The notes under the pieces were generated by a model. It saw nothing but the letters and a program-made list of their open reading frames with translations. It was not told the DNA's origin and did no database searches. Positions 1 through 64,000 of a DNA stretch of 64,000 bases are shown here, one piece after another. Numbering within the stretch: position 1 is the first letter of the stretch; each line of letters starts with the position of its first letter. The stretch spans positions 620,001 to 684,000 of the forward strand of contig NZ_OBEA01000001.1 of NCBI RefSeq assembly GCF_900215355.1, in the 5' to 3' direction. A program made the position numbers and the translations under genes. The DNA is from Pseudooceanicola antarcticus (lineage in GTDB: Bacteria > Pseudomonadota > Alphaproteobacteria > Rhodobacterales > Rhodobacteraceae).

Positions 1-450
1 GGGCGTGAAGGCGGCGACGGGTCCGACGGCCTCTTTCACCGTGATCTGGGTGACGCCGGGCTTGCGGGCCGGGATGACCTGGCCATAGGCGCGGCGGGCT
101 TCCTCGGCGAACCAGTCGATGGTGTCGCAGGCGCCCATGACCTCGACCCGGGCCTCGGCCAGCGGCTTGCCCTGTTCGGCGGTCATGATCGCGGCAACCT
201 CATCGGCGCGGCCCCGCAGGATGTCGGCGGCGCGGCGCATGATCTTCGAGCGCTCGAAGGGGCCTGTGCGCTTCCAGTCCTGGAAGGTGCGGTCGACGGC
301 GGCGAGCGCCCGGTCCAGGTCCTCGATGCCCGCATGGGCGACGGTGCCGATCTCGGTCCCCGTCGCCGGGTTCACCACCGGCAGCGTCCGGCCGGAGGCG
401 GCGGGGCACCATTCGCCGTCGATCAGAAGAAGCGTGTCTGGATAGCTCAT
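1..450 (-). CDS. Aldehyde dehydrogenase, N-terminal part (gene runs off the left end)
   Basis: The first 150 codons of an NAD(P)-dependent aldehyde dehydrogenase are read from an ATG at 450 leftwards. The protein opens with a DGEW segment, an NPATG motif and the QGKPLAEA motif near residue 90, which are typical of the N-terminal cofactor-binding part of this family (succinate-semialdehyde dehydrogenase-like members look the same here). The catalytic Cys and Glu lie beyond the window, so the substrate cannot be judged. It runs in the same direction as the dioxygenase operon to its right but is separated by about 290 bp with hairpins, so it is probably its own unit. An aromatic aldehyde such as vanillin is possible from context only. 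Confidence 0.85.
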
Positions 451-672
451 GGCCCTGTCCTTTCCTGTGCGCCAAGACTTGGCCAATCTGTCAAATATTT
501 TGAGCACAGTTGCAAGGCAGAGATCCGCGCCCACCGGGGCCACCCAGAGGGTTTCGCGTGATTATGAAGCTTTCTTGACGATTGACGCCGGTGCACGGGT
601 GACATCTGCGGCGAATACTGAGCGTCTTTGGCATCAAACGGGGAAGATTTTGCCGGGTTTCGACGCCCCGAA

Positions 673-728
673 GGCTCGAATCTTCGAGCCGGAGAGGGCC
701 GGGGCCTGCGCAATCGCGGGCCCCGGCC
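673..728 (-). terminator. Two tandem hairpins after the dioxygenase operon
   Basis: Positions 673-690 form a perfect inverted repeat with 7-8 bp arms. Positions 697-728 form a second, very GC-rich hairpin with 10-bp perfect arms extended by a further 3 bp. They lie just beyond the stop codon at 741 of the last gene of the leftward operon. There is no clear T-run, so they may end transcription weakly or protect the mRNA 3' end. The remaining intergenic DNA up to the aldehyde dehydrogenase start shows only a short TCAAA/TTTGA dyad at 491-503. Confidence 0.5.
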
Positions 729-740
729 GTGCGTTGGTGC

Positions 741-1070
741 TCAGCCCTCTCCCCGGAGCGGGGTCATCGGATCAGAGATCCGATGCGCCTGGAAGGTGTC
801 GGGCAGGGGGGTCATCTCGATCTTTGACACCAGGCCTTCGCGGTTGAAGGGGTCGCCTTCGGCAAAGGCGCGGGCATCGGCGAGGCTTGCGGCCTCCAGC
901 ACGCCGAAATTGCCGATCCCGCCTTCGTCACCGAGGATGGCCGAGCCGATCAGGACGCGGGCCAGGCCCTCTCCGCCAGATTGCACCCAGGCGCGGTGCG
1001 CGGGACGATGTTCGTCCCGCTTGGCATCCACGCCGGGGTGATGCAGGCAGCGCATCAGGAAATAGGCCAT
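741..1070 (-). CDS. YciI-like (YCII-related) small protein
   Basis: This 109-residue protein begins MAYFLMRCLHHPG and has the length and the conserved histidine/GD pattern (AFAEGDPF near the middle) of the YCII-related ferredoxin-like fold. Such proteins are small dimers, some with isomerase or dehalogenase-like chemistry, but most have no known substrate. The start at 1070 is chosen because its ATG overlaps the stop of the dioxygenase beta-subunit gene (ATGA), indicating translational coupling. As the last gene of the ligAB-type operon it may act on a ring-cleavage product, which is an inference from position only. Confidence 0.75.
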   Translation of the reverse strand: MAYFLMRCLHHPGVDAKRDEHRPAHRAWVQSGGEGLARVLIGSAILGDEGGIGNFGVLEAASLADARAFAEGDPFNREGLVSKIEMTPLPDTFQAHRISDPMTPLRGEG

Positions 1071-1909
1071 CAGGCGTTCTCCAGCACCACCATGCCGGCG
1101 CCGGTCATCGAGGCGGGGGCATAGTAATGGCGATGCTTGAGCTCGACCTTCGGGTTCATCGCGGCACGCATGACCAGCCACATGATCAGCTCTGCGCCTT
1201 CCGAGCCGAACTGCTCGACGTAGTCCTCGCGGGACATGTCGCGGTACTTCTCGAAGTCATTGGCGATACCGTCCAGCCAGGCCTCGTCGGCCTCGCGGTT
1301 GAGGAAGCCCGCGCGGCTGCCCTGCAGCTGGTGCGACAGGCCGCCGGTGCCCATGACGACGACTTTCTCGTCGGTGGGGAAGCTCTCGATGGCTTCGCGC
1401 AGCACCTTGCCCATTTCCCAGCAGCGCTGCGGGGTGGGGATCGGATACTGGATGGTGTTGACCCAGATCGGCACGACTTTCACCGGCCAGTCCTCGGGGC
1501 GGCCGAAGAACAGCTCCATCGGCACCTGCAGCCCGTGGTCGACCTCGATCTCGCGGCAGACCAGCGGGTCGAAGTGGTTCTCGACCAGCTTGTCGACGAA
1601 ATGCCAGGAGAGGTCGGTGGCACCCTGGAAATCGGGCACGGCGCGCGGGCCCCAGCCTTCGTCGACGGGCTTGTAGCTCTCGGCCACGCCGACGGCGAAG
1701 GTCGGCACGCGGTCCAGGAAGAAGGTGTTGCCGTGGTCGTTGAAGACCACCACGGCGATGTCGGGCTTCTTGTCGGCCATCCACTGCTTGCCGGGGATGT
1801 ATCCGTCGAAGAAGGGTTTCCAGTCGGGGGTCTCGGTCAGACCCTTGTCGATCGCAATCCCGATGGAGGGTACGTGGCTGGTGCCCACGCCGCCAATGAT
1901 CTCGGCCAT
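1070..1909 (-). CDS. ligB: LigB-type extradiol dioxygenase beta (catalytic) subunit
   Basis: A 279-residue class III extradiol dioxygenase catalytic subunit, closely resembling LigB of protocatechuate 4,5-dioxygenase. Family residues are visible: His12 (GTSHVPS), His59 (FNDHGNT) and Glu240 (GSEGAELIMW) as the Fe(II) ligands and His193 (GTGGLSHQLQG) as the catalytic base. The spacing matches LigB with a two-residue offset. It cleaves a catechol- or gallol-type carboxylic acid such as protocatechuate or gallate meta to the hydroxyls; which one cannot be decided here. It pairs with the small subunit directly upstream, whose stop overlaps its start. Co-location with an aryl O-demethylase suggests it receives the demethylated product. 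Confidence 0.9.
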   Translation of the reverse strand: MAEIIGGVGTSHVPSIGIAIDKGLTETPDWKPFFDGYIPGKQWMADKKPDIAVVVFNDHGNTFFLDRVPTFAVGVAESYKPVDEGWGPRAVPDFQGATDLSWHFVDKLVENHFDPLVCREIEVDHGLQVPMELFFGRPEDWPVKVVPIWVNTIQYPIPTPQRCWEMGKVLREAIESFPTDEKVVVMGTGGLSHQLQGSRAGFLNREADEAWLDGIANDFEKYRDMSREDYVEQFGSEGAELIMWLVMRAAMNPKVELKHRHYYAPASMTGAGMVVLENA

Positions 1910-2247
1910 TATTCTTTCCCCAGTCGTTGTTTCAGGAAGTCGGCGTGATCCATCTGCGCCTGGGCGGCGCCGATCTCGGTCATCACGGCAGGGTCGATGG
2001 CGGCGATCTTCAGGATGAAGAAGAGGTTGCCGCCAAGCGCCACCATGTCGTGCCAGTTGCGCGACATCACGGCGGCCTTTTCTTCCGCGCTCAGCCCGTA
2101 GCTGTCGAGGAAGGCTTCCTCGTCGGCCTTGAAGGCTTCGCGGTTCTCGGGACGGCCAAGGGACATGGCCATCTTGTTCAGCTTGTAGCCGCGGATCGAA
2201 CCCTGACGATCATAGAGCGGCGTTTCGGGAATGGCTGAGCCAGTCAT
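1909..2247 (-). CDS. ligA: LigA-type extradiol dioxygenase alpha (small) subunit
   Basis: A 112-residue protein with the features of the LigA family: an early GYKLN segment, an ENREAF segment, the LSAEEKAAV helix and the RNWHDMVALGGN motif. In protocatechuate 4,5-dioxygenase this small helical subunit covers the active site of the beta subunit. It is somewhat shorter than Sphingobium LigA (about 139 residues, from memory). Its start codon overlaps the stop of the upstream hydrolase gene by one base and its stop overlaps the ligB start, so all three are translationally coupled. Confidence 0.88.
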   Translation of the reverse strand: MTGSAIPETPLYDRQGSIRGYKLNKMAMSLGRPENREAFKADEEAFLDSYGLSAEEKAAVMSRNWHDMVALGGNLFFILKIAAIDPAVMTEIGAAQAQMDHADFLKQRLGKE

Positions 2248-2957
2248 CAGGCGTCCTCCTGTCCTGCGGTGAACTGCGCGTCGAACCAGCCCTTGATGAC
2301 CTGCATCATCTTCTCGGGGCGTTCGACGGGCAGGAAATGGCCCGCGCCGTCAATGACGTGAACCTCTGCATGCGGCAGCAGGGCCGCGATTTCGTGGTGT
2401 TGCGGTGCCGGGGACCAGCCGTCCTGCGCGCCGGTGATCAGCAGCACGGGGCAGCGCACCTGCATCAGGCCGGGCTTGGCGTCGGGGCGGTGCAGCAGGG
2501 CCATGATCTGGCGCTCGTGCACATCGGCGCCCATCTTCAGCACCATGTCGGTCAGGTCGGCGACCAGCGCCGCGTCGTTCACGCGGGCCGGGTCCAGCAT
2601 CGGCGGCAGCCATTCGGCAGCCAGGCCTTCCATGTCCTCGTGGCCAAGGGCGATCTTCGCCAGCCGCTTGGGCTCTTCGCCCGGCTTGCGGCCATCGTGG
2701 CCGGTGTTGGCAAGGATCATGCCGCGGACGCGGCCGGGTGCCTGGCGCGCCATCTCCATCGCCACGCGACCGCCCATGGAGTGGCCGGCCAGCAGCAATT
2801 CTCCGGGATGTTCGGAGAGCAGGCGCGCGGCCATCGACTCGATCCGCGTATCGCGGGAGACATCGGCATTGGCGACGGGAAAGGGCGAGGCTTCGGCGAG
2901 CGCACGCCAGACGCGGGCATCGGACACCAGTCCAGGTATCAGAAGCAATGTCGTCAT
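2247..2957 (-). CDS. Alpha/beta hydrolase
   Basis: A 236-residue single-domain alpha/beta hydrolase. The nucleophile elbow is GHSMGG with Ser60, the acid is Asp179 in ITGAQDGWSP, and the base is His207 in DGAGHFLP, so the triad is complete. The start at 2957 (MTTLLLIPGL) is chosen because it begins at the first beta strand; longer upstream frames would run through the promoter and operator. It is the first gene of the leftward ligAB operon. It could hydrolyse an ester or lactone made from, or feeding into, the aromatic pathway, but the substrate cannot be read from sequence. It is not a LigI-type PDC hydrolase, which belongs to the amidohydrolase fold. Confidence 0.85.
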   Translation of the reverse strand: MTTLLLIPGLVSDARVWRALAEASPFPVANADVSRDTRIESMAARLLSEHPGELLLAGHSMGGRVAMEMARQAPGRVRGMILANTGHDGRKPGEEPKRLAKIALGHEDMEGLAAEWLPPMLDPARVNDAALVADLTDMVLKMGADVHERQIMALLHRPDAKPGLMQVRCPVLLITGAQDGWSPAPQHHEIAALLPHAEVHVIDGAGHFLPVERPEKMMQVIKGWFDAQFTAGQEDA

Positions 2958-3039
2958 GGAGGCCCTCCCCTGCCCTTGCGCATACATTGGCGGCCAAGAT
3001 AGCCCGAAATTCGGCTCCGGACAAGGGATGATCACTGAT

Positions 3040-3051
3040 AATGTATACATT
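3040..3051. promoter_or_regulatory. GTATAC-type palindrome (GntR operator candidate) in the divergent hydrolase/gntR promoter
   Basis: The perfect 12-bp palindrome AATGTATACATT lies 82 bp before the hydrolase-ligAB operon and 87 bp before the gntR start. The same core recurs at 3105, 3992 and 8571, with a variant at 5559. The GT-N2-AC core is the form commonly bound by FCD-type GntR repressors. A degenerate copy (CGCATACA) lies at 2979-2986. Confidence 0.75.
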
Positions 3052-3104
3052 GGGCTGGGCCGCAGCGCGGATTCGCGCGGGGGGTTGGCCTGCGCGGAAG
3101 GCCG

Positions 3105-3112
3105 TGTATACA
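3105..3112. promoter_or_regulatory. TGTATACA site close before gntR (autoregulation candidate)
   Basis: The palindrome TGTATACA ends 26 bp before the ATG of the GntR-family gene, a position where a bound repressor would block its transcription. It is the second site in this divergent intergenic region. Confidence 0.65.
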
Positions 3113-3138
3113 GAAAGTTCAACCGACAGGAGAGGCTC

Positions 3139-3885
3139 ATGGCATCGCGGACAAGTGCAAAAACCCATACCATGCGCGCGCTGATGGAGCTGCGGCAGCG
3201 GATCACCAAGGGTGAGCTGCCCGGCGGCACGCGCCTCTTCGAGGTTGCCATGGCCGAGGATCTGCAGATCTCTCGTACCCCCGTGCGCGAGGCCATGTCG
3301 CGGCTGGCCGAGGAAGGTCTGCTGGAGCGCGCGCCCAATGGTGGCTTCATGGTCCGCAGCTTCGCCTATGCGGATGTGCTGGATACGCTGGAGCTGCGCG
3401 GGCTGCTGGAAGGCACCGTGGCGCGTCTGGCCGCCGAGCGCGGCGTGTCGGACGCCAAGCTGCGCGAGATCACCGAGATCGTGCGCAAGCTGGACGAGGT
3501 CTTTGGCGACGAGCCCGGCGAGGTTGATTTTGAAGCCTATTCCGACCTCAACGGCCAGTTCCACGATGCCCTGGCCGCGCTGCCCGGTTCCGCCACCTTC
3601 GAGCGCGAGCTGGCGCGGGTCAAAAGCCTGCCCTTCGCCTCTCCCTCGGCGTTCCTGCCCAACGAGGGGCGCCTGTCGGCCTTCCGCCGCTCGCTGGCCA
3701 TCGGCCAGGAACAGCACCGGGAGCTGGTCGCCGCCATCGCCGCCCGAGAGGGCGCGCGGGCCGAGGCCCTGGCGCGCGAACACGCGCTCGCGGCCCGGCG
3801 CAATCTTGAATACATTTTCTCGACCGAGCACAGCGAAGTCACCACGGTTCCCGGCCTCGAGCTGGTCGCCCCTGCAGAAAAGTGA
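3139..3885 (+). CDS. GntR-family transcriptional regulator, FCD (FadR-like) type
   Basis: A 248-residue regulator with an N-terminal winged helix (the ISRTPVREAMSRLAEEGLLER stretch, about residues 48-70) and a helical FCD effector domain. The latter contains the ELRGLLEG helix, an EAYSDLNGQFHDAL motif and a late EQHRELVAAI histidine, the usual metal/carboxylate ligands of this class. The start at 3139 follows a GGAGAGG ribosome site; in-frame sequence further upstream crosses the operator and is not coding. It is divergent from the hydrolase-ligAB operon and precedes ligM, and its likely operators stand before every unit of the region. It probably senses an aromatic acid or pathway intermediate and acts as a repressor, although this is inferred. 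Confidence 0.88.
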   Translation: MASRTSAKTHTMRALMELRQRITKGELPGGTRLFEVAMAEDLQISRTPVREAMSRLAEEGLLERAPNGGFMVRSFAYADVLDTLELRGLLEGTVARLAAERGVSDAKLREITEIVRKLDEVFGDEPGEVDFEAYSDLNGQFHDALAALPGSATFERELARVKSLPFASPSAFLPNEGRLSAFRRSLAIGQEQHRELVAAIAAREGARAEALAREHALAARRNLEYIFSTEHSEVTTVPGLELVAPAEK

Positions 3886-3991
3886 CTTGGGGCTGACCCT
3901 TTAAAAAAGGCGAAAATGCGCAGAAATCCGCGACCGAAGGTGGGGGCGCGAAGAATTTTCTCTTGCTTTTTGCCGCGCAACTGGCGATCCC

Positions 3992-4001
3992 ATGTATACA
4001 T
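3992..4001. promoter_or_regulatory. GTATAC operator before the O-demethylase gene
   Basis: The palindrome ATGTATACAT lies 27 bp before the ligM start. The leader from here to the ribosome site closely matches the metF leader at 8572-8604: both continue with a GTGTTTTGG segment and a GGAGGAG ribosome site. Confidence 0.75.
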
Positions 4002-4028
4002 TCACATGTGTTTTGGGAGGAGCCTCAC

Positions 4029-5435
4029 ATGGCAAACCAGAATCTCACCTCGGCAATCGCGGGCGCCGGCAATGCTGTCGACCTGCTGCGCAATTCCCGT
4101 AGCGGCATCTATGTCTATCCGGTCGTTGCTCCGGAATTCTCCAACTGGCGCAGCGAACAGAAGGCCTGGCGCGACACCGCCGTGCTCTTCGACCAGTCGC
4201 ACCACATGGACGAGCTGATCGTCGAAGGCCCTGACGCCGAAGCCTTCCTGGCCTATGTCGGCATCAACGGCTTCAAGAACTTCGACCTGAACCGCGCCAA
4301 GCACTTCGTGCCCGTCACCCCGGCCGGCCACGTCATCGGCGACATGATCATCTTCCGCGAGCGTGAGGACAAATTCGTCCTCGTCGGCCGCCAGCCGACC
4401 GCCAACTGGACCAAGTTCCAGGCCTCGATCGGCAAGTGGAACGTCCGCCTGCACCACGATCCGCGCTCTGATTCGCGCCCCGAAGGCGAGCGCGTGCTGC
4501 GCACCCACTACCGCTTCCAGATCCAGGGCCCCGACGCCGACAAGATCTTCACCGAGCTGAACGGCGGCCCGGTTCCCGAGATCAAGTTCTTCTGCGTCGA
4601 CTGGATCAACATCGGCTCCCGCAAGGTGCAGGCGCTGCGTCACGGCATGGCCGGCGCACCGGGCCTGGAAATCTGGGGTCCCTACAAGGACAAGGACTAC
4701 ATCCTGTCCACCATCCTGGAAGCCGCCGAGAAGGTCGGCGTCGACCTGCGTCGCGTCGGTTCGCGTGCCTATTCCACCAACACCCTGGAATCCGGCTGGA
4801 TCCCCTCGCCGCTGCCCGGCATCTACACCGGCGACGGCATGATGGCCGAGTACCGTGACTGGCTGGGCGCTGACGCCTACGAAGCCGTCGGCTCGATCGG
4901 TGGTTCCTACGTGTCCCCGAACATCGAGGACTACTACACCAACCCGTTCGAACTGGGCTACGGCTTCTACATCGGCTGGAAGAAGGACGACTTCATCGGC
5001 AAGGACGCCCTGACCAAGCTGAAGGACGCGCCCTCCAACCGCAAGAAGGTCACCTTCGAGTGGAACCCGGAAGACGTGATGAAGGTCATCCAGTCCAACT
5101 TCGAGGATGGCGTTCCCTACAAGTGGATCGACTTCCCGCAGCCGAACTACGCCTCGTCCTCGGCCGACATGGTCATGAACGGCGACAAGATGGTCGGTAT
5201 GTCCATGTTCAACGGCTACTCCTACAACGAGCGCCGCGTGCTCTCGCTGGGTGTGGTTTCCCAGGACGTGCAGGTCGGCGACGTGCTGACCCTGAAGTGG
5301 GGCGAGTCGGACGAGACCCAGAAGACCTCGACCGAGAAGCACCGCCAGGCGGACATCCGGGTGCGTGTCTCCGACACCCCCTACGCCCGCGAAGCCCGCG
5401 AAAACTACGCGGACAGCTGGCGCACCAAGGGCTAA
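4029..5435 (+). CDS. ligM: Tetrahydrofolate-dependent aryl O-demethylase, LigM/DesA type (GcvT fold)
   Basis: A 468-residue GcvT-fold protein very like LigM/DesA of Sphingobium (about 471 residues), which move the methyl group of vanillate, 3-O-methylgallate or syringate to tetrahydrofolate. Recognised stretches are YVYPVVAPEFSNWRSEQ (from residue 28) and LFDQSHHMDEL (from residue 53). From memory of the LigM structure, Tyr30, His59 and Arg121 match substrate/THF contacts, and Tyr248 (GSRAYSTN) is the best match to the catalytic tyrosine. It is clearly longer than DMSP demethylase DmdA. A strong GGGAGGAG ribosome site precedes the start, and codon use is strongly biased to C-ending codons, suggesting high expression. 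The MetF-like gene downstream would recycle the methyl-THF. Confidence 0.88.
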   Translation: MANQNLTSAIAGAGNAVDLLRNSRSGIYVYPVVAPEFSNWRSEQKAWRDTAVLFDQSHHMDELIVEGPDAEAFLAYVGINGFKNFDLNRAKHFVPVTPAGHVIGDMIIFREREDKFVLVGRQPTANWTKFQASIGKWNVRLHHDPRSDSRPEGERVLRTHYRFQIQGPDADKIFTELNGGPVPEIKFFCVDWINIGSRKVQALRHGMAGAPGLEIWGPYKDKDYILSTILEAAEKVGVDLRRVGSRAYSTNTLESGWIPSPLPGIYTGDGMMAEYRDWLGADAYEAVGSIGGSYVSPNIEDYYTNPFELGYGFYIGWKKDDFIGKDALTKLKDAPSNRKKVTFEWNPEDVMKVIQSNFEDGVPYKWIDFPQPNYASSSADMVMNGDKMVGMSMFNGYSYNERRVLSLGVVSQDVQVGDVLTLKWGESDETQKTSTEKHRQADIRVRVSDTPYAREARENYADSWRTKG

Positions 5436-5442
5436 TCGCCAG

Positions 5443-5494
5443 CGCCCCCGGTTTTCCGGGGGCGTGTATCCGCGCCGGGTTCGGCCCGGCGCGG
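5443..5494 (+). terminator. Two hairpins between ligM and the TRAP operon
   Basis: Positions 5443-5464 fold into a 9-bp GC stem with a TTTT loop, and 5470-5494 fold into a perfect 10-bp stem with a 5-base loop. No T-run follows, so this is either a weak terminator or a 3'-end stabiliser that separates abundant ligM mRNA from the transporter genes, which have their own operator. Confidence 0.6.
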
Positions 5495-5558
5495 ATCTGC
5501 CCTTGAATCTAGGTGCTCGCGCTGATTTCATTCGCGTTCCGCACTGAATTGAATATTC

Positions 5559-5568
5559 TGTGTACACA
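5559..5568. promoter_or_regulatory. Variant operator (TGTGTACACA) before the TRAP transporter genes
   Basis: This perfect 10-bp palindrome contains the GT-N2-AC core of the other sites but with a different centre. It lies 63 bp before dctP. It is the weakest member of the set, but its position fits co-regulation of uptake with catabolism. Confidence 0.55.
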
Positions 5569-5631
5569 TGGACCGTGGCCGCCTGCTTGGGAGTGAAGCA
5601 GCCGCCGACGGTAGACACTGGGAGGTAGACC

Positions 5632-6612
5632 ATGATCCGTACCAAATTCGCCTCGCTGGCCTTTGCCGGCGCCCTTTCTCTGGCCGGCGGCCTTTCCGCC
5701 CAGGCCGAAGAGCTGTCCTTCGCCCACTTCGTGCCGCCGGGCCACACGCTGACCGCAGCCGTGATCGAGCCCCTGGCCGAGAGCGTCGGTGAATCCTCCG
5801 ACCTGACCATCCGAGTCTATCCGGGCGGCGAGCTGGGCAAGGGCCCGCTCGAGCAGTACGTCCGCGTGGTGCAGGGCGTGGCCGACATCGTCTGGGGCCT
5901 GCCGGGCTACACCTCGTCGCAGTTCCAGAAGACCATGATCGCCGAAATGCCGGGTGTCATCGCCGATGGCGAGCCGGGCTATCCGGCCATCTGGAACGCC
6001 ATGGAGCTGATCGAGAGCGAGTTCCCGGCCACCAAGCCGCTGGCCGTCTGGACCTCGGAACCCAACGTCTTCATCATGAAGGACAAGGAAATCCGCTCGC
6101 CGGAAGACCTGGCCGGCCTGAAGATGCGTGTTGCGGGTTCCACCTCGGCGCTGATGATCGAAGCCCTGGGCGCGACCCCGGTGCAGATGCCCGCGGGCGA
6201 GATCTACAACGCGCTGCAGACCGGCCTGATCGACGGCGTGGTCACCGGCTCTTCCGCGATTGCCGACTTCAAGCTGAACGAAGTCGCAAACTCCTACACC
6301 ATCGGCGCGCCGCTCGGCCGTCTGACCTTCTACGTGGTGATGAACCAGGGTCGCTATGACGGTCTGACCGACGAGCAGAAGGCCGCCATCGACGCCGTTG
6401 CCGGTGCGCCCCTGTCGGAAAGCGCCGAGAAGGCATGGAACGCCCTGGCGGACAAGACCATCGCCATGCTGGAAGCCGACCCGGCGAAGACCGTGATCAA
6501 CCTCTCCGACGAGGAAGTCGCAGCCTTCGGCGCGGTGACCGAGCCGCTGACCGCCAAGCTGGTGGCAGACCTCGGTGCCGAGGATGTCTTTGCCGCGATG
6601 AGCGGCGAATAA
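5632..6612 (+). CDS. dctP: TRAP transporter substrate-binding protein (DctP family)
   Basis: A 326-residue periplasmic solute receptor with an N-terminal signal peptide, probably cut after AQA at about residue 25. It has the family motif LKMRVAG with Arg166, the residue that usually pairs with the substrate carboxylate, followed by an MPAGEIYNALQTG(L/I)DG segment. It starts a dctPQM operon with its own operator. The carboxylate specificity and context make an aromatic acid such as vanillate or a methoxylated relative the likely ligand, but the ligand is inferred. Confidence 0.93.
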   Translation: MIRTKFASLAFAGALSLAGGLSAQAEELSFAHFVPPGHTLTAAVIEPLAESVGESSDLTIRVYPGGELGKGPLEQYVRVVQGVADIVWGLPGYTSSQFQKTMIAEMPGVIADGEPGYPAIWNAMELIESEFPATKPLAVWTSEPNVFIMKDKEIRSPEDLAGLKMRVAGSTSALMIEALGATPVQMPAGEIYNALQTGLIDGVVTGSSAIADFKLNEVANSYTIGAPLGRLTFYVVMNQGRYDGLTDEQKAAIDAVAGAPLSESAEKAWNALADKTIAMLEADPAKTVINLSDEEVAAFGAVTEPLTAKLVADLGAEDVFAAMSGE

Positions 6613-6621
6613 GGCCCCGGA

Positions 6622-7134
6622 ATGCTGGGATATCTCAGGAAGATTGCGGACGGGCTCATTGGCCTGTCCGCTTTCGTTGGAACGCTTGGCCTCGTCTTCG
6701 TGGTGCTGGTGGTGCTGGTCGATGTGATCGGCCGCAGCTTCGGTACGCCGCTCAATGGCGGACAGGACTTCACCCAGATGGGCATGGTCATCATCGTCTT
6801 CGGCGGCATGGCGCTTTGCGACAAGCTGGGCGGACATGTCTCGGTCGACATCTTCGAGCGCAGCTTCCCCGATTGGCTGAACCACCTGATGGACATCCTG
6901 GCCGCCCTGCTGGGCGCGGTGATCTTCGTGGGGATCGCCTACACGGTCTATGACAGCTCGAAACTGTCCCAGATGCTCAACCTGACCACAAATATCGTCA
7001 ACCTGCCGAAGTGGTACTTCCAGTGGGCCCTCTCGGTGCTGGCGCTGATCACCGCCCTCGGCATGGTGCTGCGCGGGATCGACCTCACACTTTCGGGGTC
7101 CTCGGCGCGCGCGGCAAAGGAGATCCGTGAATGA
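6622..7134 (+). CDS. dctQ: TRAP transporter small membrane subunit (DctQ family)
   Basis: A 170-residue inner-membrane protein with four predicted hydrophobic helices (about residues 10-35, 48-66, 84-105 and 130-150) and the family motif GR(S)FG.P in the first half. It starts 9 bp after the dctP stop and ends overlapping the dctM start (ATGA). It forms the membrane complex with DctM. Confidence 0.9.
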   Translation: MLGYLRKIADGLIGLSAFVGTLGLVFVVLVVLVDVIGRSFGTPLNGGQDFTQMGMVIIVFGGMALCDKLGGHVSVDIFERSFPDWLNHLMDILAALLGAVIFVGIAYTVYDSSKLSQMLNLTTNIVNLPKWYFQWALSVLALITALGMVLRGIDLTLSGSSARAAKEIRE

Positions 7135-8435
7135 GCGGAGAAATGATCGGCCTTGTCGGGATGCTGATCCTGCTGGTGCTGCTGGTGCTGCGCATCCCCG
7201 TCGCCCTTGCGATGTTCGCCGTGGGTTTCGTGGGCATCTGGGCCCTGCGGGACCTCAACTCGGCCATGAGCCTCATGGCCTCGGAAAGCTTCACCCTCGC
7301 CTCCTCGGCCGAGCTGGTCGTGGTGCCGCTGTTCATCCTGATGGGCAACGTGGCCTCGGTCACCGGCATGTCGGCACGGCTCTATGATGCGGCCTACGCC
7401 ATCATCGGGCGGCTGCGCGGCGGCCTGGCCTCGGCCACGGTGCTGGGCTGCGCGGGCTTCGCCGCGCTCTCGGGCAGCTCGGTGGCCTCTGCCCTGACCA
7501 TGGGCAAGGTGTCGCTCGACCAGATGGACCGCTTCGGCTACGACAACCGGCTGTCGACGGGCGTCGTCGCGGCGGGGGGCACCCTGGGCATCCTGATCCC
7601 GCCCTCGACCGGCTTCGTGATCTACGCCATCCTGACGCAGCAGAGCATCGGGCGCCTCTTCCTTGCGGGCGTGCTGCCGGGTCTGCTGCTGCTGACGATG
7701 TTCGTCGCCACCATTTCGCTGATGTGCTGGATCTGGCCGAAGTTCGGCCCCGAAGGCCCGCGCACCACGCTGTCCGAAAAGGCTCAGGCCATGGTCGGCG
7801 CCCTGCCGGTGCTGGGCGTGGTGGTGCTGACCATCGGCGGCATCTACACCGGCATCTTCTCTCCCACCGAGGCCTCGGCCGTCGGTGCCGGGCTGGTGGT
7901 GCTGATCGGCCTGCTGCAACGCAAGCTGACCTTCGCGCGGTTCTGGGAGGCGGCCAAGGATTCGGTGGTGACCACCGCCACGGTGATGCTGATCCTGATC
8001 GCGGCGCATATGATCAACCCCTTCCTGGCGCTGACCCATATCCCCACGATGGTCGGCGACTTCCTGGCCGCGCTCGACGTGGGCCCGCTGGTGATCCTGG
8101 GTCTGATCCTGCTGACCTACCTGGTTCTGGGCTGCTTCCTGGAAGGCTTCGCCATGCTGGTGCTGACCATGCCGATCTACTTCCCGGTGATCACCCAGCT
8201 GGGCATGGATCCGATCTGGTTCGGCGTGCTGGTGGTGCTGACGCTCGAGATGGGCCTGATCTCTCCGCCCGTGGGCGTCAACGTCTTCATCGTGAAGTCG
8301 GTGGCCCGCGACGTGCCGCTTGGCCGTATCTTCGCCGGCGTCACGCCCTTCTGGCTGGCCATGTTCGTGACCCTGGCACTGCTGGTGGCCTTCCCGCAGA
8401 TTTCGCTGATTCTGCCGAATACGATGATGCAATAG
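7131..8435 (+). CDS. dctM: TRAP transporter large membrane subunit (DctM family)
   Basis: A 434-residue polytopic protein with about 12 hydrophobic segments and typical DctM stretches, including GCAGFAALSGSSVASALTMG near residue 105, GGTLGILIPPSTGFVIYA near residue 145 and the late MGLISPPVGVNVF motif. It carries the sodium-coupled substrate path of the transporter. It overlaps dctQ by 4 bp and is followed by a strong terminator. Confidence 0.94.
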   Translation: MSGEMIGLVGMLILLVLLVLRIPVALAMFAVGFVGIWALRDLNSAMSLMASESFTLASSAELVVVPLFILMGNVASVTGMSARLYDAAYAIIGRLRGGLASATVLGCAGFAALSGSSVASALTMGKVSLDQMDRFGYDNRLSTGVVAAGGTLGILIPPSTGFVIYAILTQQSIGRLFLAGVLPGLLLLTMFVATISLMCWIWPKFGPEGPRTTLSEKAQAMVGALPVLGVVVLTIGGIYTGIFSPTEASAVGAGLVVLIGLLQRKLTFARFWEAAKDSVVTTATVMLILIAAHMINPFLALTHIPTMVGDFLAALDVGPLVILGLILLTYLVLGCFLEGFAMLVLTMPIYFPVITQLGMDPIWFGVLVVLTLEMGLISPPVGVNVFIVKSVARDVPLGRIFAGVTPFWLAMFVTLALLVAFPQISLILPNTMMQ

Positions 8436-8458
8436 GGATTGGGAAACCTCTGAGTGGC

Positions 8459-8485
8459 AAACGGGGGCCTCTGGGCCCCCGTTTT
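8459..8485 (+). terminator. Rho-independent terminator after dctM
   Basis: A 9-bp GC-rich stem (8461-8469 with 8474-8482), extended by A/T pairs, ends in a TTTT run, 25 bp after the dctM stop. It separates the TRAP operon from metF. Confidence 0.88.
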
Positions 8486-8570
8486 CGTGAATACATCCGA
8501 TAGGGGTTTCCTGCGGGCCTCCGCCGAATTACCTTACAAACACGCATCACCCTTGAAAGGAGCCCCGATC

Positions 8571-8582
8571 AATGTATACATT
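8571..8582. promoter_or_regulatory. GTATAC operator before the MTHFR gene
   Basis: AATGTATACATT is identical to the site at 3040 and is extended by a C/G pair at 8570 and 8583. It lies 31 bp before the metF start. A further GTATAC occurs inside the gene at 8764-8769 and may be chance. Confidence 0.75.
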
Positions 8583-8613
8583 GACCTCAGTGTTTTGGAG
8601 GAGGATGCAGAAC

Positions 8614-9528
8614 ATGATTTCTTTCATCGGTCGTCGTGACAAAGGGAGCGCCCCCTCGGGTGCCGGTCTGCATGAGCTGCTGCAGGGCTATTCCATCGAG
8701 GTCATGCCCCGCACCGCCGCCAAGGTGGAAGACTTCCGCAGCCTCCTGCCCGAAGGCACCCGCGTATACATCGCCCATATAGAGGGCACCCCGATCGAGG
8801 ACATGGTGGCGACCGCCAAGCGCCTCTCCGAGGATGGCTTCCCGGTCATGCCGCACTTCCCGGCGCGGATCATCAAGGATCGCGCGACGCTGGAAGACTG
8901 GATCAAGCGCTACCAGAACGAAGCCGGCGTCGACCAGGCGCTGCTGTTGGCCGGTGGCGTGGACAAGCCCCATGGCGATTTCCATTCCTCGATGCAGCTG
9001 ATGGAGACCGGGCTTTTCGACGCCCATGGCTTCAAGCGGCTGCACGTGGGCGGTCACCCCGAGGGCAACAAGGACATCGACCCCGATGGCTCGACCAAGA
9101 TGGTCGACGAGGCGATGCGCTGGAAGCAGGCCTTCTCCGAGCGGACCGATGCGCAGATGGCCATCGCCACGCAGTTCGCCTTCGAGGCCCAGCCGGTGCT
9201 GGACTGGATCGCCCGCCTGCGCGCCGAAGGCGTCGAGCTGCCGGTGCATGTGGGCATCGCCGGTCCCGCCAAGCTGCAGACGATGATCAAGTTCGCCGTG
9301 GCCTGCGGTGTCGGCCCCTCCATCCGCGTGCTGCAGAAGCGCGCCAAGGATGTGACCAAGCTGATGATGCCCTACGAGCCCACCGAAGTGCTGACCGATT
9401 TCGCCGAAGCGGCGGTGACCGCCAACGCGGTGCCCGAGCAGATCCACTTCTTCCCGCTCGGCGGCATCAAGGCCTGCGCCAACTGGGCGGCCGAGCACGG
9501 CGCGACGCCGCAGCGCGCGGCGGTCTGA
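8614..9528 (+). CDS. metF: Methylenetetrahydrofolate reductase-like protein (MetF type)
   Basis: A 304-residue TIM-barrel flavoprotein of the MTHFR family, similar in length to E. coli MetF (296). It has the expected barrel segments, such as MPHFPARII near residue 78, LLLAGG near residue 110 and GGHPEGN near residue 145. In the O-demethylase pathway this enzyme would run from 5-methyl-THF to 5,10-methylene-THF, freeing THF for LigM, as in Sphingobium where metF lies beside ligM. The start at 8614 sits at good spacing from the GGAGGAGG site; the in-frame ATG at 8572 lies inside the operator and the one at 8605 touches the ribosome site, so both are rejected. Confidence 0.88.
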   Translation: MISFIGRRDKGSAPSGAGLHELLQGYSIEVMPRTAAKVEDFRSLLPEGTRVYIAHIEGTPIEDMVATAKRLSEDGFPVMPHFPARIIKDRATLEDWIKRYQNEAGVDQALLLAGGVDKPHGDFHSSMQLMETGLFDAHGFKRLHVGGHPEGNKDIDPDGSTKMVDEAMRWKQAFSERTDAQMAIATQFAFEAQPVLDWIARLRAEGVELPVHVGIAGPAKLQTMIKFAVACGVGPSIRVLQKRAKDVTKLMMPYEPTEVLTDFAEAAVTANAVPEQIHFFPLGGIKACANWAAEHGATPQRAAV

Positions 9529-9548
9529 CGCCAGAGATGATCCAAGAG

Positions 9549-9580
9549 GGCGCAAGGTGGGATCTCTCCCACCCTGCGCC
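9549..9580. terminator. Hairpin after metF
   Basis: Arms of about 13 bp with one bulge (9549-9561 with 9567-9580) form a stable stem without a T-run, 20 bp after the metF stop. It probably acts together with the terminator at 9650. Confidence 0.5.
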
Positions 9581-9649
9581 AAGGTCCCTCGCGGCGCGAT
9601 ACGCCCCGAGGCGACACCACAAGACTTCCTCCACTGACGGGTCTTCCGG

Positions 9650-9683
9650 CCCCGCCTTCCGGCAACGGAGGCGGGGTCTTTTT
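9650..9683 (+). terminator. Rho-independent terminator between metF and the phn accessory genes
   Basis: CCCCGCCT at 9650-9657 pairs with AGGCGGGG at 9669-9676 and is followed by TCTTTTT. It ends rightward transcription from metF just before the convergent permease gene that ends at 9700. Confidence 0.85.
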
Positions 9684-9699
9684 ACATCGCCAGGTCTTC

Positions 9700-10191
9700 C
9701 TACATCACCACGGGGGCCAGCAGCCCCAGCAGGATCGGCACCGGCAGGGAGACCAGCAGACGGGTGCGGGTGAAGGCGGCCCCCAGCATGGGCAGCTCGT
9801 AGCTGATGATGCGCAGGATCGAATAGATGCACCAGGCGGTGACATAGGCGGTGATCGCCCCCAGGGTGGCGCCCGCCTTGATCGCAGAGGCGCCGATGGC
9901 GAAGGCTACGAAGGGCCCGCCCGGCGTCAGCGCACCGAAGAGCGAGGCGATCAGCAGCCCCGTCAGACCCGAGCTTTCGCCAAGGAAGCGCTGCACGTAG
10001 TCTTCGGGCAGCAGCAGGGCCAGGAAGCCGGCCGACAGCATCCCCAGCAAGAGACGCGGCAGCATGAAGAGGAAGGTATCCAGGCTGATCTGCCAGATCG
10101 TGCGCAGCTCGGAGCGGTGGTCGCGGTTCACCCGCGCCAGGGCCCAAACGGCGCCGGCCCAGATCAGGATCGTGCCGATGAGGATGTTCAT
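9700..10191 (-). CDS. Half-size permease of the YraQ/DUF318 kind, second of a pair
   Basis: A 163-residue membrane protein with about five hydrophobic segments. It shares with its upstream neighbour a PGGP motif (ALTPGGPFVAF here), an aromatic-ELP segment (SYELPML) and the ending LPVPILLGL, so the two are diverged tandem copies. Together they resemble the two halves of a YraQ-type permease, a family with few known substrates. The start overlaps the stop of the first half (ATGA), implying matched amounts and a heterodimer. It is the last gene of the phnC operon, so it may export or import a phosphonate-related compound; this is inferred from context. Confidence 0.72.
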   Translation of the reverse strand: MNILIGTILIWAGAVWALARVNRDHRSELRTIWQISLDTFLFMLPRLLLGMLSAGFLALLLPEDYVQRFLGESSGLTGLLIASLFGALTPGGPFVAFAIGASAIKAGATLGAITAYVTAWCIYSILRIISYELPMLGAAFTRTRLLVSLPVPILLGLLAPVVM

Positions 10192-10700
10192 TCCGCCGCC
10201 ACCCCGCGCCGCGCCAGGTGGCGCACCGCCAGCCCCAGCAGGATCGGGATGGGCAGGGTCAGCAGCACCCGGACCAGCACGAAATGCGCCGGCAGGAACG
10301 ACAGCTCCCAGATCAGGGTGCGATTGGCGGAAAGCAGCACCCAGCCCGAGACCATCGCCACCCCCGCCGCCAGGTCCGCCCCGGAGGCCAGCAGCCCCGC
10401 GGTCAGCGAGAAGGTCACCGCCGGCCCGCCCGGAAAGATCGCCCCGGCCAGCATGGCGACGGCCAGCCCGGTGACGCCGCTCTCGGGTCCGGCCAGCGCC
10501 ATGATCCGCTCTCGCGGCAGGACGTAGCCAAGCGCCACCGCCAGCACCACGCCGCCGGCCACCTTGGGCAGCAGCACGGCGACGAAGCCCAGATCGGCCA
10601 GCAGGGTCTGCCAGAAGACATCGGGCCCGAACTTGATCCAGACCGCGCCGCCACTGAGCAGCAGGATGATGAAAAGAGTGATCAGGCCGCCGTCGATCAT
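10188..10700 (-). CDS. Half-size permease of the YraQ/DUF318 kind, first of a pair
   Basis: A 170-residue membrane protein with about five hydrophobic helices, a PGGP motif (AIFPGGPAVTF), a WELSFL segment and LPIPILLGL near the end, paralogous to the following gene. The ATG at 10700 is used because the first transmembrane helix follows at once. A GTG at 10733 overlapping the stop of the transferase gene (GTGA) is a credible alternative that would add 11 polar residues. It belongs to the phnC operon. Confidence 0.7.
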   Translation of the reverse strand: MIDGGLITLFIILLLSGGAVWIKFGPDVFWQTLLADLGFVAVLLPKVAGGVVLAVALGYVLPRERIMALAGPESGVTGLAVAMLAGAIFPGGPAVTFSLTAGLLASGADLAAGVAMVSGWVLLSANRTLIWELSFLPAHFVLVRVLLTLPIPILLGLAVRHLARRGVAAE

Positions 10701-10729
10701 CTTTCGGTGCGAAGGCTGGCCGGGAGGTG

Positions 10730-11338
10730 TCACGTATATTTCTCGATGAAGTCGTCGATAGAGAGCGCCCGGATGTCGGGCAGGCGGTCCCGAAGCTGAT
10801 CGTGGCTCCAGTCCCACCAGGCTATGGCCATCATCGCCTCTGCCTGCTCCGGTGTAAACCGGCGCTTGATATGTTTCGCGGGCACGCCGCCGACGATCTC
10901 GTAGGGGGCGACATCCTTAGAGACCACGGCCCCCGCGCCGATCACCGCGCCGGTGCCGATGGTGACCCCCGCCAGCACGGTCACCCCGTGGCCGATCCAG
11001 ACATCATGGCCGATGGTCACCCAGTGATCCTTGCGCCACTGGAAGAATTCATGGTCGTCCTCGCCCAGTCCGAACATCTCGGCCCGGTAGGTGAAATGAT
11101 GCTGCGAGGCCCGCCAGGTCGCGTGGTTGCCGGGGTTGATCCGGGCCCCCTGGGCGATCGAGCAGAACTTGCCGATGGAGGACCAGACGGCAGAGCTGTC
11201 CTTCACGATGTAGGAGTAATCGCCGAAGTCGACCTCCTTCATCGTGACATTGGCGTGGATCTCGGTCCAGCGGCCAAGCTCGCAGTTCACGACGGTGGCG
11301 GTTTCATGGACGTTCGGGGCTTCGGTCAGGGTTTTCAT
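10730..11338 (-). CDS. Left-handed beta-helix (hexapeptide) acetyltransferase, phosphonate-cluster type
   Basis: A 202-residue protein with hexapeptide repeats, seen best at [20 protein letters not shown] (about residues 107-126) followed by [10 protein letters not shown]. An inserted [17 protein letters not shown] loop matches xenobiotic/streptogramin-type acetyltransferases and the phosphonate-associated transferases often found in phn operons. It probably acetylates a small acceptor, perhaps an amino-phosphonate or a toxic intermediate, but the substrate is not evident. Its start overlaps the stop of the transglutaminase-like gene. Confidence 0.8.
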
Positions 11339-12180
11339 GCGGTGTCTTCGGTCAGGAGAAGGGAGGGGTGGTGCAGGCGGAAGCTGCGGTCTTCCAGGCG
11401 GGCCATCCGGCCGCCGATCACGGCAACGGGTTCGGACAGCAGCTTCTGGTCGTGAAGGCCCAGCCCCGGCAGGCTGAGCCCCATGGAATGTCCCACGGCG
11501 GCGCGGAAGCCCGGCTTGGGGTTCAGCCCCGGCGCGATCTTGCGGGTGCCCAGCTTCAGGTGATGGGCGATGTCCCATTCCTGCACCCCGGCCTCGGTCC
11601 GGGTGACGACCCAGCAATGGGCATCCTCGCACCAATCGCCCTTCTCGGCGGGGAAGAAGTAGCCCACCAGGTAGCCAGCCTCGATACCCTGGCTGCGCAG
11701 GGCGGCGATGAAATAGGTGTTGATGTCGACGCAGGAGCCCTCGGCCAGTCCGCAACCAAGCGCGGGCACATGGTCGAGCCCGTCGTTGAAGCGTTCTTCG
11801 GGATGGCCATAGGTGAACCGCTCGGCGGTGTGGCGGGCGATGCGCAGGCATTTCTCGGCCTGGCTGCCCTCCCCCGCGATATCGGCCACCTCGGCCACCA
11901 GCGCCTCGGCGGCGCGGGTGAACCGCGAGGAGGCCGGGCGGTAGAGCGCCTCGGGATAAAGCCCCGGCGTATCGCTGTAGCTGTAGCGCAGGGTCAGGCG
12001 CGGTGCCTCGGGGGTGATCGCCAGCACCTGCTGGCCGCTATTGGCCTCGGTCAGGACCTCGACCTTGCCGCCCGTGACCTCGCAGCCCTGGCAGCTGGCA
12101 TGGGGCGTGCCGACCCCGGCTGGGGCCAGCAGCAGCGGAGCATCCGTGCCAAGCGCAATCTCGACGTGGTAGGCGCTCAT
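11335..12180 (-). CDS. Transglutaminase-like cysteine protease-fold protein
   Basis: A 281-residue protein whose C-terminal half carries a complete transglutaminase-like triad: Cys150 ([12 protein letters not shown]), His188 (CEDAHCWVV) and Asp203 (QEWDIAHH). The N-terminal 90 residues resemble the beta domain that precedes the core in bacterial transglutaminase-like proteins. Such proteins act as peptidases or amidases, or cross-link amides. No signal peptide is visible, so it is cytoplasmic. It is unusual as a phn operon member and is coupled to phnE2 by an ATGA overlap; its role there is unknown. Confidence 0.8.
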
Positions 12181-13043
12181 TTCGCCGCGCCTTCGTTGAG
12201 GCCGATGATCCGGGAGCGGATCAGGCCCGAGAGGTAGTCGATGACATAGACCATGGCGATGATCAGGAAGATGATCGACCAGGCCTCGTCCCACTTGTAG
12301 GCGGCGATGCGGTCCGACAGCAGGAAGCCGATGCCGCCCGCGCCGACGATGCCCAGGATGGTGCCGGAACGGACGTTGGATTCGAAATTGTAGAGCAGGA
12401 TCGACCAGATCACCGGCATCACCTGCGGCATCACGGCGAAGCGGATCTGCTGCAACCGCGCCCCGCCCGAGGCCCTGATGCCCTCGACCGGCTTTTCCGA
12501 TGTGTTCTCGATGGCCTCTGAGAAGAGCTTGGCGAAGGTGCCGATCTCGGAAACCGCGATGGCCAGGATACCGGCCAGAGGGCCGAGGCCGAAAGCGCGG
12601 ATGAAGATCAGGGCCAGCACCAGGGTTTCAAACGCGCGGATCACGTCGTAACCGCGCCGCACGCCCATGCGCAGGGGCCAGAAGCGGGTGATGTTCTTGG
12701 CGCCCAGGAACGAGAGCGGGAAGGCGAAGACCGCGCCGATGAGCGTGCCCATGAAGGCCATCGACAGGGTCTCTCCCAGCCCTTCGAGGATGGGCAGGAA
12801 CTCGGCCCAGCTCTTCCAGATGTAGGGCGGCAGCATGAAGCCCAGCACGTCGCCGAAGCGCTGAAGGCCGGTCCAGATGCGGGCGGGCGAGAAGTCGAAG
12901 GCCCAGAGGCAGTAGCAGAAGAGCAGGGTGAAGCCGGCCCAGAGCGCCGCGCGGCGCAGGCGGATGGACAGGGGCGCGCGGAAGGCGGTCGGATAGGCGG
13001 CCTTGGCGGCGGCGATCTGTTCGGGTGTCATGTCGGGGGTCAT
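12177..13043 (-). CDS. phnE: Phosphonate ABC transporter permease, second copy
   Basis: A 288-residue inner-membrane permease with about six helices and the cytoplasmic coupling motif EGIRASGGARLQQIRFAVMP near residue 190. The C-terminal half has the GAGGIGFLL segment typical of PhnE. It overlaps the first phnE copy by 4 bp, and the two probably form a heterodimer served by PhnC and PhnD. Confidence 0.92.
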   Translation of the reverse strand: MTPDMTPEQIAAAKAAYPTAFRAPLSIRLRRAALWAGFTLLFCYCLWAFDFSPARIWTGLQRFGDVLGFMLPPYIWKSWAEFLPILEGLGETLSMAFMGTLIGAVFAFPLSFLGAKNITRFWPLRMGVRRGYDVIRAFETLVLALIFIRAFGLGPLAGILAIAVSEIGTFAKLFSEAIENTSEKPVEGIRASGGARLQQIRFAVMPQVMPVIWSILLYNFESNVRSGTILGIVGAGGIGFLLSDRIAAYKWDEAWSIIFLIIAMVYVIDYLSGLIRSRIIGLNEGAAK

Positions 13044-13987
13044 GCGTCACGCTCTCCCAGGCCGATGATGCGATGGCGGAGTTTTTCCGAGCCGAAGTCG
13101 ATGACGACCACGGTGACAAGGATGATCAGGAAGAGCGCCGAGAGGTCGGTGTATTCCTGGAAGGACATGGCGGTGCGGATCTCCTGCCCCAGGCCGCCTG
13201 CACCGACGTAGCCGATGATCGACGAGGACCGAACGTTGATCTCGAAGCGCAGCAGCGTGTAGCTGATGATGTTCGGCAGCACCTGCGGCACCACGGCGTA
13301 GCGGATCTGGTCGAACCAGGTGCCACCGGCGGCCTTCACGCCCTCGAGCGGGCGCATGTCGATGTTTTCATTCACTTCCGAGTAGAGCTTGCCGAGCGCG
13401 CCGCAGGCATGCAGCCCGACGGCCATGACGCCTGCCATGGGACCGACCGAGAAGCAGAAGACGAAGATCAACGCCCAGACGAGCTCGGGCACCGTGCGGG
13501 CGAACTCGAGGAAGCGGCGGGCGGCCCACAGCACGTAGCGATTGGGCGACAGGTTCCGCGAGGCGGGGAACGAGATCAGGAAGCCGCCGATGACGCCGAA
13601 GACCGTGGCCATGAAGGCGATCAGGATGGTCTCGACCAGCAGCCGCAGCCAGGTCTGCCAGCGCCAGAACCATTCGGCCAGGTCGGCGCCCAGGCTGTCC
13701 CATCGCAGGACGGGGAAGGTCTTGGTGATGAATTCACCGAGGCGCGGCAGGCCCGCGCCGATGATCCAGCGCCATTCCCGCGAGCCGTCGCGCAGGGTGA
13801 CCTGGGTGACCTTGAAGAAGTCTCCAAGCCAGGCGGTCAGCAGGAAGGCGGCGAAGAAGAGAACGGCGCCGATGGCCCAGTTCACCCGCGCGCGGCGGCG
13901 TTTCAGCGCGAAGTCGCGCTCGAAGGCGGCGATGGCGGAGGGCCCCGACAGGGGTGGGGCGGCGGTGAACCCGGCGGTGGCTGTCAT
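13040..13987 (-). CDS. phnE: Phosphonate ABC transporter permease, first copy
   Basis: A 315-residue permease with a longer N-terminal tail than the second copy. It has the coupling motif EGVKAAGGTWFDQIRYAVVP and the GAGGLGQEI segment. The start at 13987 (MTATAGFTAAPP) is chosen because the sequence upstream is the phnD-phnE hairpin spacer. It lies 70 bp after phnD and overlaps the next phnE by 4 bp. Confidence 0.92.
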   Translation of the reverse strand: MTATAGFTAAPPLSGPSAIAAFERDFALKRRRARVNWAIGAVLFFAAFLLTAWLGDFFKVTQVTLRDGSREWRWIIGAGLPRLGEFITKTFPVLRWDSLGADLAEWFWRWQTWLRLLVETILIAFMATVFGVIGGFLISFPASRNLSPNRYVLWAARRFLEFARTVPELVWALIFVFCFSVGPMAGVMAVGLHACGALGKLYSEVNENIDMRPLEGVKAAGGTWFDQIRYAVVPQVLPNIISYTLLRFEINVRSSSIIGYVGAGGLGQEIRTAMSFQEYTDLSALFLIILVTVVVIDFGSEKLRHRIIGLGERDA

Positions 13988-14019
13988 GGAAAGATCCGTC
14001 GAAAGGGGCGGAAAGGAAA

Positions 14020-14045
14020 GGGGCGGGCCCAAATGGACCCGCCCC
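14020..14045 (-). terminator. Hairpin between phnD and phnE
   Basis: An 11-bp GC-rich stem with one mismatch and an AAAT loop sits in the 70-bp phnD-phnE spacer with no T-run. Hairpins at this place in binding-protein operons usually protect the upstream mRNA, allowing more binding protein than permease. It also contains a short weak-termination option. Confidence 0.55.
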
Positions 14046-14057
14046 GATGTCAGGCGA

Positions 14058-14975
14058 TCAGGAGCCGCGACGCTCGCGCTTCAGCCAGTTGCGCATGTCG
14101 ACGATCCACTGGTAGCGGTCGTGATCGACGCGGGTCCAGCCAACCGAGGGGTTGGGGTTCTCGGGATCGAAGGAGGAATAGAGCGCATAGCCCTCGGGAT
14201 CTTCCTCGGGGAAGGAAAGATAGGCCTCGGTGATGTCTTCCACCATCTCGTCGGGCAGGTTGGTGCGGAAGGTGACGGGGCCGGAGGTGATCTCGGGGCT
14301 TTCCCAGATCTTGCAGATGACGCCGGCCTCGATCATGCCCTTGTCTTCCATGCGCTGGTAGATGCCCTGCGTTTCGTTGTTCTCGTAGGTCGAGGCGGTG
14401 TCGAAGGTGCCGTTGACGACACCCTGGACGTCGGCTTCGTGGCTGCCGCCGAAGGGGATGGCCGAGAAGTAGGTGGCCGGGTCGATGCCCAGACGTTCCT
14501 TCATGTTGAAGTAGGGCACGGCGAAGCCCGAGGTGCTGTCGGGATCGGCGAAGGCATGGACCTTGCCCTTGGCGTCTTCCAGGCTCTTGATGCCGCTGTC
14601 GCAACGGGTGACGACGATGGAGCGGTAGCCGGTGTTGCCGTCCTTCTTGATGGTGGTCAGGGTCGGGCGCACGCCGCCCTCGGTCAGGGTGTAGGCCGCG
14701 GCATAGGACGACGAGCCGAAGGAGGCGACCTCGATCTGGTCGGCGGCCATGGCCTGGATCACGCCGTCGTAGTTACCGGCAGTGAACATCTCGACCTCGA
14801 CGCCAAGCGTCTTTTCCAGGTAGGCGCGCAGCGGTTCGTTGCGCATCAGGCGGTCTTTCTCGTTCTCGCCAGAGAGGATGCCGAATTTGACGACCTGGTA
14901 GTCGTCCTTCCAGCCGTCGGCCATGGCGGGGGCGGCGATCAGTGCGACGAGGGCAGCAGTGCTGAGCAGTTTCAT
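14058..14975 (-). CDS. phnD: Phosphonate ABC transporter substrate-binding protein
   Basis: A 305-residue periplasmic binding protein with a signal peptide (probably cut after AMA at residue 19) and typical PhnD segments: KFGILSGEN near residue 30, a YDGVIQAM stretch near residue 69, FGSSSYAAAY near residue 86 and DPDSTSGFAVP near residue 145, which contributes to phosphonate binding in this family. It follows phnC by 32 bp. Confidence 0.93.
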   Translation of the reverse strand: MKLLSTAALVALIAAPAMADGWKDDYQVVKFGILSGENEKDRLMRNEPLRAYLEKTLGVEVEMFTAGNYDGVIQAMAADQIEVASFGSSSYAAAYTLTEGGVRPTLTTIKKDGNTGYRSIVVTRCDSGIKSLEDAKGKVHAFADPDSTSGFAVPYFNMKERLGIDPATYFSAIPFGGSHEADVQGVVNGTFDTASTYENNETQGIYQRMEDKGMIEAGVICKIWESPEITSGPVTFRTNLPDEMVEDITEAYLSFPEEDPEGYALYSSFDPENPNPSVGWTRVDHDRYQWIVDMRNWLKRERRGS

Positions 14976-15007
14976 GGGGATCTCCCTGGAGTTTCAGCGG
15001 GTGAGGG

Positions 15008-15826
15008 TCAGGCCGGGATCTTGGCGACGTGACCGGTGGAAACGGAGGTGGAGGTGACGGCCTCGTTGAACTCGGCCAGCCCTTCCGAACCGTAGATGTC
15101 GCGGACGACGTCATCGGTGAGTTGGGCGGCGGTGCCGTCGAAGAAGACCCGGCCTTCGCGCATGGCGATGATGCGGTCGCAATAGGCGCGGGCGGTGTCG
15201 AGGGTGTGCAGGTTGACCAGCACGGTCAGGCCGTCCTCGCGGTTGATGCTGCGCAGGGCTTCCATGACGCGGGTGGCATTGCCCGGATCGAGCGAGGCGA
15301 TGGGTTCATCGGCCAGCATGATGCGCGGGTCCTGCACCAGGGCACGGGCGATGGCGACGCGCTGTTGCTGGCCGCCCGAAAGCGTGCCGGCCCGTTGCAG
15401 CGCCTTGGGCGCCATGTCCAGCCGGTCCAGCGCCTGGATGGCTCGGGTGCGCTCGGCATCCGAGAAGCGCAGGGTCATCGAGTTGAGGAACCCGTGGCCC
15501 GCCAGCTGGCCGACCAGCACGTTGGTCAGCACGTCCAGCCGGTCGACCAGGTTGAACTGTTGGAAGATCATCGCGCAGTCGCGGCGCCAGGCGCGCAGCT
15601 CGCGGCCCTTCATGGCGGTGATCTCGCGGTTTCCGAAGGTGATCTGCCCCTCGCTGGGATCGATCAGGCGGTTGATCAGGCGCAGCAGCGTCGACTTGCC
15701 GGCGCCCGAGCGGCCGATGACACCGACGAACTGGCCGGGCTCGACTTGCAGGGTCACATTGTCCACGGCGCGGGTTTCCCCGAAGCGGCGGGTGACGGAA
15801 GAGAGGGTCAGGGTTGCGTTTTCCAT
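15008..15826 (-). CDS. phnC: Phosphonate ABC transporter ATP-binding protein
   Basis: A 272-residue ABC ATPase with Walker [10 protein letters not shown] (near residue 36), Q-loop FQQFNLVDR, signature LSGGQQQR and Walker B IMLADEP. The start at 15826 ([10 protein letters not shown]) opens the first beta strand; earlier in-frame ATGs lie in the promoter. It is the first gene of the phnCDEE-accessory operon. A repressor-like 11-bp element and a possible Pho box lie upstream. Confidence 0.94.
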
Positions 15827-15866
15827 GAGCCGGACCGTCGCCCAGTTCCGTGACGTCCCGGCATCG

Positions 15867-15877
15867 TCCGAATGAAT
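15867..15877 (-). promoter_or_regulatory. 11-bp phn element before phnC (ATTCATTCGGA on the minus strand)
   Basis: The identical 11-mer occurs before phnF (24128) and before the methyltransferase gene (16068). Here it ends 40 bp before the phnC start codon, a usual place for a repressor site. PhnF is the obvious candidate protein. Confidence 0.65.
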
Positions 15878-15893
15878 ATTGCACTGAGGGGAT

Positions 15894-15911
15894 GCTGCAG
15901 TTTTGTGAAAG
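15894..15911 (-). promoter_or_regulatory. Possible Pho box before phnC
   Basis: Read on the minus strand this is CTTTCACAAAACTGCAGC, which resembles the PhoB-binding CTGTCAT-N4-CTGTCAT pattern: the first half is close and the second is weak. It lies 67 bp before phnC, as expected for a phosphate-starvation promoter. Confidence 0.4.
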
Positions 15912-16067
15912 GCGCCCATGTATCTCTCGGGATTCCAGTGACTTGCCGGGGCGCGCCCTGTCGCAGGGCCCGCGCGGGGCGCAGGAATTTGTCCGGATGA
16001 CCCCGAATCCCACCGTCAAGGAGCGGTCATCAAACCGCAGCGGAACCGTTACGCGGGCGGTTTACTG

Positions 16068-16078
16068 ATTCATTCGGA
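16068..16078 (+). promoter_or_regulatory. 11-bp phn element before the methyltransferase gene
   Basis: ATTCATTCGGA, identical to the copies before phnC and phnF, ends 29 bp before the start codon. It places the plus-strand methyltransferase in the same regulon as the two phn operons. Confidence 0.65.
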
Positions 16079-16107
16079 CAACTGGCGCTTTCCGGGAACA
16101 GGACGGG

Positions 16108-16890
16108 ATGATGCAGGAACACGCGGAACGCTTTGAAGGCCTGGCCGAGGCCTATGCCCTCTATCGCCCGGATTACCCGGCTCGTGCCTTCCGTGAGCTG
16201 CTGCCGCTCTCGACCTCGGACCGGGCGCTGGCGGTGGACGTGGGGGCCGGCCCCGGCACCTCGACCCGGCCCATGCGCGCGGCCCTGCCCGCAAGCTGGC
16301 TGGTCACGGCAGTGGAACCCGGCCGCGACATGCGCCGGGTGCTGGCGCGCAGCTTCCGCGAGGACCCTCGGGTGCAGGTCACAGATGGCACGGCCGAGGC
16401 GCTGCCGCTGCCCAGGGGGTCCGCCGGGCTGGTGGTCGCCTGTTCCGCCTTCCACTGCTTCGACGCGCAGGGCTTCTTTGCCGAGGCGCGGCGGGTGACG
16501 GCACCGGGCGGCGTACTGGCGCTTCTGCGCAACCGCATGGTGCCGACCCCGCTCAGCGAAGAGATCATGGCCCATGTCACCCGTGCGGCGCGCCAGGCCG
16601 GGGCGCTCTGGGACATCTCGGGCCACCGGGAGCCGACGGTGCGCGAGCTCTCTTCCGTCGAGGGCTTCAAGACCGCCCGGTCGCGCACCTACCGCTGGTC
16701 CGAGACCCGCGACCGGCGCGGGGTGGTGGACTTCTACCTGACGCGCTCTTCGGTCTGGTCGCTGGTGCGCCGGGTCGGGCTGGGGCCGGTGATGCGCGAC
16801 CTGGAAGAAATCTGCGCCCGGCATATCGAAAAGGACACCGCCGCCCCCCTGGAGTGGGAGACGACGGTGAAATGGACTCAGCGGCGCTAG
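16108..16890 (+). CDS. Class I SAM-dependent methyltransferase (phn-associated)
   Basis: A 260-residue methyltransferase with motif I VDVGAGPGTST (residues 44-53), the acidic end of beta-2 in TAVEPG, and the later VACSAFHCFDAQGFFAEARRV stretch common to the UbiE/TAM-like group. The substrate is not evident. An ATG at 16111 is equally possible as the start. It lies between, and opposite to, the two phn operons, converges on the isomerase gene with a 20-bp gap, and has the shared phn element before it, so a role in phosphonate metabolism is likely but unproven. Confidence 0.78.
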   Translation: MMQEHAERFEGLAEAYALYRPDYPARAFRELLPLSTSDRALAVDVGAGPGTSTRPMRAALPASWLVTAVEPGRDMRRVLARSFREDPRVQVTDGTAEALPLPRGSAGLVVACSAFHCFDAQGFFAEARRVTAPGGVLALLRNRMVPTPLSEEIMAHVTRAARQAGALWDISGHREPTVRELSSVEGFKTARSRTYRWSETRDRRGVVDFYLTRSSVWSLVRRVGLGPVMRDLEEICARHIEKDTAAPLEWETTVKWTQRR

Positions 16891-16910
16891 GTTCCGGCGT
16901 CTGGCCGCGA

Positions 16911-17729
16911 CTACTGGCCCAGCCCCTCGCGTTCCAGCCAGTCCATCGAGGGCAGGATACCGGCCTTGTCGCGCAACTCGAGGATCAGGCGGGGCTTGGC
17001 TTCCAGCTCTCCGAGCGCCTTGAAGACCTCGTGCCAGCGGATCGAGCCGTGGCCGATCTGCCAGTGCCGGTCGGCATAGCCGTCAGCGTCCTGCAGGTGG
17101 ACATGGCCCAGCATCTCGCCTGCCGAGCGGACGAAGAAGTCCACCGGCTGCGCGCCGGTCGAGCCATGGGCGTAATGCGCATGCCCGGTGTCGATCGACA
17201 GCTTGATCGCCTCGGAGCCGAAGCTTTCGGCCAGCACCTTGCGCCAGGCGGGGTCGATGTCCTCGATGTTCTCGAGCATCAGCGTGACGCCGGCACTTTC
17301 GGCCCGTTTCACCGCATCGCCCAGGCTTTCGTGGACCCAATCCGTCAGCCGCTCCATGGCGCCGGGATAGGTGGCCAGGTTGTGGTGGTCCCAGGTAGTG
17401 AAGGGCGAATGGATGACCATATGCGTCGCGCCAAGCGCCTCGCAGATCTCCAGCCCCTGCGCCATGCGGCGGGCCACCAGGGCGCGGATCTCGGGGTCGG
17501 GGTTGGCGAAGTTCAGCCCCCAGAAGGGCCCGTGGATGCCGTAGCGCCCGCCGAAACCGTCCAGCTGCGTCTTCGCCTCGTCCACCAGAGCCTGCCAGTC
17601 GCCCGAGACCAGCAGCGCGGGGTTCGAGAAGCTCTGGATTTCCAGATCGCGGTCCTTGTCGAAAAGCCAGTCGCGGTAGCTGGCCAGTTCAGAGACGCCG
17701 AGGGCGGCGCCGATCACGGGAAGGGTCAT
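16911..17729 (-). CDS. Sugar phosphate isomerase/epimerase-like TIM barrel (phn-associated)
   Basis: A 272-residue protein of the xylose isomerase-like/AP endonuclease 2 TIM-barrel superfamily. Likely metal ligands are Glu153 (LENIED), Asp180 and His183 (SIDTGHAHY), His211 (GHVHLQD) and Glu251 (LILEL); His66 and His107 also lie at strand ends. It is the last gene of the phnFGHIJKLM operon, 10 bp after phnM, at the place where phnN or phnP often stand. It might process the ribose phosphate product of the lyase pathway, which is an inference. Confidence 0.8.
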   Translation of the reverse strand: MTLPVIGAALGVSELASYRDWLFDKDRDLEIQSFSNPALLVSGDWQALVDEAKTQLDGFGGRYGIHGPFWGLNFANPDPEIRALVARRMAQGLEICEALGATHMVIHSPFTTWDHHNLATYPGAMERLTDWVHESLGDAVKRAESAGVTLMLENIEDIDPAWRKVLAESFGSEAIKLSIDTGHAHYAHGSTGAQPVDFFVRSAGEMLGHVHLQDADGYADRHWQIGHGSIRWHEVFKALGELEAKPRLILELRDKAGILPSMDWLEREGLGQ

Positions 17730-17739
17730 GGGATATTCC

Positions 17740-18918
17740 TTACTGGGCGGCGACGGCGGTCAGGCGTTGGTTGACGCTGCCGTCCGAGAAGATGAAGGCA
17801 CCGTGGCGCAGGGTGGCGCGGACATGGCCGACGCCCTCGTCGTCGGCGATGACCAGGTCGGCCAGCTTGCCCGGCGCGATCTCTCCGCGATCCTCCAGGT
17901 GCAGCGCGCGGGCTGGGGTCAGGGTCGCCAGACGGGTCGACTCGGCCAGCCCGCCGGGCCGCATCGGCGCAAGGGCAAGGATGGCGGGCAGGATGGCCGA
18001 GGGGTGGTAGTCGGCCGCCAGGATATCCAGCAGGCCGTTGGCGTAGGCCTCGCGGGCGGAAAGGTTGCCCGAGTAGCTCTCGCCGCGCAGCGCATTGGGC
18101 GCGCCCATGGCGGTGAGCAACCCCCGCGCCTTGGCCTCGGCGGCGGCTTCCAGCGTGACCGGGAACTCCGAGATCGTGGCCCCGAGCGCATCCATCAGCG
18201 CGACCTTCTCGACCGTGTCGTCGTCATGAGAGGCGACGGCGATGCCATGCGCCGCACAGGTCTTCGAGATCGCCTCGAGCGTCGCACCCACGTCGCCCTG
18301 GGCTTCCAGCCGCAAGTCGATGCGGCGCTGGATGTTCTCGTCCGCCTCTTCGGGTGTGGCCCCGGCGCGGATCGCATTGGCGCGGATCTTCTCGAGATTC
18401 CGGTACTGCCCCTGCCCCGGCGTGTGATCCATCAGGGACACGAGGTCTGCGGTGCCATTGGCGATCAGCTCTTCGATCACCTCCAGCGCGTCGGGGAAGT
18501 TGACCTCGAAGCGGGTGTGGACGCGGTGGTCGACCTTCAGCGCGCCGCGCATGGTCTTCAGCGCCCGCAGCATCTGCGAGGAATGCGCATGGCTGCGCAT
18601 GTGCCCATGCACCGACTTAGGCGTGAACGAGACTGCGGCATAGCCCGTGGTTATCCCGGCGACCTTCAGGCGGCGGTCCAGGTCGCGCAGGCCCAGCTCG
18701 AGCGGCATGGTCACATTGGGGCGCGGCTCGATCTCGCGCTCGATCATGTCGCCATGCATGTCGATGAAGCCGGGCATCAGCAGCAACCCGCGCCCGTCGA
18801 TCTCGGCATGGGGGACGGGGGTGTCGCGCACCTCGGCGATCTTGCCGTCTTCGACACGGACAGAGCCCTGGGGCAGCACGGTGTCGGACAGGACGACGCG
18901 GAAGTCAGAGAGCCACAT
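17740..18918 (-). CDS. phnM: PhnM, ribose-1-alkylphosphonate 5-triphosphate diphosphatase
   Basis: A 392-residue amidohydrolase-fold protein. In the C-P lyase pathway PhnM removes pyrophosphate from the 5-triphosphate. The HxD metal pair is His55/Asp57 (FIDMHGDMIE). Further typical segments are SLMDHTPGQGQY, AVASHDDDT, AMGAPNALRGESYSGN and AADYHPSAIL. E. coli has HTDN at the first motif where this protein has HGDM, so it is a diverged member. It overlaps phnL by 14 bp. Confidence 0.9.
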   Translation of the reverse strand: MWLSDFRVVLSDTVLPQGSVRVEDGKIAEVRDTPVPHAEIDGRGLLLMPGFIDMHGDMIEREIEPRPNVTMPLELGLRDLDRRLKVAGITTGYAAVSFTPKSVHGHMRSHAHSSQMLRALKTMRGALKVDHRVHTRFEVNFPDALEVIEELIANGTADLVSLMDHTPGQGQYRNLEKIRANAIRAGATPEEADENIQRRIDLRLEAQGDVGATLEAISKTCAAHGIAVASHDDDTVEKVALMDALGATISEFPVTLEAAAEAKARGLLTAMGAPNALRGESYSGNLSAREAYANGLLDILAADYHPSAILPAILALAPMRPGGLAESTRLATLTPARALHLEDRGEIAPGKLADLVIADDEGVGHVRATLRHGAFIFSDGSVNQRLTAVAAQ

Positions 18919-19621
18919 CGGCAGTCTCCTCGATAGGGGTCTTGGGTTTCAGGGGGATCTCGCGGTCGATCAGCGCCGCCACGTCGCCCGGATGGTGGAA
19001 GACGCCGATCATGGCGACGCCCTGCGCTTTCAGCTCGGCCAGGCGGGCGACCAGCGCCGCGCGGGCGCCCTTGTCGAGAGAGGCCGTCGGTTCGTCCAGC
19101 AGCAGCATCCGCTGCGGCAGGATCAGCGCGCGGGCCAAGTTCACCTTCTGCTGCTCACCGCCCGAGAAGGTCGTCGGGTAGGCGCGCCAGAGGTCGGGTT
19201 TCACGCCGAAGGCCGCCAGCCAGTGCCGCGCCTGCTCCAGCGCCTCGTCCCTGCCGTATCCCGCAAGGCGCATCGGCTCGGCGACGATATCCTCGGCCGC
19301 GACACGGGGGCGGGCGTTGAGGAACTGGGTGACGAAGCCGATCTCGGTCCGGCGCAGGTGCGCCACGTCGATATCGGCGGCATTGGCCATGTCGATCACC
19401 CCCTCGCGGGAATGGAACCAAAGGTGCCCGGCGACGGGCAGGTAGCTGCGGTAGAGGGTGCGAAGAAGGGTGGACTTGCCGACGCCGTTCGGTCCCGACA
19501 GCAGCAGGAATTCGCCCGCGTGCAGGGTGAAGGAGAGGTCCTCGAAGGCCGGAAGGGACTGGCCCAGGTGGTGCATCTCGAAGGTCTTGGTCAGACCTTG
19601 AACATCCAGGATCGTTGTCAT
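18905..19621 (-). CDS. phnL: PhnL, C-P lyase ABC-type ATPase
   Basis: A 238-residue ATPase with Walker A LSGPNGVGKST (near residue 40), signature FSGGEQQKVNLARAL and Walker B MLLLDEP. It has no membrane partner; in E. coli PhnL joins PhnK on the C-P lyase core complex. It starts 8 bp after phnK. Confidence 0.92.
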   Translation of the reverse strand: MTTILDVQGLTKTFEMHHLGQSLPAFEDLSFTLHAGEFLLLSGPNGVGKSTLLRTLYRSYLPVAGHLWFHSREGVIDMANAADIDVAHLRRTEIGFVTQFLNARPRVAAEDIVAEPMRLAGYGRDEALEQARHWLAAFGVKPDLWRAYPTTFSGGEQQKVNLARALILPQRMLLLDEPTASLDKGARAALVARLAELKAQGVAMIGVFHHPGDVAALIDREIPLKPKTPIEETADVAL

Positions 19622-19629
19622 GAGGTGCC

Positions 19630-20430
19630 TCAGAGTTTCGCGTGGACAAGTTGCTGGGTGTAGGCGTGCTGCGGGTCCTGGAAGACCTGGTCGGCAAGCC
19701 CTTCCTCAACCACCCGGCCATGGCGCATCACCATCACCCGGTCGGCCATGGTGCGGATCACGCCCAGATCGTGGCTGACCAGTACCATGGTGATGCGACG
19801 TTCCTGTTGCAGCCGCTTCAGCGTATCCAGCACCAGCGCCTGAACGGAGACATCCAGCCCCGTGGTCGGTTCGTCCAGCAGCAGAACGGCGGGTTCCAGC
19901 GCGATGGCCTTGGCCAGCTGCACCCGCTGCTGCATCCCGCCCGACAGTTCGATCGGCGGGGCATCCATGCGGGGGATCGGGAATTCGGAGGCCTCAAGCG
20001 CCACCTGCGCCTTCTCGCGCAGCACGGCGAAACGGCGTTCGCCCGCGACCAGCAGCCGCTCGGCGACGTTGCCGGAGGACGAATGCTTCATCAGCAGCCC
20101 AAGGTGCGGGTTCTGGTAGACGATGCCAATACGGCGGGCGCGCAGCATCCGCCGTTCGAAACGGTCGAGCGTAAACAGGTCCTCGGGCAGCTCGGGCAGG
20201 TCCAGCCGGTAGCGGCCAGCGTCCGGGCTTTCCTCGAGGTTCATCATGCGCAGCAGCGTCGACTTACCGGAGCCGGATTCCCCCACGATGCCAAGCACTT
20301 CGCCCGGGTAGACGCGGGCGGAAACGTCATCCAGCGCGCGGACGTTGCCATAGGTCTTCGACAGGCCCGACAGCTCCATCAGCGGCTGGGTGCGGACGAG
20401 GCGCGGGGCCTCTTTCATCAGGGCGCTCAT
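19630..20430 (-). CDS. phnK: PhnK, C-P lyase ABC-type ATPase
   Basis: A 266-residue ATPase with Walker A GESGSGKST (near residue 51), signature LSGGMQQRVQLAKAI and Walker B VLLLDEP. PhnK docks on PhnJ in the E. coli core complex, so its presence next to a divergent phnJ matters. It overlaps phnJ by 4 bp. Confidence 0.92.
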   Translation of the reverse strand: MSALMKEAPRLVRTQPLMELSGLSKTYGNVRALDDVSARVYPGEVLGIVGESGSGKSTLLRMMNLEESPDAGRYRLDLPELPEDLFTLDRFERRMLRARRIGIVYQNPHLGLLMKHSSSGNVAERLLVAGERRFAVLREKAQVALEASEFPIPRMDAPPIELSGGMQQRVQLAKAIALEPAVLLLDEPTTGLDVSVQALVLDTLKRLQQERRITMVLVSHDLGVIRTMADRVMVMRHGRVVEEGLADQVFQDPQHAYTQQLVHAKL

Positions 20431-21338
20431 GCCAGCTCTCCGTTTCTGTACCAGGTCTGTCCGACGGTCGGTGTGCCGCCGTCGCGGGCGTCGATGGCCT
20501 TGATGCCGAAGTGGCTGTCCGAGACCTCATAGCCCGCAGAGCCGTCCTCTTGCGGGATCTCGTTCATGAAGTAGCCGGTGACGCCGGAGCGGGCGCAGGT
20601 CAGATGGGCGTGGTCCTCGACCTTGTAAGGCACGTCGTCGAAGACCAGCGGCTCGACCCGCGTGTAGGGCGGCACGGCGAAGATGCGCTTTTCGCGGCCG
20701 GCCGACAGGATCGTCAGGTGTTCGGCCATGTGCAGCTTCTTCACGTCCCAGCGGGGGATCGGGGAGGGGGTCATCACGTGGCGACCATTCACCATCGCCG
20801 GGTAGGAGGCCCCCAGCATCACCCGGCCCGAGCGGACCATCTGCTCGTAAAGCTGCAGCCACATCCGCCCGTAGTCGGCATCCGCATGCATCTGGCGGGC
20901 GGTGGACATGTTGGGCTCGACCCCGCGCAGGGGTTCGGGGTTGGGGACCTGCAGGATCAGGATCTGGTCGCGGCTCAGTTTCTCTTCCGGGATGCGGTGG
21001 CGCGACTGGATCAGCGTGGCGTCCAGCGTGTCCCAGGTTTCCGAGGCACCCGAGACGCGCGACAGGAAGCGGCGGATCGAGGCGGCGTTGACGCTGTCAT
21101 CAGCGCCCTGGTCGATCACCTTCACGGTGGAGGACGGCTTGACCAGCGTCAGGGTCACCTGAAGCCCGCCGGTGCCCCAGCCCCGTGCAATCGGCACCTC
21201 GCGCGAGGCATAGGGCATCTGGCAGCCGGGCACCGAGACGGCCTTGATCATCTTGCGGCGCAGCTCGCGCTTGGCGGAAGGATCGAGGAAGCCATAGGAA
21301 AACGCCTTCCAGCGGCCTGTGAGATCTGAAAGGCTCAT
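20427..21338 (-). CDS. phnJ: PhnJ-like C-P lyase subunit lacking the four-cysteine site
   Basis: A 303-residue PhnJ homologue. Family stretches are clear: RGWGTGGLQVT, KVIDQGADDS, QSRHRIPE, PNPEPLRGVEP, TPSPIPRWD and AGREKRIFAVPPYTRVE. Gly38 in VPGCQ matches the radical glycine (Gly32) of E. coli PhnJ. The canonical metal/radical cysteines do not survive: by alignment from memory, Cys248 matches Cys241, but Ser251, Val272 and Gly278 replace Cys244, Cys266 and Cys272. Only two cysteines (39 and 248) exist in the whole protein, too few to hold a [4Fe-4S] cluster alone. The frame is intact and overlaps phnI and phnK by 4 bp each, so this is not a pseudogene. It either uses different chemistry or is structural. 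Confidence 0.88.
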   Translation of the reverse strand: MSLSDLTGRWKAFSYGFLDPSAKRELRRKMIKAVSVPGCQMPYASREVPIARGWGTGGLQVTLTLVKPSSTVKVIDQGADDSVNAASIRRFLSRVSGASETWDTLDATLIQSRHRIPEEKLSRDQILILQVPNPEPLRGVEPNMSTARQMHADADYGRMWLQLYEQMVRSGRVMLGASYPAMVNGRHVMTPSPIPRWDVKKLHMAEHLTILSAGREKRIFAVPPYTRVEPLVFDDVPYKVEDHAHLTCARSGVTGYFMNEIPQEDGSAGYEVSDSHFGIKAIDARDGGTPTVGQTWYRNGELA

Positions 21339-22411
21339 GCGGTTTCCTCTTTCTTGTCAGTGGGTTGCGCCTGTTCCGCCTTGGCGGTCTTCGCCGCGCG
21401 CAGGTTGTCCAGCGAGGACTGGAAGGTGACGTAGTGGGGCAGCTTGAAGTGAATGCAGAAGCCCGAGCTTTCGACGGGCTCGGTATGGTAGAGGAAGAAT
21501 TCCTCTTCGACGGGCGAGTTCTTCTCGGCCCCCGGCGCGTTCAGGTCCAGCGTGGCGGCAGAGATGCATTTGACCTCGTTCCAGCCCAGCGTGGCGGTGA
21601 AGCCGAGGCGCAGTTCCCCCTTGCCCTTGGTGGTCACCACCTCGGCCTGGGATGTCTTGACCCGACCTGCCGAGAAGCGCCGCCCGTCTGGGTGGGCGAC
21701 CATGACCTCGACCTCCGAAAGGCGCAGCTCGTTCACTGTCGGGTGGCTGTTGCCGTAGCCGCGCATGGCCGAGTAGCCGAGCGCCAGCGTGCCGCCAGTA
21801 TCGGCTCGGGCCAGGCTTTGCAGCGTATGGGCGCGCTTGGCGGGGAAGAGCAGCGGCTCGCGGGTCAGGTCGGGGATCTCGTCGCGCGGCACCGGGGCGG
21901 CCTCGGGCGTGGTCACCAGACCCTGCGCGCGCTGCCATTCGGCCAGCGAGGGATGCGTGGCGGGGGCGGGTTTCGCAGCGGGCTCGACTGCGGGCGGGGC
22001 ATAGGGCTGGTCCTCAAGCACCTCGGTCGCCAGCAGGCGGTGCGCGTAGTCCAGCGTCGGTCCCAGGATCTGGCCGCCGGGGATGTCCTTGAAGGCGGCA
22101 GAGATGCGGCGATGGGTGAAACCGGCGTCCGGGGCGACCACCTCGGCGATCTGCAACCGGGGCTGGGTGGTGCGCCAGGCGCGCAGCAGCAGCAGCGCCT
22201 CGTAGAGGTCCCCGCCCGATTGGGCCAGGGCCAGCGCCGCAAGGTCGGGGGCGTAGAGAGAGGCCTCGCCCATCACCCGGTCGACAAGGGCCGGCAGGGC
22301 CTTTTCGATCTCGGCCACGCGGGCGGCGTCGATCTGGCCCATCTGGGCACGGTAGAGCCTTTCGCTCTGTTCGATGGCGCGTTCGCCACCGCGGGTTGCC
22401 ACATATGCCAT
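21335..22411 (-). CDS. phnI: PhnI, C-P lyase core subunit
   Basis: A 358-residue protein with the PhnI landmarks RRISAAFKDIPGGQILGPTLDY (from residue 101), RGYGNSHP near residue 219 and HFKLPHYVTFQ near residue 326. The last motif keeps the two histidines that, in the E. coli core complex, line the PhnI-PhnJ active-site area. PhnI with G, H and L attaches the phosphonate to ribose of ATP. It begins 3 bp after phnH. Confidence 0.92.
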   Translation of the reverse strand: MAYVATRGGERAIEQSERLYRAQMGQIDAARVAEIEKALPALVDRVMGEASLYAPDLAALALAQSGGDLYEALLLLRAWRTTQPRLQIAEVVAPDAGFTHRRISAAFKDIPGGQILGPTLDYAHRLLATEVLEDQPYAPPAVEPAAKPAPATHPSLAEWQRAQGLVTTPEAAPVPRDEIPDLTREPLLFPAKRAHTLQSLARADTGGTLALGYSAMRGYGNSHPTVNELRLSEVEVMVAHPDGRRFSAGRVKTSQAEVVTTKGKGELRLGFTATLGWNEVKCISAATLDLNAPGAEKNSPVEEEFFLYHTEPVESSGFCIHFKLPHYVTFQSSLDNLRAAKTAKAEQAQPTDKKEETA

Positions 22412-22414
22412 GTC

Positions 22415-22957
22415 TCAGACCTCCGTCACTTGGGAAGAGCGGGGCAGGGCCAGCAGGCGGGCCCCGTCGTGGATCAGCACCTCGAGGCCGCGCGGGTAGG
22501 CGCAGAGCCGGGCGCGCAGGTCCCAGAAGACGGGGTGGATGCCATCAAGGCAGATGCGCTCGACCGACTTGATGCCGGGGCCGGTGAGTTGCAGCGCCTG
22601 GCCTGCGCCGATCCTTGCCGGCACGATCAGGGTCGCGCCCTCGTCGGGGTAGAGGTGAGAGCCGGTGTCGAGCCCGGCGATCACCTCCAGCGCCTCGGCG
22701 CTGTCGGCGGCCATGAAGACGTGATCGGCCTCATGCGCGGGCACCAGGGCCGCGCCGGTGGCGGGGATCCGGGCCAAGAGCGTCTCGTCCTGGCTATGCA
22801 CCTTGCATTCGCGGTCCAGCAGCGCCAGCGCGATGCAGAGGGGGCCGGGGTCTGGCAGGTCGCGGACAGTGCCGGGGCGCGAGAGGGCGCCAAGGACGGC
22901 CTCGAATGTCGCGTTGTCGCGGATTTCCTCGGCGTCGGGCAGGGGGGTGGCAAGCAT
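22415..22957 (-). CDS. phnH: PhnH, C-P lyase core subunit
   Basis: A 180-residue protein with PhnH features: an early TFEAVLGALSRPG segment, a central GSHLYPDEGATLI stretch, LTGPGI and the final RLLALPRSSQV. It is a little shorter than E. coli PhnH (194). The start overlaps the phnG stop by one base. Confidence 0.9.
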   Translation of the reverse strand: MLATPLPDAEEIRDNATFEAVLGALSRPGTVRDLPDPGPLCIALALLDRECKVHSQDETLLARIPATGAALVPAHEADHVFMAADSAEALEVIAGLDTGSHLYPDEGATLIVPARIGAGQALQLTGPGIKSVERICLDGIHPVFWDLRARLCAYPRGLEVLIHDGARLLALPRSSQVTEV

Positions 22958-23394
22958 CAGAAGGTCTCCATGTCGACGCGGGTGGCTTCGATCCGGCGCA
23001 GGGTTTCGGTGTCCGCGGCCTGCTGCGCCTGGGCCTCTGCCTCGATGAAGGCGCGGATGCGGTCGGCGGCGGTGCCGTCGCTGAGCGCGGCATCCAGCAG
23101 GGCCATGGCCATGGCGCGTTCGATGTCGCGGCCCGTGACCATGCCGTAGCCCTCGGTGCCCGAGGGCAGGCGGACATGGGCTTCGGCCACCAGCACTTCG
23201 CCGAGGTGGAACTCCACCCCCTGCACCGTGTCGCGCATGGGCAGCATCACGAGGCCGGTGCCGCTTTTCAGCACCTGCATGTCCCCGAGCCGGGGCAGGA
23301 TCTCTTCGGCCAGGTGCTTGAGGCGCGCGGCATCGGCGCGGGCCAGGGTGGTCAGGTCGTCAGAGGGCATCTCGCCCCCGTGTCTGTCGAACAT
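22957..23394 (-). CDS. phnG: PhnG, C-P lyase core subunit
   Basis: A 145-residue protein matching PhnG in length and in the GYGMVTGRDIERAMAMALLDA and EATRVDMETF segments (E. coli has VQGRD and ASRVDFFTM at these places). It starts 3 bp after phnF and is coupled to phnH. Confidence 0.88.
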   Translation of the reverse strand: MFDRHGGEMPSDDLTTLARADAARLKHLAEEILPRLGDMQVLKSGTGLVMLPMRDTVQGVEFHLGEVLVAEAHVRLPSGTEGYGMVTGRDIERAMAMALLDAALSDGTAADRIRAFIEAEAQAQQAADTETLRRIEATRVDMETF

Positions 23395-23397
23395 GGC

Positions 23398-24108
23398 TTA
23401 TTCCGGGAAATCGAGGGTGAAACGGATGCGGCCCGCGGCGTAGATCGCCTCGGACCAGCCGATGGGTTGACCCGAGAGGTCTTCGTCGGTCTTGCACATG
23501 ACGATGACGGGCTGGTCGGCGGGCTGCTCCAGCAGCTTGGCTTCCCATTTCTCGGGCAGGCGGGCGTAGATGGTGGTGGTGCGGCGGCGGTAGTCCGTCA
23601 CGCCGTAGCTGGCGTAGATGTCGGTGACCGACATGCGGCTGCGGCGCTTCACGCCGAGGTCGGGGAAACGCTCGGCGGGGTGGAAGCTGCGGTTCAGGCC
23701 AAGCGGATGGTCATCGGCGCGCGAGCGGCCGAGGATGCGGTGCACCGGCGTGCCGGGCGGCAGCGAGAGCTCTTGCGCCACGTCGGGTTCGGCGGGGGTG
23801 ATATCGGCGGTGATCGTCTCTCCGCCCGGCTTCACGCCCTGGCTTTCCAGGTTCTCGCGGAAGCGGGTGCGGCGGCCGATGCGGTAGTTGATCCGGGGCT
23901 GGCCACGCACGAAGGTGCCCCGCCCCTGTTCGACCGAAAGCACCCCCTCGGCGGCCAGAGAGGCCACGGCGCGGCGCAGCGAGTGCCGCCCGACGCCGAT
24001 CTGCCGCGAGAGCTCCTGCTCGGTCGGCAGCTTGTCGCCCTGGGCCAGATCGCGCGTGGCGATACTGTCCATGATCCAGTCGCGGGCGATCTGCCAGTTG
24101 CCGCTCAT
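23398..24108 (-). CDS. phnF: PhnF, GntR/HutC-family regulator of the phn genes
   Basis: A 236-residue regulator with an N-terminal winged helix (KLPTEQELSRQIGVGRHSLRR, residues 26-46) and a UTRA/HutC ligand domain with the TTTIYARLPEKWEA and WSEAIYAAGRIRFTLD segments. It is the first gene of the phnFGHIJKLM operon and, by analogy with other PhnF proteins, represses it until a ligand binds. The 11-bp element 19 bp before its start, repeated before phnC and the methyltransferase gene, is its most likely operator. Confidence 0.9.
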   Translation of the reverse strand: MSGNWQIARDWIMDSIATRDLAQGDKLPTEQELSRQIGVGRHSLRRAVASLAAEGVLSVEQGRGTFVRGQPRINYRIGRRTRFRENLESQGVKPGGETITADITPAEPDVAQELSLPPGTPVHRILGRSRADDHPLGLNRSFHPAERFPDLGVKRRSRMSVTDIYASYGVTDYRRRTTTIYARLPEKWEAKLLEQPADQPVIVMCKTDEDLSGQPIGWSEAIYAAGRIRFTLDFPE

Positions 24109-24127
24109 TCCGCTTCCCCATCGTCAC

Positions 24128-24138
24128 ATTCATTCGGA
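24128..24138 (-). promoter_or_regulatory. 11-bp phn element before phnF
   Basis: The plus strand reads ATTCATTCGGA, identical to the copies at 16068 and (inverted) 15867. It ends 19 bp before the phnF start and would allow autoregulation. No convincing Pho box was found in this promoter. Confidence 0.65.
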
Positions 24139-24272
24139 TGTTTTGGGGATAGGGGGCGATGATCTCATCGCAATGACGCGGCTGTAAAACAAATGCGACA
24201 TGCCGCGCCGGGACGCTGGCGGGGGCGATGGCAGCGGCGATGTCGCGGACCATGCCACGGATGCCGGGCATG

Positions 24273-24312
24273 AAAAAGCCCGGACCGCCGATCTCTCAGG
24301 CGTGGTCCGGGC
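24273..24312 (-). terminator. Rho-independent terminator of gyrB
   Basis: A 9-bp stem (GCCCGGACC at 24278-24286 with GGTCCGGGC at 24304-24312) is followed on the minus strand by five T residues (24273-24277), 30 bp after the gyrB stop. Confidence 0.88.
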
Positions 24313-24342
24313 CGTCGTTGCTGTCCCTCCGGGCGGAGGGGA

Positions 24343-26790
<2,448 letters not shown>

Positions 26791-26950
26791 TTATAGCCGG
26801 AGCGAGGGGGAATGTCACGCGGATGACATGCATTAAAGGGCCTGCGCGGGGCTATCCGCCGCTCCGTCGCGGCGGCGGATCGGCGCCCGGCGCGGGCCGG
26901 CTCTCGGGGGTGGGGATTGCCCGGTTCCGATGTGGCGCCGCTGGGGCGAC

Positions 26951-26982
26951 GGGGCCCCCGATCAGGTACAGGATCGGGCCCC
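26951..26982 (-). terminator. Hairpin after the VOC protein gene
   Basis: A GC-rich stem of about 11 bp with one bulged C (26951-26963 with 26972-26982) begins right after the stop codon. There is no T-run; it may end or attenuate the dnaN-recF-VOC transcript before gyrB. Confidence 0.5.
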
Positions 26983-26985
26983 GGA

Positions 26986-27432
26986 TCAGGTCTTGGGCAG
27001 GTCCAGCCGGCCCGTCTCGCCAAGCGGCCAGAAGGGGTTGTGCGCCAGTTCCCACACATGGCCGTCGGGGTCGGCGTAATAGCCAGAGTAGCCGCCCCAG
27101 AAGACTTCCTCGGGGGCCTTCAGCGCCTCGGCACCCGCGGCGAGGGCCTGAGCATAGGCGGCGTCCACTCCGGCCCGGTCGTGGAAATTCTGCGCCAGGG
27201 TCATGGCGCCGGTGCCAAGGGGCGCTCCGGGGCGGCCCTGGTCCTTGGCCAGGGCCTCGCGTCCGAAGAGACCCAGCAGCAACCCGTCCATCTGGTAGAA
27301 CGAGACGCCCTCCTGTTCCTCGGCGGGCTGCCAGCCCAGGGCGGCATAGAAGGCGCGGGCGCGGCCCAGATCCTCGACGCCGAGGGTGATCAGGGTGACC
27401 CGTTGCACGGGCAGGGCGGGTGTCTCGGTCAT
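26986..27432 (-). CDS. VOC-family (glyoxalase/bleomycin-resistance fold) protein
   Basis: A 148-residue protein with the two beta-alpha-beta-beta-beta halves of the vicinal oxygen chelate fold: ITLGVEDLGRARAFYAALGW near the start and YYADPDGHVWELAHNP near the end. The substrate is unknown. Its ATG overlaps the recF stop by 4 bp, so it is translated together with recF, an odd partner for a replication/repair gene. Confidence 0.85.
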   Translation of the reverse strand: MTETPALPVQRVTLITLGVEDLGRARAFYAALGWQPAEEQEGVSFYQMDGLLLGLFGREALAKDQGRPGAPLGTGAMTLAQNFHDRAGVDAAYAQALAAGAEALKAPEEVFWGGYSGYYADPDGHVWELAHNPFWPLGETGRLDLPKT

Positions 27433-28541
27433 GGGGCTGTCCTTTCTTCGGCGCGGCTTTCGCCGGCCTCCTCCGTCACCTCCAGATACTGCGCCCTTTC
27501 GCCCAGCCCTTCAAACAGTTCCGGCCCGGTGCCGGTCATCCAGGCCTGCGCCCCAAGCGCGCAGATCTCGTCGTAGAGGGCGGCGCGGCGGTTGGCGTCG
27601 AGGTGGGCGGCAACCTCGTCCAGCAGCAGGATCGGCGGGGCGCCGAAATCCCGCGCCAGGCCGCGTGCATTGGCCAGGATCAGGCTGACCAGCAGCGCCT
27701 TCTGTTCGCCGGTCGAGGCATCCCGCGCGGGAATGCCCTTCACCGCCCAGAAGGCCTCCATGTCGACCCGGTGCGGCCCCAGCAGGGTGCGCCCGGCAGC
27801 CATATCGCGGCGGCGGCTTTCCTCGAAGCCCGACTGCAGTTCCGCCGCGCTCTGGGGCATCGGCCCTTCGGGGTGCGACAGCGACAGCTGCGGCGCGGGG
27901 AAGGCGGTCTCGGCCTCCTCGGTGGCCTGGGCGACCAGGTGCAGCGCCTTCAGGCGGTTCAGGGTGATCTCTTCCCCCGCCTCGGCCATCTGGCGCTCCA
28001 GGGCGGTGTACCAATGGGCGTCGCGCACCATGTCCTTCAGCAGGCGGTTGCGCTCTCGCATGGCCTTCTCGTAGGCGAGGCTGGCATCGGCATGGGTGGG
28101 GAAGAAGGACAGCACCATGCGGTCCAGGAACCGCCGCCGCCCCTCGGCACCCTCGGTCCAGAGCCGGTCCATCGAGGGCACCAGCCAGAGCACCCGCGCG
28201 ATCCGGCCAAGCGCCAGCTGTGCCGCCGCCTTGTCGTCGATTCGCAGGGCGCGGGACTGGCCCGGCTCCAGCTGCATCTCGACCTCGTGGACCTGGTGCA
28301 GGCTGCGCAGCACGCCAGAGAGCTTCCAGCCGATGGCCTCGGGACGGCGCACCATGTCCTCTGCCGCCGCCCGGCGCAGACCGCGCCCGGGAGAGAACAT
28401 GGACACCGCTTCAAGGATGTTGGTCTTGCCGGCGCCGTTCGGCCCCCAGATGGCCACGGGCCGCCCGTCGGTGGACAGGCTGCCGCGCCGCCAGGAGCGG
28501 AAATGCGACAGGTCCAGCCGGGTCAGACAGAGCCGTCCCAT
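27429..28541 (-). CDS. recF: DNA replication and repair protein RecF
   Basis: A 370-residue SMC-like ATPase with Walker A WGPNGAGKTN (residues 32-41), an early LTRLDLSHFRSW segment and the late ILLLDEVAAHLD (Walker B/D-loop). RecF loads RecA at gaps. It lies 67 bp after dnaN in the usual order. Confidence 0.95.
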   Translation of the reverse strand: MGRLCLTRLDLSHFRSWRRGSLSTDGRPVAIWGPNGAGKTNILEAVSMFSPGRGLRRAAAEDMVRRPEAIGWKLSGVLRSLHQVHEVEMQLEPGQSRALRIDDKAAAQLALGRIARVLWLVPSMDRLWTEGAEGRRRFLDRMVLSFFPTHADASLAYEKAMRERNRLLKDMVRDAHWYTALERQMAEAGEEITLNRLKALHLVAQATEEAETAFPAPQLSLSHPEGPMPQSAAELQSGFEESRRRDMAAGRTLLGPHRVDMEAFWAVKGIPARDASTGEQKALLVSLILANARGLARDFGAPPILLLDEVAAHLDANRRAALYDEICALGAQAWMTGTGPELFEGLGERAQYLEVTEEAGESRAEERTAP

Positions 28542-28608
28542 TGGCCGAACCCCTCTATTCGATGGCTAAAAATACTCTCGCCGAAGGCAATCGCGGCAGC
28601 GATCGCGC

Positions 28609-29727
28609 TTAGACGCGCATCGGCATGACGACATAGACCGCGCTCAGGTCATTGCCTTCGCGCATCAGGGTCGGGTCACCGGAAGAGTTGAACATGAAGA
28701 CGGCGTTCTCGCGGTCGACCTGAGAGGCGATCTCGAGCAGGTACTTGGCGTTGAAGCCGATTTCCAGACGCTCGTCGGCATAGGCCACGGCCAGCTCTTC
28801 CTCGGCGGCGCCGCTGTCAGGTGCGTTGACCGACAGGATCAGGCGGTCCTCGTCCAGCGACAGCTTCACGGCACGCGAGCGCTCGGAGCTGACGGTGGCC
28901 ACACGGTCCACGGCCTTGGCGAATTCGGCGGCGTCCACTTCCAGGCGGCGGGTGTTGCCGGCGGGAATCACGCGCGAGTAATCCGGGAAGGTGCCGTCGA
29001 TGACCTTGGAGGTCAGGGTGATCTGCGGGGTGGCGAAGCGGATCTTGGTCTCGGAGACCGAAACGGCGATCTGCATCTCGTCGTCGTCCAGCAGCTTGCG
29101 CAGCTCGCCCACGGTCTTGCGGGGCACGATGACGCCGGGCATCTCTTCGGCGCCCTCTGGCAGGGCGGCGTCGATACGGGCCAGGCGGTGGCCATCGGTG
29201 GCCACGCAGCGCAGGGCACGACCCTCGTCGCCTTCGGCCACATGCATGTAGACGCCGGTCAGGTAATAGCGGGTTTCCTCGGTCGAGATGGCGAACTTCG
29301 ACTTGTCGAAGAGCCGCCGCAGCACCGGCGCGGGGGCCGAGAAGTTCGAGGCATATTCCGACGAGGCCATGACCGGGAAGTCTTCCTTGGGCAGGGTCGC
29401 CAGGTTGAAGTTCGACCGGCCGGCTTGAACCGTCAGGCGGCCCGCTGCGCCGTCATCCGACAGGGTGACCATGGCACCGTCGGGCAGCTTGCGGACGATC
29501 TCGTGCAGGGTGACGGCGGAAACCGTGGTGGACCCGGCGCGCTCGACCATGCAGGGCGCCTTGTCGACGACCTCGATATCAAGGTCGGTGGCGCGGAAGT
29601 GGACGTCGCTGCCTTCGGCCTCGATCAGCACGTTGGCAAGGATCGGGATCGTGTTGCGCCGCTCGACGACGGATTGCGCCTGGGCGACGGCCTTCAGAAG
29701 CGCGGCACGTTCGATGCTGAATTTCAT
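28609..29727 (-). CDS. dnaN: DNA polymerase III beta clamp
   Basis: A 372-residue sliding clamp with three repeated domains. It begins MKFSIERAALLKAV and ends in the clamp-type PMRV tail (VVMPMRV). Other family marks are NTIPILANV and CVATDGHRLA. The ATG at 29727 is chosen over an in-frame ATG at 29736 because clamps usually start at this MKF. Confidence 0.97.
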   Translation of the reverse strand: MKFSIERAALLKAVAQAQSVVERRNTIPILANVLIEAEGSDVHFRATDLDIEVVDKAPCMVERAGSTTVSAVTLHEIVRKLPDGAMVTLSDDGAAGRLTVQAGRSNFNLATLPKEDFPVMASSEYASNFSAPAPVLRRLFDKSKFAISTEETRYYLTGVYMHVAEGDEGRALRCVATDGHRLARIDAALPEGAEEMPGVIVPRKTVGELRKLLDDDEMQIAVSVSETKIRFATPQITLTSKVIDGTFPDYSRVIPAGNTRRLEVDAAEFAKAVDRVATVSSERSRAVKLSLDEDRLILSVNAPDSGAAEEELAVAYADERLEIGFNAKYLLEIASQVDRENAVFMFNSSGDPTLMREGNDLSAVYVVMPMRV

Positions 29728-30174
29728 GGCCCTCATTCCCTGTGCTGGTACCGGAGCCCCTCCGGGACCGATAAGCTACCCGTTTCTACCGGCAGTACAA
29801 CGGTTTTCCACGTTTTCGGTGCTGCGGAACGGGAGGTCAAGCAGGCAGCGGTGGAGAAAGGCAGCGGTGCGGCCTGCGCGTGTCACCTGCGGACAATCGT
29901 CATCACTTGCCGCTGTGCACCCGCAGGTCGGCCAAGGCCGTGCCCGCGCCCTGCAGAGGTGCGGACAGATGAAGGGAGCCCTGCCGCGAATCAGCGCAGG
30001 CCGGGCAGAGCGGCAGCGAAAGGCGAACTGGATCTTGAAGGCCTGGCGGCCGTGCCTGTATGCAGGCGCCGCTTGCGGTGGCTGGCTGCGGAAACAGAAG
30101 TGATTTGCTCCATTCATTTTTTTCAGACCTGAACGGCCCATACTCTGGCCGCAAGTACCCGGAGACCACCATCC
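29728..30174. other. Intergenic DNA between dnaN and the glycosyltransferase gene
   Basis: This 447-bp divergent promoter region holds no credible gene on either strand. One weak DnaA-box-like sequence (TTTTCCACG, 29802-29810) stands near the dnaN promoter, and a short T-rich stretch lies at 30112-30122. Nothing else stands out. Confidence 0.5.
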
Positions 30175-31131
30175 ATGAGAATTGTCATTGCCAACGAGAG
30201 GTTGGCAAAGCGAACCGGCACCGAGCTGGCCGCCAGGGACCTGGGGCGCGCGCTGAAGGCGCGGGGACACGATGTCATCCTGACCGCGCCCAGCCTTGGC
30301 CCGCTGGCAGAGGAATTGCGTCTGGACGAAGGGTTGCAGGTGGTGGAACCGGACCAACTGGGGCCGCGCCCGGATGTGATTCACCTGAACGATCTGTGCC
30401 TCGCGCAGGACCTTGCCGCGCGCTTTCCAGATGTGCCCATGCTGCTGCAATGGCATCGGTTCGTGCCCGAAGACTTCGCATTGCCGGTGCCGCAGATTGC
30501 CCGGACCTGCGGGGTGACCCCGCGGATGAACCGCAAGATAGCCCGGCGCCTGGGTGTCGAGCCCGAGCAGGTGCTGGGCAATTACGTCGATCTGTCGCGC
30601 TTTGCCCCGCGGTCCGCGCCCCTGCCCGACCGCCCGCGGCGTCTGTTGCTGGTGGGGCAGCAGAAACGCGGTCGCAGGCTGCTGGTCCTGGCGACCCTCG
30701 CGGCGCGCATCCTGGGCCTGAAGCTGACCGCCGTCGGGCCGCGCTACTTCCGGCGGGTCGAGAACCTGCCCGCCGTGGCGCGGGACTTCGACATCGCCAT
30801 CGCCTCGGGGCGGTCCGCGCTGGAATGCCTTGCGGCGGGCTGTGCGCTGCTGCCCGGCGATCCCAAGGGGCTGGGAGAGCTGGTGACGCCGGAGAACCTG
30901 GAGCGCTACCGGAGCGGCAATTTCTCTCAGAGCACTTTCGATGCGCCCCTGAAACTGGGCGTTCTGGTGCGCCGCCTGCGCAGCTACGATGCGGTGTCGG
31001 CAACCATGGCCAGCCAGGCGCTGCGGGAGATGGCCGACATGGCCACGACCGGCGTCAGCGACTTCGAGGCGGTCTACATGTCGCTGTTGCAGGGGCGGCG
31101 TTCAAAGCCGGTACTCTCCGGGTCTGACTAG
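30175..31131 (+). CDS. Glycosyltransferase-like protein (GT4/GT-B type)
   Basis: A 318-residue protein with the GT-B pattern: an N-terminal GTELAARDLGRALKARGHDV helix region, DVIHLNDL, a middle linker with GNYVDLSRFAP (typical 'N.vd...f' of GT4 enzymes), and a C-terminal domain with VGQQKRGRRLL and the donor-site-like ASGRSALECLAAGCALL (Glu near residue 223). It lacks a signal peptide. It is transcribed opposite to dnaN and dnaA and sits between them, so it is an insertion in the usually adjacent pair. The sugar and acceptor are unknown. Confidence 0.72.
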   Translation: MRIVIANERLAKRTGTELAARDLGRALKARGHDVILTAPSLGPLAEELRLDEGLQVVEPDQLGPRPDVIHLNDLCLAQDLAARFPDVPMLLQWHRFVPEDFALPVPQIARTCGVTPRMNRKIARRLGVEPEQVLGNYVDLSRFAPRSAPLPDRPRRLLLVGQQKRGRRLLVLATLAARILGLKLTAVGPRYFRRVENLPAVARDFDIAIASGRSALECLAAGCALLPGDPKGLGELVTPENLERYRSGNFSQSTFDAPLKLGVLVRRLRSYDAVSATMASQALREMADMATTGVSDFEAVYMSLLQGRRSKPVLSGSD

Positions 31132-31184
31132 GGAAGGTGGGGTGGCCGGCAACCCACGCCCTCGGGCCAGGCCCTTCAGACGTG

Positions 31185-31214
31185 AAAAAGCCCGGCACCT
31201 GGCCGGGCTCTTTT
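31185..31214. terminator. Bidirectional terminator between the glycosyltransferase gene and dnaA
   Basis: AGCCCGGC (31189-31196) pairs with GCCGGGCT (31202-31209), flanked by an A-run on the left and TCTTTT on the right. It serves the converging glycosyltransferase gene and dnaA. Confidence 0.88.
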
Positions 31215-31233
31215 CGTTGAAAGGGGGCGTGGC

Positions 31234-32658
31234 TTACGCTTCCAGCGAGCGGCGCAGCATTTCCAGGTCGTCGGCGATCTGGGCGTCCTGGATCATCAGC
31301 TCTTCGATCCGCTTCACGCCGTGCATCACGGTGGTGTGGTCGCGGCCTCCGAAGCGGCGGCCGATCTCGGGCAGCGAGCGCGAGGTCAGCTTCTTGCACA
31401 GATACATGGCGATCTGGCGCGGACGGGCGAAGGAGCGCACGCGCTTCGGCCCGATCATGTCGCTGAGGCGGATGTTGTAATGCTCGGCCACGCGGCGCTG
31501 GATCTCTTCGATGGTGATCTTGCGATCAGAGGCGCGCAGCACGTCCGACAGACAATCCTGTGTCAGCTCCAGCGTGATCTCGCGGCCGACCAGCGAGGCA
31601 AAGGCGAAGAGCCGGGTCAGCGCGCCTTCCAGCACCCGCACGTTGGTCGAGATCCGATGCGCGAGGAATTCCATAACGCCGTCGGCGACCTGCAGGTCGG
31701 GGTGCTTCAGACGGAAGCTGGCGACCTTGGATTGCAGGATGCCCAGGCGCAGCTCGTAGTCCGTCGGGTGCAGGTCGACGACCAGGCCCGAGCTCAGACG
31801 GGAGGAGATGCGGACCGGCAGGTTCTTGATCTCGTTCGGGGCGCAATCGCCCGAGATGATGATCTGCTTGTTGTGATCCACCAGCGCGTTGAAGGTGTGG
31901 AAGAACTCTTCCTGGGTCGAATCCTTGCCGGCGATGAACTGCACGTCATCGACCATCAGCACGTCGACGGTACGGAAGAGGGATTTGAAATCCATCATCT
32001 TCTTGTCGCGCAGCGCCTGGACGAAGCGGTACATGAACTGCTCGGCGGAAAGATAGACCACGTTCAGATGCGGCTGGCTGGCCTTCAGCTCGTGGGCGAT
32101 GGCATGCATGAGGTGGGTCTTGCCGAGGCCGACGCCACCATAAAGGAAGAGCGGGTTGAACTCGACCTCGCCACCCGAGGCGACACGGCGCGCGGCGGCA
32201 TGGGCCAGCTCGTTGGGCTTGCCGACGACGAAGCTGTCGAAGGTGGAATGGGGGTCCAGCGGCGCCGGCTGCAACATGCGGTCCTGCATGGAGTGGGAGC
32301 CGCCGGCGGAGGCGGATCGCGTGGCAACCTTGGGTTGAGCGATGACCGGACCACCGGAGGCCGCGGCGCTGGCGCGGGCGGTGACCGAGGCGGCGGCACG
32401 GGCGGCGGCTTCGCGGGCGGCGGCGACGGTGAAGTCGATGCGGCGGACGGCCGGGTCGATCGCGGTCAGGGCACGCAGGATGTCGTCTTCAAAGTGGCGT
32501 TGCACATAGGTGCCGGCATAGCCGGACGGCGCTGCCATGGTCGCAACCCCTTCGCTCAGCGAGACCAGCTCCAGCGGCGCAATCCAGTTCGTGTAGTTAT
32601 GCTCGCTGACGGATGTCCGAAGAGTTTCCTTAAGCTCGCCCCAGCTCGTGTTCACCAT
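31234..32658 (-). CDS. dnaA: Chromosomal replication initiator DnaA
   Basis: A 474-residue initiator. Domain I starts WGELKETL; a variable Ala/Ser-rich linker covers about 80-130; the AAA+ domain has Walker A GGVGLGKT (174-181) and Walker B VLMVDDVQ; and the C-terminal DNA-binding domain has the signature GGRDHTTVMHGVKRI. The ATG at 32658 is used with the AAGGA ribosome site upstream; an in-frame TTG at 32676 lies upstream of that site and is not needed. The upstream region contains several inverted repeats. Confidence 0.97.
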   Translation of the reverse strand: MVNTSWGELKETLRTSVSEHNYTNWIAPLELVSLSEGVATMAAPSGYAGTYVQRHFEDDILRALTAIDPAVRRIDFTVAAAREAAARAAASVTARASAAASGGPVIAQPKVATRSASAGGSHSMQDRMLQPAPLDPHSTFDSFVVGKPNELAHAAARRVASGGEVEFNPLFLYGGVGLGKTHLMHAIAHELKASQPHLNVVYLSAEQFMYRFVQALRDKKMMDFKSLFRTVDVLMVDDVQFIAGKDSTQEEFFHTFNALVDHNKQIIISGDCAPNEIKNLPVRISSRLSSGLVVDLHPTDYELRLGILQSKVASFRLKHPDLQVADGVMEFLAHRISTNVRVLEGALTRLFAFASLVGREITLELTQDCLSDVLRASDRKITIEEIQRRVAEHYNIRLSDMIGPKRVRSFARPRQIAMYLCKKLTSRSLPEIGRRFGGRDHTTVMHGVKRIEELMIQDAQIADDLEMLRRSLEA

Positions 32659-33110
32659 TTTATCCTTCTTCCCCAATCAACATACTTCTCTACACACCCG
32701 GATTTGACCGGATTTGGCGCGTCAGCGGATCGTAGGAGGAAAACCCATCCGCACGTTTCGTGGCCTGTACGAAACGGCTCCGGATGGACCGGCGAAAACC
32801 AAAAGACACCCAGGCGACAGAAATGATTCCCGCCGCGAAAGGCAATTCAGGTTCTATGACATGGACAAGGCTGACAATCTGTTGGGTGAAAACGGCAGCC
32901 GTTTCAAACCTTTGTCAGCCATTAGCCCCTGTTACCGGGACTATTAGTCCCCCCCAAGGCGATGACTCGCAGGCTCAAGCTAGCAACTTCCGCGCGACCG
33001 CCGCAACAGCACAACGCGCTTGACTCAGATCGAATCCGAAAGGAATCGAGCCAGCGTGACAAAGCTGCCAATCTGCTGACCGGCTTCCCCTGCGGCGCCC
33101 GTCAGACAAG
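32659..33110. other. dnaA-rpsT intergenic region with clustered inverted repeats
   Basis: About 450 bp without a gene. It contains a tandem CCGGATTTG repeat (about 32698-32716), a perfect 8-bp inverted repeat (CGTTTCGT 32754-32761 with ACGAAACG 32769-32776), and a nested structure: GGCTGACAA (32869-32877) with TTGTCAGCC (32912-32920), enclosing AAACGGC/GCCGTTT (32890-32896 with 32898-32904). No TTATCCACA-type DnaA box was found, so an origin is not called. These may be dnaA regulatory sites. Confidence 0.6.
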
Positions 33111-33140
33111 AAAAAGGCGCGGTCGAAACCGCGCCCTTTT
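33111..33140 (-). terminator. Terminator of rpsT
   Basis: A GC-rich stem around a CGAA tetraloop (loop about 33124-33127) is followed on the minus strand by five T residues, about 65 bp after the rpsT stop. Confidence 0.88.
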
Positions 33141-33205
33141 GCATCAAATAGTTACCAGCTTCGGGGCTGGTCGGGCCGGGCCAGGGGCCCGTTCCCGTGC
33201 AGCGA

Positions 33206-33469
33206 TCAGGCGATTGCCTTGACCCGTGCAGCCAGGCGCGAGATTTTGCGCGAGGCGGTGTTCTTGTGGTAAACGCCCTTGGTCACACCACGCATCAGCT
33301 CGGGCTGGGCGGCCTTCAGGGCTGCTGCCGCGGCGGCCTTGTCGCCGGAAGCGATGGCTTCCTCGACCTTGCGCAGGTGGGTACGGATGCGCGAGCGACG
33401 TGCCTTGTTGACGGCGGTGCGGGTTTCGATCTGACGGGCGCGCTTCTTGGACTGTGCCGTATTTGCCAT
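33206..33469 (-). CDS. rpsT: Small ribosomal subunit protein S20
   Basis: An 87-residue basic helical protein beginning [13 protein letters not shown] and ending with [15 protein letters not shown], as in S20 of the 30S subunit. It is a monocistronic gene next to dnaA, as in many Rhodobacteraceae, with its own terminator. Confidence 0.98.
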
Positions 33470-33827
33470 GGTTCTGTCTTTCCGATCTACGGTTCAGGTT
33501 TCGCTTCGATGCCGCCGCCACAGCTTCGTTCGGAACCGGGGCCCTAAACGAAAAAACTGCCAAGGCAGAAACAGTCCCGTGGCAGGTTGTGGAAGCGTTC
33601 TCTTCCACGTTCTCCGGCGCAATGCGGCCTCACGACACTGTACGACCTCGAAGAGGTACGTTGAATTTCTGCCCGCGCTCTAAGCCCTGTGGGCAAGAGA
33701 GTCAACAGATCACCTGCAGGCAGGCCCCTGGGGGGGGCGACCTCTGTAGTGTTTACGTAGGGGAAGGGTGGCTCTAGGCTCTGCTTCAGACGTTGGCCAA
33801 TGCGGGAAGGGGCAGCGGCTCTTGGAC
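33470..33827. other. Intergenic DNA between rpsT and the FAD oxidoreductase gene
   Basis: A 358-bp divergent promoter region. No gene or strong repeat was found. A run of eight G residues (33730-33737) is the only notable feature; it is a possible slippage site or sequencing-sensitive spot. Confidence 0.5.
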
Positions 33828-34958
33828 ATGCAGAAGTCATACGACGTTCTCGTCGTTGGGGCGGGAATCGCGGGGCTGTCGCTGGCTGCTGCCCTGTCCG
33901 AGACCGCCCGCGTCGCCGTGCTCGAGCGCGAGGCCGGCCCCGGCCGTCATGCCTCGGGGCGCGCGGCGGCGCTGCTGCGGTTGCTGCACAGCCATGACGA
34001 GCTGCGCGGCCTGACCGAGGCCTCTCTGCCCTTCCTGATGGATCGCCATCCCGAGATCGACGGTGCGCCCCTGCTGAAATCGCGTGGCCTGCTGCTGCTG
34101 GCGCGCGAGGACCAGCTGCCGCTGATGTCCCATGTCGAGACCCGCGCCCGCGGGTTGCTGCGCCGGCTCGATCGGCAGGACCTGCTGACCCTGGTGCCGC
34201 AGCTGCGCTATGGCTATGCGGGCGGCGCGCTGATCGAGGAGGGGGCCCGCGATATCGACGTGCCGCGCCTGATGGAGGTCTTCCGGCGCCGTTTCGCGGC
34301 CCATGGTGGCGACCTTTATTGCAGCGCCGAGGTCTCTGACATGTGGCGACAGGACGGGCTGTGGCGGGTGCAGAGCGCCGCCGGGCCCTTTTCCGCGCCG
34401 GTGGTGGTCAATGCCGCCGGGGCCTGGGCCGATGGCCTGGCCCGGATGGCCGGGGTGGCCCCCATCGGGATCGACGCCATGCGCCGCACCGTGCTCGAGG
34501 TCGAGGTGCGCGAGGCAGAGCGCCTGGCCGAATTGCCGATGATCGTCGACATGGACATGCATTTCTACCTGAAGCCCGAGGGCGGGATGGTGCTGCTCTC
34601 TCCGGCGGACGAGACCAGCGCCAAGCCCGGAGACGTGGTTCATGAGGATCTAGACGTTACCCTCTGCCTCGACCGGATCAGGGCCTGTTTCGATCTCGAG
34701 ATCCTGGACGTGAAGCGGATCTGGGCCGGGCTGCGCAGCTACGCGCCGGACCGCATGCCGGTGCTGGGATTCGATGCCGGGCGGCCGGGATTCTACTGGC
34801 TGGCGGCGCAGGGCTCTTCCGGTATCCAGACCGCCCCGGCGGTGGCCCGTTTCGCCGCCGCCCAGATCACCGGCAGCGCGGCGGTCCTTCCCGGTGCCGA
34901 CCTGCAGCAGCTGGAACGGCGGGTCTCTCCGGCCCGCTTCGCCGAAGCCGCCCTTTGA
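33828..34958 (+). CDS. FAD-dependent oxidoreductase (D-amino acid oxidase/glycine oxidase family)
   Basis: A 376-residue flavoprotein. It has the dinucleotide-binding motif VLVVGAGIAGLSLAAAL (residues 7-23), a GRHASGRAAALLR segment, VVNAAGAWAD in the middle and the C-terminal AGLRSYAPDRMPVLG and AAQGSSGIQTAPA motifs of the DAO fold. It oxidises an amino or imino group of an unknown substrate. The ATG at 33828 is chosen because it opens the Rossmann strand. It stands alone and is followed by a bidirectional terminator. Confidence 0.85.
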   Translation: MQKSYDVLVVGAGIAGLSLAAALSETARVAVLEREAGPGRHASGRAAALLRLLHSHDELRGLTEASLPFLMDRHPEIDGAPLLKSRGLLLLAREDQLPLMSHVETRARGLLRRLDRQDLLTLVPQLRYGYAGGALIEEGARDIDVPRLMEVFRRRFAAHGGDLYCSAEVSDMWRQDGLWRVQSAAGPFSAPVVVNAAGAWADGLARMAGVAPIGIDAMRRTVLEVEVREAERLAELPMIVDMDMHFYLKPEGGMVLLSPADETSAKPGDVVHEDLDVTLCLDRIRACFDLEILDVKRIWAGLRSYAPDRMPVLGFDAGRPGFYWLAAQGSSGIQTAPAVARFAAAQITGSAAVLPGADLQQLERRVSPARFAEAAL

Positions 34959-34980
34959 AAGACCGCCTGCCCGGAAGGCA

Positions 34981-35011
34981 AAAGGGCCAGCCCCTCGGGC
35001 CGGCCCTTCTT
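34981..35011. terminator. Bidirectional terminator between the FAD oxidoreductase and enoyl-CoA hydratase genes
   Basis: An imperfect GC stem with AAA on the left and CTTCTT on the right lies between two converging genes. Both T-runs are short but in the right place. Confidence 0.75.
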
Positions 35012-35028
35012 GTCGGATGCGCCCGGCT

Positions 35029-35805
35029 TCAGCGGTCGCGGAACTGCGGTTCGCGCTTCTCGAGGAAGGCGGTCATGCCCTCTTTCTGGTCTTCGGTGGC
35101 GAAGAGAGAGAAGAAGAGGCGCTTTTCATACAGCAGACCCTCGGTGAGAGTGGTCTCTTCGGCGCGGTTCACCGCCTCCTTCACCGCCATGACCGAGATC
35201 ATGCTCTTCTCGGCGATCTTGGCGGCGGCCTGCATGGCGTTTTCCATCAGCTTCTTGCAGGGTACGACACGGCTGACGAGGCCTGCGCGCTCGGCTTCCT
35301 CGGCATCCATGAAGCGCCCGGTCAGGTTCATGTCCATGGCCTTGGCCTTGCCGATGGCGCGGGTCAGCCGCTGGCTGCCGCCCATCCCGGCCATGACGCC
35401 CAGGTTGATCTCGGGCTGGCCGAACTTGGCGTTGTCGCCCGCGATGATGAAATCGCACATCATCGCCAGCTCGCAGCCACCGCCAAGCGCGTAGCCCGAG
35501 ACGGCGGCGATGATCGGCTTGCGGATGCGGGCGATGGTGCCGGTCGCGTCGCTGAACAGGTCCTCGGAGTAGACATCGACGAAGCCCTTCTCGGCCATCA
35601 TCTTGATGTCGGCGCCGGCGGCGAAGAACTTCTCGGTGCCGGTGACCACGATGCAGCGCACCTTGGGGTCCTTCTGGGCCGCTTTCAGCGCCTGGGCCAG
35701 CTCTGAGAGCAGCACGTCGTTGAGGGCGTTCATCGCATCCGGCCGGTTCAGTTTCACCAGCGCGATGTGGTCTTCGATCTCGACGATGATCGTCTCGTAA
35801 GCCAT
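35029..35805 (-). CDS. Enoyl-CoA hydratase
   Basis: A 258-residue crotonase. Both catalytic glutamates are present: Glu112 ([11 protein letters not shown]) and Glu132 ([15 protein letters not shown]), at the spacing of rat mitochondrial enoyl-CoA hydratase. The oxyanion-hole segment is AAGADIKMM near residue 66. It hydrates short-chain 2-enoyl-CoA in fatty acid or amino acid breakdown. No partner enzymes are adjacent. Confidence 0.93.
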
Positions 35806-35871
35806 GGGGTGAGTGTCCCTGTTGCTGAGATGTAGGGCCGATTCCCTAGCATTTTGCCCTCTGGGATCAAG

Positions 35872-36723
35872 TTATCTTTGGCATTGCGGACAGTAGAAGC
35901 TGGATCGTCCCGACTGCACGAGACGGCGAATCGTGGCGTCGCAGCCCTCGCTCCGGCAGGGTTCGCCCTCGCGGCCATAGACGTCGAAAGAGTGCTGGAA
36001 ATAGCCCAATTCGCCGCTGGCCTGCCGGAAATCCTTCAGGCTGGAGCCCCCGGCCTCAATCGCATCCAGCAGCACCTGGCGGATGATCGGCGCGAGCGCT
36101 ACCAGCCGTGATGTGGCAATCCGGTCACAGCGACGTGCCGGGGAAATACGCGCCCGGTACAGGGTTTCGCAGACGTAGATGTTGCCCAGCCCCGCCACCA
36201 CGTGCTGATCCAGCAGCGCCGTCTTGATCGGTGACCGGCGCGTCTTCAGCCTGTCCGCCAGGTAAGGACCGTCAAAGCTGTTGCCCAGGGGCTCGGGCCC
36301 GATCTGCGCCAGCAGCGGGTGTGCCTCGGCGCCCTCGGTGGGCAGCAGGTCCATGGCCCCGAAGCGGCGCGGGTCGTTGAAGGTGACGCGGGCGCCGTTG
36401 TCGATGTCCAGCACCACGTGGTCGTGTTTCTCGGCGGCGGGGTGGCTGTGGACGAAACGGCCCAGCGGATCGCCCGAGACGGTCATCCGCCCGGACATCC
36501 CGAGATGGATCAGCAGGGTCTCGCCGCTGTCCAGATCGGCCAGGATGTATTTCGAGCGCCGCCGCATCTGCAGCACCCGCTTGCCGGTCAGCCGCCCGGC
36601 CATGCCCTCGGGGAAGGGCCAGCGCAGATCGGGACGGTTCACCGCGGCGCGGGTGATCACCGCACCCTCCATCGAGGGGGCCAGCCCGCGCAGGACGGTT
36701 TCGACCTCTGGCAATTCCGGCAT
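35872..36723 (-). CDS. mutM: Formamidopyrimidine-DNA glycosylase
   Basis: A 283-residue Fpg with the catalytic N-terminus [14 protein letters not shown] (Pro2 nucleophile, Glu3), the [10 protein letters not shown] and [11 protein letters not shown] motifs, and a C-terminal zinc finger of the form CX4CX16CX2C (EPCRSEGC to YCPQC). It excises 8-oxoguanine. It is divergent from ubiE, a common arrangement in this class. Confidence 0.97.
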
Positions 36724-36853
36724 GACGAACTCTGCCTCTTTCCTGTTTCATGGCCTCCCCCGGCAGGCCGGCTGCCGCCAGATGCGCCTCGGTCGCATTG
36801 CAGCGCCCCGACATCGCCCTATAAGGAGAAGGACAGGAATAAGGCATGTGCTG

Positions 36854-37597
36854 ATGAACGAAAAGACCACCCATTTCGGCTTTACCGAGATCCCGGAATC
36901 CGAAAAGGCCACCCGCGTGCAGGGGGTCTTCGGATCGGTCGCCTCGAAGTACGACGTGATGAACGATGCCATGAGCCTCGGCATCCACCGCATCTGGAAG
37001 GATGCGATGATGGACTGGCTGGCGCCGCGTCCCGGCCAGCGGCTGCTGGATGTGGCGGGCGGCACCGGGGATATCTCGTTCCGGTTCCTCAAGCGCGCGG
37101 GCTCGGGCCATGCCACGGTGCTGGACCTGACAGAGCCGATGCTGGTCGCAGGTCGCCAACGCGCCGAGGCGGCCAGCATGGCCGACCAGCTGGACTGGGT
37201 GGTGGGCGACGCCATGGCGCTGCCCTTCGACGACAACACCTTCGATACCTACACGATCTCCTTCGGCATCCGGAACGTCACCCGGCCGCAGGAAGCCCTG
37301 AACGAGGCCTACCGGGTGCTGAAACCCGGTGGCCGCCTGATGGTGCTGGAGTTCAGCCAGATCCCGACGCCGGCGCTGCAATGGGCCTATGACCGCTACA
37401 GCTTCAACCTGATCCCGCCCATGGGCAAGCTGATCGCCAATGACAGCGAAAGCTACCAGTACCTGGTGGAATCGATCCGCAAGTTCCCCGACCAGGAGAC
37501 CTTCCTGGGCATGGTCCGCCAGGCCGGTTTCGGCAATGCCAAGTACCGCAACCTGAGCCTGGGCATCGCCTGCCTGCACTCCGGCTGGAAGCTTTAA
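36854..37597 (+). CDS. ubiE: Demethylmenaquinone/2-methoxy-6-polyprenyl-1,4-benzoquinol methyltransferase
   Basis: A 247-residue SAM methyltransferase with UbiE signatures: [22 protein letters not shown] (from residue 25), motif [14 protein letters not shown], the [11 protein letters not shown] segment and the late [12 protein letters not shown]. It carries out the C-methylation of ubiquinone biosynthesis. The start at 36854 fits known N-termini. It is followed by ubiB after 3 bp. Confidence 0.97.
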
Positions 37598-37600
37598 GCG

Positions 37601-39133
37601 ATGCGCGGTCCCCATAACATCTGGCGCCTGATCCGTACCGGCGCCACCTTCGAGCGCTCGGGCGCTATGAAATTGCTGTTGGATGCCTATGACGCGCCGC
37701 CGCTGCTGCGTGTCGCGGCGCGGGTGCTGGGCTGGCCCTTCCAGTGGCTGGGCCTGCGCGGAGATCCCGCCGCCCCGCCGCTGCCCCGCGCGCTGACCGC
37801 GCTCGGGCCGGCCTATATCAAGTTCGGCCAGATCCTCTCGACCCGGCCCGACGTGGTGGGCCCCGACCTGGCCGCCGAGCTGCGGGTGCTGCAGGACAAG
37901 CTGCCGCCCTTCTCGCGCGACGTGGCGATGAAATCCATCGAGGTCGAGCTGGGCCATCCGGCAGAAGAGCTCTTCACCGAGTTCTCGGAGCCCATTGCCG
38001 CGGCCTCCATCGCCCAGGTCCACCACGCCCGCCTTGCCGAGACCGGAGAGGAGGTCGCGGTAAAGATCCTGCGCCCCGGTATCGAGAAGGCCTTCCGCAA
38101 GGATGTCGACGCCTTCTACCTTGCCGCCTGGCTGATCGACACGCTGGCGCCCTTCTCGCGCCGGCTGCGTCCCAAGGACGTGATCGAGCATTTCGACGGC
38201 GTGGTCCGGGCCGAGCTCGACCTGCGCCTGGAGGCCGCTGCCGCCAGCGAGTACGCCGCCAATACCGAGGGTGACGCGGGCTTCCGCCTGCCCAAGGTCG
38301 ACTGGTTTCATTCCTCCCGCCGGGTGATGACCATGGGCTGGGTCGAGGGCATCCCCCTGGGCGATATCGAGGCCATCGACGCCGCCGGGATCGACCGCGC
38401 GGCGCTCGGAGAACGGGTGCTGTCGCTGTTCCTCAACCACGCGCTGCGCGATGGCTACTTCCACGGCGACATGCACCACGGCAACCTGAAGGTCGCTCCG
38501 GACGGCACGCTGCTGGCCTATGACTTCGGCATCATGGGGCATCTCGATGTCTATACCCGCCGGGTCTACGCCGAGATCCTCTACGGTTTCATCAAGCGCG
38601 ACTACAAGCGCGTGGCCCAGGTGCATTTCGAAGCGGGCTATGTGCCCGCCGACCGCGACGTGGACGAGTTCGCCCGCGCCCTGCGCGCCGTCGGAGAGCC
38701 GATCTTCGGCATGGATGCCACCCGGATCTCGATGGGCCGCCTGCTGGCCTATCTCTTCGAGGTGACCGAGCGTTTCGGCATGGAAACCCGCACCGAGCTG
38801 ATCCTGCTGCAACGCACCATGGTGGTGGTCGAAGGGGTGTCGCGCTCGCTCAACCCGCAGATCAACATCTGGGACATCGCCAAGCCCATCGTGCAGGATT
38901 ACATCGAAAAGAGCATCGGCCCGCGCGCCGTGCTCTCGGACATGGCCGATACGATGAAGGTGATCAGCCGCTATGGCCCGCGCCTGCCCGAGCTGGTCGA
39001 CAAGGCCTTGTCGCGGCAGCTGACGGCGCCCGCGCCGAAGCCCCGCACCTCGCGGCGGATGCTGCTGCTCGCGGGGGTGATCGGCCTGCTCATGGGCGGC
39101 GGGCTTGTTGCCCTTGGCGTCGGCCTGTCCTGA
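37601..39133 (+). CDS. ubiB: UbiB, atypical kinase-like ubiquinone biosynthesis protein
   Basis: A 510-residue member of the UbiB/ABC1/ADCK family. It has the invariant KxGQ motif (YIKFGQILSTRPD near residue 70), the AAASIAQVH loop replacing a normal glycine loop, AVKILRPG, HGDMHHGNL and YDFGIMG, and a hydrophobic C-terminal tail (about 485-508) for the membrane. It supports ubiquinone synthesis, probably as an ATPase that makes lipid intermediates accessible. It is in an operon with ubiE. Confidence 0.96.
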   Translation: MRGPHNIWRLIRTGATFERSGAMKLLLDAYDAPPLLRVAARVLGWPFQWLGLRGDPAAPPLPRALTALGPAYIKFGQILSTRPDVVGPDLAAELRVLQDKLPPFSRDVAMKSIEVELGHPAEELFTEFSEPIAAASIAQVHHARLAETGEEVAVKILRPGIEKAFRKDVDAFYLAAWLIDTLAPFSRRLRPKDVIEHFDGVVRAELDLRLEAAAASEYAANTEGDAGFRLPKVDWFHSSRRVMTMGWVEGIPLGDIEAIDAAGIDRAALGERVLSLFLNHALRDGYFHGDMHHGNLKVAPDGTLLAYDFGIMGHLDVYTRRVYAEILYGFIKRDYKRVAQVHFEAGYVPADRDVDEFARALRAVGEPIFGMDATRISMGRLLAYLFEVTERFGMETRTELILLQRTMVVVEGVSRSLNPQINIWDIAKPIVQDYIEKSIGPRAVLSDMADTMKVISRYGPRLPELVDKALSRQLTAPAPKPRTSRRMLLLAGVIGLLMGGGLVALGVGLS

Positions 39134-39225
39134 TCGCCTGAAGCCACACATGGCCGGGGTCCGCGCGTCTGGCCGGCCCCGCGCCTGCGTGGCCCGCCCG
39201 AGGTCCCGGATGATCGGACCGCGAC

Positions 39226-39244
39226 CGGGGGGTGTTACCCCCCG
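39226..39244. terminator. Hairpin at the end of the APH-fold gene
   Basis: CGGGGGGT (39226-39233) pairs with ACCCCCCG (39237-39244) around a 3-base loop. It overlaps the stop codon of the phosphotransferase gene. No T-run is present, so its role is unsure. Confidence 0.45.
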
Positions 39245-40152
39245 TGTCGTTCCAGTTCCGCCGCCCTGGCATCCGCGGCCGAGCCCCGCGCCGCACGACT
39301 TTGGCAATGGGCGATGATCCGGGCCGATAGGAAGGGCCACAGTGCCTCCAGCCTTCGGGTGACAAGGGGATCGTCATAGGCGGCGAGGAATTCGGTGCGC
39401 TCGGGGGCCGAGAGCGGCTCTCCGCGGTAGAGATACTGCATGGCGGGCGACAGGAAGGTGGCCAGGTCGACGCAGGGATCGCCCAGGGCCGGGCATTGCC
39501 AGTCGATCAGGCGCAGCCCCTCCGGCCCCGCCACCAGGTTTCCGGGCACCGGGTCACCATGGATCAGGCAGGTTTTCTGCAACGGCGGGATCTCGGCCGC
39601 CGGCAGCTCCTGCATCAGCTTCTCGGGCCAGTCGTCAGCCTCTTCGCCGGCCACGCCCCGAGCCTGGGCGCGGATCTCCTGACGCAAGGCGGCAGAGCCA
39701 TCGGGCCCGCGCCGCAGCCCGTGCAGCGCCTTGGGCACCGGAACCCGGTGTAGCCGCCGCAGCAGCCTTGCCACCTGTGTCACATCGCTTTGCCAGAGCG
39801 GGCCGGGCAGATGACGGTAGAGCAGGCAGGGCCCCTCGGCACCTTGCCAATGGGCCAGCAGCTGCGGCGCCAGCGCCTGATCCTGCAGATGCAGCAGGCA
39901 GGCGGCCTCGGCCTCGGGGTCGTTGGGAAAGACCGGCCCGGCGTTCTGCACACGGTAGAGCTTCAGCACCAGGTCGCCATCCGGCGCGGGGATGCGCCAG
40001 CAGAGATTGCTGCGCCCGCCGCCAAGCGCCTGCCAGAGGGCCGGGGGCGCGGGATCGGGGGCGCAGGCCAGGGCCTGTCGGGCCAGCGCGGCGGAGATTT
40101 CGCGGGCCAGCCTGTGGGTCAGCGCCAGGGGCTCTGCCTGCTCAACCGCCAT
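39235..40152 (-). CDS. APH/choline kinase-fold phosphotransferase
   Basis: A 305-residue protein of the aminoglycoside phosphotransferase/choline kinase superfamily. Visible motifs are GGGRSNLCWRI near residue 44, the catalytic loop LIHGDPVPGN (His198, Asp200, Asn205) and the metal-binding LIDWQ (Asp217). It may phosphorylate choline, ethanolamine, a thiamine- or sugar-related substrate, but no context decides this. It converges on ubiB. Confidence 0.82.
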   Translation of the reverse strand: MAVEQAEPLALTHRLAREISAALARQALACAPDPAPPALWQALGGGRSNLCWRIPAPDGDLVLKLYRVQNAGPVFPNDPEAEAACLLHLQDQALAPQLLAHWQGAEGPCLLYRHLPGPLWQSDVTQVARLLRRLHRVPVPKALHGLRRGPDGSAALRQEIRAQARGVAGEEADDWPEKLMQELPAAEIPPLQKTCLIHGDPVPGNLVAGPEGLRLIDWQCPALGDPCVDLATFLSPAMQYLYRGEPLSAPERTEFLAAYDDPLVTRRLEALWPFLSARIIAHCQSRAARGSAADARAAELERHGG

Positions 40153-40231
40153 GTGTCGCGCCCTCCGTCCAGATCGTCCCCCTTCCTAGGGGCGGGGCGG
40201 AGGTGGGGCAAGCTTGGCCTCGCCGCCGCCC

Positions 40232-40900
40232 TCAGCCGGGCGGCAGGCGCAGGCCCGTGACATCGCCGCTGGCGATCAGCTCTCCTGATGCGGTGACCAG
40301 CAGCACCTCGCCGTTGCTGATCCGCGCCTCGGTGATCGGGGCATAGCTTTCCAGCGCCTCGGAGGCGATCAGCTCGCCCTCGGCGTAGCTCTGCATCTCG
40401 AAGCTGTATCGTCCGTGGGGCAGAGTGGCACCATTGCTGTCGATGCCGGGCCAGTCCAGCGTATCGCTGTCCAGCGCCACCTGGCCTTCAAAGACCGGGT
40501 TTCCGGCGGCATTGCGCACCACGAGGATCGCGGTATCCGCCCCTTCGGCCACGTTGGCCGAGACGCTGATCGCCTCGCCCTGCCAGCTGGCGGCATTGGC
40601 CGAGCGCGCCTGCATCCCGACCCAGGACGCCAGATCCGACATCGAGGACGAGACCATCTGTCCGGTCAGCGATTCCAGCAGGTTGTTGGTCAGCACCTGC
40701 TGCTCCACCGACGAGAAGGTGGCCAGTTGCACGGCGAAATCAGCCGATTCGACGGGGTTCAGCGGGTCCTGGTTCCGCAACTGGGTCGAGAGCATCTGCA
40801 GGAAGGTCTCGAAGTCCGAGCTGATCATCTGCTGGCCCGAGGCATTGACGGAATTGGCCGTGGCTGTGGCTGTGGCGGTGGCAGAGGTGACGCTGTCCAT
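40232..40900 (-). CDS. flgD: Flagellar hook capping protein FlgD
   Basis: A 222-residue protein with the FlgD N-terminus SSDFETFLQMLSTQLRNQDPLNPVESADF (from residue 27), followed by the EQQVLTNNLLESL segment and a C-terminal beta region with a FlgD-type tudor/FNIII layout. It caps the growing hook and is lost before the filament forms. It lies 20 bp after fliK in a two-gene operon. Confidence 0.95.
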   Translation of the reverse strand: MDSVTSATATATATANSVNASGQQMISSDFETFLQMLSTQLRNQDPLNPVESADFAVQLATFSSVEQQVLTNNLLESLTGQMVSSSMSDLASWVGMQARSANAASWQGEAISVSANVAEGADTAILVVRNAAGNPVFEGQVALDSDTLDWPGIDSNGATLPHGRYSFEMQSYAEGELIASEALESYAPITEARISNGEVLLVTASGELIASGDVTGLRLPPG

Positions 40901-40920
40901 GGCGGGTCCTGTTCGCTTGC

Positions 40921-43230
40921 TCAGATACGGATGTCGATGGTGTCGCGGCGGTCCGGGCCAGGTGGCCCCCCCGCGGTTCCCCGTCGGGCAGGGGCGGCCC
41001 CGTACGGGGTTCGGGTCTCGGCGCCCGGTCCCGATGGCTGGCCGGACGTTTGTTCCTGGGGGTGGCCCTGCGATTGACCTTGCGGCTGGTCCTGCGCCTG
41101 ACCATGGGCCTGGCCGCCGGAATGGGCCGCCCCCTGGCCCGCGCTGCCGAAGCCCGCGCCGATCTGCCGCCCGTTGATGGTGATCTCGACCCGCTCGAAG
41201 CCCAGGGCACGGAAGCTGTCTTGCAGCAGAGAGATATGGCGGCGCATCAGCTCTCCGGTCTCGGAGCGCTCGGCGGTGATCTGAAGCATGACCCCATGTT
41301 CCTCGGTCGCCATGCGCAGGGTGACACGGCCCAGCTCCTTCGGGTCGAGCTGCAGCTCCGTCCCCCCCTCGCCGGTGCGCAGGGCCTGCTGGCTGATCTG
41401 GGTCGCCACGTGGCGCGCCAGTTCGGTCCGGGGCGCGCTGCTGCGCAAGGTCTCGCTGAAAGGCTGGCTGTCGCCGGCGGGGGGCAGCGGTGCATCGCCT
41501 TTCGGCTCTGTGCCGTTGTCGGGGGTGAGCAGGGCTGGCGTCTCGGCGGGTTTGGGCGCGGCGGGTGGCCTATTTGGCGGTTCGGCAGAGGTGGGTGTGG
41601 AAGGGACGCGCGGTCGCGGAGGGCCCTCGCTACGGCGGGGCAGTTCGATGCGGGCGCGGGGCCTGTCGCGCAGCCGGGGCTCGGTGCGCGTATCGAGAGC
41701 GGCGGGCGGTCCCTGCACGGGCGGCGGCGGTGCCTCGACCGGCTTGACCTGCGCGGCCCCCGCGCTGCGGTCCTGGGCCTGGGGAATTCCGGTGTCGGAG
41801 CGCGGCGCTGGGCTGATCTGCTGCCCTTCCGTGCGCGGTGCGGCAGCGGGCTTCTGAGGCTGCGTCGTGGTCGGAGGCGCCACCTGCCGGGTGGTCTCTT
41901 TGACCACGACAGAACGGGGCTCTGTCAGGGGGCGCGGCGGGGCCTCTTGCCCGGCGGGTCTGGCCTGAGAGATCGCCGCCGAGGCAGCCGTCGGTGCGGC
42001 CCCCCTGCTGGCGGGCACCGCCTTGTCGAGGACCGGGGTTTCGGGCCGGGTCTCTGCCAAGGAACCCTTTCTGCGAATCGGCATCGGAACGGGTTGCGCG
42101 CCCCCGTCGGGCCTCTGCGTTGACGCTGTGGCGGCAGGGACGACCGAGGGCTGCTTCGGCTCAGCCGGCGCACGGGGCGCGGGACTGCCTTCCGGCTGTG
42201 TCCTGACCGGCATTCCACGCTCACCAAGAGGCCGCTCGGTCACCTGGGGCACGAGAGGTTTCGGCTGCTGGGAGGGCTCTGCTCCCTGCCGCCCAATACG
42301 CGCTGCGGGCTCGCCTTTGTCGGCCTGTTGCACCACGCGGGGGGAGGCTGGAGGCGTCTCTGCCTTGGCCATTTCGCCTTGCGGCGGCGCGGCGGGCCGG
42401 TCCAGAGGTCCTGCTTCGGCCTTCCGACCCGCTTTGGGCGCGGCTGGGGCAGACACAGCCTCTGGCAAGGCGGGTCTACCCTGTTCCTTGGGGATCGGTT
42501 CCACCCCCTCCTGCCCCGACGACGCCCGCGCATCGCGCGGGGCCGCCATGACCTGCGGCTTGTCGGCTGGCACCGCCATGCGCCCTGCCAGAGGCGGCGC
42601 AACCGGCGTGGGCGCTTCGGGAGCCTTCTCGGCCCGCAGCGTGACCGCAGCTGGCTCTGAAAGCACTCGAGAGGCGGTGTCCTGCACCTTGCCGCTGCCC
42701 TCCCGCGGCGGTCGATCGGCACTCTGCGACGCCATCGGTTGACCCCCGAGCTGCACCGGGGCCTGAGTTTCCGGCGCCCTGGAAACTGGCCTGCGGGGAC
42801 GGGGCTCGACCGTGCGGGGCTCCGCCGGGCGGTGAACCTCCGACAGGGCATCCTCTGGCAGAGAAGCCTCATCCGGTAGCAGCTTTTCCACGGGGCCCAC
42901 CATGGCCTCTGCATCCGCCTCAGGCCCGGCGGGAGCATTGCCGTCGCCAGACCCTTCGCCAGCTTCCATGGCGCCCTCGGGGTCTGCCTCCGCCGATGCA
43001 GCCTGCGCCCCCGGCGTCTTTCCTTCGTCACCCGCATTGCCGCCACCGCGCGGCGTCGCTAGGCGCGCAAAGATCGTGTCGAAGCCCTCTGACCCAGGCT
43101 GACCGCGCTCTTCGCCGCGCTTGCCGGTGACGGGCAATTCGGCGGTGCGGGTCAGCACTCCCGCTGCCCCGCGCGGCGCGGAGGCGGTGGTCGGGACAGG
43201 CGGCTTGGCCATGGGCAGCTGCGGGATCAT
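40921..43230 (-). CDS. fliK: Flagellar hook-length control protein FliK
   Basis: A 769-residue protein. The first 550 or so residues are low-complexity, rich in Pro, Ala, Arg and Glu. The C-terminal domain is the conserved part, with LQLDPKELGRVTLRMATEEHG and MRRHISLLQDSFRALGFERVEITI, which in FliK switches export specificity through FlhB. The start at 43230 (MIPQLPMAKP) follows a GGAGAG ribosome site. It is longer than E. coli FliK (375), which may reflect its disordered ruler region. Confidence 0.9.
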   Translation of the reverse strand: MIPQLPMAKPPVPTTASAPRGAAGVLTRTAELPVTGKRGEERGQPGSEGFDTIFARLATPRGGGNAGDEGKTPGAQAASAEADPEGAMEAGEGSGDGNAPAGPEADAEAMVGPVEKLLPDEASLPEDALSEVHRPAEPRTVEPRPRRPVSRAPETQAPVQLGGQPMASQSADRPPREGSGKVQDTASRVLSEPAAVTLRAEKAPEAPTPVAPPLAGRMAVPADKPQVMAAPRDARASSGQEGVEPIPKEQGRPALPEAVSAPAAPKAGRKAEAGPLDRPAAPPQGEMAKAETPPASPRVVQQADKGEPAARIGRQGAEPSQQPKPLVPQVTERPLGERGMPVRTQPEGSPAPRAPAEPKQPSVVPAATASTQRPDGGAQPVPMPIRRKGSLAETRPETPVLDKAVPASRGAAPTAASAAISQARPAGQEAPPRPLTEPRSVVVKETTRQVAPPTTTQPQKPAAAPRTEGQQISPAPRSDTGIPQAQDRSAGAAQVKPVEAPPPPVQGPPAALDTRTEPRLRDRPRARIELPRRSEGPPRPRVPSTPTSAEPPNRPPAAPKPAETPALLTPDNGTEPKGDAPLPPAGDSQPFSETLRSSAPRTELARHVATQISQQALRTGEGGTELQLDPKELGRVTLRMATEEHGVMLQITAERSETGELMRRHISLLQDSFRALGFERVEITINGRQIGAGFGSAGQGAAHSGGQAHGQAQDQPQGQSQGHPQEQTSGQPSGPGAETRTPYGAAPARRGTAGGPPGPDRRDTIDIRI

Positions 43231-43280
43231 GTCAATCTCTCCGGACTTCTTCCGTTGCCCGCATCCTGACTCAAGGCCGG

Positions 43281-43295
43281 TTACCGCATCTTTAC
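43281..43295. promoter_or_regulatory. CtrA-like site between fliK and the rod-binding protein gene
   Basis: TTAC-N7-TTAC fits the two-half-site spacing of CtrA boxes (TTAA-N7-TTAA) with one mismatch in each half, in a divergent flagellar promoter region. Confidence 0.4.
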
Positions 43296-43344
43296 CCGCT
43301 GCGGCCATTTTTCCGGAAACTGGTTCAAATTGGAGACTGTCCGG

Positions 43345-43617
43345 ATGGCCGATCCGATTCCCTCCCATCCCCTGCCTGCCCCGCCGCAACGCGATGCCCA
43401 GCTCTGGGACGCTGCCCGCGCGCTGGAGGCCAACTTCCTGGCGGAAATGCTGAAATCCGCCGGATTGGGGGCGACGCCGGAGGGGTTCGGAGGCGGTCCG
43501 GGCGAGGACCAGTTTGCCTCGTTCCTGCGCCAGGAACAGGCCGAAGCCTTGGTGGATGCGGGGGGAATCGGCTTGGCGGAATCACTGTACAACTCACTAC
43601 TGGAGAGACGGAAATGA
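43345..43617 (+). CDS. flgJ: Rod-binding protein (FlgJ N-terminal domain only)
   Basis: A 90-residue protein matching the rod-binding domain: ALEANFLAEMLKSAG near residue 25 and DQFASFLRQEQAEALVDAGGIGLAE. It lacks the muramidase domain of enteric FlgJ, as usual in Alphaproteobacteria (also called CheL). The start at 43345 fits the GGAGA ribosome site. It overlaps flgN by 4 bp. Confidence 0.88.
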   Translation: MADPIPSHPLPAPPQRDAQLWDAARALEANFLAEMLKSAGLGATPEGFGGGPGEDQFASFLRQEQAEALVDAGGIGLAESLYNSLLERRK

Positions 43618-43973
43618 CCAAGGACCCGCATCAGAAGCTGATCGACGAGCTTGATCTTCTGCTGGAGAAAGAGCGCGATGCGCTGCTGGCCGGGCAGCTG
43701 CAGACGCTGCCGGAACTGCTCGAGCAGAAGGAGGGGCTGATCGACCGGCTGAACGGGCTGGAAGGGCTGGAGACGGCCGAGCTGCAGCCCCTGCGCGGCA
43801 AGGCGCAGCGCAACCAGGCCCTGCTGGATGGCGCCCTGCGGGGCATCCGGACCGTGGCCAACCGCTTCTCGACCCTGCGCAAGATCCGCCGCACGCTGGA
43901 GACCTACGACAGCCAGGGGCGCAAGTCCGCGCTGGTCCGCCAGCATGACAACAAGCTGGAGAAACGCGCCTGA
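43614..43973 (+). CDS. flgN: FlgN-like flagellar chaperone
   Basis: A 119-residue, mainly helical and charged protein with heptad-like leucines (LIDELDLLLEKERDALLAGQL near the start), resembling FlgN-family chaperones that hold the hook-filament junction proteins FlgK and FlgL before export. The call rests on length, helix content and position after flgJ. Confidence 0.72.
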   Translation: MTKDPHQKLIDELDLLLEKERDALLAGQLQTLPELLEQKEGLIDRLNGLEGLETAELQPLRGKAQRNQALLDGALRGIRTVANRFSTLRKIRRTLETYDSQGRKSALVRQHDNKLEKRA

Positions 43974-44046
43974 GCCCTCGCGCATCTGGGCAAGGACGGC
44001 ATGCATCCGGATTTGCCTCAAATGCCGGGGAATGGATACCCGTCAT

Positions 44047-44061
44047 TTAGCATTCCATTAG
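44047..44061. promoter_or_regulatory. CtrA-like site before the flagellin gene
   Basis: TTAG-N7-TTAG has the CtrA spacing with one mismatch in each half site, about 155 bp before the flagellin start. Confidence 0.4.
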
Positions 44062-44180
44062 CACCTGGAGGTCAATGTTCCCCTCGCATCCGCATGGATG
44101 GCACAGGATCGGGAAAAGCCCGCGGCCTGTACGCGTCAGAACGACATTCGATCCGTCCCGTGGGGGGCGGGATGTTTAAC

Positions 44181-44195
44181 GGGCGTAAAGCGCCC
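44181..44195 (+). promoter_or_regulatory. Short hairpin in the flagellin mRNA leader
   Basis: GGGCG-TAAAG-CGCCC forms a 5-bp stem 10 bases before the AAAGGA ribosome site of the flagellin gene. Since FlbT controls flagellin mRNA through its leader in Caulobacter, this could be part of the control region here. Confidence 0.5.
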
Positions 44196-44215
44196 AACGA
44201 CCAAAGGAACAATGC

Positions 44216-45499
44216 ATGTCCAGCATTCTGACGAATACCAGCGCGATGGTCGCCCTGCAGACCCTGAGCATGGTCAACAAGGATCTGACCGACGTTCAGG
44301 GCAATATCTCGACCGGCAAGAAGGTCGCCAGCGCCAAGGACAACTCCGCCGTCTGGGCCATCTCGAAAGTGATGGAATCGGACGTCGCGGGCTTCAAGGG
44401 GATCTCGGAATCCCTGGGCCTGGGGGAATCCACCGTCGCCGTGGCGCGTTCGGCCTCCGAAACCGTGAACGACCTGCTGACCCAGATGAAGCAGAAGATC
44501 GTCGCGGCCCAGGAAGAGAACGTCGACCGCGAGAAGATCCAGACGGATATCGACGCGCTCTCCGACCAGATCGGCGCCACGGTTTCCGCCGCGCAGTTCA
44601 ACGGTCTGAACCTGCTGTCGAACAAGGAAGCCGAAGCGGGCTCCGGCACCGTCAACGTGCTGGCCTCGCTTGACCGCTCCTCGACCGGCGTGACCGTCAG
44701 CCAGATCGCTGTCGGCAAGCAGGACCTCGGCACCGATGCCTCGGACATCACGGGCACTGCCATCGCTGCGGCGTCCAACAACCTTACGGGTACCGCCGAC
44801 TCGACCGCGACGGCCCTGACCGGCGCCGCGACCGCGCCGACCACCACCGTGACCGTCGATGCGGTCGAGGCGGGCGCAGGCTTCAGCATCGCGGTCTCTG
44901 CCGGTGCCGGAGCCTATGCCACGGGCGTCAACACCGCGGCCATCACCGACATCAAGTACGTCGCACGCGATGGTGACACCGAAGGTGACGTGGTCAAAGG
45001 CCTGGCGAAGGCGTTCAACAAGTACGTCGCCGAAGCCATGGGTGATGATGTCGGCACCGTTGCGGCGACCTTCGACGCCACCGCGGGCACGATCACCTTC
45101 ACCGGTGACACGACCACCGGCAACAACTTCTCGGTCGCGGTTTCCGAATACGCGGCCGCCGACACCACCATCGGTGGTGGCCTTGAAGAAGTCGCCAACA
45201 TCGACGTGACCACCGACACCGGTGTCGAGAACGCGCTTTCGGATATCGAGGACCTGATCCAGACCTCGATCGACGCCGCGGCCTCCTTCGGCTCTGTCCA
45301 GGGCCGGATCGAAACCCAGTCGGAGTTCATCTCGACCCTGGTCGACAGCCTGAAGTCCGGTATCGGCACCCTGGTCGACGCCAACATGGAAGAGGCGTCT
45401 GCCCGCCTGCAGGCGCTTCAGGTCCAGCAGCAGCTGGCGGTTCAGGCGATGTCCATCGCCAACCAGGCACCGCAGACCCTGCTGTCGCTCTTCCGTTAA
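44216..45499 (+). CDS. fliC: Flagellin
   Basis: A 427-residue filament protein. The conserved N-terminal D0/D1 part (SSILTNTSAMVALQTLSMVNKDL, QGNISTGKKV, NSAVWAISKVM) and C-terminal D1/D0 part (SIDAAASFGSVQGRIETQ, LQALQVQQQLAVQAMSIANQAPQTLLSLFR) flank a Thr/Ala/Gly-rich variable centre at about 170-330. It lacks cysteine. It is the only flagellin gene in the window and is followed by a hairpin and then its regulators flaF and flbT. Confidence 0.97.
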   Translation: MSSILTNTSAMVALQTLSMVNKDLTDVQGNISTGKKVASAKDNSAVWAISKVMESDVAGFKGISESLGLGESTVAVARSASETVNDLLTQMKQKIVAAQEENVDREKIQTDIDALSDQIGATVSAAQFNGLNLLSNKEAEAGSGTVNVLASLDRSSTGVTVSQIAVGKQDLGTDASDITGTAIAAASNNLTGTADSTATALTGAATAPTTTVTVDAVEAGAGFSIAVSAGAGAYATGVNTAAITDIKYVARDGDTEGDVVKGLAKAFNKYVAEAMGDDVGTVAATFDATAGTITFTGDTTTGNNFSVAVSEYAAADTTIGGGLEEVANIDVTTDTGVENALSDIEDLIQTSIDAAASFGSVQGRIETQSEFISTLVDSLKSGIGTLVDANMEEASARLQALQVQQQLAVQAMSIANQAPQTLLSLFR

Positions 45500-45511
45500 G
45501 GGAACGCGAGT

Positions 45512-45535
45512 TCAGGGGCGCGTTGACGCGCCCCT
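45512..45535 (+). terminator. Hairpin between the flagellin gene and flaF
   Basis: A perfect 10-bp GC-rich stem with a TTGA loop starts 12 bp after the flagellin stop and has no T-run. It probably lets most transcripts end or be processed here, giving much flagellin mRNA and little flaF-flbT mRNA. Confidence 0.65.
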
Positions 45536-45580
45536 GGGCAACTTCGCCGGAAGAAATCCCTCTGACTGGAAGGTTACGAA

Positions 45581-45961
45581 GTGACTGCTCATTCCCAAGC
45601 TCTGCGCGCCTACGGGCAGGCCTCCTCCTCGACCAGAACCCCACGCGGGGTCGAGTACGAAGTCTTCGCGCGCATCACGCACCGGCTAGTCGCCGCCGCG
45701 CGCAAGGACCCGAAACTGCAATTCCCCGAGATCGTACGCGCGGTGCATGACAACCGCCAACTCTGGACCATCCTCGCCGCCGATGTCGCCGGAGAGGGCA
45801 ATACGCTGCCGCAGCAGCTGCGGGCCCAGATCTTCTATCTTGCGGAATTCACCTTCTCTCACAGTCGCAAGGTGTTGAACGACAAGGCGGCGCTGACCCC
45901 TCTGATCGAGGTCAATACCGCGATCATGCGCGGCTTGCGCGCCGGAGGGCCCCCGAAATGA
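45581..45961 (+). CDS. flaF: Flagellar biosynthesis regulator FlaF
   Basis: A 126-residue protein beginning with GTG and a GGAAGG ribosome site. It has the FlaF pattern: a YGQASSSTRTPRGVEYEVFARIT segment and ELQ-type LWTILAADVAGEGNTLP followed by FTFSHSRKVL. FlaF promotes flagellin synthesis or secretion and works against FlbT in Alphaproteobacteria. It overlaps flbT by 4 bp. Confidence 0.92.
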   Translation: MTAHSQALRAYGQASSSTRTPRGVEYEVFARITHRLVAAARKDPKLQFPEIVRAVHDNRQLWTILAADVAGEGNTLPQQLRAQIFYLAEFTFSHSRKVLNDKAALTPLIEVNTAIMRGLRAGGPPK

Positions 45962-46362
45962 GCGGTCTTGTCCTGAAGCTCTCCCCGAAGGAGCGCGTGC
46001 TGATCAACGGCGCGGTGATCGAGAACGGCGACCGCCGGTCGCGCCTCTCCATCGTCACGCCCAACGTCAATATCCTGCGTCTGCGCGACGCGATCCACCC
46101 GGAAGAAGCGACCACGCCGGTGCGCCGGGTCTGCTACGCCGCCCAGCTGGTGCTGACCGGCGATGCCTCGGCGGAAGAGACCCGCCTTCCCCTGCTGCGC
46201 CGGATCGAGGAGCTGAGCCAGATCCTGACCGATCCGGACAGTCGCAAGTTGCTCTCGCAGGCGACGGAGGCTGTGCTGAACGACCAGTATTACCAATGTC
46301 TCAAGGCGCTGCGCGGCCTTCTGCCGCGCGAGGAACGCCTGCTGAACGCGAGGCCGCACTGA
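45958..46362 (+). CDS. flbT: Flagellin mRNA regulator FlbT
   Basis: A 134-residue protein with the FlbT pattern: an SPKERVLINGAVIENGDRR start, the LRLRDAIHPEEATTPVRRVCYAAQL core and a C-terminal YYQCLKALRGLLPRE. FlbT binds the flagellin mRNA leader and represses its translation until export is ready. Its stop overlaps the next start by one base. Confidence 0.93.
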   Translation: MSGLVLKLSPKERVLINGAVIENGDRRSRLSIVTPNVNILRLRDAIHPEEATTPVRRVCYAAQLVLTGDASAEETRLPLLRRIEELSQILTDPDSRKLLSQATEAVLNDQYYQCLKALRGLLPREERLLNARPH

Positions 46363-47177
46363 TGTTCACCCCCGTCCTGCCCTATACCGGCTATGCCGGT
46401 TGGGCCTTCCTGGAACGAACCTACGAGGCGCAGCGCGAGACCTTCGACAAGTCCCCCCTCATCACCCGCGATACCGAGTACTTCGAGGCCAATATCGGCA
46501 ATGTTGACACGCCCGAAGACCTGGTGTCGGACAGGCGGTTGCTGCGGGTGGCCCTGGGGGCTTTCGGCCTCGGCGATGACATCAACAACCGCTACTTCAT
46601 CCAGAAGGTGCTGGAAGAGGGCACGCTTGAGGAAGACGCCTTGGCGCTGCGGATTTCGGATGAACGCTACCGCGAGTTCGCCGAGGCCTTCGGATTTGAC
46701 CGGGGCACGCCCTCGACCAAGATCTCGACCTTCGGCGCCGAGATCGCCGAGCAATTCCGTCGCCAGGAGTTCGAGATCGCGGTTGGCGATCAGGACGAGA
46801 CCATGCGTTTCGCCCTCAACGCGCAACGGGCGCTGGGCGAGATCGCCGGTTCGGAAAGCGGCACGGACACCAAGTGGTTCCGCATCATGGGCAATCCGCC
46901 GTTGCGCGAAGTGTTCCAGACCGCCTTCGGCCTGCCCGCCAGCTTCGGGCAGATCGACCTGGACCAGCAGCTCGAGGTCTTCAAGGATCGCTCCGAGCAG
47001 ATCCTTGGCACCGATGACCCGGCGGATTTCGGTGATACAGAGCTGCAGGAGAAACTGGTGCGCAGCTACATGCTCCGCGACCAGTTGCAGGATATCACCG
47101 TGGCCAGCTCCGGGCTGATCGCCCAGACGCTTCTGGCCGGGGCGGTTTCCTTCCTCGACAGCCTGAGAGAGCGCTAG
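46362..47177 (+). CDS. DUF1217-family flagellar protein
   Basis: A 271-residue soluble protein with one clear domain of the DUF1217 kind: DVDTPEDLVSDRRLLRVALGAFGL-type segment near residue 48 (here NVDTPEDLVS), FIQKVLEEGT, and a late QVFGLP-like FQTAFGLPASFGQIDLDQQL. Members are found in alphaproteobacterial flagellar clusters but their task is unknown. It is the last gene of the flagellin operon. Its stop codon shares bases with the stop of convergent fliI. Confidence 0.78.
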   Translation: MFTPVLPYTGYAGWAFLERTYEAQRETFDKSPLITRDTEYFEANIGNVDTPEDLVSDRRLLRVALGAFGLGDDINNRYFIQKVLEEGTLEEDALALRISDERYREFAEAFGFDRGTPSTKISTFGAEIAEQFRRQEFEIAVGDQDETMRFALNAQRALGEIAGSESGTDTKWFRIMGNPPLREVFQTAFGLPASFGQIDLDQQLEVFKDRSEQILGTDDPADFGDTELQEKLVRSYMLRDQLQDITVASSGLIAQTLLAGAVSFLDSLRER

Positions 47178-48583
47178 CCCCGACCGGTGCCATTCGGCAA
47201 TCCCTTGGGTGCCGGTCGCGCGTCCCGCCGGGACTTCGGCGTGGATACTGACCTCGCCGCCGCTGCGGAGCGTCGCAGGATCAGCTGCAAACGATTGAAG
47301 GAATTGGTAATTCCATTCTCTTCATCCTCGGCCAGGAAGGTATCCAGGTCAGGCCATGCCCGGATCGCCTGGTCCAGAACCGGATCACTGCCCTGCACGT
47401 AGAGCCCGGCCTGGATCATCATCTCGGACCGCGCATAGGCCGACAGCAAGTGTCGCGCCTCCGCGATCATCTTGTTCTCTTCCTCGGTGGCGGCTTCGGG
47501 CAGGGACCGCGAGACCGAGCGCAGAAGATCAATCGCCGGATAGCGCCCGCGTTCGGCGATCTGGCGGTCCATCACGATATGCCCGTCGAGCACGCCGCGA
47601 AGAATATCGGCCACCGGCTCCTCCATGTCGGACCCGGCCACGAGGACCGAGAGCACGGCGGTGATCGTCCCCGAAGGGTCGGCTCCGGGTCCGGCCCGTT
47701 CGCAGAGCTGCATGATCTGGTAGGCGGTCGAAGGCGGATAGCCCCGCAAGGCGGGCAGCTCACCGCTCGCCACCGCCACCTCTCGATGCGCCTCGGCGAA
47801 GCGGGTGATGGAATCTGCCAGGAAAAGCACATGCTTACCCTGGTCGCGGAAGTGTTCGGCCACGGCCATGGCCGTCCAGGCGCAACGGCGGCGCACCAAC
47901 GCGGAACGGTCCGAGGTCGCGGCCACGACGACCGCGCGTTTCATCCCCTCGGGCCCCAGTACCTTGTCGGTAAACTCCCGCAACTCGCGCCCGCGTTCGC
48001 CGACCAGGGCGATGACGGCGACATCGGCCTGCATCCGCGCGGCGAGATGCCCCATCAGCCGGGACTTCCCCACGCCCGAGCCGGCAAAGAGCCCGATCCG
48101 CTGCCCTTCGACGATGGGCAGAAGCGTGTTCAGCACCGTCGTCGCGGTCTCGAGCCGGGCACCAAGGGCGCGCCGCTTGGCCGGGGGGGGCGGATCACCG
48201 CGCAGGCCACGCGCCACCCGCCCCGGCAGGATCGGCTTGTCGTCCAGGGGCTGCCCGTGCGGGTCGATCACCCGCCCGATCCAGCCGTCATCCGGGGCGA
48301 TTCGCAGCGGCCCGCGCAGCACCACCCGGTCCCCGAGCGAGACCCCCTCGGTCCGTTGGTCGGGCATGAGGGTCAGCGTGTCGCGCTGCAGCTGCACGAC
48401 CTCCCCATGCAGGACCGAGCCATCCCCCCGTGTCACCTTCAGAATATCGCCCAGGCGCGCGTAGCGGCCCAGCCCGGTGACGGTCAGAACCTCGGCATCC
48501 ACCCGCTCGATCCGCCCGACATGGCGGATCGCCGAGAGATTGCCGATCTCGGCCCGGACCCCCTGCAGCACCTTCTGTGACAT
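47174..48583 (-). CDS. fliI: Flagellar export ATPase FliI
   Basis: A 469-residue F1-beta-like ATPase with Walker A LFAGSGVGKSRL near residue 163, the GERGRELREF motif, Walker B VLFLADSITRFAEA and the LRGYPPSTAYQIMQLCERAG segment. It energises entry of export substrates into the FlhA/FlhB gate. No fliH neighbour is present; it stands as a single leftward gene between two rightward operons, and its own promoter lies in the fliI-flgB divergent region. Confidence 0.96.
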   Translation of the reverse strand: MSQKVLQGVRAEIGNLSAIRHVGRIERVDAEVLTVTGLGRYARLGDILKVTRGDGSVLHGEVVQLQRDTLTLMPDQRTEGVSLGDRVVLRGPLRIAPDDGWIGRVIDPHGQPLDDKPILPGRVARGLRGDPPPPAKRRALGARLETATTVLNTLLPIVEGQRIGLFAGSGVGKSRLMGHLAARMQADVAVIALVGERGRELREFTDKVLGPEGMKRAVVVAATSDRSALVRRRCAWTAMAVAEHFRDQGKHVLFLADSITRFAEAHREVAVASGELPALRGYPPSTAYQIMQLCERAGPGADPSGTITAVLSVLVAGSDMEEPVADILRGVLDGHIVMDRQIAERGRYPAIDLLRSVSRSLPEAATEEENKMIAEARHLLSAYARSEMMIQAGLYVQGSDPVLDQAIRAWPDLDTFLAEDEENGITNSFNRLQLILRRSAAAARSVSTPKSRRDARPAPKGLPNGTGRG

Positions 48584-48630
48584 CGTCCTGATCCTTCATT
48601 TGCTGCGAACCATTTCTAAAGGAATCGGGG

Positions 48631-48645
48631 TTAAGCCTTGATTGA
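48631..48645. promoter_or_regulatory. CtrA-like site between fliI and flgB
   Basis: TTAA-N7-TTGA matches the CtrA box in all but one half-site base. It lies 24 bp before the flgB start and 47 bp before the fliI start, in their shared promoter region. Confidence 0.5.
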
Positions 48646-48668
48646 AGCCAATCGAGGGAGAAGCCCCG

Positions 48669-49058
48669 GTGTTCGAGTCCATAGAGGTATTCAGGATGGC
48701 CGATGCCATGACGCGCCACGCAGAGATGCGGCAGGCGGTCGTGGCCCAGAATACGGCCAATTCCGATACGCCCGGTTTCAGGGCGCGTGACGTGATCCCT
48801 TTTGCCGAACTGGTAGAGGGAGGGGCGCCTGGAATCGGGCTGCGAAAGACCCGCCTGCGCCATTTGAACGGCTCTGACGGTGTCGCGGCGCGGATCGTGC
48901 AGGAAGATCACGCAGGTTCTGGTGAACCCAATGGCAATTCCGTCTCGGTCGAGCTCGAGATGCTCAAGGCGGTCGCGGTGAAGAAGCAACATGATCAGGC
49001 GCTGGCGATCTATCGCTCGGGCCTGAAGATGATGCGCACCGCCATCGGACGGAGGTGA
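48669..49058 (+). CDS. flgB: Flagellar proximal rod protein FlgB
   Basis: A 129-residue protein with the rod motif QAVVAQNTANSDTPGFRARDV and the C-terminal helix QALAIYRSGLKMMRTAIGR. The GTG at 48669 is chosen because GAGGGAG lies 9 bases before it; the upstream in-frame TTG at 48642 overlaps the CtrA-like site. It is the first gene of the flgBC-fliEQ-flgFGAH operon. Confidence 0.93.
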   Translation: MFESIEVFRMADAMTRHAEMRQAVVAQNTANSDTPGFRARDVIPFAELVEGGAPGIGLRKTRLRHLNGSDGVAARIVQEDHAGSGEPNGNSVSVELEMLKAVAVKKQHDQALAIYRSGLKMMRTAIGRR

Positions 49059-49060
49059 GC

Positions 49061-49450
49061 ATGGGTGACCTGTCTGCCTCTCTCGAGATTTCGGCCAGCG
49101 GCCTCAGGGCCCAGGCGCAGCGCCTGCGCCATACTTCCGAAAATATCGCCAATACAGATACCCCCGGCTACCGGCGAAAAACCGTCTCCTTCAAGGACGT
49201 TGCTGGTGCCGGAGAGATTGGCGGGGTCCGAACGGGCCGGGTGCAGCTGGATCGAAGCGATCCGGTGCGCATCTACGACCCGAACCATCCCCTCGCCGAT
49301 GACAGCGGCCACTACGATGGATCGAATGTCGATCTGGTGGTCGAGATTGCCGACGCGCGCGAAGCGCAGCGCAGCTACGAGGCGAACCTCAAGATCTTCG
49401 ATCAGGCCCGGCAGATGTCCGCCGGACTGCTTGAACTGCTACGTCGATAA
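49061..49450 (+). CDS. flgC: Flagellar proximal rod protein FlgC
   Basis: A 129-residue rod protein with SENIANTDTPGYRRKTVSF near the N-terminus and the C-terminal ADAREAQRSYEANLKIFD segment. ATG 49061 is favoured over GTG 49055 because GGAGG stands just before it. It follows flgB by 2 bp. Confidence 0.94.
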   Translation: MGDLSASLEISASGLRAQAQRLRHTSENIANTDTPGYRRKTVSFKDVAGAGEIGGVRTGRVQLDRSDPVRIYDPNHPLADDSGHYDGSNVDLVVEIADAREAQRSYEANLKIFDQARQMSAGLLELLRR

Positions 49451-49462
49451 AGGAGGTCCAGA

Positions 49463-49765
49463 ATGGACATTCGTGCATTGAACGCCGCGCAGAAATACGC
49501 GGCTGCCCGACCGGCGATGCAGCCGGTGCCGGGTCAGGAAACCCCCGGCAAGGGGCTTGGCGAAACCCTCGGCGAGGTCACCTCCGACTTCGCCGAGACC
49601 TTCCGCAGCGGCGAAGAGACCGCGAAGGCCGCCATGGCGGGCCGGGCCGACAGCACCACCCTGGTCCAGGCGCTGGCGCAGACCGAGCTGGCGGTCGAAG
49701 CCGCGGTGACCGTGCGGGACAAGGTCGTCGAAGCCTACCAGGAAATCCTGCGGATGCCGGTCTGA
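49463..49765 (+). CDS. fliE: Flagellar hook-basal body protein FliE
   Basis: A 100-residue, mostly helical protein with the FliE C-terminal pattern LVQALAQTELAVEAAVTVRDKVVEAYQEILRMPV. It links the MS ring to the rod. It has an AAAGGAGG ribosome site and lies 12 bp after flgC. Confidence 0.93.
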   Translation: MDIRALNAAQKYAAARPAMQPVPGQETPGKGLGETLGEVTSDFAETFRSGEETAKAAMAGRADSTTLVQALAQTELAVEAAVTVRDKVVEAYQEILRMPV

Positions 49766-49768
49766 TCC

Positions 49769-50035
49769 GTGACTGAAGCGCAGTTCTTCGATGCCCTCAG
49801 GCAGGGGCTTTGGGTGGCGGTGATCACCGCGACACCGATCCTTGCAGTGGCGCTGGTCACGGGGCTGGTGGTCGGGCTGTTCCAGGCCCTGACCTCCATC
49901 CAGGAAATGACGCTGACCTTCGTGCCGAAACTCGGTGCCATCGTCGTCGTCTTCTGGCTGTCGATGAGCTTCATGTCCCGCACCCTGGTGGCCTTCTTTC
50001 AGAACCACCTCATCCCGCTGATCATCGGAGGCTGA
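49769..50035 (+). CDS. fliQ: Flagellar export gate protein FliQ
   Basis: An 88-residue membrane protein with two hydrophobic helices and the FliQ motif GLVVGLFQALTSIQEMTLTFVPK. The start is GTG, 3 bases after the fliE stop. It is part of the FliPQR gate; fliP is not in this window and fliR is in a different operon. Confidence 0.94.
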   Translation: MTEAQFFDALRQGLWVAVITATPILAVALVTGLVVGLFQALTSIQEMTLTFVPKLGAIVVVFWLSMSFMSRTLVAFFQNHLIPLIIGG

Positions 50036-50037
50036 CC

Positions 50038-50745
50038 ATGGAAAGCACCGGCTATACGACCCTGACCCGCCTCTCGGGCCTTGCCCGCGAGATGGACGTG
50101 ATCGCCAACAACATCGCCAATGCCTCGACCACCGGCTACCGCACCGAAGAGATGATCTTTTCCGAATATGTGCAGGGGGTGGAAGACGGGCCCTCCCTGT
50201 CGATGGCCCAGGGCAATATCCGCTGGATTTCCTATGCACAGGGCACACTTGGCCCGACGGGCGGAGAACTGGACTTTGCCATCGAGGGCGACGGTTTCTT
50301 CCTCGTCCAGACGCCGCAGGGCGAGCGGCTGACCCGCGCGGGCAGCTTTGCAACCTCGAATGCGGGCGATCTGGTGACCAATGATGGCTACCCGGTGCTG
50401 GATGCCGGCGGCGCGCCGCTCTTCATTCCGCCCGCGACCCAGATCGGGGTGGCCGCCGATGGCACGATCTCTGCCGATGGCGCCCCCATCGGACAGATCG
50501 GCGTCGTCATGCCCGTCGCGCCCGATGAGATGCAGCGCCAGGGCGGCACCATGTTCCTGGCTGAGGCGGGCTTCGATCCGGTGGAAAATCCCCGCGTCGT
50601 GCAGGGCTTCCTCGAGGCCTCCAATGTCAGCCCCGTGGCCGAAATCTCGCGGATGATCACCGTGCAACGGGCCTATGAGCTAGGTCAGAGCTTCCTGGAA
50701 CGGGAAGACGACCGGATACGCAACCTGCTGAAAACCCTCGCCTGA
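50038..50745 (+). CDS. flgF: Flagellar basal-body rod protein FlgF
   Basis: A 235-residue proximal rod protein with MDVIANNIANASTTGYRTEEM near residue 19, the GELDFAIEGDGFFLVQTPQGE segment and the C-terminal ITVQRAYELGQSFLEREDDRIRNLLKTLA. It starts 2 bp after fliQ. Confidence 0.94.
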   Translation: MESTGYTTLTRLSGLAREMDVIANNIANASTTGYRTEEMIFSEYVQGVEDGPSLSMAQGNIRWISYAQGTLGPTGGELDFAIEGDGFFLVQTPQGERLTRAGSFATSNAGDLVTNDGYPVLDAGGAPLFIPPATQIGVAADGTISADGAPIGQIGVVMPVAPDEMQRQGGTMFLAEAGFDPVENPRVVQGFLEASNVSPVAEISRMITVQRAYELGQSFLEREDDRIRNLLKTLA

Positions 50746-50778
50746 TAGCCCCTGTCGAGACAGGGAAAGGAGCCGAAC

Positions 50779-51564
50779 ATGAGAGCGCTGAAGATTGCCG
50801 CCACCGGGATGGCCGCCCAGCAGATGCGGGTCGAGACCATCTCGAACAACCTCGCCAACATGTCGACCACGGGCTACAACGCCCGCCGCGCCGAGTTCGC
50901 CGACCTGCACTACCAGCAATATGCCCGCGCCGGCACGGTCAATGCCTCTGATGGCACGGTCCTGCCGACGGGTATCCAGCTTGGCCTCGGCGTGCGTCCG
51001 ACGGCGGTGACCATGCAGCTGGCGCAGGGCTCCCTGGGTCAGACCGGCGGCGACCTGGACCTGGCCATCGAGGGGCGGGGCTACCTGGAGGTCACGCTGC
51101 CGAACGGCCAGGCCGCCTATACCCGCGACGGCGGGCTGAAACGCACCGGCGACGGGTTGATCGTCACCTCCGACGGCTTCCCGGTCGCCCCCGATATCAC
51201 CATCCCCGACGACGCCCGCTCGATCTCGATCAATGCCGATGGCGAGGTCTACGCCTATTTCGCCGACAGCGCCCAGGCGCAGCTCCTGGGTCAGTTCTCG
51301 CTGGCCGGGTTCGCCAATCCCAAGGGGTTGGAGGCCATCGGCTCGAACCTTTTCGTCGAGACCGAGGCCTCTGGCGCGGCCATCGTGACCACCCCCGGCC
51401 TCGACGGGCTGGGCACCCTGCGCCAGGGCTATCTCGAGGACAGCTCCGTCGATCCCGTCCGCGAAGTGACCGAGCTGATCGAGGCGCAGCGGGGATACGA
51501 GTTGAACGCCAAGGTGATCTCGGCCGCCGACCAGATGCTGGGCGCCACGGCCCAGGTGCGCTGA
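50779..51564 (+). CDS. flgG: Flagellar distal rod protein FlgG
   Basis: A 261-residue rod protein with MRALKIAATGMAAQQMRVETISNNLANMSTTGYN-type N-terminus (rod signature SNNLANMSTTGYNARR), GDLDLAIEGRGYLEVTLPNGQ and the C-terminal ELIEAQRGYELNAKVISAADQML. It lies 33 bp after flgF and overlaps flgA by one base. Confidence 0.97.
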   Translation: MRALKIAATGMAAQQMRVETISNNLANMSTTGYNARRAEFADLHYQQYARAGTVNASDGTVLPTGIQLGLGVRPTAVTMQLAQGSLGQTGGDLDLAIEGRGYLEVTLPNGQAAYTRDGGLKRTGDGLIVTSDGFPVAPDITIPDDARSISINADGEVYAYFADSAQAQLLGQFSLAGFANPKGLEAIGSNLFVETEASGAAIVTTPGLDGLGTLRQGYLEDSSVDPVREVTELIEAQRGYELNAKVISAADQMLGATAQVR

Positions 51565-51977
51565 TGCGGCTGCTGGCGCTCATACCGCTGGTCTGGCCGC
51601 TGCTGGCAGAGGCCGAGACAGTCGTGGCCGCGCGGAACCTGCGGGCGCAAACCATTCTGACGGCTCAGGATTTCTCGATCCGGGATATCTCCGTGGCCGG
51701 TGCGCTCAGCTCCGACAAGGGGCTCGTCGGGATGGAGACCCGCGTGGCGATCTACATCGGTCGGCCCATTCGGCCCGGCGATATCGGCCCCCCCGCGCTG
51801 GTCGAGCGCAATGCCATCGTGACGCTGATCTACGACCACGGCGGGCTCGTGATCACGGCCGAGGGGCGCGCCCTGGGGCGGGGTGGCGAAGGAGAGCAGC
51901 TGCGCGTGATGAACCTGTCTTCGCGCAGCACGATCAGCGGAATCATCCAACCAGACGGAAGTGTGAAGGTCCAATGA
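51564..51977 (+). CDS. flgA: Flagellar P-ring assembly chaperone FlgA
   Basis: A 137-residue periplasmic protein with a signal peptide cut near AEA (about residue 17) and a SAF-like domain (VVAARNLRAQTILTAQDFS, IGRPIRPGDI, GRGGEGEQLRVMNLSSR). It helps FlgI assemble; flgI itself is not in this window. It is shorter than enteric FlgA, as usual in this class. It overlaps flgH by 4 bp. Confidence 0.9.
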   Translation: MRLLALIPLVWPLLAEAETVVAARNLRAQTILTAQDFSIRDISVAGALSSDKGLVGMETRVAIYIGRPIRPGDIGPPALVERNAIVTLIYDHGGLVITAEGRALGRGGEGEQLRVMNLSSRSTISGIIQPDGSVKVQ

Positions 51978-52702
51978 AGCGCGCCGCCCTGATCCTGGCC
52001 ATCCTTGGCCTCTCCGGCTGTATCGACCGGGCCCACCTCGGCGAGCCGCCGAAGTTCTCTCCCGATGTCCATACGCCGGAATACCGCGCCATGATGCACG
52101 GATCAGAGAAGGGCGCGACGCTGCCCTATGCCGCCGAAGCTCCTGAAAGCTCGCTCTGGCGTGGTGGCCGGCGCTCGCTGCTGGGAGATCGGCGTGCGAT
52201 GAACGAGGGCGATATCCTCACCGTGGTGATCGAGATCGACGAAAGCGCCGCGATCTCCAATTCCTCCGATCGTTCACGCAGTGGTTCGGACAGTCTCGCG
52301 GTGCCGCAGCTCTTTGGAATTCCGCAACGGATCAACCGTATCCTGCAGAACGATGCAACGCTCGATTCGGCGGTCTCCATCGACAGCTCCTCTTCGGCAT
52401 CGGGCGATGGCTCGGTCAGCCGGAACGAACAGCTGACCCTGCGCGTGGCGGCGACCGTGGTCGATGTGCTCCCCAACGGGGTGCTGGCGATCTCTGGCAA
52501 CCAGGAGGTCCGGGTGAACTTTGAACTGCGCGAGCTTCTGGTGTCCGGCTATGTCCGGCCAGAGGATATCTCGCGACAGAACGAGATCACCTATGACAAG
52601 ATCGCCTCGGCCCGTGTCAGCTATGGCGGCCGTGGTCAGATCAGCGACATGCAGCAACCGCGCATCGGCCAGCAGGTGCTGGACCGCGTGCTGCCCTTCT
52701 GA
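51974..52702 (+). CDS. flgH: Flagellar L-ring lipoprotein FlgH
   Basis: A 242-residue lipoprotein with a lipobox LSGC (Cys16), the SLWRGGRRSLLGDRRAMNEGDILTV segment and the C-terminal SGYVRPEDISRQNEITYDKIASARVSYGGRGQI motif of FlgH. It forms the outer-membrane ring around the rod. Confidence 0.95.
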   Translation: MKRAALILAILGLSGCIDRAHLGEPPKFSPDVHTPEYRAMMHGSEKGATLPYAAEAPESSLWRGGRRSLLGDRRAMNEGDILTVVIEIDESAAISNSSDRSRSGSDSLAVPQLFGIPQRINRILQNDATLDSAVSIDSSSSASGDGSVSRNEQLTLRVAATVVDVLPNGVLAISGNQEVRVNFELRELLVSGYVRPEDISRQNEITYDKIASARVSYGGRGQISDMQQPRIGQQVLDRVLPF

Positions 52703-52711
52703 GGTCCGGTG

Positions 52712-53224
52712 ATGAAGAAACTGCTTCCAATTCTCCTGATCGTGCTGGGCATCGGCGGCGGTGCCGGCGCCGGCCTGATGCTGCGCCCCGCGCCGCAGGA
52801 CATGGTCTCGATCGACCCCTGTGGCGACGGCACCGCCGTGGCCGATGCCGGGCATGCCTCCGAGGAGGCGCATCCGCCAGAGGAAGACGCCGAGCCGGTC
52901 GAGCGGGAATACGTGAAGATGAACAACCAGTTCATCATCCCCGTGGTCACCGATGAGAAGATCGGCGCGCTGGTGGTGATGTCGATCAGCCTCGAGGTCG
53001 ATATCGGCGGCCAGCAACAGGTCTATGCCCGTGAGCCGAAGCTGCGCGACGCTTTCCTGCAGGTGATGTTCGACCATGCCAATGTTGGCGGCTTCCAGGG
53101 AGCCTTTACAAATTCAAACAATCTGGACGTGCTGCGTTCGGGGCTGCTGAACGTGGCGAAGAAGGTGCTGGGGCCCATGGTCTCGGATGTGCTGATCACC
53201 GATATCGCGCGCCAGGACGCCTGA
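52712..53224 (+). CDS. FliL-like flagellar membrane protein (second FliL-type gene)
   Basis: A 170-residue protein with one N-terminal membrane helix (about residues 4-24), an acidic linker rich in Glu and Pro, and a C-terminal domain with the FliL pattern NNQFIIPVV, ISLEVDI and REPKLRDAFLQVMFDHAN. FliL proteins ring the stator. A canonical FliL is encoded at 62292-62786, so the cluster has two. ATG 52712 is preferred to GTG 52709. It ends the flgB operon. Confidence 0.78.
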   Translation: MKKLLPILLIVLGIGGGAGAGLMLRPAPQDMVSIDPCGDGTAVADAGHASEEAHPPEEDAEPVEREYVKMNNQFIIPVVTDEKIGALVVMSISLEVDIGGQQQVYAREPKLRDAFLQVMFDHANVGGFQGAFTNSNNLDVLRSGLLNVAKKVLGPMVSDVLITDIARQDA

Positions 53225-53279
53225 CCCGGGCTTCAGGCCAGACCCAAGCCCTCCGGATCGGAATCCCTGGCCGTGCAAG

Positions 53280-53310
53280 TTCCGCACCGCAGCCTCTCTG
53301 CGGGGCGGAA
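53280..53310. terminator. Hairpin between the converging fliL-like and FliJ-like genes
   Basis: TTCCGC-CCGCAG pairs with CTGCGG-GCGGAA with a single A/G mismatch and a 5-base loop. It lies between two converging operons; T-runs are weak. Confidence 0.5.
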
Positions 53311-53337
53311 TTCGCACGGGATTTCGGTGTCTTGTCG

Positions 53338-53802
53338 TCATTGCAGCGGGGGCTTCCTCTTGCCGCCATTCAGCAGCACGGCCAGCTCCTGCAGGTTCGC
53401 CAGGTCACGGGCCAGCGCCGCGCGGCGCTCCTCCGAGAGGCTGGAGCGGTGCATGCGTCCGGCGATATCCTTGCGGCCAAGGCTCTGCGACAGGGCGGCC
53501 ATGCGGTCGGACTTCTCGGCCAGGATGGTCGCCAGCTCGGCCTGAAGATTGCTCCGCCGGACCGAGATCCAGTCGCGCCAGGCCCGGTCCTGACCCTCGG
53601 CATAGGCCAGGTCCTCTCCCTCCGCCTTGTCGACGGATTGCAGGAAGCGTTCCGAGGCACGTCGCTCCAGCGCCTCCAGCGAGAGCCGCAGCTGGCGTTC
53701 CCGCGCGGCGACGCGACGGAGCTGCATCAGCTCGGCCTCGAAGACCATTTCCGTCGCCTTTGCAACAGGTTCGACCCGTTCGCTTCTTGGCGCTCTGCTC
53801 AT
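53338..53802 (-). CDS. FliJ-like coiled-coil protein of the flagellar cluster
   Basis: A 154-residue, charged, helical protein with long runs suited to coiled coil (about residues 16-70 and 85-145) and no signal or membrane helix. It is the size of the FliJ export chaperone and sits after flhB, but has no decisive FliJ motif, so the name is tentative. Its ATG overlaps the flhB stop by one base. Confidence 0.55.
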   Translation of the reverse strand: MSRAPRSERVEPVAKATEMVFEAELMQLRRVAARERQLRLSLEALERRASERFLQSVDKAEGEDLAYAEGQDRAWRDWISVRRSNLQAELATILAEKSDRMAALSQSLGRKDIAGRMHRSSLSEERRAALARDLANLQELAVLLNGGKRKPPLQ

Positions 53803-54887
53803 CAGACCCTTCCTTTCGCTCTGCGCCGCATGTCGTCTGCAAAGCGGATGGCCGCGGCGACGGCGCGGTAATCCGCCGGAGAGATCTGCTCTCCGATGTC
53901 GATCTCTGCATGAAGCCGGCGGGCCGTCGGCGGGTCGCTGTGCAGCGGTACCCCGTGTTCGGCGGCGAGCTCGCGGATGCGGGCGGCGATCTCATCCACG
54001 CCCTTGGCGATGCAGATCGGCGCAGTGCCCGGCTTGCGATCCCACTTCAGCGCCACGGCGTAGTGGCTTGGGTTGACGATCACCACGTCGGCCTTGGGGA
54101 CCTCGGCCATCATCTGCGCCTTGGCGATCCGTTCCGCCCGCATGCGGCGCTGTTGCTTGATGTAGGGATCGCCTTCACTCTCTTTCATCTCGTCCCGAAT
54201 TTCCTTGTCGGTCATACGGTTACGCCGAAGATGCTCGGCCCGTTGCCAAAGGAAATCGACCCCGCCGAGGCAGGCGGCGATGACGAAGACGATGGCCAGG
54301 AAGTCTATGCAAAGCCGCATAAGCCTTGCCGCGGCGATGCCCGGCTCAAGGAACAGCGTATTGGCCATCTCGGGCAGGCGTGCCGAGACAAAGAGGAAGA
54401 GCACCGTCGAGTAGATCAGCAACTTTATGAAACTCTTGAAGAATTCAAAGAGCCCATTGCGGCCGAACTTGTTCTTCGCGTTCTTCAGAATCGAGATCCG
54501 ATCGGCTTTCGGCTGCAGTTTCTGGCCAGAGACCACGAAGGCCTGCTGGGCAATCACCGCACCAAGCGCGGCGGCGGCCGGGACCAGGAAGAAAGGGAGG
54601 ATGGCGGTGATCACGGCCAGCATCAGGCCGCCGAAGATGGCCCTGGCGTCGCCCTCGAAGACCAGCGGTGCCAGCCGCGCCGGTTGGTCGATCATCACCT
54701 GCATTGCGGCGCCGAGAGAGATCAGCGCGCCGGGGCCAAGGGCTATGCCGGCAAGGCAAAGCCCGCCATAGGCCGCAGCCGTCGACAGGTCCGCCGAGCG
54801 CGGCACCTCGCCCTTTTCACGCGCCTTCTCGAGCTTGCGCTGTGTCGGTTCATGGGGTTTTTCGCCGCTCTGTTCGGTTTCGGCCAT
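53802..54887 (-). CDS. flhB: Flagellar export switch protein FlhB
   Basis: A 361-residue protein with an N-terminal EKTEEPT-like SGEKPHEPTQRKLEKAREKGEVPRS segment, four membrane helices and a cytoplasmic domain. The autocleavage motif, NPTH in most FlhB, is NPSH here (residues 272-275); cleavage after Asn would still be possible. FlhB switches export from hook to filament on a signal from FliK. It is 7 bp after fliR. Confidence 0.95.
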   Translation of the reverse strand: MAETEQSGEKPHEPTQRKLEKAREKGEVPRSADLSTAAAYGGLCLAGIALGPGALISLGAAMQVMIDQPARLAPLVFEGDARAIFGGLMLAVITAILPFFLVPAAAALGAVIAQQAFVVSGQKLQPKADRISILKNAKNKFGRNGLFEFFKSFIKLLIYSTVLFLFVSARLPEMANTLFLEPGIAAARLMRLCIDFLAIVFVIAACLGGVDFLWQRAEHLRRNRMTDKEIRDEMKESEGDPYIKQQRRMRAERIAKAQMMAEVPKADVVIVNPSHYAVALKWDRKPGTAPICIAKGVDEIAARIRELAAEHGVPLHSDPPTARRLHAEIDIGEQISPADYRAVAAAIRFADDMRRRAKGRV

Positions 54888-54894
54888 GGTGCCC

Positions 54895-55659
54895 TCAGAA
54901 CGGAGAGGTCAGGAAGGCAAGGAGCGCCTCCGACCAGGTGGCCAGGATCTGCGCTGCCAGCAGGAAGAGCAGCGCCATGCCGCCGAAGGTGATGACCGGC
55001 GCGCCGACGAAGGCGACCATGAGTTGCGGCATGGCCCGGTTGATGACCCCGAGGGTGAGGTTGTAGATCAACGAGATGATGATGAAGGGGGCGGCCAGGG
55101 AATAGGCCAGGCGGAAGCTGCGCGTCACCAGCGCCAACCCCCATTCCGAGAGATCCGCCGCAGCCGGCCATTGGCCTGCCGGCATCGCCTCGTATGAGAT
55201 CAGCAAATAGAGCACCGCGTGGACGTGCAGGCCCAGGACCATGGCCAGCGCCAGCCCGCCGATCACCAAGATATTGCCGATGGCGGGCATCGGTTCGATT
55301 ACCAGCGGGCCCAGGATCTGGCTGAGCGAGGTCGCCTGGGCGATCATCGAGCCCGTGGTTTGCAGTCCCAGCACGAAGAGTCGCAACCCGATGCCAAGCG
55401 CAAGGCCCGCCACGGTCTCTGTCCCCATGTAGAGCGCGAAAACCTCTGCTGTGGCAGGGGGTTGCGGGGGCGAAGGGAGGGCCGCGAAGGTCACGGCGGT
55501 CAGGCAGAGCGCGGCCATGAGCTTGACCCGGAGGGGCACTGATTGCTCTCCGAAGCCGGGCATGAAAGAGGCGAAGGCGCCGACGCGCAGGAAGATCAGC
55601 AGTGCTTGCCATCCTTCGCTGCGCAACAGCGCCAGCGCCTCTGCCGCGGCTTCATTCAT
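54895..55659 (-). CDS. fliR: Flagellar export gate protein FliR
   Basis: A 254-residue membrane protein with about six hydrophobic helices. FliR landmarks are MPGFGEQSVPLRVK near residue 34, GLALGIGLRLFVLGLQTTGSMIAQATSLS near residue 83 and the late AMPQLMVAFVGAPV. Its start overlaps the flhA stop by 8 bp. Confidence 0.94.
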   Translation of the reverse strand: MNEAAAEALALLRSEGWQALLIFLRVGAFASFMPGFGEQSVPLRVKLMAALCLTAVTFAALPSPPQPPATAEVFALYMGTETVAGLALGIGLRLFVLGLQTTGSMIAQATSLSQILGPLVIEPMPAIGNILVIGGLALAMVLGLHVHAVLYLLISYEAMPAGQWPAAADLSEWGLALVTRSFRLAYSLAAPFIIISLIYNLTLGVINRAMPQLMVAFVGAPVITFGGMALLFLLAAQILATWSEALLAFLTSPF

Positions 55660-57736
55660 CGTGCACCATGGCGATCAGCGCGGGGCGGGCATCGACGCCG
55701 ATCTCTTCAAACGACAGCACCGGGTTGGGGATGCCGCGCGCCGAAAGCGCCATGCGCAGGAAGCGGCGGCGCAGCGTCGAGGTGATCAGCGCGGGGTAGA
55801 TACCTTGATCGGAAGCATCCGAAATCGCTGCGGAAATATTGCCGATCAGCCGATTGAAGATGTCCGGTGGCAGGGCGACATCGGCAATGCCGCGGTCGCG
55901 TTCGATCTGGTAGGTGCTGAAGATGTCCTCCCACTCGGGGGCCAGCTGGATCAGGGGCACCGTCCCGTCTTCGCGTTTCAGGTCGGCAATCAGCTGGAAG
56001 CCCAGCCGGTGGCGGACATGTTCGCAGATCGTCTCTGGTTGCTGGTTCTGGCCGCGCAATTCGCCGACCGCCTCGAGGATCAGCGGCAGATTGCGGATCG
56101 AGACCTGCTCTCCGACCAGCAGTCGCAGCACCTGGTGCAGGAGATCCAGCGGCACCTTCTCGGGAATGAGTTCGTCCAGCAGCTTGCGATTGGCCTCGGC
56201 CCGGCGGCTGTCCGAGAGATTTGTCAGCTCTTCCAGAAGCCTGCGCAGGGACTTCAGCGTCAGCAGCCGTGGGAAATTGCGCTTGATCGTCTCCAGCAGG
56301 TGGGTTGCCAGGACCTCGGTCGGGGTGACGAGCGTCAGGCCGGACAGCGCGGCATTGTCCTGCGCGGATTCGTCGATCCAGCGGGCGGGGGCCCCATAGA
56401 CCGGCTCCTTCACGTCCTCGCCACCAGGGGCGTTTTCGCCCTGGGTCAGGGCCAGAACGTGGTTCGGTCGCAGGATCGCGCGGGCCTGTTCGACCCCCTG
56501 GATGCGGATCACGTAGCTGCCGGACGGCAGCGAGGGGTCATCGGTCAGCCGGATCTCGGGCAGGATCAGGCCGAAGCTTTCGGCCACATGCAGGCGCATG
56601 TTCTCGATCCGGGCGTCGAGGCCGGTGCCCGGGTCCAGGACCATCTGGACCAGGTCGGGGGCAAATTCGACATGGATATCGTCCAGGTCCAACGTATCGC
56701 CGAGGGATTTTCGGTGCTGTGGCGGAGCTTCCGACTGCGATTGCGCATCCTCGTCGCGGGTCTTCTGCTGTTTGCGCCGCACGCTGATCGCCGCGCCGCC
56801 CAGCACCAGACCGCCCAGCACGAAGGGCAGGAAGGGCATTCCCGGCACCAATCCGAAGAGCAGCATCAGCACCCCGACGGTCGCCAGCGCCGCGGGGTGG
56901 CGGCCCAACTGGCTGATCAGGGCGAGGTCGGTGGCGCCGATCGCGCCGCCGCGGGCCAGCAGAAGGGCCGAGGCGATGGAAATGATGACGGCCGGGATTT
57001 GCGTGACCAATCCGTCGCCGACCGTCAGGATTGCATAGGTTTCAAAGGCATCGCCAAGCGGCATGCCGTGGACGATGACGCCCATCAAGAGCCCGACAAC
57101 CAGGTTCAGCAGGGTGATCAGCAGCCCGGCCACCGCATCGCCCTTGACGAATTTCGAGGCCCCGTCGAGCGAGCCGAAGAAGGTCGTCTCCTGCTGTTCG
57201 CGTTCGCGCCTTTCCCTGGCCTGCATGTGGTCGATGGCGCCTGCGGACATGTCGCTGTCGATGGCCAGCTGCTTGCCCGGCATGCCGTCCAGAGCGAAGC
57301 GGGCGCCAACTTCGGCCATGCGGGCGGCACCCTTGGTGATGACCATGAAGTTGACGATCAGCAAGACGCCAAAGACCACGAGGCCGAGGAAGACCGAGCC
57401 CGACATGACGAAATCGGCAAAACCCTGGATCACGTCGCCCGCGGCATTGGTGCCCGTGTGCCCCTCGCCGATGATCAGCTTGGTCGAAGAGATGTTCAGC
57501 GACAGCCGCAACATCAAGGAGGCCAGGAGGACCGTCGGAAAGGCCGAGAAATCAAGGGGTTTCTCGACGAAGAGCGTCACGGTGAAGATGAGGATCGCCA
57601 ATGCGAAACTGGCGGCCAGGCCAATGTCCAACACGAAGGCGGGCACCGGCAGGATCATCATGACGATGATCGCCATCAGAGCCAGCGCCAACAGGATAGT
57701 CGGCTGAAAGAGCGGTTGTGCCTGGGCGTTGTCCAT
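55652..57736 (-). CDS. flhA: Flagellar export gate protein FlhA
   Basis: A 694-residue protein with eight membrane helices in the first 330 residues, including the FHIPEP-region equivalent KGAARMAEVGARFALDGMPGKQLAIDSDMSAG and VVFGVLLIVNFMVITKG, and a large cytoplasmic domain (from about 340) that binds chaperone-substrate complexes. It heads the flhA-fliR-flhB-FliJ-like part of the leftward operon. Confidence 0.97.
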   Translation of the reverse strand: MDNAQAQPLFQPTILLALALMAIIVMMILPVPAFVLDIGLAASFALAILIFTVTLFVEKPLDFSAFPTVLLASLMLRLSLNISSTKLIIGEGHTGTNAAGDVIQGFADFVMSGSVFLGLVVFGVLLIVNFMVITKGAARMAEVGARFALDGMPGKQLAIDSDMSAGAIDHMQARERREREQQETTFFGSLDGASKFVKGDAVAGLLITLLNLVVGLLMGVIVHGMPLGDAFETYAILTVGDGLVTQIPAVIISIASALLLARGGAIGATDLALISQLGRHPAALATVGVLMLLFGLVPGMPFLPFVLGGLVLGGAAISVRRKQQKTRDEDAQSQSEAPPQHRKSLGDTLDLDDIHVEFAPDLVQMVLDPGTGLDARIENMRLHVAESFGLILPEIRLTDDPSLPSGSYVIRIQGVEQARAILRPNHVLALTQGENAPGGEDVKEPVYGAPARWIDESAQDNAALSGLTLVTPTEVLATHLLETIKRNFPRLLTLKSLRRLLEELTNLSDSRRAEANRKLLDELIPEKVPLDLLHQVLRLLVGEQVSIRNLPLILEAVGELRGQNQQPETICEHVRHRLGFQLIADLKREDGTVPLIQLAPEWEDIFSTYQIERDRGIADVALPPDIFNRLIGNISAAISDASDQGIYPALITSTLRRRFLRMALSARGIPNPVLSFEEIGVDARPALIAMVHDE

Positions 57737-57824
57737 TCTGGACCCAATCCTGTTGGGGGTGCGGCCCCATTTCCTTCGTCGCCCGAGTCTTATGTCGGAA
57801 AATGGTTGAGGCTTCGCAAATGGC

Positions 57825-60353
57825 CTATTGGCCCAGCGCCGTATCGACCTGAAGAGTCGACAGAAGGTCCCTCAGGGCGCCGCGGGTCTCGCCGCTCTGG
57901 CTCAGCGCTTCGCGGCTGGCGGCAAGGGTCGGCGGGCCTATGAGAGGGATCTCGATCGGCTGGGCCGCGTGACTTGCCACCACATCGGCGAGGCGGGCGC
58001 GGGTGGCCTCTTCATCAGAGCGCAGGCTGTCCCAGTTGCGCGCCATCCAGGCAGCGGTGGCCGCGCGCTCGGCCTGCCCGGCTTTGGTAAACAGGGCCTC
58101 GGCCTCGGCATAATCGGCTGTGGCCAGGTGAGCCTCGGCACGCAGCGCGGCGACGTCTTCGCCCTCAAGGCCTGAAAGCTCAGCCTCGGCGCGACGTGGC
58201 AGGTTCATGTCCAGGGCGGCGCGGGCGCGCAGAAGTCGCCGGGCACGACCGATCTCTCCATCTGCGCCTGCGGCCAGGACCTTTTCGGCCACCTCGGGCA
58301 GGCCGAGGTTGAGCAACCGCCTGGCCACGGCATTCATGGCCTCTCCGCCGGATTTCTCTGCAATTTCCGTTGCATGAGAAAAGTAGAGCCGGGTGAAAAC
58401 CGGGGCCGTGCCATGGCTGGCCAAGTCCCGGGCAAGCGTGTCTACAACCTCCTCACGCACCTCGGGCATGAGATTGGCGCTTTCACTGTCATAAAGCTCG
58501 AAGCCTGCGGGAAAGTTGCCGGAGGCGGAATGGGCCAGGATCTCGGCCCGCGCGAACTGGGCCGCCATGGGTGTTTCGCGGTACTGCGTCCGGTAGCTTC
58601 CCAGCAGCCCGATGGTTTCGGCGTCGACAGACTGGTCATGATCCAGCGCCGCATTGGTAAAGTGCAGCAGAGCCTCTGGAGAGACATCACTGTTCTTCGC
58701 GATGATGTCATGGAAGGCGTCGGGGTCCGGGGGGCTGTCCTTGCTGGCGAGTTTCGCCGCCGCGAGCGCCTGCCGTTCCGAGAGACCGGGGACATTTCGG
58801 TCAACGATGCGCAGCATGTCGCGGGCGAAGTCCTCTTCCCTGGCGTCGAAAAAGCGCTCTGCCAGCAGGGGGCCGACGATGGCTTTCAGCGTATTTGGCA
58901 TGGCCAGGAGGGCGCGCTTGATCGCATCGCCGTCGAAGTCGCTGCCCGGAGGGATCCGGCTGGGCGCCAGCGCGGCCCAGAGCGCGACATCGGTGTCGCA
59001 GGTCATGCGGCCGGTGAAGGGGCTCTGCTCGGGGTCGTGACCATATTCCAGGATGCGCGCGACGGAGCCCATTTCCGCTGCTTCCCGAGGGGGTTGCTGC
59101 ACTGAGGCAAGAACGCTGCCGGCTTCGGGGCCAAAGCCGTAGATCAGGTAGAAATGAGCAAGATCGTGATAGGCGCTAACGTCGTCGCGGTCGAATTCTC
59201 CGCTCAGGCGGGCGCGCTTTTCGGTCAGCTCGGTGACGAAGTCCGGGCGTTCGACCTCGACAAGGGGGGGCATGTTCAGGGCGCAGGGGTTGCCCGACAG
59301 AACGACCCTGCCAGAGCCGTCGGGCTCGTCAGACTGGAAGGTGCTGGGGGTGGCGGCAAGTCCCGGATCGGGATGGGTGCCATCGGAATGAGCCTCGCTG
59401 ATCTGGCGTTGCTCTTCCGACAGCGGGTTGGCCCCGGCGCCGGGGGTCAGCAGCCCCTCGGTCGCGGCATTTCCGATGGCGGCCAGAAGGCTTTGTTCCA
59501 GCTCGCGGGTCAGCTGTGCCTCCGCGGGGCTGAGCGTGGTTACCCCTGGGATCACCGAAACGAGCTCTTCGGCCTGTGGGCGCGGTGTGCGAGCGGGCAG
59601 GGGAACCGGGGGCAAGGTGACGTCGGCTGCCAGGTCGGCTGCGGGCACTTGCGACATATCTGTATTCCGGTCCTCGGCCTGCGCCGGGCGGTCTTCAGGG
59701 CCGGGGGTCAGGGCAGGTGCCGTCGCTGGCTGTGGCGTGGGCGGGACCCCGGGTTCTGCAGGGGGGGCGTCAGCCGGCGCGCTGGCTTCGCGCGCAACTG
59801 CGCGCGGCACGGGCAGGGCTGGGCGCAGAGGATCCAGGTTTGGCAGGCCAAGGCTAAGCACTTGTCCACGCAGCAGGATTGGGGCGGGTCGCGCGGCTAT
59901 CTGGCCCGCCTGCGGGGGAGCCTCGAAGGCGGTCTCCGGCGAGGCCGGGGGCGCGGCGTCCAGATCGTTTTCTGCCACATCGGGGGCATTGTCCGGCAGG
60001 GCAGGGCCATCCAGGGTATCTATGATGAGCAGGTTGCTTGCGGCCAGTGTCGTCTCGATCGGGCAGCCGCAAGCCAGAGAGAGTTGCAGCGTCGGGCCCT
60101 CTTCCACCGTGATATCGCTCAGCCGGTTACGTCCGATCCTGTCGTAGACGCGGCTGAGATCGATTGCCTCGAGCGGGCCCGTGAAGCCGAGCGTGGCCTG
60201 CCCCCTGTCCTCGGTCAGGGTAAATCCCGCACCGTCCGGCAGCGGCAGGGTCAGCCGCGTGAACTCTGCATGATCCCCGGACCGTACCAGGGCGGTTTGC
60301 GCGAGGGCGGGCAGTGGCGAAATCAGCAGCAGGAGGGCAAGGAGACATCTCAT
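57825..60353 (-). CDS. Large secreted protein of unknown function in the flagellar motor operon
   Basis: An 842-residue protein with a signal peptide (cut near ALAQT, about residue 20) and no other membrane helix. Residues about 20-115 form a small globular domain with a CGCP motif, 130-260 are a Pro/Ala-rich linker, and the rest is helical with TPR-like repeats (EAHLATADYAEAEALFTKAGQAERA near 760). It starts at an ATG overlapping the motA stop by one base. I do not recognise a named family. Its place after motA, with no motB, and its periplasmic nature suggest a MotC-like motor accessory, but this is a guess. Confidence 0.7.
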   Translation of the reverse strand: MRCLLALLLLISPLPALAQTALVRSGDHAEFTRLTLPLPDGAGFTLTEDRGQATLGFTGPLEAIDLSRVYDRIGRNRLSDITVEEGPTLQLSLACGCPIETTLAASNLLIIDTLDGPALPDNAPDVAENDLDAAPPASPETAFEAPPQAGQIAARPAPILLRGQVLSLGLPNLDPLRPALPVPRAVAREASAPADAPPAEPGVPPTPQPATAPALTPGPEDRPAQAEDRNTDMSQVPAADLAADVTLPPVPLPARTPRPQAEELVSVIPGVTTLSPAEAQLTRELEQSLLAAIGNAATEGLLTPGAGANPLSEEQRQISEAHSDGTHPDPGLAATPSTFQSDEPDGSGRVVLSGNPCALNMPPLVEVERPDFVTELTEKRARLSGEFDRDDVSAYHDLAHFYLIYGFGPEAGSVLASVQQPPREAAEMGSVARILEYGHDPEQSPFTGRMTCDTDVALWAALAPSRIPPGSDFDGDAIKRALLAMPNTLKAIVGPLLAERFFDAREEDFARDMLRIVDRNVPGLSERQALAAAKLASKDSPPDPDAFHDIIAKNSDVSPEALLHFTNAALDHDQSVDAETIGLLGSYRTQYRETPMAAQFARAEILAHSASGNFPAGFELYDSESANLMPEVREEVVDTLARDLASHGTAPVFTRLYFSHATEIAEKSGGEAMNAVARRLLNLGLPEVAEKVLAAGADGEIGRARRLLRARAALDMNLPRRAEAELSGLEGEDVAALRAEAHLATADYAEAEALFTKAGQAERAATAAWMARNWDSLRSDEEATRARLADVVASHAAQPIEIPLIGPPTLAASREALSQSGETRGALRDLLSTLQVDTALGQ

Positions 60354-61225
60354 CACGCGGCCCCGCTGCTCTTCACTTCCTTCAGCGCCTCTTCCAGCTC
60401 AGAGAAGCTGGGGCGGCAGTGCGAGGGCGTGTTCTGCCGCCCGACCTCGATACAGATATTCGTCGCGTGATTGTGCAGGTTTGCCACCAGCACCTCGCGG
60501 ATCAGCTGGTAGAAATGGCCATCCTCGTCCAGCACGGTCTTCAGCTTGGAGGCGAAGGGGCCGACGAGGCCATAGGCCAGGAAGACCCCCAGGAAGGTGC
60601 CGACCAGCGCGCCGCCGATCATCTTGCCCAGCACTTCCGGCGGCTGGTCGATCGAGGCCATGGTCTTGATCACCCCCAGCACGGCGGCCACGATCCCGAG
60701 GGCGGGCAGGCCATCGGCCATGGTCTGCAGCGCATGGCTGGAATGCTGCGCGTGGTTCAGGTTCGCTTCCATGCGCTTGTCCAGCACCTCTTCCACCTGG
60801 TGCGGGTCGTCGTAGTTCATCGAGGCCGAACGCATGGTGTCGCAGATCAGCGCAATCGCCTCTCCATCGCCGAGAATCTTCGGGTACTTCGAGAAAATGG
60901 ACGAGTTTTCAGGGTCTTCGATATGTTCCTCGATGGCGACGGGGTTCTGCCGCGCGAGGCGGATCAGCTCGAACAGCAGGCAGAGCAGATCGCGGTAGTC
61001 GTCGTGCTTCCACTTCGGCCCCTTGAAGACCTTGCCCACGTCCTTGGCGGTATGTTTCACCGCCGCCATGTCGTTGGAGATCAGGAAGGCACCGACCGCG
61101 GCACCGCCGATCATCATCATCTCGAAAGGCAGGGACTTCAGGATGATACCAAGCTTGCCGCCAGCCAGGATGTAGCCGCCGAAGACCATCACGAAAATGA
61201 CGCCGATACCTACGAAACCGATCAT
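60353..61225 (-). CDS. motA: Flagellar motor stator protein MotA
   Basis: A 290-residue stator protein with four hydrophobic helices, a large cytoplasmic loop after helix 2 (about 60-165) and the conserved MADGLPALGIVAAVLGVIKTM and GALVGTFLGVFLAYGLVGP segments, which hold the residues lining the ion path. The partner MotB is not in this window. It starts 43 bp after the MotE-like gene. Confidence 0.95.
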   Translation of the reverse strand: MIGFVGIGVIFVMVFGGYILAGGKLGIILKSLPFEMMMIGGAAVGAFLISNDMAAVKHTAKDVGKVFKGPKWKHDDYRDLLCLLFELIRLARQNPVAIEEHIEDPENSSIFSKYPKILGDGEAIALICDTMRSASMNYDDPHQVEEVLDKRMEANLNHAQHSSHALQTMADGLPALGIVAAVLGVIKTMASIDQPPEVLGKMIGGALVGTFLGVFLAYGLVGPFASKLKTVLDEDGHFYQLIREVLVANLHNHATNICIEVGRQNTPSHCRPSFSELEEALKEVKSSGAA

Positions 61226-61268
61226 CTGGGCCGCCCCGATTCCAACACTCCGCTTCCCACGCTAAGCA

Positions 61269-61913
61269 TCATTCCTTTGGAACAGATGAATTTCGGCCCG
61301 CCAGGATGACGCTTATCGCATAGGCCCGCTCGGCCGAGAGTCCGGCCATGACCTGGGCGGCCGCCTCGGGGCGCATGCGGCCAAGGAAGCCGGCTGAGAA
61401 CTCGGGCGCCATCTGCTCGAAGAGCGCGGCGGCATCCTTGGGCTTCATGTTCTCGTAGACGGCGGTCAGCTGGGTGATGTCGTTCTCTGCGGCATTGTCG
61501 GCCAGCGCGAGGGTGGCCTTCAGCGCGGCCTCGGCGGTCTCGAGCTGGGCGAGCTTCTTGTCGATCTCCTCATCGGCGATGGCGAGCGCATTCATCCGGT
61601 CGCGCACCTGTGCCTCGCGCTGGTTCAGACGTGCTTCGCGGGCGTCGAAGGCCTCGAGCATGGCTTCGATCTCGGGCGGTTGTTCGCAACTCATTCCGGC
61701 GTCGGCGGATGCCATGGAAGCCTGTAAGGGTGCCTCGGACGGGGTGCTGTCGAGGGCGAAGACCTGGTCCGAATGCAGGGCGACCCGCAGCCCGGCCGAG
61801 GCCATGAGCAGCCCCGCGATCAACGCAAGGGTACCGCGCCGCGGACGCCCGCGCCGCCTGCGCCTTGGCGTCGCGGGGGTGCCGGCGGCCCTGGTCGTCT
61901 TGTTCTTCCCCAT
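61269..61913 (-). CDS. MotE-like protein (MgtE N-domain fold, flagellar)
   Basis: A 214-residue protein: a very basic N-terminus (about 15-27), one membrane helix (about 28-48), a coiled coil (about 90-140), and a C-terminal MgtE-N-like domain (YENMKPKDAAALFEQMAPEFSAGFLGRMRPEAAAQVMAGL). In rhizobia MotE helps the periplasmic motor protein MotC to fold. ATG 61913 is used; GTG 61916 is an alternative. Confidence 0.78.
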   Translation of the reverse strand: MGKNKTTRAAGTPATPRRRRRGRPRRGTLALIAGLLMASAGLRVALHSDQVFALDSTPSEAPLQASMASADAGMSCEQPPEIEAMLEAFDAREARLNQREAQVRDRMNALAIADEEIDKKLAQLETAEAALKATLALADNAAENDITQLTAVYENMKPKDAAALFEQMAPEFSAGFLGRMRPEAAAQVMAGLSAERAYAISVILAGRNSSVPKE

Positions 61914-61922
61914 CACCGCCCC

Positions 61923-62279
61923 CTAGTGAGATCCGCTGTGGCGCGCGAAGACCGCCGGAGCGCTGTCTTCCGGCGGGGCGGGCTGCTGAGGAGCCCCCTC
62001 GAGGTCGTGCAGGGAAGCCACCAGCAATTCCAGACGCTTGGCCACCTGTTCGGCGCGGTCGGTCAGCTGCTCCAGGGAGCTGCTCGACTCCGCCGCGCTG
62101 CCCTGTGCCGCCTGCAGTGTCTTCGACAAGTCGTCCACCTGCGCCGAAAGCACGGCCACGGCCCCGCCGACGCCGTTTTCCAGGTCGTTGAAGCGCGACA
62201 GGCGGCGGGCAAGGATATAGCAGTAGAAGCCGGCCCCCAGGGCGCCGGCGACAAGTAGGATGTCGGCAATGAGTTCCAT
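61923..62279 (-). CDS. Small membrane-anchored coiled-coil protein
   Basis: A 118-residue protein with an N-terminal membrane helix (about 3-25), a helical coiled-coil region (about 32-95) and a Pro-rich tail. No family is recognised. It lies between fliL and the MotE-like gene, 12 bp after fliL, so it is probably a motor-associated protein of this lineage. Confidence 0.6.
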   Translation of the reverse strand: MELIADILLVAGALGAGFYCYILARRLSRFNDLENGVGGAVAVLSAQVDDLSKTLQAAQGSAAESSSSLEQLTDRAEQVAKRLELLVASLHDLEGAPQQPAPPEDSAPAVFARHSGSH

Positions 62280-62291
62280 TCTGGGTCCCCC

Positions 62292-62786
62292 TCAGTTCAG
62301 CACGAATTCCACGATCAGCAGGTCACTTACGGCATCCGGCCCGGTCACCACCTGTATCCGTCGCAGCATCTGCGCCCGGATGCGCACCAGCGCGGCCGGG
62401 TCTTCCAGGTCTTCCATGCGCAGCGCCCGCATGTAGCCGTTCAGCACGTCGACGATCCGCGGAATCACCTTGGTGACGGCGCCCTCCTGGTTGGTCGGCA
62501 CCTCGATGTTGGCGGTGAAACGCAGGTGCCGCCCCTCGGAGGCCTTGCCGAGTGAGATCACCATCGGGTCGATCGGCACATAGACCACGTCGGGCGCGGT
62601 GAAGGGCTCTGATTCCTCTTCCGCATGGGCCTCTGCGCCAGCCTCGCCGCTGCCCAGGATCATGCCGCTGTAGATGGCGAAGAACGCCCCGCCGCCCCCG
62701 GCCAGCGCGACCACCAGGGCGATGATCAACGGCAGTTTGGAGGGCTTCTTGGGCTCCTCCTCTATCTCGGTCGCAGCTTCGGCCAT
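62292..62786 (-). CDS. fliL: Flagellar basal body-associated protein FliL
   Basis: A 164-residue protein with a cytoplasmic acidic/basic start, one membrane helix (about 18-42) and a periplasmic domain with VVYVPIDPMVISL, HLRFTANIEV and the ending LLIVEFVLN. FliL surrounds and supports the stator. It heads the leftward motor operon and is divergent from fliF. Confidence 0.92.
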   Translation of the reverse strand: MAEAATEIEEEPKKPSKLPLIIALVVALAGGGGAFFAIYSGMILGSGEAGAEAHAEEESEPFTAPDVVYVPIDPMVISLGKASEGRHLRFTANIEVPTNQEGAVTKVIPRIVDVLNGYMRALRMEDLEDPAALVRIRAQMLRRIQVVTGPDAVSDLLIVEFVLN

Positions 62787-62842
62787 CTATGTCGGACACT
62801 CTTCCAGAAAGTCTCTGCATCAGCGTTATAAGCGGGCAGGCA

Positions 62843-62857
62843 CTAACCGATTATTAA
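62843..62857. promoter_or_regulatory. CtrA-like site between fliL and fliF
   Basis: CTAA-N7-TTAA differs from the CtrA box by one base, and the first half continues as CTAACC. It lies about 43 bp before the fliF start and 57 bp before fliL, so it could govern both operons. Confidence 0.55.
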
Positions 62858-62899
62858 GCCCGTTCGGCCAATTAGGGGTCATCACCGGCAGAACGCCGG

Positions 62900-64000
62900 A
62901 TGGACGGGAGACATGGTTTGCAACAGCTTTTCACCCTGTGGAGCAATCTGGACCCAAGGCGCCGGACGATCGCCATCGTGGCCTCTCTGGCGATGTTCGC
63001 CGCGATTCTGGGGCTGGCGCGCCTGGCGTCTCAGCCTTCGCTGTCGCTGCTCTATTCCGGGCTGGAAAATGGCCAGGCCGGGGAAATCGTGCGCGCGCTG
63101 GATCAGCGTGGCGTGACCTACGAGGTGCAGGGCGGTTCGATCTATGTCGAAGGGGCCCGGCGGGATGAGCTGCGGATGACGCTGGCCTCCGAAGGGCTGC
63201 CGCGCAATTCCTCGCAAGGCTATGAATTGCTGGACAATCTTTCGGGCTTCGGGACCACCAGCCAGATGTTCGACGCGGCCTATTGGCGTGCCAAGGAGGG
63301 CGAGTTGGCGCGCACCATCGCGGCCTCGCCGCAGGTCACCTCGGCGCGGGTGCATATCGCGCACCAGGGCGCCTCGCCCTTCCAGCGCGACCTGCGCCCG
63401 ACCGCCTCGGTCGCCCTGACCGCCTCTGGCGACATTTCTGCCAGCCAGGCCAAGGCTTTGCGCTACCTGGTCGCCTCTGCCGTGGCGGGGCTCAACGCCG
63501 ATGACGTGGCGGTGATCGACGAGAACGGAGAGCTGATCGGCCTGACCGAAGACAGTGGCGGCACCCCGTCCGGCCAGGACCGCGCGGAAGAGCTGAAAGA
63601 GAAGGTGCAGCGCCTGCTCGAGGCGCGCGTGGGCTTCGGCAATGCCGTGGTCGAGGTGGCGGTCGAGACCAACAACGAAAGCGAATCGATCCGCGAGCGG
63701 CGCTTTGATCCCGAGGGGCGGGTGGCGATTTCCACCGACTCGGAGGAGACCTCCGAGACCTCCCAGAATGCGACGGGTGGCGATGTCACCGTGGCCTCCA
63801 ACCTGCCCGACGGCGAGGCGGGCGGTGGCGGCAATTCCTCCTCCGCCAATTCCGGCACCCGGGAGCGCGTCAACTACGAGGTCTCCGAGATCAACCGCGA
63901 GGTGCTGCGCGCCGCCGGTGCGATCAGCCGTCTCAGCGTCGCGGTGCTGGTCAACGGCACCCTGGTGCCGGGCGACGACGGCGCCGAGGTCTTCCAGGAT
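62900..64000 (+). CDS. fliF: Flagellar MS-ring protein FliF, N-terminal two thirds (gene runs off the right end)
   Basis: The visible 367 residues show the FliF layout: a first membrane helix (about 25-45), the LLYSGLENGQAGEIVRALDQRGVTYEV segment, NSSQGYELLDNLSGFGTTSQMFDAAYWRAKEGELARTIAASP, and SARVHIAHQGASPFQRDLRPTASVAL. A Gly/Ser-rich loop (about 305-320) interrupts the second half. The start is ATG 62900; TTG 62918 with the GGGAG site is possible. FliF forms the membrane ring on which the motor and export gate are built. Confidence 0.94.
   Translation, partial: MDGRHGLQQLFTLWSNLDPRRRTIAIVASLAMFAAILGLARLASQPSLSLLYSGLENGQAGEIVRALDQRGVTYEVQGGSIYVEGARRDELRMTLASEGLPRNSSQGYELLDNLSGFGTTSQMFDAAYWRAKEGELARTIAASPQVTSARVHIAHQGASPFQRDLRPTASVALTASGDISASQAKALRYLVASAVAGLNADDVAVIDENGELIGLTEDSGGTPSGQDRAEELKEKVQRLLEARVGFGNAVVEVAVETNNESESIRERRFDPEGRVAISTDSEETSETSQNATGGDVTVASNLPDGEAGGGGNSSSANSGTRERVNYEVSEINREVLRAAGAISRLSVAVLVNGTLVPGDDGAEVFQD

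Follow-up and report, generated by a model that had tools for sequence, protein, structure and literature searches.

A lineage of complete C-P lyase-type operons with a cysteine-poor PhnJ and a retained PhnI-PhnJ metal site

How might a C-P lyase work when its PhnJ lacks most of the cysteines by which that protein is recognised? The question is raised by an operon in a 64,000-nucleotide stretch of Pseudooceanicola antarcticus DNA (contig NZ_OBEA01000001.1, positions 620,001 to 684,000), referred to here as the window. Bond cleavage by C-P lyase is itself unsettled: in the available text of PMC9947105 the proposed cluster/thiyl cysteine site of the E. coli enzyme lies about 30 Å from Gly32, and a metal site is found at another interface. 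The four cysteines are treated as a mark of PhnJ in the accessible parts of PMC11978286 and PMC12413358. Below, PhnJ proteins with all four are called four-Cys and those with one or none Cys-less.

The operon of the window, phnF-G-H-I-J-K-L-M, is intact and is followed by a gene for a TIM-barrel protein, a methyltransferase-like gene on the opposite strand and phnC-D-E. Profile searches found PhnG, H, I, J, K, L and M all present, with PhnK and PhnL below the equivalog cut-offs. The genes are as follows.

23398..24108, minus strand: phnF, GntR-type regulator (TIGR02325, 184.6 bits, cut-off 156.8)
22957..23394, minus strand: phnG (TIGR03293, 106.4 bits, cut-off 89)
22415..22957, minus strand: phnH (TIGR03292, 104.7 bits, cut-off 91.5)
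21335..22411, minus strand: phnI (PF05861, E 2.7e-107)
20427..21338, minus strand: phnJ, Cys-less type, 303 aa, without an internal stop
19630..20430, minus strand: phnK, ABC ATPase (best NCBIfam match TIGR02323, 223 bits, below the cut-off of 302.85)
18905..19621, minus strand: phnL, ABC ATPase (best NCBIfam match TIGR02324, 238 bits, below the cut-off of 256.3)
17740..18918, minus strand: phnM, ribose-phosphonate triphosphate diphosphatase (NF011988, 511.5 bits, cut-off 369)
16911..17729, minus strand: AP_endonuc_2 TIM-barrel protein, directly after phnM (PF01261, E 2.6e-31)
16108-16890, plus strand: SAM-dependent methyltransferase-like gene, between the TIM-barrel gene and phnC
15008..15919, minus strand: phnC, transporter ATPase (open reading frame as listed)
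14058..14975, minus strand: phnD, phosphonate-binding protein, head-group motif DPDSTSG (PF12974, E 4.5e-52)
13040..14032, minus strand: phnE, permease (PF00528, E 1.7e-16)

The TIM-barrel protein matched a CbiR-type phosphodiesterase model weakly (50.7 bits, below the cut-off of 105) and may do the work of the phosphodiesterase PhnP without having been recognised as such. Its neighbour, the methyltransferase-like gene, has a copy (49% identical) in just one other (L012) of the 34 listed Cys-less loci. AP_endonuc_2 TIM barrels also follow phnM in four-Cys haloarchaeal operons (L150, L151), where the annotation is 'sugar phosphate isomerase/epimerase'; another is located near the phn genes of the Thermus plasmid pVV8 (L145:20598-21362).

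The window PhnJ belongs to PF06007 (Pfam search, E 1.8e-116, 388.4 bits against a cut-off of 25), matches E. coli PhnJ chains in the PDB (E 4e-82) and has the C-terminal domain of the PhnJ fold. An earlier note on this DNA had reported that three of the four cysteines are gone, and alignment with E. coli and re-reading of the codons bore this out: the canonical Cys241/244/266/272 pattern is replaced by Cys248/Ser251/Val272/Gly278. The note's coordinates were exact and the frame is intact, with the minus strand the one detail missing from it. As it had also stated, both neighbours overlap phnJ (phnI, 21335-22411, and phnK, 19630-20430, by 4 bases each), and the glycine of VPGCQ and other landmarks are kept; the alignment shows Gly38, Arg113 and His114 in place. 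The codons concerned are listed here.

21225..21227, minus strand: Gly38 (E. coli Gly32, proposed glycyl radical), kept in 41/41 Cys-less and 71/71 four-Cys rows
20997..21002, minus strand: Arg113-His114 (E. coli Arg107-His108), both kept in 41/41 Cys-less rows
20595..20597, minus strand: Cys248, TGC (E. coli Cys241), sole survivor of the four cysteines
20586..20588, minus strand: Ser251, TCC (E. coli Cys244), Ser in 24/41 and Thr in 17/41 Cys-less rows
20523..20525, minus strand: Val272, GTC (E. coli Cys266), from alignment, codon re-read
20505..20507, minus strand: Gly278, GGC (E. coli Cys272, proposed thiyl radical site), from alignment, codon re-read

The Cys241 equivalent is kept in 39 of 41 Cys-less rows, and in 42 of 44 once Thermus and Mesorhizobium are included. 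Only one further cysteine is present in the window PhnJ, Cys39 in VPGCQ, and four cysteines elsewhere in the protein are thereby ruled out. A sequence error in the window phnJ is ruled out as well, since 40 other distinct sequences have the same state. The same cysteine state was read in 15/15 further Rhodobacteraceae copies and in five plasmid-borne copies.

The earlier note had asked if a Cys-less clade exists. GTDB genomes searched with the window PhnJ as query yielded at least 80 loci, and the listed loci together with genome searches supplied 112 distinct PhnJ; the four-Cys comparison set was picked by similarity to the window PhnJ and from Chloroflexota, and is not a census. Among the matches listed, 41 have none or one of the four cysteines (two have none), 71 have all four, and 0 have two or three. 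In a tree of the 112, built without the cysteine domain, the 41 occupy one side of a single branch with SH-aLRT support of 100%, a single state change, so the clade does exist and the pattern is not one of chance. FastTree trees of PhnI, PhnK and PhnH contain one label change each and that of PhnL two. The gene is also under selection, as had been claimed: dN/dS, in the nine of ten close pairs with dS above 0, was 0.02-0.19 for phnJ as a whole and 0.06-0.30 for the C-terminal portion, far below 1.

The lineage is found in Alphaproteobacteria, Chloroflexota and a few other MAGs, and record titles of the listed Cys-less loci name Rhodobacterales, Devosia, Rhizobiales, Anaerolineae, one 'Bacteroidetes bacterium' and one 'bacterium'. 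The 295 Rhodobacteraceae genomes include 147 with PhnJ and 16 with the Cys-less type; all 16 were read, and the 15 besides the window each have one cysteine in the tail. Two haloarchaeal PhnJ were read and have all four cysteines. Annotated plasmids of Thermus thermophilus, Nitratireductor, Mesorhizobium and Haematobacter also carry Cys-less phn genes (16 plasmid records reached at least 60% identity, and five of them were read for cysteines). On the Haematobacter plasmid pOT1-5 (L147) and a Mesorhizobium AR07 plasmid (L149) these operons adjoin IS66 or IS6 transposases and integrases, a location that suggests lateral spread. The window system is thus a member of a distinct, complete and selected C-P lyase-type lineage (phnGHIJKLM, usually with phnCDE and phnF). 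We found no description of a Cys-less PhnJ lineage in the open-access literature; subscription journals lay outside the search, and novelty is provisional.

Some of these operons have additional genes. A GNAT acetyltransferase follows a hexapeptide transferase in four roseobacter-type Cys-less operons (L007:11786-12346, L010, L011 and L013). A second phn-like module, without GHIJKL of its own, lies beside some others (L003:14564-15757, L012:11776-16892, L017:13643-18944) and contains a PhnM paralogue, a TIM barrel or methyltransferase, and PhnC/D/E-like transporter parts.

Could cysteines elsewhere in the complex hold a cluster? No Cys column common to all Cys-less rows was found in PhnG (31 rows), PhnH (41), PhnI (43), PhnJ (44), PhnK (43), PhnL (43) or PhnM (29), the best being 41/43 in PhnI and 42/44 in PhnJ. 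PhnGHIJ together contain one cysteine in T. thermophilus HB8 and two in strain SNM1-1, compared with at least seven in each of 38 four-Cys systems, and both Thermus PhnI have no cysteine at all. Since PhnG to PhnM share no cysteine and HB8 PhnGHIJ has just one, the lineage cannot have a cysteine-held [4Fe-4S] cluster as its common mechanism; judging from these sequences, such a cluster in the core is impossible in HB8 and is not common to the lineage. The radical-SAM motif CX3CX2C was present in none of the chosen unlabelled ORFs of at least 100 aa in 29 Cys-less neighbourhoods and the canonical operon L083.

Kept throughout the lineage are the metal-site histidines of PhnI, residues Arg107 and His108 of PhnJ (E. 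coli numbering), the ABC ATPases and PhnM. The PhnI codons in question are these.

21743..21745, minus strand: His223 (E. coli His219), metal site, in 41/41 Cys-less rows
21455..21457, minus strand: Cys319 (E. coli Val326), two residues before the first metal-ligand His, from alignment
21434..21451, minus strand: His321 and His326 (E. coli His328 and His333), metal ligands, in 41/41 Cys-less rows

According to the available text of PMC9947105, the metal ion between PhnI and PhnJ of E. coli is bound by two PhnI histidines that are essential for growth on phosphonate; the site holds a product-like ligand, PRcP, modelled as the cyclic phosphate product, and PhnJ His108 contacts the cyclic phosphate. 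The lack of a shared cysteine, taken with the invariant PhnI histidines, points away from a relocated cluster and towards this interface. Positions invariant in four-Cys systems are largely retained in the Cys-less lineage (57/70 in PhnJ, 57/66 in PhnI, 47/50 in PhnK and 41/44 in PhnM). Because nine such positions in PhnI, including some near the protein end and 251-252, and 13 in PhnJ are changed, the reaction may differ from the canonical one.

We propose, with about even confidence, a cluster-independent C-P lyase-type system that would work at the PhnI-PhnJ metal site, its substrate and chemistry being predictions. PhnGHI(L) would attach the ribose of ATP to a phosphorus compound and PhnM would trim the coupled product, after which the R group would be released at the metal site without a protein-bound Fe-S cluster, forming a ribosyl phosphate, probably the 1,2-cyclic phosphate. 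The C-terminal domain that once held four cysteines would be kept as a fold only. Either C-P cleavage at the metal site would proceed without a cluster, or the system would take substrates with an R group that leaves by non-radical chemistry. Only tentatively do we suggest the former, that the lineage cleaves C-P bonds at the PhnI-PhnJ histidine site with neither an iron-sulfur cluster nor a cysteine radical; this would extend to E. coli, whose four-cysteine PhnJ site may serve structure or activation and not be where the C-P bond is cleaved. A point against our preferred explanation is that cleaving plain alkylphosphonates is difficult unless radicals are used. The earlier note had named three options, namely another route of cleavage, another substrate, or a structural role for PhnJ. 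Its premises stand, and the third option fits badly (see below), while the first two are inseparable by sequence.

A different substrate on the same scaffold is, in our view, about as likely as cluster-free C-P cleavage, and equally tentative. It would be an organophosphorus compound with an R group able to leave in a non-radical step; phosphonates whose carbanion is stabilised and compounds with a P-O or P-N linkage are examples. In an RNase-type transesterification, the 2'-OH of the ribose would attack phosphorus at the metal site, and the radical cysteines, now useless, would have been lost. This would account for the loss of all shared cysteines around an intact metal site, His108 and Arg107, and for the altered PhnI positions near the protein end and at 251-252. 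It is also consistent with genome content: a four-Cys PhnJ is also present in 15/16 Rhodobacteraceae carriers of the Cys-less type and in 131/279 other genomes (Fisher p 1.7e-4, kinship not corrected), as if the Cys-less system added a capability. However, the transporter belongs to the phosphonate type and its PhnD retains the head-binding motif DPxSTSG, two Anaerolineae-type loci pair Cys-less genes with phosphonate enzymes, and an ATP-costly route seems wasteful for phosphate esters, which are easily hydrolysed. PhnD does not settle the substrate, because the amine-binding Glu/Asp of E. coli PhnD that it lacks are equally absent from four compared four-Cys relatives.

Pathway genes give clues both for and against the canonical pathway. 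In its favour, besides the phosphonate-type transporter, PhnX and a TIGR03364 oxidoreductase (oxidase) lie alongside the Cys-less genes of L025 and L026. In L021 and Mesorhizobium AR07, phnM-DUF1045-phnN stand in line downstream of the Cys-less genes, the DUF1045 protein of L021 scoring just under the TIGR03223 cut-off and over the Pfam one. PhnN exceeded its cut-off in 9/9 alphaproteobacterial carriers examined, including all four without a four-Cys PhnJ, and in 0/15 non-alphaproteobacterial carriers; PhnP did so in 0/24 carriers. PhnN lies within 9 kb of the Cys-less phnJ in three of four carriers that have no four-Cys PhnJ (three alphaproteobacterial genomes and G074). Among the listed loci, PhnN is found beside 4/34 Cys-less versus 23/46 four-Cys loci and PhnP beside 0/34 versus 13/46; since both occur less often near Cys-less genes, an identical end product is not established lineage-wide. 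For other neighbours the corresponding counts are 16/34 versus 14/46 (a phosphonate-associated hexapeptide transferase, which speaks for the canonical pathway) and 13/34 versus 28/46 (phosphodiesterase-type proteins of several folds).

It is unlikely that a catalytic or metal-binding cysteine has moved from PhnJ to PhnI Cys319, with radical or metal chemistry retained. The residue is attractive for such a role, since it is present in 41/41 Cys-less versus 1/70 four-Cys rows, two residues before a metal-ligand histidine. However, both Thermus copies have alanine there in a cysteine-free PhnI, two four-Cys systems share Cys319 (L082 and the second copy in L035), and the predicted PhnI model has pLDDT below 50 at 321-329, too low for geometry.

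Finally, is the Cys-less system a companion of a canonical one? Whether its genomes also carry a canonical phnJ was another question of the earlier note, and the answer differs between groups. In Alphaproteobacteria they usually do, as in the 15/16 Rhodobacteraceae above, whose four-Cys copies were all read; in the window's own genome a separate contig carries a further PhnJ, of the four-Cys type. Across the 29 genomes behind the listed Cys-less loci, a further PhnJ match was found in 20/23 alphaproteobacterial genomes (counting G299, where it is two fragments) and 0/6 others, these second copies being classed by identity (45-55%) and that of L035 by reading. Among the 3/23 alphaproteobacterial carriers without one is a genome recorded as Haematobacter massiliensis strain CCUG 47968. 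Of 400 Chloroflexota genomes, 37 have PhnJ and 12 the Cys-less type, with a second PhnJ in 0/12, although MAG incompleteness, for which Chloroflexota had no figures, could hide one. Chloroflexota PhnJ matches at or below 56% identity were all four-Cys in the 18/26 read. The genome G074, 99% complete, has a Cys-less PhnJ only. The absence of a second PhnJ from 12/12 Chloroflexota carriers indicates that the Cys-less system can stand alone: in Alphaproteobacteria it is often accompanied by a canonical one, without depending on it. A PhnJ that is merely a structural or dependent partner of the canonical protein, as the earlier note had considered, fits badly with these carriers and with G074.

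By analogy with the zinc-free paralogues of ribosomal proteins, the Cys-less genes might be a metal-sparing or auxiliary copy that stands in for the four-Cys system when iron or zinc is scarce or acts as its scaffold. We consider this very unlikely. The enrichment of four-Cys PhnJ among Rhodobacteraceae carriers (same test, kinship not corrected) would suit it, as would the two PhnJ copies lying 18-20 kb apart on one contig in three Rhodobacteraceae genomes and in tandem in L035, but a second PhnJ is missing from the Chloroflexota carriers, G074 and three alphaproteobacterial genomes, and the Cys-less operon carries a separate GHIKLM and, usually, a separate transporter. The tandem locus (Rhodobacteraceae UBA6796, L035:2-12764) consists of Cys-less GHIJKL, phnF and phnC/D/E-like genes, and four-Cys GHIJ, and the additional cysteine characteristic of Cys-less systems is present in the PhnI of its four-Cys copy. 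A decaying pseudo-system heading for loss, which the absence of three supposedly essential cysteines might suggest, is scarcely credible and largely refuted by the dN/dS values, with frames intact, one state across phyla and the operon retained.

PMC9381506, in its accessible portion, kept or removed sequences by catalytic residues, and because it sorted them in this way, Cys-less PhnJ may have been discarded by its filter. The lineage is a natural mutant that separates the models of C-P cleavage: every shared cysteine is gone, and the metal site, Gly32, both ABC ATPases and PhnM persist. Its carriage by T. thermophilus HB8 offers a stable, nearly cysteine-free complex that could be purified in air; Ohtani et al. 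2012, cited in PMC5529391, may report on whether HB8 grows on phosphonates. phnJ is in use as a marker of methane-yielding methylphosphonate use. If the chemistry of the lineage differs, phnJ counts based on homology only may be wrong in Rhodobacteraceae, Devosia and Chloroflexota.

Compared with the E. coli K-12 C-P lyase (PhnGHIJKLM; PDB 4xb6, 7z15-7z19), the lineage lacks Cys244, 266 and 272 of PhnJ, with all four gone in two members; its J, I, K and H fall on a separate branch, and none of its 24 genomes searched has PhnP over the cut-off. The four-Cys C-P lyase of the window's own genome (G000 contig C7, L001/L083) shares the host and has phnF, phnM and PhnN beside it; it differs in its PhnJ, which has all four cysteines and is just 45% identical to the window PhnJ. 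A further counterpart is on the T. thermophilus HB8 plasmid pVV8 (NC_017767), which like the window has a Cys-less PhnJ (62.6% identical) in a complete phnCDEGHIJKLM set; unlike the window, it has a LacI-type regulator in place of PhnF, alanine in place of PhnI Cys319, and a single cysteine in GHIJ.
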